Virus record (IMG/VR): IMGVR_UViG_3300025697_000818
Span: 1 to 28,956 of that record
Reading direction: 5' to 3' (one strand)
DNA: 28,956 nucleotides
Source of the DNA: a virus
Below are positions 1 to 28,956 of the stretch, in pieces. The notes beneath the pieces are model-generated. The model saw only the letters and a program-made list of their open reading frames with translations, was not told where the DNA came from and made no database searches. Both the position numbers and the translations under genes were made by a program. Every line of letters starts with the position of its first letter. Position 1 is the stretch's first letter.

Positions 1-212
1 CTCACTACTGCCTTAGTCAATCCATTTACTGCACGTTTTGAAATTGATTCTTCAATGTGTCTTATTCTGTGAGTTTGGCCTGCATGTTTACCGTCTTGCT
101 TATCTATTTCAGTGTAGGCGTTAAAGATTGAACCAGTGTATTTTATGACTCCGCAATCTACATCGTTTATTTCTTTGAACCTTACTAGTATTTGAGCCTT
201 TTTAGTTTTCAT
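1..212 (-). CDS. Hypothetical protein, 3' end beyond window
   Basis: A partial gene whose first 70 codons are visible. It starts at an ATG with GAGG nearby (GAGGTTAATT then ATG), begins MKTKKAQILVRFKEINDVDC and runs off the left edge without a stop. The start lies 11 bases inside the end of the radical-SAM gene, so it is very likely translated from the same mRNA. The visible part is charged and has no membrane segment. I do not recognise a family. If the radical-SAM and methyltransferase genes form a modification unit, this would be its third member by position only. Confidence 0.75.
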   Translation of the reverse strand, partial: MKTKKAQILVRFKEINDVDCGVIKYTGSIFNAYTEIDKQDGKHAGQTHRIRHIEESISKRAVNGLTKAVV

Positions 213-1098
213 AATTAACCTCGCTAAATAGATTTATTTGTTCTTCAGGTTTACGCATATTAACAAAACTAAGATTACAACAATCATCACTATTGTAATT
301 AACGTTCTCGCTAAAATATGAATGGTGGTCTTTGACATATTCACCCACGCTTAATTGACCAAAATTATCAATACTTTCAAGCTGTTCTTTCTTGTCACTT
401 AACTGTAAATGTAAATAACCGCCGTACTTTAAACTGTAGCTGTCGTAATCGATGTTGAACCATTTCTTAATCCAATGATTAACCTTTAAATATTCAACAA
501 GGATTTTATCACAGTCAATATCATTCAATACTTTGAAATCAATAAAGCCATAAATGAACGGACTTAGCCGTACACTTACATCGAATCCCAATGAGTGCAA
601 CTTCTCAATAGCCTTAATTCTATCAGATACTTTTGAGGCTTTTTCGTATAGCAGACATTTATAATCATCTGTATTTGTAATTGTTATTTGGAAGTGTGCA
701 AGTTCTTTGTCATAAATGTCTAAATACTTATCATCAGCAACCAACGAACTCTTTGTGACTATTAAATAATTTATCTTGTAACGGTTGAATAGTTTTATCG
801 TTTCGTATGTAATGCCCTGCTCTTTTTCTAACGGCTGGAAAGGGTCTGTCATACCGCCTATCTTTATAACTTTGTGGCGTGGTATTTTTCTTATTGTTCT
901 GTGAACGTGGTCTATATTGGGGACTGAAGGATTGCTCGAATCCCACAGCCCCCTAAAATTTAATAGACTTTTAGCATAGCAGTAACTACAATCATGTTGG
1001 CAACCGCAACCATAAGTATCAAGCCTGGTTGTGTATTTACACCAAGTATTGAACTTACGGTTTTCTATTGTTGAATAGAAGTTGCCGAACTGTTTCAT
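202..1098 (-). CDS. Radical-SAM protein, spore-photolyase-like group
   Basis: 298 residues. Residues 33-40 read CQHDCSYC, the CxxxCxxC motif that binds the 4Fe-4S cluster used to cleave S-adenosylmethionine. Residues 81-91 read GGMTDPFQPLE, which matches the G-x-TDPYQPxE stretch of the spore-photolyase/Rv2578c-like branch and follows the second strand of the partial TIM barrel. The TKSSL motif after it is also typical of that branch. The substrate is unknown. The ATG overlaps the stop of the methyltransferase gene (TAATG), so the two are translationally coupled. I infer, without proof, that it works on DNA or a nucleotide together with that methyltransferase. A repair enzyme acting on photoproducts is the other option. 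Confidence 0.85.
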   Translation of the reverse strand: MKQFGNFYSTIENRKFNTWCKYTTRLDTYGCGCQHDCSYCYAKSLLNFRGLWDSSNPSVPNIDHVHRTIRKIPRHKVIKIGGMTDPFQPLEKEQGITYETIKLFNRYKINYLIVTKSSLVADDKYLDIYDKELAHFQITITNTDDYKCLLYEKASKVSDRIKAIEKLHSLGFDVSVRLSPFIYGFIDFKVLNDIDCDKILVEYLKVNHWIKKWFNIDYDSYSLKYGGYLHLQLSDKKEQLESIDNFGQLSVGEYVKDHHSYFSENVNYNSDDCCNLSFVNMRKPEEQINLFSEVNYEN

Positions 1099-2489
1099 TA
1101 TAGTCTGCCCAACGGTGGGTATAGTTCTTTAATTTTCTTCATGTCGCCCTTGTAAAATACAAGTATCTTTTGTTCACGCTTTGGGAACTTTCGATAATCA
1201 AGTGTTCTTTTTGCGTGTGCTAATCTCGTAAACTCACATTCAAGGTAAACAATTTTATTATAAATATGCAAGCCCTGTTCCTTGAAGAACAATTCATGTT
1301 CTGCTTCACATCCATAATAGGCCCCGTTCTTGTCTCTTGAATCACCTGTCATTACAACGAAGAAACAATTATCATTTAGCTTTGCAATGGCTTTCTTGTA
1401 TCCCTCAAAAAGAGTATCACGAAATTCTTCATATGTTCCCATTTCGTTTAATTCACCGTCAGGTATAACCCCCTCATAATCTACATACTTTTCAACTTTG
1501 TAGTAGGGTGGACAAGTGAAGCATAAATCATACATTCCTTCAGGCTCATAGGTTGAGCTATCGCTTTTAACCCACTTTGCATTTTTGAAGTCCTGGCATA
1601 ATGCGTTATTTGCATCACATTGGTTTTGTCTTATCTCACTGGCTAAATATTTATAACCATAAGATCCAGTAACGAAACCGAATTGAACGCCACCACCAAA
1701 CGGATTGTAAACGCTCTTGCCATCTGTTGGCATGAAAAATCTAAGGATTACTTCACAAGCTAACGGGTCTAGGACTGAAGCATTGCCGTTAAACGATTTC
1801 CCTTTGTTATGTTTTATTTCACCGTTCTCAACTGTGTGTGATGATAGTACAACATTTGAATAGCCGTTTGATCCTTGCCAGCAACCGTCACGAGAGGCAA
1901 ATTTCGGATTAGGTATATCATACTTTTCGCCCATTTCTTCAATGTCTGCATTCCATGCACGTTTCATTTTCAACCAATCAGAGCGGGTTGTTGTCCATGC
2001 GTTTGTCATTGTAGCATGTGCGAGGCGTTTCATTCTCACTTGGTCAAGGGTTCCATATACCATGTATGCATAACCGCTTAAACTGAGATACGTAATAAAT
2101 CCAAGTGCCTCGAAAACTTTCGGACATTCTAAATCATGCTTTGTGCTAACGGTCATAATCATAGGATAGCCAAAAGTGTTTTGCTCTATAATCTCATTGA
2201 CCATTTGACTGTATACTTTCTTGTCCTTTTTATTCAACTCCATTGCAGATTGCAATAGACAAAATTCTTTCGCATCATGGTTAACCTGGAAAGTAAAGAA
2301 CCCACTAAATACATCGTTGATTTTTAAAATTATTGCTGAATGGATTTGCATGTTCTTTCTTGCTGCCCTATATGCAACGCCATCACGTAAAGCGAGGTCG
2401 GCAACCGGAACTTCATATCCTGAGCCTATAACACTTTCTACATAAATAAATTCAATCTTATCAATAAACATTTCTTTCTGTTCAGTCAT
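1098..2489 (-). CDS. DNA methyltransferase with GNAT-like N-terminal domain
   Basis: 463 residues. The C-terminal half holds NPFGGG at 262-267 (the SAM-binding FxGxG motif, in its DPFxG form) and TCPPYY at 325-330 (the catalytic [D/N/S/T]PP[Y/F] motif of amino-methyltransferases for adenine N6 or cytosine N4). The motif order, SAM-binding first, suits the alpha or gamma class. Residues about 48-145 look like a GNAT acyltransferase fold, with strands FSGFFTFQV and MIMTV and then VFEALGFITY, which resembles the GNAT C-terminal '(L/A)xxxGF' element. I could not confirm a P-loop for acetyl-CoA. The gene overlaps a 51-residue gene upstream by 8 bases and the radical-SAM gene downstream by 1. No restriction endonuclease lies beside it, which argues for an orphan or modification role. 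Confidence 0.85.
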   Translation of the reverse strand: MTEQKEMFIDKIEFIYVESVIGSGYEVPVADLALRDGVAYRAARKNMQIHSAIILKINDVFSGFFTFQVNHDAKEFCLLQSAMELNKKDKKVYSQMVNEIIEQNTFGYPMIMTVSTKHDLECPKVFEALGFITYLSLSGYAYMVYGTLDQVRMKRLAHATMTNAWTTTRSDWLKMKRAWNADIEEMGEKYDIPNPKFASRDGCWQGSNGYSNVVLSSHTVENGEIKHNKGKSFNGNASVLDPLACEVILRFFMPTDGKSVYNPFGGGVQFGFVTGSYGYKYLASEIRQNQCDANNALCQDFKNAKWVKSDSSTYEPEGMYDLCFTCPPYYKVEKYVDYEGVIPDGELNEMGTYEEFRDTLFEGYKKAIAKLNDNCFFVVMTGDSRDKNGAYYGCEAEHELFFKEQGLHIYNKIVYLECEFTRLAHAKRTLDYRKFPKREQKILVFYKGDMKKIKELYPPLGRL

Positions 2490-2637
2490 ACTTAATTACC
2501 CCTTGTTTAATATTTAAATTTACGCTATCCAACCCTGCTCGAAACTGTCTGGCATTCAGGTTTAAAGTTGTCTCTTTATTGTGAAAGTTAATAAACAATT
2601 CCTTTCTATCTTCAGAATCATTAAATGTAAAGAACAC
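2482..2637 (-). CDS. Small protein, 51 aa, GTG start close to its promoter
   Basis: A short reading frame filling the space between a promoter and the methyltransferase gene. From GTG it reads MFFTFNDSEDRKELFINF and ends GVIKYD. Its stop lies inside the start of the methyltransferase gene (8-base overlap). Composition and a regular amphipathic pattern look like a real soluble protein. No Shine-Dalgarno is visible, and the GTG sits roughly 15-20 bases after the -10 box, so the mRNA leader would be very short. The reading frame is open to an ATT further upstream, so the exact start is uncertain. Family unknown. Confidence 0.6.
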   Translation of the reverse strand: MFFTFNDSEDRKELFINFHNKETTLNLNARQFRAGLDSVNLNIKQGVIKYD

Positions 2638-2658
2638 AAGTTGAACAGCATTAGCTAT

Positions 2659-2687
2659 AATTTAATAATAATTAACGTCAATGTCAA
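2659..2687 (-). promoter_or_regulatory. Sigma70-like promoter, TTGACATTGA class
   Basis: TTGACA, a 17-base spacer and TAAATT, reading leftwards. The bases after the -35 box (TTGACGTTA) match the three other promoters of this class at 11104, 12397 and 20868. It would start the transcript for the 51-residue gene, the methyltransferase and the radical-SAM gene. Confidence 0.75.
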
Positions 2688-2694
2688 TAGCTAA

Positions 2695-2883
2695 TTAATC
2701 TACTTTTATCAATCGCTCTTCATCGACCCACACATTATCACTACGCTTGTCACCGCTTGCATCAGCCTCAAGGCAGTATGAATTACTGCCGGTGGTATAT
2801 ACGACTATCCCGGTTACTGTCCCCTTAAATCCAGTGACAGAATCCTCAAGTACATCTTCACGATCAAACTTTGTCTCAATCAT
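2695..2883 (-). CDS. Small conserved phage-type protein, 62 aa
   Basis: 62 residues with a good Shine-Dalgarno (AGGAGAAACAAGA then ATG). It contains VTGFKGTVTGIVVYTTGS and ends in VWVDEERLIKVD. This pattern, a short beta-rich domain with 'D-x-VTGFxGxVTG' and a final 'W-DE-RL', occurs in many small phage proteins of unknown role and suggests an SH3- or KOW-like barrel. It is the last gene before the TTGACA promoter at 2659, so it may end the upstream transcript. No function can be assigned. Confidence 0.75.
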   Translation of the reverse strand: MIETKFDREDVLEDSVTGFKGTVTGIVVYTTGSNSYCLEADASGDKRSDNVWVDEERLIKVD

Positions 2884-2900
2884 TTCTTGTTTCTCCTTTT

Positions 2901-3479
2901 CTATTCGTACTTACTAATTTCCTGCAATAGCATTTTCTCAACTAAAAACAGGTCTACTTTTGTGTTGCATCTTTTTAACATTTCGATTCGATCCAAAATA
3001 CCGTCACCCTTTACTTTCTTCAATGTCTCGTTAAATCTCTTAACATCATGTTCACCGGGGCTGTATGGTGCTTTAAAATGTTCATTCCTTGTAAGGCAAA
3101 CCCCATTCTCTAAATGATACCGCATGAAAAGAGATTTCTTTCTGCCGATGTGATGAGCCTGTAAAATTATACCTTGACCACCCATTAAAGAGAATTCACT
3201 TTTGAAACCAGCCTTTGCAATTATGACACGACTCCAAAGTTTATCAAGACGTTCAATCGTTTTCTTGTGGTCTGACTTATGATTCTTCGTGCCACCTTTT
3301 TTACGGGTTAATTTATGCTTCACACTTGCCTTTGATTTAACATAGAATGAACCTTGACAATGAATGCACGTTCTTTCGACTTCTTCTTTTAAGACAATTT
3401 CATCAAGTATATTTTGACCCTTACAATCTTTATGAGGGCAGTTTACTTTTTGATTGAATGTCTCAAATGTTAGTTTCAA
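2901..3479 (-). CDS. NinG/HNH-like nuclease-family protein
   Basis: 192 residues from a TTG start preceded by GAGAGTG. The N-terminus holds two cysteine pairs (CPHKDC at about 14-19 and CIHC at about 37-40), a zinc-ribbon arrangement. The later part holds LQAHHIGRKKS, then a segment ending LENGVCLTRNEHF and GEHD. This is the 'HHI-GR ... NG-x-LC-xxH' layout of phage recombination proteins of the NinG/Rap type and of HNH nucleases. The two usual cysteines of the second HNH zinc site are not obvious. Lambda NinG acts on recombination intermediates, so a similar structure-specific nuclease role is possible. Placement in the replication/recombination operon agrees. Confidence 0.65.
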   Translation of the reverse strand: MKLTFETFNQKVNCPHKDCKGQNILDEIVLKEEVERTCIHCQGSFYVKSKASVKHKLTRKKGGTKNHKSDHKKTIERLDKLWSRVIIAKAGFKSEFSLMGGQGIILQAHHIGRKKSLFMRYHLENGVCLTRNEHFKAPYSPGEHDVKRFNETLKKVKGDGILDRIEMLKRCNTKVDLFLVEKMLLQEISKYE

Positions 3480-3656
3480 CTATTCACTCTCAACGGTTAT
3501 TGATACGTGAAAGTCTGAACCTCTTCCCCTGAAATCAATCCCCACAGTCGAATCATCGTCAGCTACCAAGCTGTAATCTTTATCAGAAACCCTTAATCCT
3601 TCATGTATTATTTCGGCTAGTTGTTGTTCTGTGAAAATCTTTTTATATGTTTGCAT
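3480..3656 (-). CDS. Hypothetical protein, 58 aa
   Basis: An ATG with GGGGGTGCGG shortly upstream opens a 58-residue frame beginning MQTYKKIFTEQQLAEIIHEG and ending VSITVESE. It fits exactly between its neighbours: the downstream NinG-like gene's TTG start follows the TAG stop directly. It looks like a helix followed by three strands, with an alternating hydrophobic pattern (FHVSITV). Family not recognised. Confidence 0.7.
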   Translation of the reverse strand: MQTYKKIFTEQQLAEIIHEGLRVSDKDYSLVADDDSTVGIDFRGRGSDFHVSITVESE

Positions 3657-3670
3657 AATTCCGCACCCCC

Positions 3671-3859
3671 TTAGTCCTGACTTTTTGATTGCGCCTTAAT
3701 TGCGATAGCTACGTATATTAGTATTGCAACAGGTAACGCAAAGAACCATATCATTGTTACGTTCTTTAAAAAGAAACCGATTACACCAATCCAGAATCCA
3801 CCTAATCCAAGTATGATTAAAGTCCAACGTATTAACATTGCTTTTTCTTTGAGAGTCAT
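3671..3859 (-). CDS. Small inner-membrane protein, two TM segments
   Basis: 62 residues with two hydrophobic stretches (about 10-29, WTLIILGLGGFWIGVIGFFL, and about 35-55, MIWFFALPVAILIYVAIAI), separated by a short polar turn, and a charged C-terminus (KAQSKSQD). A purine-rich GGGGGATTAATT precedes the ATG. It could be a holin-like or superinfection-related membrane protein, but it sits in the early operon far from the lysis-type genes, so I make no functional claim. Confidence 0.7.
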   Translation of the reverse strand: MTLKEKAMLIRWTLIILGLGGFWIGVIGFFLKNVTMIWFFALPVAILIYVAIAIKAQSKSQD

Positions 3860-3861
3860 AA

Positions 3862-4164
3862 TTAATCCCCCGTGTCTTCAAGTTTAGAAACAAGTTCACA
3901 AACATCGTCATTGTTTCCCTCTTCGCCATCTTCAGACCAGAACATATGCTTCTTTAGTACTTCAAGTATTTCAGAATATAAATCAATAGGAATTGTCACT
4001 GCTGTTTTTGTAACGTGAACTTCTCTTATATCTTCTTCGCTCCATATCTCACCACCTGGGAACCTTACTCCATAAAGACGGCCATCAAAATAACCATCTA
4101 ACCATTCTGCATTTTCCAATTCGCCGGTATCAGGATGTATTGTCATTTTGTAAAAGTTACTCAT
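3862..4164 (-). CDS. Hypothetical acidic protein, 100 aa
   Basis: 100 residues with an acidic C-terminal tail (EDGEEGNNDDVCELVSKLED). The first half, with GYFDGRLYGVRFPGG and WSEEDI, looks like a small beta domain. Start ATG follows AGGGATTAATT. It is followed two bases later by the two-TM protein gene. I do not recognise the family. Confidence 0.7.
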   Translation of the reverse strand: MSNFYKMTIHPDTGELENAEWLDGYFDGRLYGVRFPGGEIWSEEDIREVHVTKTAVTIPIDLYSEILEVLKKHMFWSEDGEEGNNDDVCELVSKLEDTGD

Positions 4165-4173
4165 AATTAATCC

Positions 4174-4767
4174 CTATTTTACTATCGTTTTCAATGTGTC
4201 CGATGGTGCAGAAATGTTTCTACTGTGATCGTATGCCTTCAGAAATACCGTGTAAGTTCCATTCCAAAATTCAATTGTAATGGTGGTATCTTTTACGCCA
4301 ATATCCTGAATCGGAAAACCGTCTTTCTGATAATAGAATATATACCCTGCAAGGTCGGGTTCATCGTTAGAATCCCAATCATACGTAACTGAATCACGGG
4401 TTGCAACCTTCCATTTTAGAATGTCATATTCAACAGGAGTTAACGTTATATATCCAGAATCAGCAACAGATATTTCAAGGTCTATCATGTCCTCGTTTAT
4501 AGCGTCTATTTCTTGCCAGACGTTGTTGAATTCCCTTTCATTTGTCAAGCCGATTGATCTCATAGAATCTACAATTCCAATAGTTACCAGAATTAAACTC
4601 TCTTGATTTTCGCATATTGAGTCAGTCGTTGTTGCGTTCTTCTCTAACGCTTCTATTCTATCATATAAAGCAGGATCACATTTTAAAGTTAGGGCTGCAA
4701 GAATTAGTATTCCAGTACCAAACAACAGCCACCGCAACCCACATATTTTATATTTTGGAATTGACAT
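4174..4767 (-). CDS. Membrane-anchored protein with fibronectin-III-like domain
   Basis: 197 residues. Residues about 11-29 (LRWLLFGTGILILAALTLK) form a single N-terminal membrane anchor followed by Cys30. The residue before the Cys is Lys, so it is a poor lipobox and a plain signal anchor is more likely. Residues about 35-100 have a helical, coiled-coil-like pattern. Residues about 120-197 resemble a fibronectin type III domain: YDWDSNDEPDLAGYIFYYQ matches the 'W-x-N-x-E-DLAGY-x-VY' strand seen in secreted FN3 domains. The protein probably presents a rod and a binding domain outside the membrane. Its place in the early operon is odd for such a protein. Confidence 0.65.
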   Translation of the reverse strand: MSIPKYKICGLRWLLFGTGILILAALTLKCDPALYDRIEALEKNATTTDSICENQESLILVTIGIVDSMRSIGLTNEREFNNVWQEIDAINEDMIDLEISVADSGYITLTPVEYDILKWKVATRDSVTYDWDSNDEPDLAGYIFYYQKDGFPIQDIGVKDTTITIEFWNGTYTVFLKAYDHSRNISAPSDTLKTIVK

Positions 4768-4774
4768 AGTTCAC

Positions 4775-5992
4775 CTATAATTTAATAGATTCCTGTTTAA
4801 TCATACCGCTAACGTCTGATAACATTTTTAACGCTTTCTGAAGTATCTCGTTTGCTTTTGCGTTCTTTAAAACAGGCGTGTCGAGTAGCATTATGTCAAC
4901 TGCAAAGGCTTCAAGTTTGTCTTTATCCGGTGCAAGTTCCTTTGCTTTTTCAGCTTTCTTGACGTTGGCTAATCTTAATTGCTCTGCATCGTATTTAGCT
5001 TTTTCAGCAGTATAGAATTTTTCCCACTGTTCATTTGACATATCTGCGCATTCGTCAAAATCATGCCGTACTCCGATTTCATATAAAAACTTTACTCTGC
5101 TTTTGCCGGTTGCAATCTTTTCACGTTCAAGGCGTTCTAACTCTTCCTTGTCATCACGATCTTTTTTCTCTTGTGCGGCGGTTTCGGTTTTCTCTTTTTC
5201 GGCTGTATCAAATTCAGCTTTCTTTCCCTTGTAAAATTCAGACCACTTTTTATCAGTCATATCTGCGCATTCGTCAAATGAAAGGTTGACATTGATTGCG
5301 AAAAGTGTAGATTGTCTCTCTTCACCCTTTACTTTTTTCTTGTCTGCTGCTTCTTTTTCTTTGAGAAGTAACTTGTTTTGCTCTTTAATTCTTTCCTGTT
5401 CAATTAAATCATCCTGCTCTTGCTTAATTCTGGCGGCTTCTTCTTCACGTTCCTTTGCCTGTGTGATCTCAAACGAATGCTTCGTGTTTGCAAACAGGTA
5501 ATCATATTGTTCTTCAGGCATTTCTGCGAGGTTGTAGAAACTTGCATCTTCAAGACCGACCGCCAACAATTCCGCTTCTCTTTTCTCTTTTAACTCAGCT
5601 TTTATTTTCTCTTCCTGGATCTTAGAGAAATCTTCTTGTGCTTGTAAATGCTCTTCAAGTGGAACAACCATAAACTTCACAATGTTTGCGAATCCATCAA
5701 TCGCTTTACCTTCACGGAGAACGCTTTCTTTCAATGACTTTCTTTGCTTCTCAACATCACAACGAATATTTTTTAATTCAAGGCGCAATTCTCTTGCTCT
5801 GGAAATCTCTTCAATCTGGTCAGGGCTTGTAATGACAATCGCCATTGCTTCATCCTTATACTTCTTTGCAATGTTTAATTGTGAAAGGAATGGATCTGTG
5901 GTTTCTTCTTCGTGTGGTATAATTTCGGTTGCGGTTATTTCCTGCAATTCTTCACCTTCGTTAAGGTCTAAATCAATGGTTCCGTTTTTCAT
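4775..5992 (-). CDS. Charged coiled-coil phage protein with three repeated modules
   Basis: 405 residues, very rich in Lys and Glu. Three related modules occur at about 138-180, 226-265 and 298-338: a hydrophobic 'L(F/Y)xIGV' strand, an acidic 'F(D)ECADM' stretch (LAEM in the first copy), an aromatic 'xWxxFY' helix and then a charged helix. Long E/K-rich coiled coils separate them. Its layout recalls the DUF1351-type proteins found near phage recombination genes, but I cannot confirm that assignment. A strong RBS (AACAGGAGAAC) and its own promoter at 6034 suggest high expression. Confidence 0.7.
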   Translation of the reverse strand: MKNGTIDLDLNEGEELQEITATEIIPHEEETTDPFLSQLNIAKKYKDEAMAIVITSPDQIEEISRARELRLELKNIRCDVEKQRKSLKESVLREGKAIDGFANIVKFMVVPLEEHLQAQEDFSKIQEEKIKAELKEKREAELLAVGLEDASFYNLAEMPEEQYDYLFANTKHSFEITQAKEREEEAARIKQEQDDLIEQERIKEQNKLLLKEKEAADKKKVKGEERQSTLFAINVNLSFDECADMTDKKWSEFYKGKKAEFDTAEKEKTETAAQEKKDRDDKEELERLEREKIATGKSRVKFLYEIGVRHDFDECADMSNEQWEKFYTAEKAKYDAEQLRLANVKKAEKAKELAPDKDKLEAFAVDIMLLDTPVLKNAKANEILQKALKMLSDVSGMIKQESIKL

Positions 5993-6033
5993 CTTATGTT
6001 CTCCTGTTATTTATCATCTTTTACGTTACTTTA

Positions 6034-6062
6034 AATATAATAACTTTTAATAAGAAAGTCAA
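6034..6062 (-). promoter_or_regulatory. Sigma70-like promoter, TTCTTATTAAAA class
   Basis: TTGACT, a 17-base spacer (TTCTTATTAAAAGTTAT) and TATATT, reading leftwards into the coiled-coil protein gene. The spacer differs by one base from that of the promoter at 18746. The -10 box is near consensus. Confidence 0.8.
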
Positions 6063-6071
6063 GTACTTTGT

Positions 6072-6518
6072 TTAAAATCTTCTCTGCATTCTCTCTTGTG
6101 CAACCTGAATTAACTTTTCTTTTGTCACTTGAATTTTATCTGCCATCAATTGAAAGGCTTCAGAAAATACGTTGTTCGCTTCCATGTGTTCTAATTCGTT
6201 AAAGCTAAAACTGCGATAATGGAAATGCATTGCGCCATCTACAAAAACGCTTTTCTCCATGTCAACATATTTCAAACGTATCTTGATTTGGAATTTAACT
6301 TTCGGAACTGTATTCCATTCTTCATCATTTGTGTTGTCGGCTATTACTTTCATGCAGGCGTGAAGTAATCCAAGTTGAGTTAATGAGCGTTCTTTCTTCG
6401 TACCGTATGCTTTGATTCTTATTACCTGATTCTCCAAGAAGTTATTTAACATGTCTAAGTCTTCTTGTGTATGGGGGATAATAGTATTGCCTTTCTTTTG
6501 TACGTGGAATTCTTTCAT
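6072..6518 (-). CDS. Hypothetical protein, NinB-like layout, 148 aa
   Basis: 148 residues. Residues about 45-70 read RSLTQLGLLHACMKVIADN followed by NDEEW, which recalls the 'R-S-x-Q-x-xx-HA' helix of small phage proteins such as NinB or DUF1367. The similarity is only in this helix, so I leave the function open. The remainder is a mixed alpha/beta domain ending in a basic helix (QVAQERMQRRF). It lies between the RtcB region and the promoter at 6034. Confidence 0.6.
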   Translation of the reverse strand: MKEFHVQKKGNTIIPHTQEDLDMLNNFLENQVIRIKAYGTKKERSLTQLGLLHACMKVIADNTNDEEWNTVPKVKFQIKIRLKYVDMEKSVFVDGAMHFHYRSFSFNELEHMEANNVFSEAFQLMADKIQVTKEKLIQVAQERMQRRF

Positions 6519-6520
6519 GG

Positions 6521-6772
6521 CTAATCCCTCTTAAAAGTTACCCGTACCATTACGGATTTATTCTCTGTGTAATTAGTTGCGCAATAACACTTTACGTTAT
6601 CCGTTTCAAAATCTTCAAACTTTTGATTGTCAACGCATTCTTTGGATTTGATTTTAACGTTGTATCCTTCTTCGGTTTTATCTTTGTAATCTTTCATAAA
6701 CCAGTATCTATTTTCAAGTTTCAATCCGGTGAAAAACTTATCGAATAGTTCTTGATCTTTTGTGAGTTTCAT
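6521..6772 (-). CDS. Hypothetical protein, 83 aa
   Basis: 83 residues, rich in Lys and Asp, with aromatic residues early (FDKFFTGL, YWFMKDY) and a strand-rich end (VMVRVTFKRD). It has three Cys (CVDN, CYC) but no regular zinc spacing. It ends 2 bases before the next gene. No family recognised. Confidence 0.65.
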   Translation of the reverse strand: MKLTKDQELFDKFFTGLKLENRYWFMKDYKDKTEEGYNVKIKSKECVDNQKFEDFETDNVKCYCATNYTENKSVMVRVTFKRD

Positions 6773-6780
6773 TTTAACAC

Positions 6781-7962
6781 CTAACCCTTTATTACTGCTA
6801 ATGGTTTCAATTTAACCTTAATTTTAACCAAGTCAGATTGATTATCCATAACTGTATCTATATCTTTGTATGCTCCCGGTGCTTCGTCAAGGTTTCCTTC
6901 ATGTCGTATTCCGTGGATGACACCCATGTCGTCCATCAATTTAATCTGAGCGTTTAAATCAAGGTTGTTCTTTGCTGCAGTTCTGCTCATTTTGCGACCT
7001 GCCCCGTGTGAGCATGAGTTAAACGATTCAGGATTGCCAAGCCCCTCAACGATATACGAAGATGTTCCCTGTGATCCGGGTATAATACCAACCTCTCCAA
7101 GTCTCGCAGACGTTGCGCCCTTACGGTGTAAGATAACGTTTTTGCCGAAATGGTTTTCCCATCTAGCGTAATTGTGGTGCATGTTTATTTCTGGTTCAAA
7201 CTCACATTCAACCACATCATTAAACGCTTTCTTTATTTCTCTAAGCATAATTCGCCTGTTAATATACGCAAAATCAAGGGCGTAATTCATTGCTTCCATA
7301 TATTCTTTTGCTTCGTAAGTATCGATAGGTAAAAAGGCAAGACCATCTTCACCCTTAAAACTAGGTACGTTTGAATACCATCTAGTACAAAGTTTCTGAG
7401 CAAGTTTATTATATTCCTTCGCTATCTTGTATCCGAAGTTCCTACTGCCAGAATGAACCATCACCCATATAAAACCATCGTCACCTTTTTGTATTTCAAT
7501 GAAATGATTTCCACCACCAAGCGTTCCAAGTTGTTTCCGTGCAGATTTCAACTCTTGCTGAATAATCGGTATGTCAGGAGCAAATAAAAATCCACTCCAC
7601 TCTTGATCTTTCTTATTGTGGTTACGCCCGACCGGAACACGGCCCCTGATACCGCCCTTAAAATCAGCAGATCCACCCATAATTTGTTTCAACTGTAATT
7701 CAGTCAAATCGGTTAGGGACGTTTTAACAGCACACATGCCACACCCTATATCAACGCCTACCGCATTGGGTATAACCACGCCTACGGTAGCGAGTACGCC
7801 GCCAATTGGCATTCCGTAACCTTGATGCGAGTCCGGCATGATTGCCACATGTTTAAAAGTGAATGGTAAGTTCGCTAAATTCTTAGCCTGTTGCAATGCC
7901 CCATCTTCTATTTCGTGTAGCCACATCTTGATAGGTACTTTTTCTGTAGATATTACTTGCAT
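6781..7962 (-). CDS. rtcB: RtcB-type RNA ligase
   Basis: 393 residues, typical for a bacterial RtcB. RtcB joins RNA ends carrying 2',3'-cyclic phosphate or 3'-phosphate to 5'-OH, using GTP and Mn2+. The family's motifs are all present: MPDSHQGYGMPIGGV at 42-56, GVDIGCGM at 69-76 (Cys74 is the metal ligand), LGTLGGGNHF at 145-154, HSGSRNFG at 170-177, HHNY at 262-265, HRKGATSA at 279-286, IIPGSQGTSSY at 293-303 and SHGAGR at 318-323, where His319 would take the GMP. No residue essential to catalysis looks lost. It overlaps the zinc-ribbon gene upstream by 10 bases. A role in repairing tRNAs or mRNAs cut by host defence nucleases is plausible. Confidence 0.95.
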   Translation of the reverse strand: MQVISTEKVPIKMWLHEIEDGALQQAKNLANLPFTFKHVAIMPDSHQGYGMPIGGVLATVGVVIPNAVGVDIGCGMCAVKTSLTDLTELQLKQIMGGSADFKGGIRGRVPVGRNHNKKDQEWSGFLFAPDIPIIQQELKSARKQLGTLGGGNHFIEIQKGDDGFIWVMVHSGSRNFGYKIAKEYNKLAQKLCTRWYSNVPSFKGEDGLAFLPIDTYEAKEYMEAMNYALDFAYINRRIMLREIKKAFNDVVECEFEPEINMHHNYARWENHFGKNVILHRKGATSARLGEVGIIPGSQGTSSYIVEGLGNPESFNSCSHGAGRKMSRTAAKNNLDLNAQIKLMDDMGVIHGIRHEGNLDEAPGAYKDIDTVMDNQSDLVKIKVKLKPLAVIKG

Positions 7963-8183
7963 TTTGATTCTCCTTTCTTAATTTCTTCAAGTTCATCAAA
8001 GCACTCAGGACAAACTAAATCCAAACTACCATCCGGTGAAGGTGCGCAACCATCGTCTGAATCTCTCCACTGTCCACATTTATCGCATTCATACATTGAC
8101 ATAATTTGCCTCTTTTGTTTTATTTTGTAGTTATTTCTTTGTAGTGTTTTTAATACGGTTCCTAAACTTTCATAATTACTCAT
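7953..8183 (-). CDS. Zinc-ribbon protein, 76 aa (or 49 aa from an internal start)
   Basis: The C-terminal part carries CDKCGQW at about 33-39 and CPECFDEL at about 58-65, a four-cysteine zinc ribbon. Two starts are possible. The first ATG overlaps the helicase stop (ATGA) and gives 76 residues with a basic N-terminus. An internal ATG near position 8103, preceded by AAGAGGCAAATT, has the better Shine-Dalgarno and gives a compact ribbon only. The basic extension could be a separate or fused coupling peptide. Function unknown. Confidence 0.7.
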   Translation of the reverse strand: MSNYESLGTVLKTLQRNNYKIKQKRQIMSMYECDKCGQWRDSDDGCAPSPDGSLDLVCPECFDELEEIKKGESKCK

Positions 8184-9433
8184 TGTGTATCCTTGCTGAA
8201 TGTCATTGTTGATGGCTTGTAATTTAAAACCTCACTGCCAGTTGCGCCATTTCTATTTTTTGCTACGTGGCATTTCACTCTATAGGGGCTGGTTTTTTCT
8301 GATCTTGACAAAAGTATAACCTTGTCCGCTGCCTGTTCAATTCCGCCTGAGTCTCGTAAGTGGTGCAGTCCTGGTTCATCAGTTCCCATACGGTTTAATT
8401 GTGCAAGTATTAACATTGCCACGTTATTTTTCTTTCCGAATAATACTAACTGTTTTGTGATCTTGTCAACTTCTAAGTTTTTATTCTCAGCTTTCCCACC
8501 GTCTACTAATTGCAAGTAATCTATAGCTAAAACATGGATGTGCTTCCTGATTACCCATTGGTGCGCTATTGCCAAAATCTCTGCAATCTTTTCTGTATGT
8601 TCTTCAATCTCAATCGGTGCGCCTGCTAATACGGTTGAAGCAGGAATAACTTTAGCCAATTGACTTTTATCTAAACTGCCACCTATTATGCTTGCAAAAT
8701 CAACATCTGATACTTGCGCCAACATACGACCGGCAATTTTCTTTCCTTGACTTTCAAGCATTATCAAGCCTGAAGGAACGCCACATTCAAATAGTATCTG
8801 CGTTGCCATTGAGGTCTTACCGACCGATGGGCGGGCAGCAAGTATGCAAGTCTCACCCCGTTCTATATTACCTATCAGTGGGGCGTGTACGTGGACAATT
8901 TCACCATTTTTACGCCTATCAACATCATCATTAAACTCATGCAGGAAGTCTGCAATACTTTTCCCCTTTGACTCAACCGATGATACTTGAATCAATTCAC
9001 TTGTCGCACTATTGACAATATCATTTACTTCTTCTTTCCCTTCGTGTGCTTGCTTTTGTACATTGTGGCCTAATTTAATAAGTTGCCTCAATCTCCACTT
9101 AGTTTTAATAATGGTTTCGTATTCTGAAATATTGGCACTTGATGGCACAACCTCGCATAGCTCAGTTAAATAATAAGCCCCACCAATGTCGTCAAGTCGC
9201 TTCTTCGTTTTTAATTCATCAGATAGGGTTGTTAAATCAACCGCTATATTTGCATTCACCATTTCCCGAATAGTCTCAAATATTCTACGGTGTGCAGATT
9301 TGTAGAATTCAGTTCCGGTTAGGCTTATGATGTTTATTGCTTCATTGTCAAGCATTAAAGAACCAAGTAAAGACATTTCAGCATCTAAGCTTTGTGGGGG
9401 AACTCGGTCAAATATGTTTTGGCTTTGGTTCAT
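8180..9433 (-). CDS. dnaB: Replicative DNA helicase, DnaB family
   Basis: 417 residues from an ATG that overlaps the previous stop (ATGA) and follows GGAAAGAAG. Residues 1-130 match the DnaB N-terminal domain (VPPQSLDAEMSLLGSLMLD). The RecA-type core has Walker A ARPSVGKT at 200-207, Walker B IDYLQLVDGG at 304-313, the AQLNR motif at 344-348 and LRDSGGIEQAAD at 359-370 with the arginine-finger region after it. The usual 'SLEMS' after the second strand reads MLESQ. The enzyme unwinds DNA at the phage fork, and the DUF1376 protein three genes upstream is a likely partner or loader. Confidence 0.95.
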   Translation of the reverse strand: MNQSQNIFDRVPPQSLDAEMSLLGSLMLDNEAINIISLTGTEFYKSAHRRIFETIREMVNANIAVDLTTLSDELKTKKRLDDIGGAYYLTELCEVVPSSANISEYETIIKTKWRLRQLIKLGHNVQKQAHEGKEEVNDIVNSATSELIQVSSVESKGKSIADFLHEFNDDVDRRKNGEIVHVHAPLIGNIERGETCILAARPSVGKTSMATQILFECGVPSGLIMLESQGKKIAGRMLAQVSDVDFASIIGGSLDKSQLAKVIPASTVLAGAPIEIEEHTEKIAEILAIAHQWVIRKHIHVLAIDYLQLVDGGKAENKNLEVDKITKQLVLFGKKNNVAMLILAQLNRMGTDEPGLHHLRDSGGIEQAADKVILLSRSEKTSPYRVKCHVAKNRNGATGSEVLNYKPSTMTFSKDTQ

Positions 9434-9618
9434 ACTTCTTTCCGCCCCGTGCCTAAGCATTGTGGGCAGATATTCTCAACAAGTCCACCTTTCCTAATAA
9501 AGGATTCAAGTGTTGTTATGAAATTTTGTTTATATTTAACAGGTATTTTATTTACACTCCAAGCTGATTCTGCTTTTATTATAATCATACTAATTTCTGC
9601 GTCCGTTAACACTTTCAT
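9430..9618 (-). CDS. Hypothetical protein with CxxC, 62 aa
   Basis: 62 residues preceded by an excellent Shine-Dalgarno (TTTGGAGGTGAGAA). Two helices are predicted by eye, then ENICPQCLGTGRK, a 'CPxCxGTGR' knuckle of the DnaJ zinc-finger type with only one pair. Its stop overlaps the helicase start. A DNA- or helicase-binding role is a guess from position. Confidence 0.7.
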   Translation of the reverse strand: MKVLTDAEISMIIIKAESAWSVNKIPVKYKQNFITTLESFIRKGGLVENICPQCLGTGRKEV

Positions 9619-9677
9619 TTCTCACCTCCAAAATTAGCTAAATTATCTTGTACTTGTTTGGGTAATACTGAAATCAT
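9615..9677 (-). CDS. Possible 20-aa coupling ORF
   Basis: An ATG overlapping the stop of the DUF1376 gene (ATGA) opens a 20-codon frame, MISVLPKQVQDNLANFGGEK, whose stop in turn overlaps the start of the next gene (ATGA). Overlap at both ends and the exact fit suggest a tiny translated bridge. Its last codons are also the Shine-Dalgarno of the next gene. There is no RBS of its own, so it may be only a product of terminating ribosomes. Confidence 0.3.
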   Translation of the reverse strand: MISVLPKQVQDNLANFGGEK

Positions 9678-10396
9678 TCTTGTTTATTCAGTAACATATT
9701 GTAAGCATCCCTAACCTCTGGTTGCATTTTAGATGGGTCTATTTCTTCAGGCATAAAGCTACGCCAAAAATCGTTAGATATAAATCTCTTTGGATGTCGC
9801 ATAAATTTTAATTGATCTTTGGTTGGGAAATCTTTTTTATAAACTTTCAACGAATCCATTATGGCTTGATAGTTTGTGACATTCTTTTTCCAATAAGTGA
9901 ATGTCTCTTGCTTTGCTACCTTACGTGGATATGCTTCCCAAAACTTATCGAACGCCTCAACGTTTTCTTTATTTGTTGCAATAGAAAGAGAAGGTGAAGA
10001 AGCAGTAGAAGATGAAGAAGAAGTGTTGGCCTTATGTTGAACGGACGTTGGGACACCTAAACGCTTATCAGCACTGGCCTTACCTGCTTTTCTGCATTGG
10101 TCGCTACGGACCTTTTGTTTTTTTCTTTCTTCAACAAGTCTTGGATGGTATAACAGACTTCCAGATATTTTAAACATCTTTTTTACTGGATCTCCAACCT
10201 TTTCCCATCGTCCATTTAGTCCAGATAAAACTGCAAGTATATTATCGTCATTGGGTAGGGTTCCTTGTCTGTCAGAGTTCCACGCATGGCACATTAATTG
10301 AATATAAGCACCCCTCTGTTCAGGTGTCATGCAGATGACATTCTTTGATGATAACCAGTCTTTAACGTAGAATTGGAATGCAGGAGCCTTATTCAT
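9674..10396 (-). CDS. DUF1376 replication protein (initiator/loader type)
   Basis: 240 residues. The N-terminus (PAFQFYVKDWLSSKN, MTPEQRGAYIQLMCHAW) is the DUF1376 signature of phage replication proteins: an 'A-F-x-F-Y-x-DWL' strand followed by 'GAYxxLL'. A Ser-rich linker (about 125-140) leads to FDKFWEAYPRKVAKQETFTYW, the 'FWxxYPRK' helix found at the C-terminus of helicase-loader-like phage proteins. It starts 4 bases inside the HNH gene (ATGA-type overlap). Sitting just upstream of the DnaB gene, it probably recruits the helicase to the origin. Confidence 0.85.
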   Translation of the reverse strand: MNKAPAFQFYVKDWLSSKNVICMTPEQRGAYIQLMCHAWNSDRQGTLPNDDNILAVLSGLNGRWEKVGDPVKKMFKISGSLLYHPRLVEERKKQKVRSDQCRKAGKASADKRLGVPTSVQHKANTSSSSSTASSPSLSIATNKENVEAFDKFWEAYPRKVAKQETFTYWKKNVTNYQAIMDSLKVYKKDFPTKDQLKFMRHPKRFISNDFWRSFMPEEIDPSKMQPEVRDAYNMLLNKQE

Positions 10397-10956
10397 TTTG
10401 CGCCCTTGGATGAATTACAAGACTTACACAACACTTGTAGGTTTTCAATATCATTAGAACCGCCACCCTTAACCGATACAATGTGATCTATTGCTAGATT
10501 ATGCCTTGACTGACAGATAGCACACTCATAACTAAACCTTTTGAAAACTTCTCTTCTCAATGTTTGATTTGCTAGTTCAGAATTTGCAGTTTTTCTTCTA
10601 TGGATATATGAAGTGTCGGCGCGATAATTTTCTATGCACTCTAGAATATATCCACGCAATGAATACACACCGTGAGACAATAGTCGCTTTATAATTCCCT
10701 GTTGCCGAATAGATAGGTTATTGACGGCTATATTTACGATCCTCACGTCACCCCCAATTACCATGTTTTTACACTCTGGGTCTTTAATCATTCTTTCTTT
10801 TATCTTATAAATTTCAAGGAAAATATTTAATAGATTGTTGCCCCTGGACTCTTTCATGAAAAATTCAATAACTACTGGCAACATTGCCGTATCTGAAATA
10901 TTAAACTTGAACCCCTCAAAACTATCAACACCTTTTAAATATTCAATCATATCCAT
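10393..10956 (-). CDS. HNH endonuclease with unknown N-terminal domain
   Basis: 187 residues. The C-terminus is an HNH module: YECAIC at about 144-149, then LAIDHIVSVKGGGS, then NLQVLCKSC at about 170-178. The two CxxC pairs bind structural zinc and the DH is the catalytic His. The first 120 residues are helical and unrecognised (NNLSIRQQGIIKRLLSHG). It is the first full gene behind promoter 11104 and the pseudoknot leader, with GAGGTG before its ATG. A free-standing homing nuclease or a replication-linked nuclease are both possible. Its neighbours favour the second. Confidence 0.85.
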   Translation of the reverse strand: MDMIEYLKGVDSFEGFKFNISDTAMLPVVIEFFMKESRGNNLLNIFLEIYKIKERMIKDPECKNMVIGGDVRIVNIAVNNLSIRQQGIIKRLLSHGVYSLRGYILECIENYRADTSYIHRRKTANSELANQTLRREVFKRFSYECAICQSRHNLAIDHIVSVKGGGSNDIENLQVLCKSCNSSKGAK

Positions 10957-11063
10957 ACTAACACCTCATAATACAAAAACCCCCACCCAATAAGGCACGA
11001 GAAAACCATACGGCTATATGGAGAAGCGTGTGCGCTCATTGAATGGGGATTAAATTTAATCAT
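10947..11063 (-). CDS. Leader ORF of element A, 38 aa, hydrophobic end
   Basis: ATG preceded by GGAGAAG at a good distance (GGAGAAGTAACTTC). 38 residues: a polar start (MIKFNPHSMSAHASPYSR) and a hydrophobic end (MVFSCLIGWGFLYYEVLVWI). Its Shine-Dalgarno is in the 5' arm of the first stem of RNA element A, its coding sequence covers the remaining arms, and its stop lies inside the start of the HNH gene. It may be a leader peptide whose translation decides the RNA fold, or a small membrane protein. Confidence 0.45.
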   Translation of the reverse strand: MIKFNPHSMSAHASPYSRMVFSCLIGWGFLYYEVLVWI

Positions 11064-11089
11064 GAAGTTACTTCTCCTTGGTAGCCGTA
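10981..11089 (-). ncRNA. Structured leader RNA, element A (interleaved stems)
   Basis: On the transcribed strand, stem 1 pairs TACGGCTA (11089-11082) and GGAGAAG (11077-11071) with CTTCTCC (11026-11020) and TAGCCGTA (11016-11009), 15 pairs around a small internal loop. Stem 2 pairs CCCCATTCAAT (11048-11038), in the loop of stem 1, with ATTGGGTGGGG (10991-10981), 11 of 11 positions counting two G-U pairs. The order 1-2-1'-2' gives a pseudoknot, or two exclusive folds. Stem 2 is followed by TTTTTG, like a terminator, and then TATGAGG before the HNH gene. Element B has the same plan. Confidence 0.7.
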
Positions 11090-11103
11090 CCAATGTTAAA
11101 TTA

Positions 11104-11132
11104 AAGTTACGGCTTTTTACCGTCAATGTCAA
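11104..11132 (-). promoter_or_regulatory. Sigma70-like promoter, TTGACATTGA class, for element A
   Basis: TTGACA, 17 bases and TAACTT. The -35 box continues TTGACGGTAA as in the other promoters of its class. The expected start is within about 10 bases of the first arm of element A, so the RNA would begin almost at the structure. It serves the HNH, DUF1376 and helicase genes. Confidence 0.75.
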
Positions 11133-11133
11133 G

Positions 11134-11508
11134 CTAAAAAATATTCAACCTAAAGCTGCTATCACCTTTTCTCAAAACAAAAGTAGTGTCACCGTAAACA
11201 GTCTCAGCCCCGAACCCATTCATAAGCTTGACGATAAATGTAGCTTGTTTGCTTCCGGCTATCTCTATATTCTCAAAGGTGAAATCATATAAGCAATACG
11301 GGCCGTCAAAGTGGAGATTGTGCAAAGTGGATGAACTTATCTCCCCGTTGTATTGCAACTCGACTCTGCCACTGTACTTGATAGTTTGCATAAGGCCAGT
11401 ACAGACTTCACCGTACATGTTAGCAAGCTTAGGTTTTGGATCGGTAGGTAGTGAACATGATGTTGCAATTAATGCTATGGTTATTAATGTTAGGATGTGC
11501 TTTTTCAC
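11134..11508 (-). CDS. Lipoprotein from internal GTG start
   Basis: A GTG with GGAG six bases upstream (GGAGTATATA then GTG) opens a 124-residue frame in the same frame as the zinc-knuckle gene. It starts MKKHILTLITIALIATSC, a type II signal peptide with lipobox IATSC and Cys18 as the lipidated residue, then SLPTDPKPK and a beta-rich domain (RVELQYNGEI, ATFIVKLMNGFG, DTTFVLRKGD). A phage-encoded surface lipoprotein could change the host envelope, for example against superinfection. That role is inference. An ATG at 11520 is an alternative start giving four extra residues. Confidence 0.7.
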   Translation of the reverse strand: MKKHILTLITIALIATSCSLPTDPKPKLANMYGEVCTGLMQTIKYSGRVELQYNGEISSSTLHNLHFDGPYCLYDFTFENIEIAGSKQATFIVKLMNGFGAETVYGDTTFVLRKGDSSFRLNIF

Positions 11509-11721
11509 TATATACTCCATGTAAAATTTCAAATAAACAAAGTCAAATTCTTTTTTAAACCGGAACTTATTTAAATCCAAGCACTCGACATGAAAAATTT
11601 CAGCTTCACAATTATTACCTTCATCCGTTCCGTCAATTGGAATTAGCACACACTCTTTGTCATCGTTTGTTTTGCATACTGGACATATCTTATCTTCAGG
11701 AAACTTTTCAAATGTTCTCAT
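11134..11721 (-). CDS. Zinc-knuckle protein running in frame into a lipoprotein
   Basis: From the ATG (AAAGGGGTTGACT upstream) the frame reads 195 residues. Residues about 1-70 form a small zinc-type protein: CPVC at about 14-17, then Cys residues and FHVEC, with the polar stretch LIPIDGTDEGNNCEAE seen in many short phage proteins. Residues 71 onward read as a lipoprotein (separate entry). No stop separates them. Either one fused polypeptide is made, which would bury a signal peptide in the middle, or the lipoprotein is translated from its own GTG and the zinc protein has lost its stop. The internal RBS makes the second more likely for the lipoprotein half. Confidence 0.6.
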   Translation of the reverse strand: MRTFEKFPEDKICPVCKTNDDKECVLIPIDGTDEGNNCEAEIFHVECLDLNKFRFKKEFDFVYLKFYMEYIVKKHILTLITIALIATSCSLPTDPKPKLANMYGEVCTGLMQTIKYSGRVELQYNGEISSSTLHNLHFDGPYCLYDFTFENIEIAGSKQATFIVKLMNGFGAETVYGDTTFVLRKGDSSFRLNIF

Positions 11722-11723
11722 AG

Positions 11724-11900
11724 TCAACCCCTTTCTATAAATTCAAAACCTTCATCAATGAAATACTTTCCACACTTTCCACATAGCCTAGTGTTTACCA
11801 TGTATTGATAATTGTAAGGATCGGTAACACATCTTCTTTCTGGGATGTAGAAACTGTTTTTAAGCGTACTCTTTTCTATTGGGTGTTTACATTTACGCAC
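11724..11900 (-). CDS. Cys-rich small protein, 58 aa, GTG start
   Basis: GTG preceded by a very strong Shine-Dalgarno (GGAGGTGAAGC). 58 residues: MRKCKHPIEKSTLKNSFYIP, a central RRCVTDPYNYQYMVNTRLCG with Cys24 and Cys40, CGKCG at about 40-44, and an acidic end. Cys4, His6, Cys24, Cys40 and Cys43 could form a zinc site. The stop is two bases before the next ATG, as expected in this operon. Function unknown. Confidence 0.75.
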   Translation of the reverse strand: MRKCKHPIEKSTLKNSFYIPERRCVTDPYNYQYMVNTRLCGKCGKYFIDEGFEFIERG

Positions 11901-11949
11901 GCTTCACCTCCGTTCAAATGTTTGCCAGAAAATAGGATTACTGGCGTAT

Positions 11950-12060
11950 CTATGCACTTCCCAAATTTTCGGTTAATCGTTTAATAATTAATAACGCTTC
12001 CCTATCATCCAAAATGCGCCCGTATGCACCCTCGTTACTTTCTATGAAACTAGGAACCAT
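11950..12060 (-). CDS. Hypothetical 36-aa ORF, start uncertain
   Basis: A frame ending in TAG reads, from its only ATG, MVPSFIESNEGAYGRI and later LDDREALLIIKRLTEN. The same frame is open further upstream for 15 codons (EIITDIGTL just before the ATG) and looks equally protein-like, but no ATG, GTG or TTG is found there. No Shine-Dalgarno precedes the ATG. It may be a gene that has lost its start, next to the interrupted gene at 12081. Confidence 0.35.
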   Translation of the reverse strand: MVPSFIESNEGAYGRILDDREALLIIKRLTENLGSA

Positions 12061-12080
12061 TAAAGTGCCTATGTCCGTTA

Positions 12081-12263
12081 TTATTTCAAGGTGTCTATTC
12101 CGTCAGTATGGCAAATTTCTGATGCTGGTTCTGGACATTCGCAATCAAAAAAGCTACAAGTCTCACCATCTTTGTCATAGCACACAAAGCCTTTCTTGAA
12201 GGTATCAGCGAAGGTATCAGCCTTAACTTTATCATAGTCACGTCCAAGTTATTCTTTAGTCAT
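12081..12263 (-). pseudogene. Small gene interrupted by TAA at codon 5
   Basis: ATG with GAGGAATTTTCC upstream, then MTKE, a TAA, and the same frame continues LGRDYDKVKADTFADTFKK and a Cys-rich stretch (CYDKDGE, CSFFDCECPEP, EICHTDG) to a TAA at 12081: 60 codons in all. Everything after the stop looks like a real protein, and there is no usable start codon after it. A single change of GAA (Glu, giving MTKEE) to TAA would explain it. Other genes here stop at TAA, so a changed genetic code is not supported. It is the gene directly controlled by RNA element B. Confidence 0.6.
12198..12221. repeat. 12-bp tandem duplication inside the interrupted gene
   Basis: Two exact copies of GAAGGTATCAGC side by side, giving ADTFADTF on the coding strand. 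It keeps the frame and looks like a recent slippage duplication. Confidence 0.85.
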
Positions 12264-12285
12264 GGAAAATTCCTCATATTTAAAA

Positions 12286-12389
12286 GGTCACCCGAAACAA
12301 TTTCAGAATCCATACGGCAGGCATAGAAGGAGAAAGTAAAGTGTTCCGAGTGACCAATGATTATTCAAATTAAACTCCTGTCTGCCGTA
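12286..12389 (-). ncRNA. Structured leader RNA, element B (interleaved stems)
   Basis: On the transcribed strand, stem 1 pairs TACGGCAG (12389-12382) and GGAG (12378-12375) with CTCC (12332-12329) and CTGCCGTA (12320-12313). Stem 2 pairs GGTCACTCGGAAC (12355-12343), in the loop of stem 1, with GTTTCGGGTGACC (12298-12286), 13 of 13 positions counting two G-U pairs. The order 1-2-1'-2' is that of a pseudoknot. TTTT follows stem 2, then ATATGAGG and the ATG of the interrupted gene. Promoter, TACGGC start, GGAG in the stem, T-run and ATGAGG all match element A. Confidence 0.7.
12303..12368 (-). CDS. Possible leader ORF of element B, 21 aa
   Basis: TTG with GGAG six bases upstream, where the GGAG lies in stem 1 of element B. 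It reads MNNHWSLGTLYFLLLCLPYG then Phe and TGA, hydrophobic like the leader ORF of element A. It crosses the 5' arm of stem 2 and the 3' arm of stem 1 and stops before the 3' arm of stem 2. No protein similarity is claimed. Confidence 0.35.
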   Translation of the reverse strand: MNNHWSLGTLYFLLLCLPYGF

Positions 12390-12396
12390 CACCTAT

Positions 12397-12425
12397 ACGT
12401 TAACTATATTTATTATCAATGTCAA
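12397..12425 (-). promoter_or_regulatory. Sigma70-like promoter, TTGACATTGA class, for element B
   Basis: TTGACA, 17 bases and TAACGT. The expected transcription start falls within a few bases of the first arm of element B, as with the promoter of element A. Confidence 0.7.
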
Positions 12426-12628
12426 GCAAAAGTTTAATAAAATGGCTGTACACCTTATTCCCCATTTCCAGTTGCGAACTGGACGATACCTGTAAGCATT
12501 CAGGTCTAGTGGTGCGCTTCATTGAGAGGCGTTAGGGCATTTCTATTGTTATTCAGTTTACAATCATTAGTTATTGTTTGCAGAATCTAACGAATTTCGG
12601 TAGTATTTGCAAAGGATCGCTAACGTCA
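12426..12628. other. Non-coding stretch with small palindromes and a degenerate repeat
   Basis: I find no convincing gene between the promoter at 12397 and the gene ending at 12678. The stretch holds a perfect 7-bp hairpin (TCCAGTT, loop GCG, AACTGGA at 12467-12483), a second hairpin with ACCTG/CAGGT arms (12488-12505), and two copies of TTTGCA plus 4 to 8 bases plus CTAACG (12577-12592 and 12606-12625). With the TGTACA array next to it, it is the best candidate here for a control region or replication origin. Confidence 0.45.
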
Positions 12629-12696
12629 TGTACAAATTTTACCGTTTTATGTACACGTTGCACATGTCATGTACAAATTATGGTGTTTCTTGTACA
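12629..12696. repeat. Phased array of four TGTACA palindromes
   Basis: TGTACA at 12629, 12650, 12670 and 12691, spaced 21, 20 and 21 bp, i.e. two helical turns, so all four lie on one face of the DNA. They belong to two diverged direct repeats with a 41-bp period starting TCATGTACAAATT (12626 and 12667). In the right copy CATGTACAA and TTGTACATG form a 9-bp stem. The array begins inside the last codons of the neighbouring gene. It looks like binding sites for a dimeric protein. Confidence 0.65.
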
Positions 12697-13052
12697 TGTT
12701 CACCATCGTCAATACTATTAAAATGTTCATTGGGGTGGTGACATTCAGCAAACTCCACTAAACATAGATTTGCCACATCAACTAAAAACTCTTTGTTACC
12801 GGTCCTGTCAAATTCCTGCAACCTTTTAATCATTGACTTAACGTGATTAAACTTTGGTTTATTAGGCGCACCAATGAGGCCATAACGATAAGCACCGACC
12901 GCCAATCTATTGCGCATCAATTGCTCAAACTCGTCAGACCATTCAGATTTCTTCACATCTTCATAGCGCATCTTTTCTGCCTGCTCTTTTCCTTTTTCAG
13001 GCAAGCCGCATTTCCAACGCCATAAATTCATTAAATAGTAATTACGATTCAT
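12678..13052 (-). CDS. Conserved phage-type protein, 124 aa
   Basis: 124 residues, RBS AGCGAGGTAAC. The middle reads MRNRLAVGAYRYGLIGAP, then HVKSMIKRLQEFDRTGN, then EFLVDVANLCLVEF and later HHPNEHFNSIDDGEH. This pattern, 'R-L-x-GA-RYG', 'S..RL..Y..TGN.E.LVD.AN', is familiar from short phage proteins of unknown role that look like an all-alpha NTP-pyrophosphatase (MazG/DUF5664-like) fold. The fold is a suggestion only. Its final codons are part of the TGTACA array. Confidence 0.7.
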   Translation of the reverse strand: MNRNYYLMNLWRWKCGLPEKGKEQAEKMRYEDVKKSEWSDEFEQLMRNRLAVGAYRYGLIGAPNKPKFNHVKSMIKRLQEFDRTGNKEFLVDVANLCLVEFAECHHPNEHFNSIDDGEHVQETP

Positions 13053-13064
13053 GTTACCTCGCTG

Positions 13065-13907
13065 TTAAAGTACAACTTTCTCAACCCCTTCAACTTTCCC
13101 ATCACGAATACGAATTATTACATAACCTAATTCAACGGGATCATAACCTGCACGTTCTGCGTAACCGTCAATTCCAACTTGATAAAGCTTTAAGAATGAA
13201 CCTGTATTCAAATACCATCTGCGGTCTGGTTCAATATAAGATGCAGTACCATCACCGGCTCCTAAGTATTGCTGAACAATGTTTTCACCATCGTCAAGCA
13301 TGATAAGTTTTTCAGCCGGATTACATACGAGTAAAAGGTGAGTATGCCCCATTCCCAAGACAAGACAATCAGCGGCTTTCTTTTCGAGCTTACGTTTAAG
13401 ACTTGCTTTCATATTGGCTTGCTGTTGTTCATGGTCTTTTGCGTTTGAAACTATGCGCCCACGGAATCCGTGAGAAAGGAACAGTTTACAAATCTGCTTT
13501 TTGTTATTGGTCAGTTTCAATTTACAAGTCCATGTCCCATATGGTACATTTAGATTCTCAGCCATAAGTTCCGATAGGTCACCAAACTTTTTAAGCGTGT
13601 CCTCGTGGTTACCCTTTAACCATGCCAGACATTGACCAGCTACGGGCTTGTAAATCTCAACAACTTTCTTAACCTGGTTTAATGGAACGGGTTCTTCAGT
13701 TGATGCAAAGTCAAAACGCTTATCATCAACTGTGATTGCTTCAATAGCATCACCCATATGTACGAAAAACCTACTATCCTTTTTAGCAAGCAGCCACTTT
13801 TTAAGCTTGTTAACTCCTGCATGATGGTACATGCTAGCACCCACATGAGTATCACCATGTAAGGCTATGTCGCAATTTAAGGGTATTTCTGAAGTTAGTA
13901 ATTCCAT
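13065..13907 (-). CDS. Metallophosphoesterase
   Basis: 280 residues from an ATG with AAGGAGGTCAAGCTA upstream; the ATG shares one base with the previous stop (TAATG). All calcineurin-like motifs are present: GDTHVG at 18-23, GDAIE at 52-56, GNHED at 99-103, SHG at 145-147 and GHTH at 187-190. These bind two metal ions and cleave phosphoesters. The Mre11/SbcD nuclease and small-molecule phosphatases share this fold, and no SbcC-like ATPase is nearby, so the substrate is open. A central Lys-rich helix (about 160-180) may contact nucleic acid. An ATG 27 bases upstream is less likely because of the strong RBS. Confidence 0.85.
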   Translation of the reverse strand: MELLTSEIPLNCDIALHGDTHVGASMYHHAGVNKLKKWLLAKKDSRFFVHMGDAIEAITVDDKRFDFASTEEPVPLNQVKKVVEIYKPVAGQCLAWLKGNHEDTLKKFGDLSELMAENLNVPYGTWTCKLKLTNNKKQICKLFLSHGFRGRIVSNAKDHEQQQANMKASLKRKLEKKAADCLVLGMGHTHLLLVCNPAEKLIMLDDGENIVQQYLGAGDGTASYIEPDRRWYLNTGSFLKLYQVGIDGYAERAGYDPVELGYVIIRIRDGKVEGVEKVVL

Positions 13908-14191
13908 TAGCTTGACCTCCTTGAAGGTGCGCAATCATTTCTGTTGTGATTCTTAAAACCTTTATCAATTTCAGTTAGCGGTTTTCCGCATACTGTACAT
14001 AATCCCGATACCTTTCTTTTCTGTACTCTTTTGAGATGATCCACTTTATCATCATTGAGACACTTGTTACACCTTGATCTGTCATTTCTTTTCTCAGCAC
14101 CACACCTAAAGCAAAGACCCTGTTCCCTTCTCAGCTCTTCAATTCTGCGATTAGGTTTCAGGTACGGTTTAAATTTATCAGTCTGTTTCAC
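13907..14191 (-). CDS. Zinc-finger protein with three Cys pairs, 94 aa
   Basis: 94 residues, basic. Cysteine pairs CFRCG (about 27-31), CNKC (about 42-45) and CTVCG (about 65-69), followed by HNRNDC near the end, suggest one or two zinc sites of the type seen in phage DNA-binding or HNH-precursor proteins. It lacks the catalytic HH/DH of HNH nucleases. The start lies 14 bases inside the DUF4406 gene. Confidence 0.7.
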   Translation of the reverse strand: MKQTDKFKPYLKPNRRIEELRREQGLCFRCGAEKRNDRSRCNKCLNDDKVDHLKRVQKRKVSGLCTVCGKPLTEIDKGFKNHNRNDCAPSRRSS

Positions 14192-14534
14192 TATCTCGCC
14201 ATTTTAGTAAATCATGGTAGTTGGCAAATACGGGGATATTCAGTTCTTTTGCTCTTTTAATCTCAAGTAACGTCCCCTTGGATTTTTCCCAACCCTTGAG
14301 TAAGTACACTGCATCTGAAACTTCAAGCCATGCCATGCTGAAATCATAAAACTGTTTAACGGTAAATTCTCTTTCAAAATTGTCGGTGACATAGCTCTTG
14401 TCGTGCCACGGGCAGAACGGAGCAAACCCATCCATGAACAGTTCAGCACAATAGTGCTCACCTCTGCCAATATTCTTTAAAACATCAAGCACATTATCTG
14501 CACTGTACGGCCCTGCTACGTATACTCTTCTCAT
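14178..14534 (-). CDS. DUF4406-type, deoxyribosyltransferase-like protein
   Basis: 118 residues from an ATG preceded by AAAGGGGATGCC. It begins MRRVYVAGPYSAD, the 'YVAGPYS' glycine loop of nucleoside 2-deoxyribosyltransferase-like proteins, with FAPFCPWHD at about 43-51 and SMAWLEVSDAVYLLKGWEKS (about 74-93), which matches the 'D-xxL..cDavv.L.GWe.S.G' block. The Glu that follows (TLLEIKRAKEL) is the usual helix. The family acts on nucleotides or modified bases, often near phage nucleotide genes. A longer frame upstream exists but lacks an RBS. Confidence 0.8.
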   Translation of the reverse strand: MRRVYVAGPYSADNVLDVLKNIGRGEHYCAELFMDGFAPFCPWHDKSYVTDNFEREFTVKQFYDFSMAWLEVSDAVYLLKGWEKSKGTLLEIKRAKELNIPVFANYHDLLKWRDSETD

Positions 14535-14544
14535 GGCATCCCCT

Positions 14545-14760
14545 TTAAATTGTAAAAATAAAACTGTCTTGCTTCTCTTCTGGCATGTACCGCTCACCTT
14601 GGAACTGCCAGCCACCTGAACCACTGAACTTTGCAATCTTTTGGTTGCGCACCCAATAGTACACTCTGAATTTCTTTTGCGCCCTGCCGGGACAACGTTT
14701 GAACTTCACCTTGAACGGTTTACCTGTGTGTTGGTTGCTTTGTTTGCCGGTAGCATGCAA
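14545..14760 (-). CDS. Basic hypothetical protein, 71 aa, TTG start
   Basis: 71 residues. The TTG start is chosen because AGAGGAATAACCA precedes it and no other start exists in the conserved-looking part. Strongly basic (KVKFKRCPGRAQKKFRVYYW) with an aromatic-rich middle (SGSGGWQFQGERYMPEE), it could bind nucleic acid. It overlaps neither neighbour. Family unknown. Confidence 0.6.
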   Translation of the reverse strand: MHATGKQSNQHTGKPFKVKFKRCPGRAQKKFRVYYWVRNQKIAKFSGSGGWQFQGERYMPEEKQDSFIFTI

Positions 14761-14763
14761 TGG

Positions 14764-15018
14764 TTATTCCTCTGTCTCTAATGTGTCAAGTTTTGCCAAT
14801 AACCCCTTAACCTTAACATATTCATTTACATGGAAATTCCAATCTTTCTCAGCTTCGATGTATTCCCTTATCTGTTTAAGGAGGGATTCTGTACGGGTTT
14901 CTTCGGGCTCATAGTGTGGGTAAATATCCCCAATAACTTCCAATGCTGTTTTTAAACCTTCACTACATACGGGTAAATGATTACAATCACTGCACGGCTT
15001 TAACTCTTTACCTTTCAT
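14764..15018 (-). CDS. Hypothetical protein with Cys pair, 84 aa
   Basis: 84 residues. The N-terminus CSDCNHLPVC gives a possible small metal site. The rest is helical and acidic (LLKQIREYIEAEKDW, YVKVKGLLAKLDTLETEE). ATG overlaps the previous stop (ATGA), so it is translationally coupled. Confidence 0.65.
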   Translation of the reverse strand: MKGKELKPCSDCNHLPVCSEGLKTALEVIGDIYPHYEPEETRTESLLKQIREYIEAEKDWNFHVNEYVKVKGLLAKLDTLETEE

Positions 15019-15212
15019 TGTCTACTCCGATAAAATTTAAATCCACCACAAATATATTCATACTCTTTAAAATCTCCGACTGTGAATAATGCACCACCAT
15101 CAGCATTTCCGATTATTCTACGACAACAAAACATTGCGTCACTGTAAAATCCATACTTGCAGACCCCACAACAACCTCTTCGTATTGGTCTTAAATTAAA
15201 AATTACGTTCAC
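15015..15212 (-). CDS. Cys-rich hypothetical protein, 65 aa, GTG start
   Basis: 65 residues from GTG (GTGA overlap with the previous stop, AGGAAGGATAAAAGACA upstream). It contains RRGCCGVCKYGFYSDAMFCC, followed by CGGFKFY near the C-terminus: six Cys, suitable for a zinc site. Unknown family. Confidence 0.65.
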   Translation of the reverse strand: MNVIFNLRPIRRGCCGVCKYGFYSDAMFCCRRIIGNADGGALFTVGDFKEYEYICGGFKFYRSRQ

Positions 15213-15574
15213 TGTCTTTTATCCTTCCTCTCTGGTAATTGTGGTAATGGTTTGTAATAGGTAAAATCGTCAACATTCCATTCAGAAACATAATCGTCAA
15301 ACTGGTCTTTTACGTTAAACGCTTCATCAATCGAGACAATCCATGTTTCAAAATCACCACTGCGAAGATACAGACCTAACATTAATAATTCATTTATCGG
15401 TAATTCATTGTGGTCTGTAATTTCTTCCCACTCACCCACTATCTTGGATATGGCGGCTTCGATGTCGGTACGGTAAAATTTCAAGGCAAGTGACGCAGGG
15501 TGCGGCATACCCTTTATTTGTTGACCATCAAAAACCTTTTTTATCGCTTCCAGTATACGTTCCGTCTGGTTCAT
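15209..15574 (-). CDS. Hypothetical protein, 121 aa, DUF551-like end
   Basis: 121 residues, ATG after AAAGGAGAGGGAC. The second half (EWEEITD, INELLMLGLYLRSGDFETWI, FTYYKPLPQLPERKD) resembles the compact 'W-x-x-... TYW-x-LPxxPE' domain of DUF551-type phage proteins, which have no known function. The first part (about 1-45) is a separate helical piece. A hairpin in front of the gene (15602) may affect its translation. Confidence 0.65.
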   Translation of the reverse strand: MNQTERILEAIKKVFDGQQIKGMPHPASLALKFYRTDIEAAISKIVGEWEEITDHNELPINELLMLGLYLRSGDFETWIVSIDEAFNVKDQFDDYVSEWNVDDFTYYKPLPQLPERKDKRQ

Positions 15575-15601
15575 GTCCCTCTCCTTTAAAAGTAATTAAT
15601 G

Positions 15602-15634
15602 ACCCTTAACCGTTTATAGTAGGGGTTAATGGGT
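15602..15634 (-). promoter_or_regulatory. Intergenic hairpin before the 121-aa gene
   Basis: On the transcribed strand ACCC, a bulged A, TTAACC, a 12-base loop and GGTTAAGGGT: a 10-bp stem with one bulge. No T-run follows, so it is not a normal terminator. It lies about 25 bases before the Shine-Dalgarno. Confidence 0.5.
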
Positions 15635-15653
15635 AAGGTGTTGTCCTTTATGG

Positions 15654-15878
15654 TTAATCATCACGGCTTAAAATAATATCTTCAAGGGTTAGCTTATACG
15701 GCTTATCCTGAGTGATTACGGATAACTTTTCTCTGTACAGTTCACATTGCAGATTATAGGCAACTTGTAATAACTCTTCAAAATGGCTGATTGCATACCC
15801 GTGTTTATGTTCTTGAGAACTTGCAGTTCCGTTATATGCGTTATACCCATTTTCAATTTCTTGCAATCTATCCATCAT
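15654..15878 (-). CDS. Hypothetical protein, 74 aa
   Basis: 74 residues, RBS ACAGGAGAGA. It reads MMDRLQEIENGYNAYNGTAS, then HFEELLQVAYNLQCELY and ends LEDIILSRDD: a mostly helical, acidic protein. No motif recognised. The start ATG overlaps the end of a possible 29-residue gene. Confidence 0.65.
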   Translation of the reverse strand: MMDRLQEIENGYNAYNGTASSQEHKHGYAISHFEELLQVAYNLQCELYREKLSVITQDKPYKLTLEDIILSRDD

Positions 15879-15957
15879 TCTCTCCTGTCATAACCTCATC
15901 ATGTATCAGACCGGGGAATGATCGGCTGATAATGAAGGTGTTATCGTAACTGGTCAT
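15868..15957 (-). CDS. Possible small gene, 29 aa
   Basis: ATG after AAAGGAGAGA opens a 29-residue frame, MTSYDNTFIISRSFPGLIHD and then EVMTGENDG, ending inside the next gene's first codons. The Shine-Dalgarno is as good as those of accepted genes (the same GGAGAGAATG string precedes both). The length is the only reason for doubt. Confidence 0.45.
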   Translation of the reverse strand: MTSYDNTFIISRSFPGLIHDEVMTGENDG

Positions 15958-15988
15958 TCTCTCCTTTCATCATGTGGGTGTGAAGGGG

Positions 15989-16180
15989 TTAAATTAATTC
16001 AATATCGTCAACGTCCATCCAATCTTCTAACAGCATCAAATCGTTAGTCAAGATAACCACGCATCCACCATTCACTATATCAACAATACTTCCTGAGTCA
16101 TATTCAAGTGAATCAGTTGAGCGTGTTTCGATCTCACGGACTGACGTTTTATTTCGTCCACCGTATTTCACTCTATACAT
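15989..16180 (-). CDS. Hypothetical acidic protein, 63 aa
   Basis: 63 residues with RBS TAGGAGGGAGTGAA. A basic N-terminus (MYRVKYGGRNKTSVREI) is followed by strands (SGSIVDIVNGGCVVIL) and an acidic end (LEDWMDVDDIELI). Unknown family. A hairpin lies just upstream (16202). Confidence 0.65.
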   Translation of the reverse strand: MYRVKYGGRNKTSVREIETRSTDSLEYDSGSIVDIVNGGCVVILTNDLMLLEDWMDVDDIELI

Positions 16181-16201
16181 TTCACTCCCTCCTATATCTC
16201 C

Positions 16202-16225
16202 GTCACCAACGTGTCAGATGGTAAC
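16202..16225 (-). promoter_or_regulatory. Intergenic hairpin before the 63-aa gene
   Basis: GTTACCA, a 10-base loop and TGGTGAC on the transcribed strand: 7 pairs, one of them G-U. It stands directly before AGATATAGGAGG, the Shine-Dalgarno of the 63-residue gene, and has no T-run. Confidence 0.4.
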
Positions 16226-16236
16226 GAAATATTATG

Positions 16237-16470
16237 TTAATCTATCCTGTGAATATCTTCAGTTACATGCTTTCCGCATTCTTTGCATATGTCATCGTTT
16301 CGGAATTTGATGAACTTGTGTTTCGGCTTTTCAATTTCATCAAGCGTTACAACCTCGAACCCATCATGTTCTTCATCGTCAAAGTTAAATACAAGGCCAT
16401 ATGCAACCAACGCTTTATTTAGCTTCTCGACAATATCAATTCCATTATCATCGTAATTAAGTTCGACCAT
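16237..16470 (-). CDS. Hypothetical protein with Cys pair, 77 aa
   Basis: 77 residues, acidic, starting MVELNYDDNGIDIVEKLNKA 14 bases inside the previous gene with AGAAAGCGG upstream. The C-terminus reads CKECGKHVTEDIHRID, a half zinc ribbon with a possible His ligand. No family recognised. Confidence 0.65.
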   Translation of the reverse strand: MVELNYDDNGIDIVEKLNKALVAYGLVFNFDDEEHDGFEVVTLDEIEKPKHKFIKFRNDDICKECGKHVTEDIHRID

Positions 16471-16774
16471 CCGCTTTCTCCTTATACATAATCATCCCAT
16501 CTGAAAAAACTAATGCGAGTATGTCATAATTGTGATTAGACATTCTGGAATAGTAAGGCTTTCCGTTTTCCTTCATCCTTGCAGATTTTACACGGACAAT
16601 TAACTTACCTGGCATTACAATGAAATCACCGTAACGATTAATTGTGAAATCCATGAATATGTCATAGCCGTACTTTTCAAGATCATACATTACTGCAATC
16701 TTTGCAATCTTACCGATCTTATTTGATTTCATCTTGATTGATGATGTGTCTATGTGTTGAGGAAATTTACCCAT
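16457..16774 (-). CDS. PD-(D/E)XK nuclease-fold protein, resolvase-like
   Basis: 105 residues. The pattern IGKIAKIAVMYDLEKYGYDI (about 20-39), then DFIVMPGKLIVRVKSARM (about 50-67), then YDILALVF fits the small PD-(D/E)XK proteins (PDDEXK_5 or Hjc type): an early acidic helix, a catalytic Asp, a V-K strand and an 'S-x-YDI(L/I)A' strand. In those enzymes the strand usually reads (E/Q)VK; here it is RVK, so the second acidic or amide residue is missing and activity is uncertain. Its place next to the exonuclease and annealing protein suggests a junction nuclease or recombination role. Confidence 0.6.
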   Translation of the reverse strand: MGKFPQHIDTSSIKMKSNKIGKIAKIAVMYDLEKYGYDIFMDFTINRYGDFIVMPGKLIVRVKSARMKENGKPYYSRMSNHNYDILALVFSDGMIMYKEKADGRT

Positions 16775-16783
16775 CTTGGCCTC

Positions 16784-17056
16784 TCAATTCTTTGCTTGAA
16801 TATTCTTTATTCGCCATGAAATTAAATAGCCTTTATCCATTCCGCTACCGGCAACAACTTTTACAGCACGGGCAATTGATGCGGTCGGGACAGTATCAAA
16901 CTCATTTAACAAGTCGATCAGTTTACCCTTTAGAAAACTTGGATTGATAGTTCCGAAATGCGCCTCACCATTCAACGGCAAAGCTCCCGTTCTCTGCATT
17001 CTCTTCACATCTTGACTTGTTAGCATGTCACGTTTAATGTAGTCTATAAAATCCAC
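16784..17056 (-). CDS. Hypothetical protein, 90 aa, GTG start
   Basis: 90 residues from GTG, chosen because TGGGGAATACA places GGGGA six bases before it; a TTG four codons upstream is the other choice. Reads MDFIDYIKRDMLTSQDVKRM, then PSFLKGKLIDLLNEFDTV and TASIARAVKVVAGSG, with a helix-turn-helix-like rhythm. It could be a small DNA-binding protein. No family named. Confidence 0.6.
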   Translation of the reverse strand: MDFIDYIKRDMLTSQDVKRMQRTGALPLNGEAHFGTINPSFLKGKLIDLLNEFDTVPTASIARAVKVVAGSGMDKGYLISWRIKNIQAKN

Positions 17057-17084
17057 TGTATTCCCCAATCGTTAAAACATGTGA

Positions 17085-17125
17085 ACTATATTTAAATTTA
17101 TTGCAAATTTGACCCGTATTGACCC
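17085..17125 (-). promoter_or_regulatory. Possible weak promoter with a tandem operator-like repeat
   Basis: The 160-base gap before the 90-residue gene holds GTCAAA, 17 bases and TATAGT on the transcribed strand, and a direct repeat GGGTCAATACGGGTCAA whose copies are 10 bp apart and overlap the -35 part. The -35 box is poor, which would suit an activator-dependent or repressed promoter. Nothing else in the gap is coding. Confidence 0.35.
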
Positions 17126-17216
17126 AATAGATGAACGATAACCGGTGAACCCTTGTATCGGGACGTTAAATGCTCTAAGGTGGTTAATTCAGCGTAATTC
17201 ATATACATTATAGAAT

Positions 17217-17822
17217 TCACCTAACAATACCTTTCAATGCTTCCATACGTTTCACAACTTCGATTTTAGCAAGTTCAATCTCTCGCTTGATCGCTGTTAT
17301 TGTTTCTTTATTTCTCAGGATTTTAAATTGGTACGGCTTTAATTGTGGATGATAGATGTATAAAATATTCCACTGTCTTTGAGATCCGTACATCTCGGCT
17401 TGACATTGCAGCTCTTCATTCTTGGAAATCTTACCGGAAAAATGAAACTCGCACATGTGAGTAAAGTCATACGCCTTAACCTGAATCATTCCGTGTTCTC
17501 CGATATGCCCGTCAGGAGAAACACCTACGTCTTTATTTAACTCAACGAATCCAACCCTTGTAACCTTATTGAATGTATTGTTTTCATATTCTTCAATTGC
17601 TAAAGCTTCAAGTTCATGCCCTCTGTCTGTCCACTTGTTTGAAAAGTGAGCGATTACTTTACCGGTTAACCGTTCATAGGCAATCTCGTTTATTAACTCA
17701 TTGTAACCCTTTGTGCTTTTGCCCATGAACAATTTGGGAATCCGTGAACCCGTAAACTTTCCAAGTCTCAACTTTAGCCATTCGTCTGTGTTCTGCTGAA
17801 CATCATGTATTATAACACTCAT
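17217..17822 (-). CDS. YqaJ/lambda-exonuclease-type recombination nuclease
   Basis: 201 residues from an ATG overlapping the previous stop (TAATG). The N-terminus NTDEWLKLRLGKFTGSRI is the YqaJ motif ('Q-xxxEW-xxR-xxxxTAS'). GHELEALAIEEYE follows at about 69-81, and the catalytic core reads SPDGHIGEHGMIQVKAYD at about 102-119, with Asp104 and Lys116. In the usual (D)...(E)xK core the position before 'VK' is Glu; here it is Gln114, so nuclease activity may be weak or absent. The partner is the annealing protein just upstream. An ATG 30 bases further upstream is less likely. Confidence 0.85.
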   Translation of the reverse strand: MSVIIHDVQQNTDEWLKLRLGKFTGSRIPKLFMGKSTKGYNELINEIAYERLTGKVIAHFSNKWTDRGHELEALAIEEYENNTFNKVTRVGFVELNKDVGVSPDGHIGEHGMIQVKAYDFTHMCEFHFSGKISKNEELQCQAEMYGSQRQWNILYIYHPQLKPYQFKILRNKETITAIKREIELAKIEVVKRMEALKGIVR

Positions 17823-18502
17823 TACGATACCGGCAAGTTTAATTTCTGGCATATCTGTTTTGCAAATACCATTGTGAATTCACCGGCTTCATGTTTCTCT
17901 CTGCACATTTCTTTAATCATTTCCTTATCTTCACCGGCATAATTTTCGAGTTCGTCAATGATGTTCTTTCGGATAACTTCAATTTCTTCTTTTGGTTCAT
18001 GGTTATACAGTGGTGCATAGTTATCAACAATCTTTCTGTTTAGATCCCTACCGAACTTTTTACCCAAACTTGAAATGGCATTTTTGATACACTCTGCTTT
18101 CAATTTAGGAAACCCCATTACAAGCGCATTCGGTTTTTTGTGTTCAGCAAAATCTATCAGCTTTGTCTTTGCGTCTTGCATAATGACAACACTTGCTGCG
18201 CCTGATCTCGTTAGGGTTTCCCCTGTTATGGGATGCGTTACGACTAATTCTAAATCACCGCAAATCTCATTGGCTATCTGTTGGTACTTAAAATTAACAG
18301 TTGACCAGTGACCGAAAAAGTATTCATCCAACAGGGTTTCCAAGTGAGAGATAGGCAAATAATTAAACTGGTTTTGTAGATTTGTAATAAATCTTTCATC
18401 GGGTTCACCGCCAAAGATAGAATTTAACTTTTCAATCTTCTTTAAGAAAACTATCTGCTCGTCTGAACCCTCAACATATTTAGTCAATTTTACTTCAGCC
18501 AT
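17822..18502 (-). CDS. Rad52-like single-strand annealing protein (putative)
   Basis: 226 residues. Residues about 48-82 (YLPISHLETLLDEYF, GHWSTVNFKYQQIANEI) and 86-108 (a hydrophobic strand, GETLTRSGAASVVI) followed by ECIKNAISSLGKKFGRDLNRK (137-157) match the Rad52/Sak fold: a helix ending in 'aN.iFG..GWS', strands, and then the 'K.a...fG..fG..L' helix. It pairs complementary single strands during phage recombination. The YqaJ-type exonuclease gene overlaps its end, the common gene pairing for two-component recombinases. The identity rests on pattern, not on full similarity. A RecT or Erf type is less likely. Confidence 0.65.
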   Translation of the reverse strand: MAEVKLTKYVEGSDEQIVFLKKIEKLNSIFGGEPDERFITNLQNQFNYLPISHLETLLDEYFFGHWSTVNFKYQQIANEICGDLELVVTHPITGETLTRSGAASVVIMQDAKTKLIDFAEHKKPNALVMGFPKLKAECIKNAISSLGKKFGRDLNRKIVDNYAPLYNHEPKEEIEVIRKNIIDELENYAGEDKEMIKEMCREKHEAGEFTMVFAKQICQKLNLPVS

Positions 18503-18510
18503 TTCATCAC

Positions 18511-18711
18511 CTATTTATTATTCTTTTCAAAATCCAATTGATCCGTCAGCATCAAGTTTGTGATAACTGCACTTTGGCTACGCTTGCCAACGCCTGTACA
18601 TTCACGTTCAAATAGTCGCTCAACTATATCGAGTTCTTGAAGTTCCGCACCTTCAGTGTTAACGAGTCGAAGGCTGATTGTTCTGTGTCGTGTTACTTTT
18701 GGTTTCCCCAT
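18511..18711 (-). CDS. Small basic protein, ribbon-helix-helix-like, 66 aa
   Basis: 66 residues. RTISLRLVNTEGAELQEL looks like the beta strand and first helix of a ribbon-helix-helix DNA-binding fold, and KRSQSAVITNLMLTDQL the second helix ('RS..I...l'). It follows its own promoter and would be the first gene on that transcript, in front of the annealing protein and exonuclease. A regulator of the recombination genes is an inference. Confidence 0.55.
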   Translation of the reverse strand: MGKPKVTRHRTISLRLVNTEGAELQELDIVERLFERECTGVGKRSQSAVITNLMLTDQLDFEKNNK

Positions 18712-18745
18712 TCTGTTAAATCTCCTATCAGATTAATGTATACCT

Positions 18746-18774
18746 AATGTAATAAGTTTTAATAAGAATTGCAA
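18746..18774 (-). promoter_or_regulatory. Sigma70-like promoter, TTCTTATTAAAA class
   Basis: TTGCAA, 17 bases (TTCTTATTAAAACTTAT) and TACATT. The spacer matches that at 6034 at 16 of 17 bases, so the two belong to one family. It serves the ribbon-helix-helix-like, annealing and exonuclease genes. Confidence 0.8.
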
Positions 18775-18791
18775 GTGTTTTCTTTTAAATG

Positions 18792-19052
18792 TTACCACTT
18801 TATCAATCCCTGCTCTGCTAAAATTCTTGGAATATGTTGGAATACAGACTCTGGCCTATCCCAAGTTTCCTCTGCTTCTTTCACGATATTGTCAAACCAT
18901 TCTTTGAAAGTTGGAGCCATCCCGTCCTTTATGTGTTCAGCCATAAAAAAGTAATCCATCAAATGAAACAACTCTCCCCGTGAATTACTATTATATATTC
19001 TGTCGGCATATTGCTGTATATCCAACTTCTTCAAAGCTTCTAAAAATTTCAT
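18792..19052 (-). CDS. Hypothetical protein, 86 aa
   Basis: 86 residues, acidic and helical: GELFHLMDYFFMAEHIKD, PTFKEWFDNIVKEAEETW, ending AEQGLIKW. Starts four bases inside the previous gene (ATGA). The 'FFMAEH' and 'TFKEWF' helices are familiar from short phage proteins but I cannot name the family. Confidence 0.65.
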   Translation of the reverse strand: MKFLEALKKLDIQQYADRIYNSNSRGELFHLMDYFFMAEHIKDGMAPTFKEWFDNIVKEAEETWDRPESVFQHIPRILAEQGLIKW

Positions 19053-19387
19053 GTCTCCTCACTTGGAATTGAATGTTCTATCCATTGTTTTAATTGGGGG
19101 ATGCGGATTTTAAGCCATGCTTCATTTCGTGTTTCTCTTGCATCTGATATATCCACTTGACCAATAACAAAATCAGGACAACACTCGTCTGTGAATATTC
19201 TCCATGAACACGGATCGCAAATAGTCTCACAAATGCCAGTATGGAATAATGAATCCTCTTGTATTTCACTTGCGGCTGTGCATAACGCACAATTATCTTT
19301 TATCTCTTCGCCTTCCCCTGTCTCGTAATAATGCAACAAGTCTTTCATTGCTTGGATCATTAAAGGGTGTACTTTTTGCTTTTTCAT
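19049..19387 (-). CDS. Cys-rich protein, probable zinc binder, 112 aa
   Basis: 112 residues. Cysteines at CALCTAAS, GICETICDPC and DECC (six or more Cys in the middle third) suggest zinc binding. The end reads RIPQLKQWIEHSIPSEET. Start ATG after AAGGAAACCAAA. The pattern 'CALC ... CxxCPW(R)' with a Trp after the second pair is seen in phage proteins of unknown function. Confidence 0.65.
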   Translation of the reverse strand: MKKQKVHPLMIQAMKDLLHYYETGEGEEIKDNCALCTAASEIQEDSLFHTGICETICDPCSWRIFTDECCPDFVIGQVDISDARETRNEAWLKIRIPQLKQWIEHSIPSEET

Positions 19388-19410
19388 TTTGGTTTCCTTA
19401 TATTTAAATT

Positions 19411-19476
19411 AACCCACCTATGGCGTGTTCCCCCTCTTTTACAAGGGGGAATGTAACGTAGCTATTCGGTAGGGTT
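19411..19476 (-). promoter_or_regulatory. Nested hairpin before the 112-aa gene
   Basis: Outer arms AACCCTACC (19476-19468) and GGTGGGTT (19418-19411) with one bulged T, inner arms TTCCCCCT (19451-19444) and AGGGGGAA (19435-19428). A compact two-part hairpin that ends about 13 bases before the AAGG Shine-Dalgarno. No T-run. Confidence 0.5.
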
Positions 19477-19488
19477 GTCGAATTCGCC

Positions 19489-19665
19489 TCATCTAATCAT
19501 TAAGTTGTTAATGTCGCATTCCATGTCATGTTCATGTAGTGGATTCTCGATTGATATTCCACCTATCGCACCCAATTGAAACTTTACCCATTCTTCAATC
19601 TTCTGATCTGTTGCCGGTTCTGTTGGAATGAATACGCTTATTGAAAGGTCTATTGACTTGTACAT
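19489..19665 (-). CDS. Hypothetical protein, 58 aa
   Basis: ATG with AAAGGAGAATTAAA upstream opens a 58-residue frame: MYKSIDLSISVFIPTEPATD, then IEEWVKFQLGAIGGISIENP and LHEHDMECDINNLMIR. The strand (DLSISVFI) plus helix (DQKIEEWVKFQLG) plus strand (GGISIEN) order and the good RBS support a real gene. Unknown family. Confidence 0.75.
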   Translation of the reverse strand: MYKSIDLSISVFIPTEPATDQKIEEWVKFQLGAIGGISIENPLHEHDMECDINNLMIR

Positions 19666-19684
19666 TTTAATTCTCCTTTAAATT

Positions 19685-19748
19685 CCCCTGCCCGTGTGAA
19701 GTGATTTTGAGTTACGAGTTTGCCGGACTATCCGACTACGGACAGGGG
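19685..19748 (-). promoter_or_regulatory. Long hairpin before the 58-aa gene
   Basis: CCCCTGTCCGT (19748-19738) pairs with ACGGGCAGGGG (19695-19685), 11 pairs with one G-U, enclosing a small CGGA/TCCG hairpin. The 3' arm is directly followed by AATTTAAAGGAG. No T-run. It could insulate the Shine-Dalgarno or stabilise the mRNA's 5' end. Confidence 0.5.
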
Positions 19749-19755
19749 TTGATAA

Positions 19756-20052
19756 TTATATTAAATGTATATGCCTTCGCTGTTCTTGCATTAAGAATGC
19801 CATGTGATCTATTTTGGGCATGTCTAATTTCATGCGGTCACGTAGCATGTAGATTGCGCAACGGTTAATGATTCCCAAATTCAAAAGTATGTCACCGGAC
19901 GAAGCTTGCATCTCCTCATCAATCTCAATTACAAACTTTCGCAGATCGTCAACAGTCGGACACTGATTTTCAATTTCAGATTTCAAAGCTTGTGCTGCCG
20001 CTTCATTGAATGGCTTGATGGTTACTATTTCAATTAGCTTTTGATTTATCAT
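19756..20052 (-). CDS. Hypothetical helical protein, 98 aa
   Basis: 98 residues from an ATG with a perfect Shine-Dalgarno (GGAGGAGCCAGAA). A longer frame exists but would use a GTG without RBS. It reads MINQKLIEIVTIKPFNEAAA and is all helical, with an acidic middle (VIEIDEEMQASSGDIL) and a basic end (MQEQRRHIHLI). No family recognised. Confidence 0.7.
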   Translation of the reverse strand: MINQKLIEIVTIKPFNEAAAQALKSEIENQCPTVDDLRKFVIEIDEEMQASSGDILLNLGIINRCAIYMLRDRMKLDMPKIDHMAFLMQEQRRHIHLI

Positions 20053-20075
20053 TTCTGGCTCCTCCGCATATAACA

Positions 20076-20648
20076 TTAACCTTCTAGTAATTTCCCCCAC
20101 TGTTCAGCCATTGCTTTTGCTATTCCGGGAAATGTTTTACTTCTCAATTTTGATCTATTCTCTGTTGGCGGCATTTTATGTATTCTTGGCTCTCTTCCAT
20201 TCACAATATTTGTAGGCATCAACAGTGGTAGTCCCTTGAGCCATAGACAGGTAGACTTTGTTTCTCCATGTCCAAATTGCCACGGTTGGATTATCTGGTC
20301 TGGTTTACGGTAAAGCGTACTCATTATTCCTATTGGATTTTCAACGGCAACCATATTACATTTTGTTTTTGTGAATTCCATAAAGAAATTAATGCCTTGC
20401 TGTTGCCTGCCATCCTGTCTTTTTTCTTCAAACCACCTCGCACCACTAACCGCCAAATGAGTGCAGGGCGGAAATGCAATTATCATATCCCAGTTCTCTT
20501 CAAGCAATGGAATAACATCTTGTTGTAAATGCCATTCAGGATGACCACCAGAACAAGGGAGTGTATCACAATAAAACGCTTCAATCCCAATTTTACGAAA
20601 CTCAATTGTAACGGCTTGGCTTTCTTCACATGCAATAATGGCTTTCAT
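20076..20648 (-). CDS. Cytosine-C5-methyltransferase-like phage protein
   Basis: 190 residues. AFPPCTHLAVSGARWF (about 59-74) carries the 'PPC' of motif IV, whose Cys is the nucleophile in cytosine-C5 methyltransferases. VAVENPIG (about 98-105) matches the 'ENV/ENP' motif VI. The N-terminus (MKAIIACEESQAVTIEF) stands where the SAM-binding F-x-G-x-G would be, but the glycines are missing. The protein is half the length of a true enzyme and lacks the target-recognition domain, so activity is uncertain. Similar short proteins are widespread in phages. It is the second gene after the early promoter. Confidence 0.7.
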   Translation of the reverse strand: MKAIIACEESQAVTIEFRKIGIEAFYCDTLPCSGGHPEWHLQQDVIPLLEENWDMIIAFPPCTHLAVSGARWFEEKRQDGRQQQGINFFMEFTKTKCNMVAVENPIGIMSTLYRKPDQIIQPWQFGHGETKSTCLWLKGLPLLMPTNIVNGREPRIHKMPPTENRSKLRSKTFPGIAKAMAEQWGKLLEG

Positions 20649-20650
20649 AA

Positions 20651-20827
20651 TTATGACCCCAATATGAGCAATACATTTTTATTGCATTGAGTGTATGTAT
20701 AATAACCGTATCTTTCAAGATGTGCGGTTGCGACTATGACACCTAGTCTCTGTAGGGGAATATCTTTACTTATCTTTACCGTAATAATTTTGTCAGCCTG
20801 TTTTTTAAGTTTTTCATACACTAACAT
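20651..20827 (-). CDS. Small hypothetical protein, 58 aa, first early gene
   Basis: ATG with TTAAGGAGCTTAAA upstream opens 58 residues: MLVYEKLKKQADKIITVKI, then LQRLGVIVATAHLERYGYYT and a short hydrophobic end. It is the first gene after promoter 20868 and ends two bases before the methyltransferase-like gene. No family recognised. Confidence 0.7.
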   Translation of the reverse strand: MLVYEKLKKQADKIITVKISKDIPLQRLGVIVATAHLERYGYYTYTQCNKNVLLILGS

Positions 20828-20867
20828 TTTAAGCTCCTTAATTAAGTTGGTTTCTCTGTCTGGTATA

Positions 20868-20896
20868 AAGATAATAAACCTTAACATCAATGTCAA
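20868..20896 (-). promoter_or_regulatory. Early promoter, TTGACATTGA class
   Basis: TTGACA, 17 bases (TTGATGTTAAGGTTTAT) and TATCTT. It begins about 75 bases after the late terminator and is the only promoter seen between the tail/lysis genes and the early genes. Confidence 0.8.
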
Positions 20897-20968
20897 GTCT
20901 TATTTAATAAAAATTATTACTCTTCATTTGGTTATAGTAATACGTCTATAATTTACAATGGTTTATAT

Positions 20969-21001
20969 AAAACAAAAACCCCTCAAACAATATGAAGGGT
21001 T
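20969..21001 (-). terminator. Intrinsic terminator of the late operon
   Basis: AACCCTTCA, loop TATTGTT, TGAGGGGTT with one G-U pair, followed by TTTGTTTT: a textbook hairpin plus T-tract on the transcribed strand. A second hairpin (GATAACT/AGTTATC, 21008-21030) stands just before it. It ends transcription of the tail and lysis genes. Confidence 0.85.
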
Positions 21002-21049
21002 CAAGTTGATAACTAAAGGGGTAAGTTATCGTTGAGATTTGGATATAAT

Positions 21050-21250
21050 TTATTTACCGGTGTTACTTGTTCCCTTTGCGATCTTATGAACAACGCCACC
21101 GGCAACCATGATTCCAGATAGCCATGTGATTACATCAAACAATACTCCGGCCTCGCCAAACATACCGCCTTGCAATAGTACTATCAATAAAGTTCCAATA
21201 AGTGTTTTGTTACCGTCTAACCATTTCCAAATTGCTGTAAAGAATTTCAT
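21050..21250 (-). CDS. Holin-like small membrane protein
   Basis: 66 residues with two hydrophobic helices (about 17-32, TLIGTLLIVLLQGGMF, and about 36-54, VLFDVITWLSGIMVAGGV), a short polar N-terminus (MKFFTAIWKWLDGNK) and a basic C-terminus (HKIAKGTSNTGK): the layout of a class II phage holin. It is the last gene before the terminator and follows the DUF5675-like gene, which fits a lysis cassette. The hole-forming role is inference. Confidence 0.65.
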   Translation of the reverse strand: MKFFTAIWKWLDGNKTLIGTLLIVLLQGGMFGEAGVLFDVITWLSGIMVAGGVVHKIAKGTSNTGK

Positions 21251-21262
21251 CTTTGTTTCTCC

Positions 21263-21634
21263 TTAGATTTTTACACCTTTAAATGTTAGGTACAATTTCG
21301 CAACCAATAACGCTAAGTATTTTAACCCCTTTAAAATCCTTATGATCTTTGGCGTTCTCTCATCAATTACTGTCTTTGCACCCTTGAAAGAATCGTATAC
21401 TAATACCATCAGTTCGGTTAGCTGATTCTTTTTATAGTTGTTGATTATATAATCAGGTAGTTCCATTTTGAGAGCGTCTGATTTTCTAGTTCCCATTGGA
21501 GGCATGTACTTTCCTAGATTTTCTTTCCACTCTCTATTGTATGCCTCTAGGAATTCAACCTTTTCAGGCTTGGTTAATTTAGACCAATCAGACCACGCTT
21601 TGATATTCTTCTTTACTTTCTCAACTGTTACCAT
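21263..21634 (-). CDS. Hypothetical protein with hydrophobic C-terminus
   Basis: 123 residues. A basic, helical N-terminus (KNIKAWSDWSKLTKPEKVEF), a middle helix (QLTELMVLVYDSFKGAK), and an end (RILKGLKYLALLVAKLYLTF) that is hydrophobic and basic, perhaps a membrane-touching helix. It lies between the DUF5675-like and holin-like genes, so a role in lysis is possible but unproven. Confidence 0.6.
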   Translation of the reverse strand: MVTVEKVKKNIKAWSDWSKLTKPEKVEFLEAYNREWKENLGKYMPPMGTRKSDALKMELPDYIINNYKKNQLTELMVLVYDSFKGAKTVIDERTPKIIRILKGLKYLALLVAKLYLTFKGVKI

Positions 21635-21652
21635 CTTTTTTTCTCCTTGTAT

Positions 21653-22045
21653 TCATTCGTCAGGACTTCCAGTTATCAAGAGATTGAACTCTTCATCTTC
21701 ATGGAAGTAACCTACAAATTTATCATATGCTTTCCGGCTTTCTCCAATTCCCGTCCCGATAAAGTAAGTGCCTAACAATATACAACCCGTACTGTCCTTG
21801 ATTGTATTCCCTCGGTGAATCATTATTCCGTCACGGTTGTATTTTGGCTCTAACATGAAATGACTCTTTTCTGTATCCATCCGTTCAACCTTGTAAGTAT
21901 CAACCGGAATACATGAATCATTCTTTTTGTTATTTGTCCACGGCCTTTCAAGTGTAACACAAATTGGAGTCATTGTTTCGTCAAGCATTATTCCATACGT
22001 TCCGTACTTTGTGTATGAAGTTCTAGCCAATGTTATCAATCGCAT
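21653..22045 (-). CDS. DUF5675-family protein, possible cell-wall enzyme
   Basis: 130 residues. TLERPWTNNKKNDSCIP (about 31-47), GIMIHRGNTIKDSTGCILLG (about 73-92) match DUF5675: 'LE.PW..N....SCIP.G.Y', then 'I.IH.GN...DT.GCI..G'. The H...S/T-x-GC arrangement resembles the active site of L,D-transpeptidase (YkuD) enzymes, so a peptidoglycan target is likely, though the family has no proven activity that I know. No other endolysin is visible in the window and it lies next to a holin-like gene. Confidence 0.75.
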   Translation of the reverse strand: MRLITLARTSYTKYGTYGIMLDETMTPICVTLERPWTNNKKNDSCIPVDTYKVERMDTEKSHFMLEPKYNRDGIMIHRGNTIKDSTGCILLGTYFIGTGIGESRKAYDKFVGYFHEDEEFNLLITGSPDE

Positions 22046-22046
22046 G

Positions 22047-22211
22047 TTAAGCCTCTTCAGTTTCTTCTTTCATTTTGTCGTATGCTTCCTGATCGAACCC
22101 TGCACAGAAATTTGTACCAGGTGGACAGATTGGACAATTATAAGGCGGGTTGGTTGGACAGGAAGCCCACACTATTGGAACCTGTTTACATGTTGGTCTT
22201 GTATCATCCAT
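22047..22211 (-). CDS. Cys/Pro-rich small protein, 54 aa
   Basis: 54 residues from an ATG inside the end of the cupin-like gene; an ATG 18 bases upstream would add six residues. It reads MDDTRPTCKQVPIVWASCP then NPPYNCPICPPGTNFCAGFD: five Cys including CPIC, in a Pro-rich setting, then an acidic helix (EAYDKMKEETEEA). A zinc or disulphide knot is possible. Function unknown. Confidence 0.65.
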   Translation of the reverse strand: MDDTRPTCKQVPIVWASCPTNPPYNCPICPPGTNFCAGFDQEAYDKMKEETEEA

Positions 22212-22596
22212 AATATGACATCGCTCCATTTAAAGCCATTACTATAAAACCTATTGCCAATACTCGATAACAATAGACCGTGATTGAACCGGTTATAACT
22301 TGAATCCATTCTTTGCCAGGATGTGAATGTTTCGGGAATTCCTTTCCACCTTCAGCAGTGACAACTTTTAAATCTTTATCTGAATAGATACCTGTCAATT
22401 TGAATCCAAAGAAATCATCTTGAACAACTTCCTGCTCTGGTAACTCTTTGTCGATTGGCGGGACTAGAAAGCATTTAACTTTTGCCTTATCGCCAAACTC
22501 TATGCGGTGAATCTCTTCAGCATCTAGCAAGCACCCATCGCCCTCGGTCAGGACAAAGCTCCTATAATTCCCGTTAGTATTATGATCCTTTTTCAT
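22204..22596 (-). CDS. Cupin-like protein with hydrophobic C-terminus
   Basis: 130 residues. Residues about 82-102 (GGKEFPKHSHPGKEW, VITGSITVY) are cupin motif 1, 'G...p.H.H......v..G...v', with the two metal-binding His and a Glu. The second half of the barrel and motif 2 are missing: after ITVY the protein runs straight into YRVLAIGFIVMALNGAMSYY, a likely membrane segment. Neither alternate frame restores a cupin end. It may be a natural short form with a membrane tail, or a truncated gene. Confidence 0.6.
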   Translation of the reverse strand: MKKDHNTNGNYRSFVLTEGDGCLLDAEEIHRIEFGDKAKVKCFLVPPIDKELPEQEVVQDDFFGFKLTGIYSDKDLKVVTAEGGKEFPKHSHPGKEWIQVITGSITVYCYRVLAIGFIVMALNGAMSYYG

Positions 22597-22987
22597 TCTT
22601 CTTCGCCTCTAATTCCTTTAGAAGTTTATCCTTGTCTGCTTCGATCTTCTCTATCTTTGCCATTCCGTTTTCTGGATCTAGCAAAGTTAATATAAGATTC
22701 ATCTTTTGACCGTTTGCCAATTGCTCAGTGATGACTTTGTTTTGCAGGGTGTCAACTGTTGACCTTAATCTTTTAACGGCTTTCGTGGTGTCTATAGTTT
22801 GAAAGTAAAACGCTCCTGCCCTACCGACAAATAAAAGAAATGCAAATGAAGCTAATGCAGATTTCCAATTGAAACTAAATGACAACTTTCCCATAACGTT
22901 GCCGTCTGCATCCGTCTTGGCCTTACCGTTCTTGTCTTTAGCAATTACAGTGCTTATTGTCGGCGTCTTGTCATCATAAAGTTTCAT
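22580..22987 (-). CDS. Single-TM coiled-coil protein, i-spanin-like
   Basis: 135 residues. A polar N-terminus of about 40 residues (KDKNGKAKTDADGNV), one membrane segment at about 41-62 (WKSALASFAFLLFVGRAGAF), then a coiled coil (KRLRSTVDTLQNKVI to the end, KLLKELEAKKNEKGS). An inner-membrane spanin has a TM near the N-terminus and such a periplasmic coiled coil, but the cytoplasmic part here is longer than usual and no o-spanin lipoprotein is next to it. It overlaps the cupin-like gene by 17 bases. Confidence 0.6.
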   Translation of the reverse strand: MKLYDDKTPTISTVIAKDKNGKAKTDADGNVMGKLSFSFNWKSALASFAFLLFVGRAGAFYFQTIDTTKAVKRLRSTVDTLQNKVITEQLANGQKMNLILTLLDPENGMAKIEKIEADKDKLLKELEAKKNEKGS

Positions 22988-22996
22988 AGCTTATCC

Positions 22997-24244
22997 TTAA
23001 TTTGATATTTTTTCAAAGTTAACAGAGAATGCAGCCGGATCATCAAACACTACCGAACCACCCCAATCAAGATTACCATTATTTACTCTATACTGTATAG
23101 AAATCTCATCACCTGAATTAACAAAAACAGTTCCAATAAACGACAGCATTCCATCGTCAGCAGATTTAAACGCTCTGTCATCGTTAGATTGTAAACACCT
23201 CGCCTCATCAGTATTTACTAGCACTCTAATGTAAAGCTTAGCATCAGTGTTGCCTCCACTCCATTCCCAGTGTCCGCAACCCTGAACTCTAACAATACCG
23301 TCAACACTTGTAATGAACCCGGTTGAATCAGCATTAAACGTAAAACCTTTTGTAGATTCAACGGCAATTAATGTATCCCATGCCACATCATACCAAGTAT
23401 CAGTGCCGGCACTTGCGAGGTCTACATTTCTATGAAATTGAGCGACTTGTATTTTGCTGTTAACATATTCATCAACAAGTAAGCTCTCTGTAAAGTGTCC
23501 AGAACCGTTTACTTCAAGCGTTGAGTCTGGGGATGTTTCATTTATACCTACGTTTCCACCATTAGGGTTCAATAATAGTGCGTAGTTTGTTGCTAAGTTT
23601 GTTTTGTTATATACCTGAATCCAGCCCTTGCCCGTAGATGCAAAATCACCGCCAAAATCTATAACACCGACACCGGCAGCAGAGCCGAGGCGCATTACAC
23701 CTGTTGGAGCTGTTCCTGAACTAGCGGGGAGGCCAACATCTCCCCTCACGTGTAAATTTAAAACAGGAGTAACAAGCCCAACTCCGGCCATTGCGTCGAA
23801 TACTCCATTACCCGTTACTCTAAATGTACCATTAACATCTAATCCATAAGTTGGTGTAATATCATTAATCCCAACCTGCCCGCCATTTTCTACAAACAGC
23901 CCCGTTCCACCATCTTCAAATAAGCTTAACCCTGCTGAAGTATTGGCTTGTACTTTGTCGGTTAAGACTGAGGTTAAAAAATAACCAGTGCCAACTGAAT
24001 CAACATTAAACGTCAAAACTCCAAGCGCATTATACATTGATATATTCCACTCATCACCACCGGTAACCATCCAGAATTTGACGGCTGCGGAATCAACGGT
24101 GGAAATATCTGCTGACGTTGATGCGTTTTCAATTGCAGAATTTACATAAGCATGACCCAGACTGTTAAAATTCTTAGTCCATTTTGATTGTCCGAAAAGT
24201 AAAGCCGGAACAAGTAACGCTAGAAGTAATGTTTTATTTTTCAC
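22997..24244 (-). CDS. Secreted fibre-like protein with C1q-like C-terminus
   Basis: 415 residues from GTG (AAAGGAGATAAC upstream). Residues 1-19 are a Sec signal peptide (MKNKTLLLALLVPALLFGQ). Two copies of a fibre motif follow: QVGINDITPTYGLDVNGTF (about 123-141) and NVGINETSPDSTLEVNG (about 231-247), the 'GIGT..P...LDVNG' unit of phage tail fibres and surface adhesins. The last 130 residues have a C1q/TNF-like jelly-roll pattern (GFITSVDGIVRVQGCG, GTVFVNSGDEISIQYRVN). A tail fibre with a secretion signal is unusual. It may be exported by the host or be a host-derived adhesin. Confidence 0.75.
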   Translation of the reverse strand: MKNKTLLLALLVPALLFGQSKWTKNFNSLGHAYVNSAIENASTSADISTVDSAAVKFWMVTGGDEWNISMYNALGVLTFNVDSVGTGYFLTSVLTDKVQANTSAGLSLFEDGGTGLFVENGGQVGINDITPTYGLDVNGTFRVTGNGVFDAMAGVGLVTPVLNLHVRGDVGLPASSGTAPTGVMRLGSAAGVGVIDFGGDFASTGKGWIQVYNKTNLATNYALLLNPNGGNVGINETSPDSTLEVNGSGHFTESLLVDEYVNSKIQVAQFHRNVDLASAGTDTWYDVAWDTLIAVESTKGFTFNADSTGFITSVDGIVRVQGCGHWEWSGGNTDAKLYIRVLVNTDEARCLQSNDDRAFKSADDGMLSFIGTVFVNSGDEISIQYRVNNGNLDWGGSVVFDDPAAFSVNFEKISN

Positions 24245-24245
24245 G

Positions 24246-24764
24246 TTATCTCCTTTTGATTGCAGCGGTGTTGTAATTTTCAGTAGCGTTTTGATGTTTA
24301 ATTCTCACAGCTATTGAACCCTTCACTTTATTATCAGCACCACCCTTGACAACGTACCTTCCATTTTCATCAAGTGGAATTGTGTTATCTGTGATCGCCT
24401 GTTTTGATACTACGGAATCCGCTGTAATAGTCCACGACTCGACAAGCACCCAACTATCAAACATGTCTTGAAAGGTATCGTCTGCCCTTGTACATGACCA
24501 ATATTCAATATCAATGTCAACTGAATCATCTCCTGAAGTATCGCCACACCAAAAGTTGTTACTCATGTTGAAAGGCCAAGCGTCAAATGTGGCTGACGTA
24601 TCAGTTCCCAATGTTGAGATCCAGAACGTGCAGGAATCGGTTGTGATTGATGCCTCAACAGTTTCGACTATTGAAGACGGTCTGACCCGTATAGGTTTAA
24701 AATTCCCTTGTGCAAATAAGTTTGCGCATGTCAGTACAATTGTAAGTACTATAAACTTTTTCAT
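24246..24764 (-). CDS. Secreted protein next to the fibre gene, 172 aa
   Basis: 172 residues with a clear signal peptide (MKKFIVLTIVLTCANLFAQG, cut after AQ or AQG). The mature part is beta-rich, Thr/Asp-rich (SCTFWISTLGTDTSATFDAW, CGDTSGDDSVDIDIEYW) and ends ENYNTAAIKRR. It lies two bases before the fibre gene, so both are made together. It could be a chaperone or binding partner of the fibre, or a second surface protein. No family recognised. Confidence 0.65.
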   Translation of the reverse strand: MKKFIVLTIVLTCANLFAQGNFKPIRVRPSSIVETVEASITTDSCTFWISTLGTDTSATFDAWPFNMSNNFWCGDTSGDDSVDIDIEYWSCTRADDTFQDMFDSWVLVESWTITADSVVSKQAITDNTIPLDENGRYVVKGGADNKVKGSIAVRIKHQNATENYNTAAIKRR

Positions 24765-24774
24765 CTTAATACTC

Positions 24775-25041
24775 CTATCCTAAATTTGCTATTGCGTTTG
24801 GTGCAAGATAGCGTCTGATCTTTGAACCGTTTATATACAGATCGTAATGCATATCATCTGCCAATAAATCTGATGCAAGTTTCCATATCTGAGTTTCAAC
24901 CGTACACTGAGCCATTGCGATTGAGCTTGTTGGATATGCTGCGTTTATCGGTTGCAATTTAACTGTGTGCGCTGTCGTGTCATCTGATCCGGTCGTATCA
25001 TCAGTTACAACCGGCCTAGGCCATTTTTGTCCCCATGCCAT
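24775..25041 (-). CDS. Hypothetical tail-region protein, 88 aa
   Basis: 88 residues, RBS AAAGGATTGAATT. Begins MAWGQKWPRPVV, continues with a Thr/Asp-rich linker (TDDTTGSDDTTAH) and ends in a small helical part (WKLASDLLADDMHYDLYING, KIRRYLAPNAIANLG). It resembles a short virion assembly or head-tail accessory protein, but position is the only guide. Confidence 0.6.
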   Translation of the reverse strand: MAWGQKWPRPVVTDDTTGSDDTTAHTVKLQPINAAYPTSSIAMAQCTVETQIWKLASDLLADDMHYDLYINGSKIRRYLAPNAIANLG

Positions 25042-25052
25042 AATTCAATCCT

Positions 25053-25526
25053 TTAAATTGTTATTACATCGTCCAGTAAATCATAAACCGCCACAACGTT
25101 ACTTGGCTTGACTTCTATAAAATTAATTGTGATAACTTGACCTGCCGCTTTTCTGCCCATCTCGTAAAACCACATCATATCATCACGCTTCATTTGTACC
25201 CATTTGTTTGTTGCTGTATTGAATCCGTATTCGTAAAACATCTGCATTGATTCAGCTTGTGAATTACTGCCGCCACCAAAATCAAAATCTTTATGATCGT
25301 AAAGTTGCTGAATCCTTGTTAGTGTATCCGTGTATAGGTTGTTAAACTTAACAACAAATCTACTTGTAGAAACACCAAACGATTTACGGATAAAATGTGC
25401 GCCTTCATATTCAAGGAAAAACTGTTCCCTCTGTTCCGTAAACAATTCAACTTGGCTTACTTCTTCTTCGTAAAACCCTACTTCAGTTCCGTCTAAATTA
25501 AAAATCAATACTGTCTTGTCTCTCAT
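25053..25526 (-). CDS. Tail-region protein, 157 aa
   Basis: 157 residues from an ATG that overlaps the previous stop (ATGA) with GGGAG upstream. It has strand-rich segments (TVLIFNLDGTEVGFYEEEV, RFVVKFNNLYTDTLTRIQQL) and a compact end (GQVITINFIEVKPSNVVAVY). It follows the large tail protein and probably forms part of the tail tip. No named family. Confidence 0.6.
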   Translation of the reverse strand: MRDKTVLIFNLDGTEVGFYEEEVSQVELFTEQREQFFLEYEGAHFIRKSFGVSTSRFVVKFNNLYTDTLTRIQQLYDHKDFDFGGGSNSQAESMQMFYEYGFNTATNKWVQMKRDDMMWFYEMGRKAAGQVITINFIEVKPSNVVAVYDLLDDVITI

Positions 25527-27262
25527 GACCACGCTCCCTGCGGATCTGAAGTATCCTGTTTGATGGTTGTAATTTTTACCGTAATTCCGCTTGACGAAAT
25601 AGTACGAACTAATCCCATTACTTTCTCTGCGAATGTAGTAGTTCCAAAATCGAACCCTGTCATGGTGTACACTGAATTGATAAGAGACAGATCAACTTCC
25701 CTTGCATCCCCCTCGGTTGTATACGTTTTACGACCGAAAGCCCAGAATAAATAATGGCGTTTCGCAATCCGCTTTGCCCTTGCCTCTGTGTAAATTCCAG
25801 GAACGTCAATCAATACAGATCGTTTTGCACCATACACTTTCAAGGATGGGTTTTCATTATCAGCTTCGGGATAAGTGTATTGAAATTGGTTATCACCTAA
25901 ATCGTAATCGTAACCATAATTTATAATAAATTCATTGTAGAAAATTGTTTGGCCTATCGTAACGTCTCTTGCTCTAACGTTCGGCCCTGTCAATGATGAA
26001 CTAGGCTCATTATATGTGAAGTCTGATTTAAGCAAGTCAACCGCTAATTCACCCTGTGTATTCTGAAATAAAGATCCAGGTAAATGTGCGGCAATAACAA
26101 GCAATGCCTCGCCTACCGTTATAGTTTCCTCAAATGATATTGACATTAAATCAGTGGTAAACGTTGCCAAGAATGCATCTGAGAATGTGCCGCTACTATC
26201 TATTAAATCTACACTATTTCCAAGGTGAGTAAAAAGCGTTCTAAATAAAACTACCGATGGAACTAGTCCGGTATAATTTACACGTATTGAGAATTCAAAA
26301 ACGTCACCTATTGCAGGAGTGCCGGACCATTGAGCTGATAGTATTTGTATTTGAGCGTTCGTATAATCCGATGCAGTACTACCAGTTGCGCCATTGAAAC
26401 CCGGTCCAGTAATGTTATAAGCTGTTGGACTTGTAAACGTTAAAACCCAACCGCCAATCTTTGCGCCTGCATAAACAACCAGACCACCGGCAAATGAACC
26501 GCTACCTGTTTGTGTTGTCCATTCAAAACCATTGATTAGCGTTCCGTCATTGTCCATCTTTTGCCACGGAGTAGGGTTGTAATCTTCTATCTGATATGAC
26601 AAGTTTTCATTTAAGATCTCTGCAAGTATATTGTCAACGTATATAATTGCAGAGCCATTCATCCATGTAAATGGCTTTCTAATAACGCCCCTGAATATGG
26701 TCTGTGTTTCAGTCAATCCTAAACCACTTGCTCTAACTTGAACTGTTACCTGCTTTCCGTATATGGGATCATTCGTTACAACGCTTCCTGCTGCGTATGT
26801 ATTTGCCAATGCAGTGTCAAGGTTGACTATCTGATTTGCACCCGTGTTATCCACACTACCGACTAAAGATGTTTCCTTGTTATTTCCATCGGTTACATCA
26901 ACTAAGTCGTTAGCCTTAAACGGATAGAAACTAGGCTCATCAACCGTAACCGTATTTGCTGTTGATGTGGTTTTAAGGTATGCCATTTCAGAACGGAAAG
27001 GTGTATACCCAACCTGCAATCCTGCCGATGGACAAAAGAATTCATTAGGATCGTTAAATTCTATCTGTAAATCGTAAAGAACTATCTGCTCCATACCAAC
27101 CGGATCAACTATTAATTCCTGATTAATCGGGTTAATCATTTTAATATCATGAAAGCCGTCAAGCTTGTAAGCGTCACCATCTGGATCTACGACAACTTCA
27201 ACTTGAACGTTCATCCCCGATTGATACTTTAAAGCCTTTTTCATTTGTGCGGTAAATGCCAT
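25523..27262 (-). CDS. Large tail/tail-tip protein
   Basis: 579 residues, beta-rich, little Cys. The part DPIYGKQVTVQVRASGLGLT then TIFRGVIRKPFTWMNGSAII and DNILAEILNENL, at about 165-225, resembles the central domains of phage baseplate or tail-tip proteins (early 'Y-x-D-G-V', 'FRG.I..', 'D.L..l.e.l'). The C-terminal third (about 480-579) has an alpha/beta part (YTEARAKRIAKRHYLFWAFG) ending in strands. A baseplate-hub role is inference. It overlaps the gene before it by one base (TAATG type) and the gene after it by four. Confidence 0.65.
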   Translation of the reverse strand: MAFTAQMKKALKYQSGMNVQVEVVVDPDGDAYKLDGFHDIKMINPINQELIVDPVGMEQIVLYDLQIEFNDPNEFFCPSAGLQVGYTPFRSEMAYLKTTSTANTVTVDEPSFYPFKANDLVDVTDGNNKETSLVGSVDNTGANQIVNLDTALANTYAAGSVVTNDPIYGKQVTVQVRASGLGLTETQTIFRGVIRKPFTWMNGSAIIYVDNILAEILNENLSYQIEDYNPTPWQKMDNDGTLINGFEWTTQTGSGSFAGGLVVYAGAKIGGWVLTFTSPTAYNITGPGFNGATGSTASDYTNAQIQILSAQWSGTPAIGDVFEFSIRVNYTGLVPSVVLFRTLFTHLGNSVDLIDSSGTFSDAFLATFTTDLMSISFEETITVGEALLVIAAHLPGSLFQNTQGELAVDLLKSDFTYNEPSSSLTGPNVRARDVTIGQTIFYNEFIINYGYDYDLGDNQFQYTYPEADNENPSLKVYGAKRSVLIDVPGIYTEARAKRIAKRHYLFWAFGRKTYTTEGDAREVDLSLINSVYTMTGFDFGTTTFAEKVMGLVRTISSSGITVKITTIKQDTSDPQGAWS

Positions 27263-27705
27263 TATTCAGACCTGTAGAATGTGAGTGCGTGTGAGATAAA
27301 TGCAGCGGACGCTCCGAAACTGTATACCTTTTTTCTGTTTAGGCTTAATACAAATTGTGTCTTTGTGTTAATGTCTTCAATGTAATTCAAGTAGATGTCA
27401 AATATCGTGTAGTTACTATTGAATAGGCTAACTATTTTAGCATGTGTTGTCCCGTAATATTCCAATAGGCTAAGTTTTAAAATCTGCCCCAATGTTGGGC
27501 TTGCTCCTAGCACATCGGTATCATAATAAAACGAAGGTTGTTTCTGTGAAAGCTGAGTCATAACCGTTTTCTGTAAAAACTTTATACTATCTCCAACAAC
27601 TTCTTCAACTTCAAAATCAATAGGAGTTGCAGCGGTGGATTCATATTCACCGTCACCAACATTCCAAGCGGTCGTGTATGGTACAATTCTTAAAGCTGTT
27701 GCCAT
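27262..27705 (-). CDS. Tail-region protein, 147 aa
   Basis: 147 residues, starting inside the stop of the coiled-coil protein gene (TAATG type). It reads TALRIVPYTTAWNVGDGEYE, then IKFLQKTVMTQLSQKQPSFY, LGQILKLSLLEYYGTTH and ends SHALTFYRSE. Mixed alpha/beta and no recognised motif. Between a tape-measure-like protein and a tail-tip-like protein, a distal tail or adaptor role is a fair guess. Confidence 0.65.
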   Translation of the reverse strand: MATALRIVPYTTAWNVGDGEYESTAATPIDFEVEEVVGDSIKFLQKTVMTQLSQKQPSFYYDTDVLGASPTLGQILKLSLLEYYGTTHAKIVSLFNSNYTIFDIYLNYIEDINTKTQFVLSLNRKKVYSFGASAAFISHALTFYRSE

Positions 27706-28956
27706 TAAAAGCTTCCTCTCTTTATAGTGAATCGTGATGTTTCAAGCTGTCTTGGATCTACAACGTTATCAACATGCGCAACCTCTGCAAGCGGGTTAAT
27801 GTTGCTTAATTGGATAACGGGTGCAGGAACGTTTACAGTAGTATTGACCTCTGGCGATGCTAGGATATCCGCAACGCCACTACCCGATAGACTTGTTAAT
27901 CCGTCTGGTGGGCTATTTAATAACTCATACCTCACCTTTATTGTTACTGTGGTGTCCGTTAATTTATTCATGTATGTTAATAACTCATCAATCTCCAACT
28001 TTGCATCGTCAATCTTTATTTGAATAGATGCCTTCTCGCCCTCTGCAAAAGTTTTCCATCCCTTGACTGCTTGCATCGCTTGGAAAATCTTCAGGTGTAA
28101 TTGTGAAATGTCAAGATCAATCATTCCTTTGTCTTCAGTGGCCTTTGTTGATATGTCACCAATTGCCGCTTCTGCCTCTGCGGCTTTTCTCTCGGCCTCT
28201 GATATGTCGAATTCATAAGCCTTGTCTCTGTCAATCTCACCGCCCATATCTGTAAACTTTTCAGACATTGCGTCAAGGGCTTTCTTTGCAGCGTCATATG
28301 CTGGTGATCCGGGTGTTAGTGTTGCTAGATAATCCTGCATTCTAATGATGGCAGAGTTTATTTGTTCATCTGCGGTTGTTGTGTCAAAATCTATTTCAAA
28401 GAATGTCAAATCATCTATGGCATCATTGACAGCTTGCATGTCTTTTTCAAATTGTGTATAATCTTGCAGCATAGCAGCGTTCATTTCACCAAAACTTATT
28501 GTTATAGCTTTGGTAAGTCCAAGCGTTTCCTCTAATTCATCATGCAAGTTGTCAAGGTTTATATTGTCGGCTGATTTCATTTTTTCAATGAAGGTTGTGT
28601 ATGCTGTAATAATAGCCTGTTGCTCTGCAATATCTGTATCAGCTTGTATTTGAATGTTTATCTTTTGTTCTTGGAGATCAGCAATAAGTGTACTAAGTCT
28701 GTCCAGTTCATCGTTTAATGGTGCAATGTTTTTTTCTGTCTCAAGATCAATGTCCTTCATTTGTTGTTCCCAGACAGCTATTTGACCTTCAAGTGCGGCA
28801 ATTTCAGCAGCCGTGGCAATAATTGCAGATTGTACCGCTTCTCCCATTGCGTCCAATATTGCGTCTTCAGCCGCTTGTAGTGAGGCCGTTAATTCGTCTG
28901 ACTTTGCTGTCAAGAATTCAAGCCACTCGGTGCTCGTATCTGGATTAGCCATTAAC
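27705..28956 (-). CDS. Coiled-coil tail protein, possibly tape-measure C-terminus
   Basis: 415 residues are visible from an ATG four bases inside the window edge, and the frame is still open at the edge (TTA precedes the ATG) with no RBS in view, so this may be an internal Met of a longer protein. It is Ala/Glu/Asp-rich with long coiled coils (about 20-330; for example AEIAALEGQIAVWEQQMKD and AERKAAEAEAAIG) and a Pro-rich end with STNxV repeats. Tape-measure proteins are long coiled coils encoded just before the tail-tip genes, so this fits, but the hydrophobic segments typical of tape measures are not in the visible part. Confidence 0.6.
   Translation of the reverse strand, partial: LMANPDTSTEWLEFLTAKSDELTASLQAAEDAILDAMGEAVQSAIIATAAEIAALEGQIAVWEQQMKDIDLETEKNIAPLNDELDRLSTLIADLQEQKINIQIQADTDIAEQQAIITAYTTFIEKMKSADNINLDNLHDELEETLGLTKAITISFGEMNAAMLQDYTQFEKDMQAVNDAIDDLTFFEIDFDTTTADEQINSAIIRMQDYLATLTPGSPAYDAAKKALDAMSEKFTDMGGEIDRDKAYEFDISEAERKAAEAEAAIGDISTKATEDKGMIDLDISQLHLKIFQAMQAVKGWKTFAEGEKASIQIKIDDAKLEIDELLTYMNKLTDTTVTIKVRYELLNSPPDGLTSLSGSGVADILASPEVNTTVNVPAPVIQLSNINPLAEVAHVDNVVDPRQLETSRFTIKRGSF

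Follow-up and report, generated by a model that had tools for sequence, protein, structure and literature searches.

Described leaders of replication genes

In the leaders of the plasmid replication genes repZ and repA a hairpin precedes the gene, an upstream segment pairs beside this hairpin and the pairing letters change quickly. The leader of the replication gene repC of plasmid pT181 contains a terminator-like hairpin, and the SAM-II and preQ1 riboswitches form an H-type pseudoknot in a 5′ leader. In work cited in PMC10724649 and PMC7646527, repZ of the IncIα plasmid ColIb-P9 and repA of IncB and IncL/M plasmids are reported to be controlled by a leader peptide together with a pseudoknot, and repC of pT181 by a countertranscript-driven attenuator in the leader of the replication gene (cited in PMC10724649). 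In type III toxin–antitoxin systems (ToxIN) the order is promoter, pseudoknot RNA, terminator and gene (PMC8860590).

Here we describe two elements, A and B, in a sequence of 28,956 bases of an uncultivated phage from IMG/VR (the whole analysed stretch, referred to as the window). Each has a promoter, two interleaved stems and a leader reading frame ahead of a gene. By analogy, the leader peptide and pseudoknot control of plasmid replication genes of the IncI repYZ type would be nearest in its working. The likeness comprises the coupling of a leader ORF with a replication gene (for the phage only the arrangement is seen, without coupling data), a hairpin before the gene, a predicted upstream pairing with a segment beside this hairpin and fast-changing pairing letters. 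In contrast to repZ and repA, the two stems of the phage element interleave, stem 2 is often followed by a terminator-like T-run, both stems lie ahead of the next start codon, on which the leader ORF stops, and the genes in question code for phage primosomal proteins and others, not for RepA or RepZ initiators. The phage could also use an antisense-controlled leader of the IncI or pT181 kind, in which a small countertranscript would pair with the 5′ arm of stem 1 and block leader translation or trigger termination; the plasmid ingredients (leader ORF, loop-type pairing, replication gene and fast-changing pairing letters) are all present. However, antisense RNA defines the plasmid systems, and a consensus scan, confined to A and B, did not find a promoter on the opposite strand inside either element, and we regard this explanation as improbable.

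As with pT181 repC, a replication gene is preceded by a leader that contains a terminator-like hairpin, but the two stems of the phage element have no segment in common and are thus not mutually exclusive, the phage element has a leader ORF, and no antisense RNA has been shown. It also shares the H-type topology in a 5′ leader with SAM-II and preQ1, but has neither a conserved ligand core nor an Rfam match, and its stems are not conserved in sequence. The order promoter, pseudoknot, terminator and gene is that of ToxIN, whereas the phage stems are much longer and both tandem antitoxin repeats and a toxin relative are missing: between 10900 and 12800 no tandem antitoxin repeats were found (one 9-bp and one 12-bp short duplication lie elsewhere in this region), and the search for a ToxN-like gene gave no toxin-like PADLOC match and only weak HNH matches, an HNH endonuclease gene following A. 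The type III toxin–antitoxin reading, which fails on repeats and toxin, was down-weighted. A limited literature search gave no report of such a leader before phage primosomal genes.

Layout and comparison of elements A and B

Both elements lie on the minus strand. The features of element B are:

12397–12425, minus strand: promoter, TTGACA (12425–12420), 17-nt spacer and TAACGT (12402–12397); from the sequence, a promoter motif common to the phage
12313–12389, minus strand: stem 1, TACGGCAG (12389–12382) with CTGCCGTA (12320–12313) and GGAG (12378–12375) with CTCC (12332–12329); from sequence and folding
12286–12355, minus strand: stem 2, GGTCACTCGGAACA (12355–12342) with TGTTTCGGGTGACC (12299–12286), interleaved with stem 1 and followed by TTTT (12285–12282); from sequence and folding
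12260–12364, minus strand: leader frame of 34 codons plus stop, open across both stems, its TGA overlapping the next ATG; from the sequence
12081–12263, minus strand: downstream gene, ATG at 12263 preceded by GAGG (12275–12272), with an in-frame TAA at codon 5 (MTKE*LGRDYDKV...); from the sequence

Element A (11132–10975) has the same plan with longer stems and heads an operon of an HNH and a DUF1376 gene:

11104–11132, minus strand: promoter, TTGACA (11132–11127), 17-nt spacer and TAACTT (11109–11104); from the sequence
11009–11093, minus strand: stem 1, TACGGCTA (11089–11082) with TAGCCGTA (11016–11009) and GGAGAAG (11077–11071) with CTTCTCC (11026–11020); from sequence and folding
10975–11048, minus strand: stem 2, CCCCATTCAATGAG (11048–11035) and GCAC (11033–11030) with GTGC (10998–10995) and CTTATTGGGTGGGG (10994–10981), then a T-run; from sequence, scan and folding
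10947–11063, minus strand: leader ORF of 38 aa, starting 10 nt past GGAG and overlapping the HNH gene start; from the sequence
10393–10956, minus strand: HNH endonuclease gene (Pfam PF01844)
9674–10396, minus strand: DUF1376 primosomal protein gene, overlapping the HNH stop (Pfam PF07120, phrog_9327)

The arms of B follow the order a-b-a′-b′, the interleaved arrangement of an H-type pseudoknot, and the linker from GGAG to the first arm of stem 2 is A+U-rich. A preliminary description of B had named the promoter, stem 1, the interleaved stem 2, the TTTT and the gene start, all of which were recovered on the minus strand; its stem 2 is indeed interleaved and has two G–U pairs, but counts 14 pairs instead of 13. 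The first codon of the leader frame is ATA in B where A has ATG, in both cases 10 nt after GGAG. The TAA interrupting the gene after B lies at 12249–12251 of the window and the frame stays open for 55 more codons; near-identical contigs have identical letters here. The T-run is GTTTTTGT after stem 2 of A and TTTTAAAT, a weak one, after that of B. Judged from its ATA leader start and the interrupted gene, B is probably a weakened copy whose stems are intact. The 5′ arm of stem 1 of A can alternatively sit in a hairpin, TTGG-TACGGCTA-CCAA (11093–11078). A third copy of GCCGTA lies in the promoter spacer of A (window 11109–11115); together with the 5′ arm of stem 1 it makes up an inverted repeat, AGCCGTA/TACGGCT.

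In the window the core GTACGGC...GCCGTA is present only in A and in B, once in each, with 0.01 occurrences expected. We scanned both strands of 54 kb, the window joined to the remainder of a near-identical phage contig of 52 kb, with a custom search for interleaved stems ahead of a T-run. The first two ranks go to A (56.0) and B (55.2), the next site scores 42.4, and the maximum in 300 dinucleotide shuffles is 52.8. Equal interleaved stems in random shuffles had been named beforehand as a result that would end the claim; the shuffles did not reproduce the scores of A and B. When only nested folding is considered A is remarkable (z −3.65) and B is not (z −1.5). The latter value would fit chance pairing near a promoter, but the whole-genome shuffles, the covariation and the position of the plan in other phages (see below) leave this explanation scarcely conceivable.

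Comparison of A with B gave for stem 1 two two-sided changes and six unchanged pairs, and for stem 2 seven two-sided changes, three one-sided changes and four unchanged pairs, with no broken pair in either stem. In this pairwise comparison the outer letters of stem 1 are retained, whereas stem 2 has changed. A MAFFT alignment of A with B misplaces the stems. In folding of the nascent RNA of A and B, stem 1 forms first (∼0.99 once its 3′ arm is made) and then stem 2. Rough energies favour the pseudoknot for A and B when all helix parts are counted, but in just 2 of 23 members overall, and the coexistence of the stems is thus not decided by energies. Statistical support for the small 5′ hairpin is weak. 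A local hairpin, CCAUAU-AGCC-GUAUGG in A and UCUAUGC-CUGCC-GUAUGGA in B, is mutually exclusive with stem 1; it is seen in these two sequences only.

A match to a known Rfam family, which would have ended the novelty, was not found: Rfam release 15 gave no match at the gathering score for the whole window, none for 10950–12500 at E up to 5, and none for 35 loci of related phages, some carrying the element and some not.

The same plan in other phages

Sequence searches did not lead beyond the phage itself. Exact-core scans of viral contigs and of a collection of bacterial and archaeal genomes returned near-identical contigs of the same phage and otherwise coding or chance matches, and the contigs found by sequence search are identical to the window across the overlap. 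Homologues of DnaB, of the terminase and of the 124-aa neighbour were found in the same phage only, and blastn of B against isolate phages gave nothing significant. The phage is remote from isolates, with a terminase ∼25% identical to its best matches.

Since A heads the HNH–DUF1376 operon, other phages were gathered via the DUF1376 primosomal protein, and the regions upstream of the DUF1376 genes were scanned for the plan while sequence was ignored. In this way the plan was found without sequence conservation in ∼20 sequence families, just before the start codon. Three examples are:

L217: GTAGAAA/TTTCTAC with ACATCCGTCAGTCTGCGCG/CGCGTGGGCTGGCGGATGT-TTTTTG
L140: TGATACCCAGC/GCTGGGTATCA with GACACACCGACG/CGTTGGTGTGTC
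L282: ACAACGAA/TTCGTTGT with CATCAACCCAGCCAATCCCGG/CCGGGGTTGGTTGGGTTGGTG

In six other phages the best interleaved site of the record lies 6–16 nt before the DUF1376 gene or, in G415, one of the six, before a small gene heading its operon. Among 802 ORF starts of ten phage records, element A and five DUF1376 genes take the six top scores, followed by a score of 49.4. In representatives of the DUF1376 clusters (128 kb), stems together with a leader ORF were found at 17 sites of the coding strand, against none on the complement and an average of 0.4 in a shuffled set; three of the 17 lie 3′ of the DUF1376 start and could be due to chance. In addition, the genes after other members are a DNA methylase (L226), an HTH gene (L294) and small genes (L278, L143), an HNH gene following A; the gene names for L226 and L294 are our reading of the translations. 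It had been proposed to look for the layout before unrelated genes of metagenomic phages, and this succeeds once the plan and not sequence identity is sought.

A scan of 30 DUF1376 loci in Pseudomonadota genomes did not reveal the plan (28 of 399 such genomes have DUF1376 genes, the element being absent there), and prophage-type DUF1376 loci as well as about half of the viral DUF1376 clusters are without the element. Thus, the element is linked to this gene but not required by it.

Two named phages carry a member, so that the element is directly testable. In the Acinetobacter phage vB_AbaS_Silvergun (OZ038342.1) it consists of GGTAGGAG/CTCCTACC and a stem 2 of 25 pairs, and its leader ORF of 29 aa, which ends on the start of the next gene, is already annotated as a CDS; the other phage is the Stenotrophomonas phage CUB19 (OM638088.1). 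These two members (loci L298 and L303) have a 51-nt flank that is 98% identical and wholly different stems and next genes; from the sequences alone, it looks as if the variable part had been exchanged or were evolving fast. L294 has a second element, ACCCCTGATAGGCAAAATG/CATTTTGCCTATCAGGGGT, ∼620 nt upstream of the DUF1376 gene and before an HTH-like gene, that is two copies as with A and B. At position 23465 of G410 (L196) the second-best interleaved site of that record (56.2), followed by TTTTTTTATG, is possibly another element.

Four close pairs (L217/L216, L225/L140, L292/L293 and A/B) were compared for covariation. Stem 1 shows nine two-sided and no one-sided changes, stem 2 shows 16 two-sided and six one-sided changes, and no pair is broken in either; both stems together thus have 25 two-sided compensatory changes. 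Wobble interruptions are of the RNA-strand kind, with a ratio of G–U to A–C of 32:2. As the search itself allowed G–U, the count was repeated from Watson–Crick-only seeds and gave 10:2. The inverted repeats could act as DNA, for example as an operator, a replication origin or a recombination site, and their place next to a gene for a primosomal protein would be fitting for an origin or an operator. However, the wobble pairs, the strand-specific promoter, T-run and leader ORF and the complement without sites all speak for RNA, and we consider a role as DNA very improbable. The claim of a conserved RNA plan without described counterpart is supported by the shuffles, the lack of Rfam matches and the occurrence in other phages. 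A ligand-sensing riboswitch or a ribozyme is supported by nothing, because the stem and loop sequences are not conserved between families.

Leader ORF and proposed mode of control

In a set of 22 elements picked by their stems alone, we looked for leader ORFs that begin close to the 5′ arm of stem 1 or in the linker leading up to stem 2, pass through the stems and end between −12 and +30 nt of the next start. An ATG-started leader ORF of 28–43 codons is present in 15 of the 22, against 2.6 expected, and is lacking under this rule in the other seven. In 12 of the 22, two of them with GTG starts, the stop begins one base into the next start codon, which gives an ATGA or GTGA overlap. Between families the leader peptides do not resemble each other. 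In 11 of 23 members the 8 nt after stem 2 include at least five T, which makes transcription termination likely in those, RNA 3′-end data being unavailable; the members without a T-run have a strong hairpin directly before the start codon. The G+C-rich hairpin and T-run of an intrinsic terminator are present in A and B, with the run of B being weak, but a consensus terminator tool misses both because of the long loop. The preliminary description had the plan right but missed the leader ORF overlapping the next start and the frequent intrinsic terminator in stem 2.

The overlapping leader ORF together with the terminator or hairpin before the gene supports control by leader translation. Thus, we suggest, with a probability of about 0.5, that the phage has two copies, A and B, of a 5′-leader control RNA in which translation of the leader gates the next gene. 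What is observed is the plan and its position, the covariation in stem 1 and stem 2, the leader ORF and the RNA-strand orientation of the wobble pairs; the mechanism is inferred, without expression data. Transcription would start at the promoter with the 5′ arm of stem 1 near +1, at times presented in the loop of a small hairpin. The leader ORF, which begins near this arm or in the linker, would be read across both stems up to its stop on the next start codon. Stem 2, a predicted strong hairpin ending 0–24 nt ahead of the next start and followed in about half of the members by a terminator-like T-run, would halt transcription, bar ribosomes from the gene, or both. A ribosome on the leader ORF would melt stem 2 and restart at the overlapping start codon, so that the gene would be expressed only during leader translation. 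Stem 1, able to form first on the nascent RNA, might close around the leader start and limit or time leader translation, and may also bring the arms of stem 2 together where its 3′ arm abuts the 3′ arm of stem 2; its contribution is the least certain step. Counter-evidence to this leader model comes from B, which is without a normal leader start and whose gene is interrupted. The seven members lacking an ATG-started leader ORF, the DUF1376 clusters and loci that lack the element and the energies, which favour the pseudoknot in few members, also weigh against it.

Alternatively, a phage or host protein or RNA might bind stem 1, whose GTACGGC/GCCGTATGG is kept in A and B, and decide on termination at stem 2, the leader ORF being secondary. 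The promoter, the terminator-like stem 2 with its T-run and a ribosome binding site 12–14 nt further on, without room for a second promoter, would suit such an attenuator, as would constant outer letters of stem 1 beside a completely changed stem 2. Nevertheless, other phages do not keep the letters of stem 1, the enrichment of the leader ORF is strong and half of the members lack the T-run; we hold this explanation to be unlikely. The ∼110 nt between promoter and terminator-like stem in A and B could also yield stand-alone trans-acting RNAs, with the downstream genes reached by read-through. The constant position before a start codon, the leader ORF overlapping this start and the members without a T-run argue against small-RNA genes, which appear rather improbable.

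Returning to control by leader translation, the results point to a widespread and apparently undescribed device of phage gene control. It is an even bet that it represents a widespread, undescribed class of leader RNA that is defined by its plan, interleaved stems in a leader ORF overlapping a start, and controls replication and early genes of phages, its stems diversifying quickly, which would give every phage or copy a pairing code of its own. There is a real chance that this plan-defined leader is a new class and not merely a variant of known control. RNA families without shared stem letters are invisible to sequence searches; here position and plan revealed one. If the mechanism is true, phages control replication genes by a leader peptide and a pseudoknot much as plasmids do, and with stems that change so fast, specificity between co-infecting phages or between copies becomes a testable question.

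The motif TTGACA-15..19-TAnnnT is common to other gene heads of the phage. This promoter family (TTGACATT, ∼17 nt, TAnnnT) also precedes several genes without the element, at 2687, 20896 and 24520 (minus strand) of the window and in the rest of the contig (G001). Upstream of B, the intergenic stretch 12440–12700 contains four TGTACA motifs in two direct repeats (12625–12659 and 12666–12700), and at 12451–12514 there is a fold of two hairpins closed by CACC...GGTG; this stretch is a candidate for an origin, an operator or a structured RNA. Finally, the window encodes at 6781–7962 an RtcB RNA ligase that is ∼44% identical to RtcB of large phages, that is RNA repair in a 52-kb phage.
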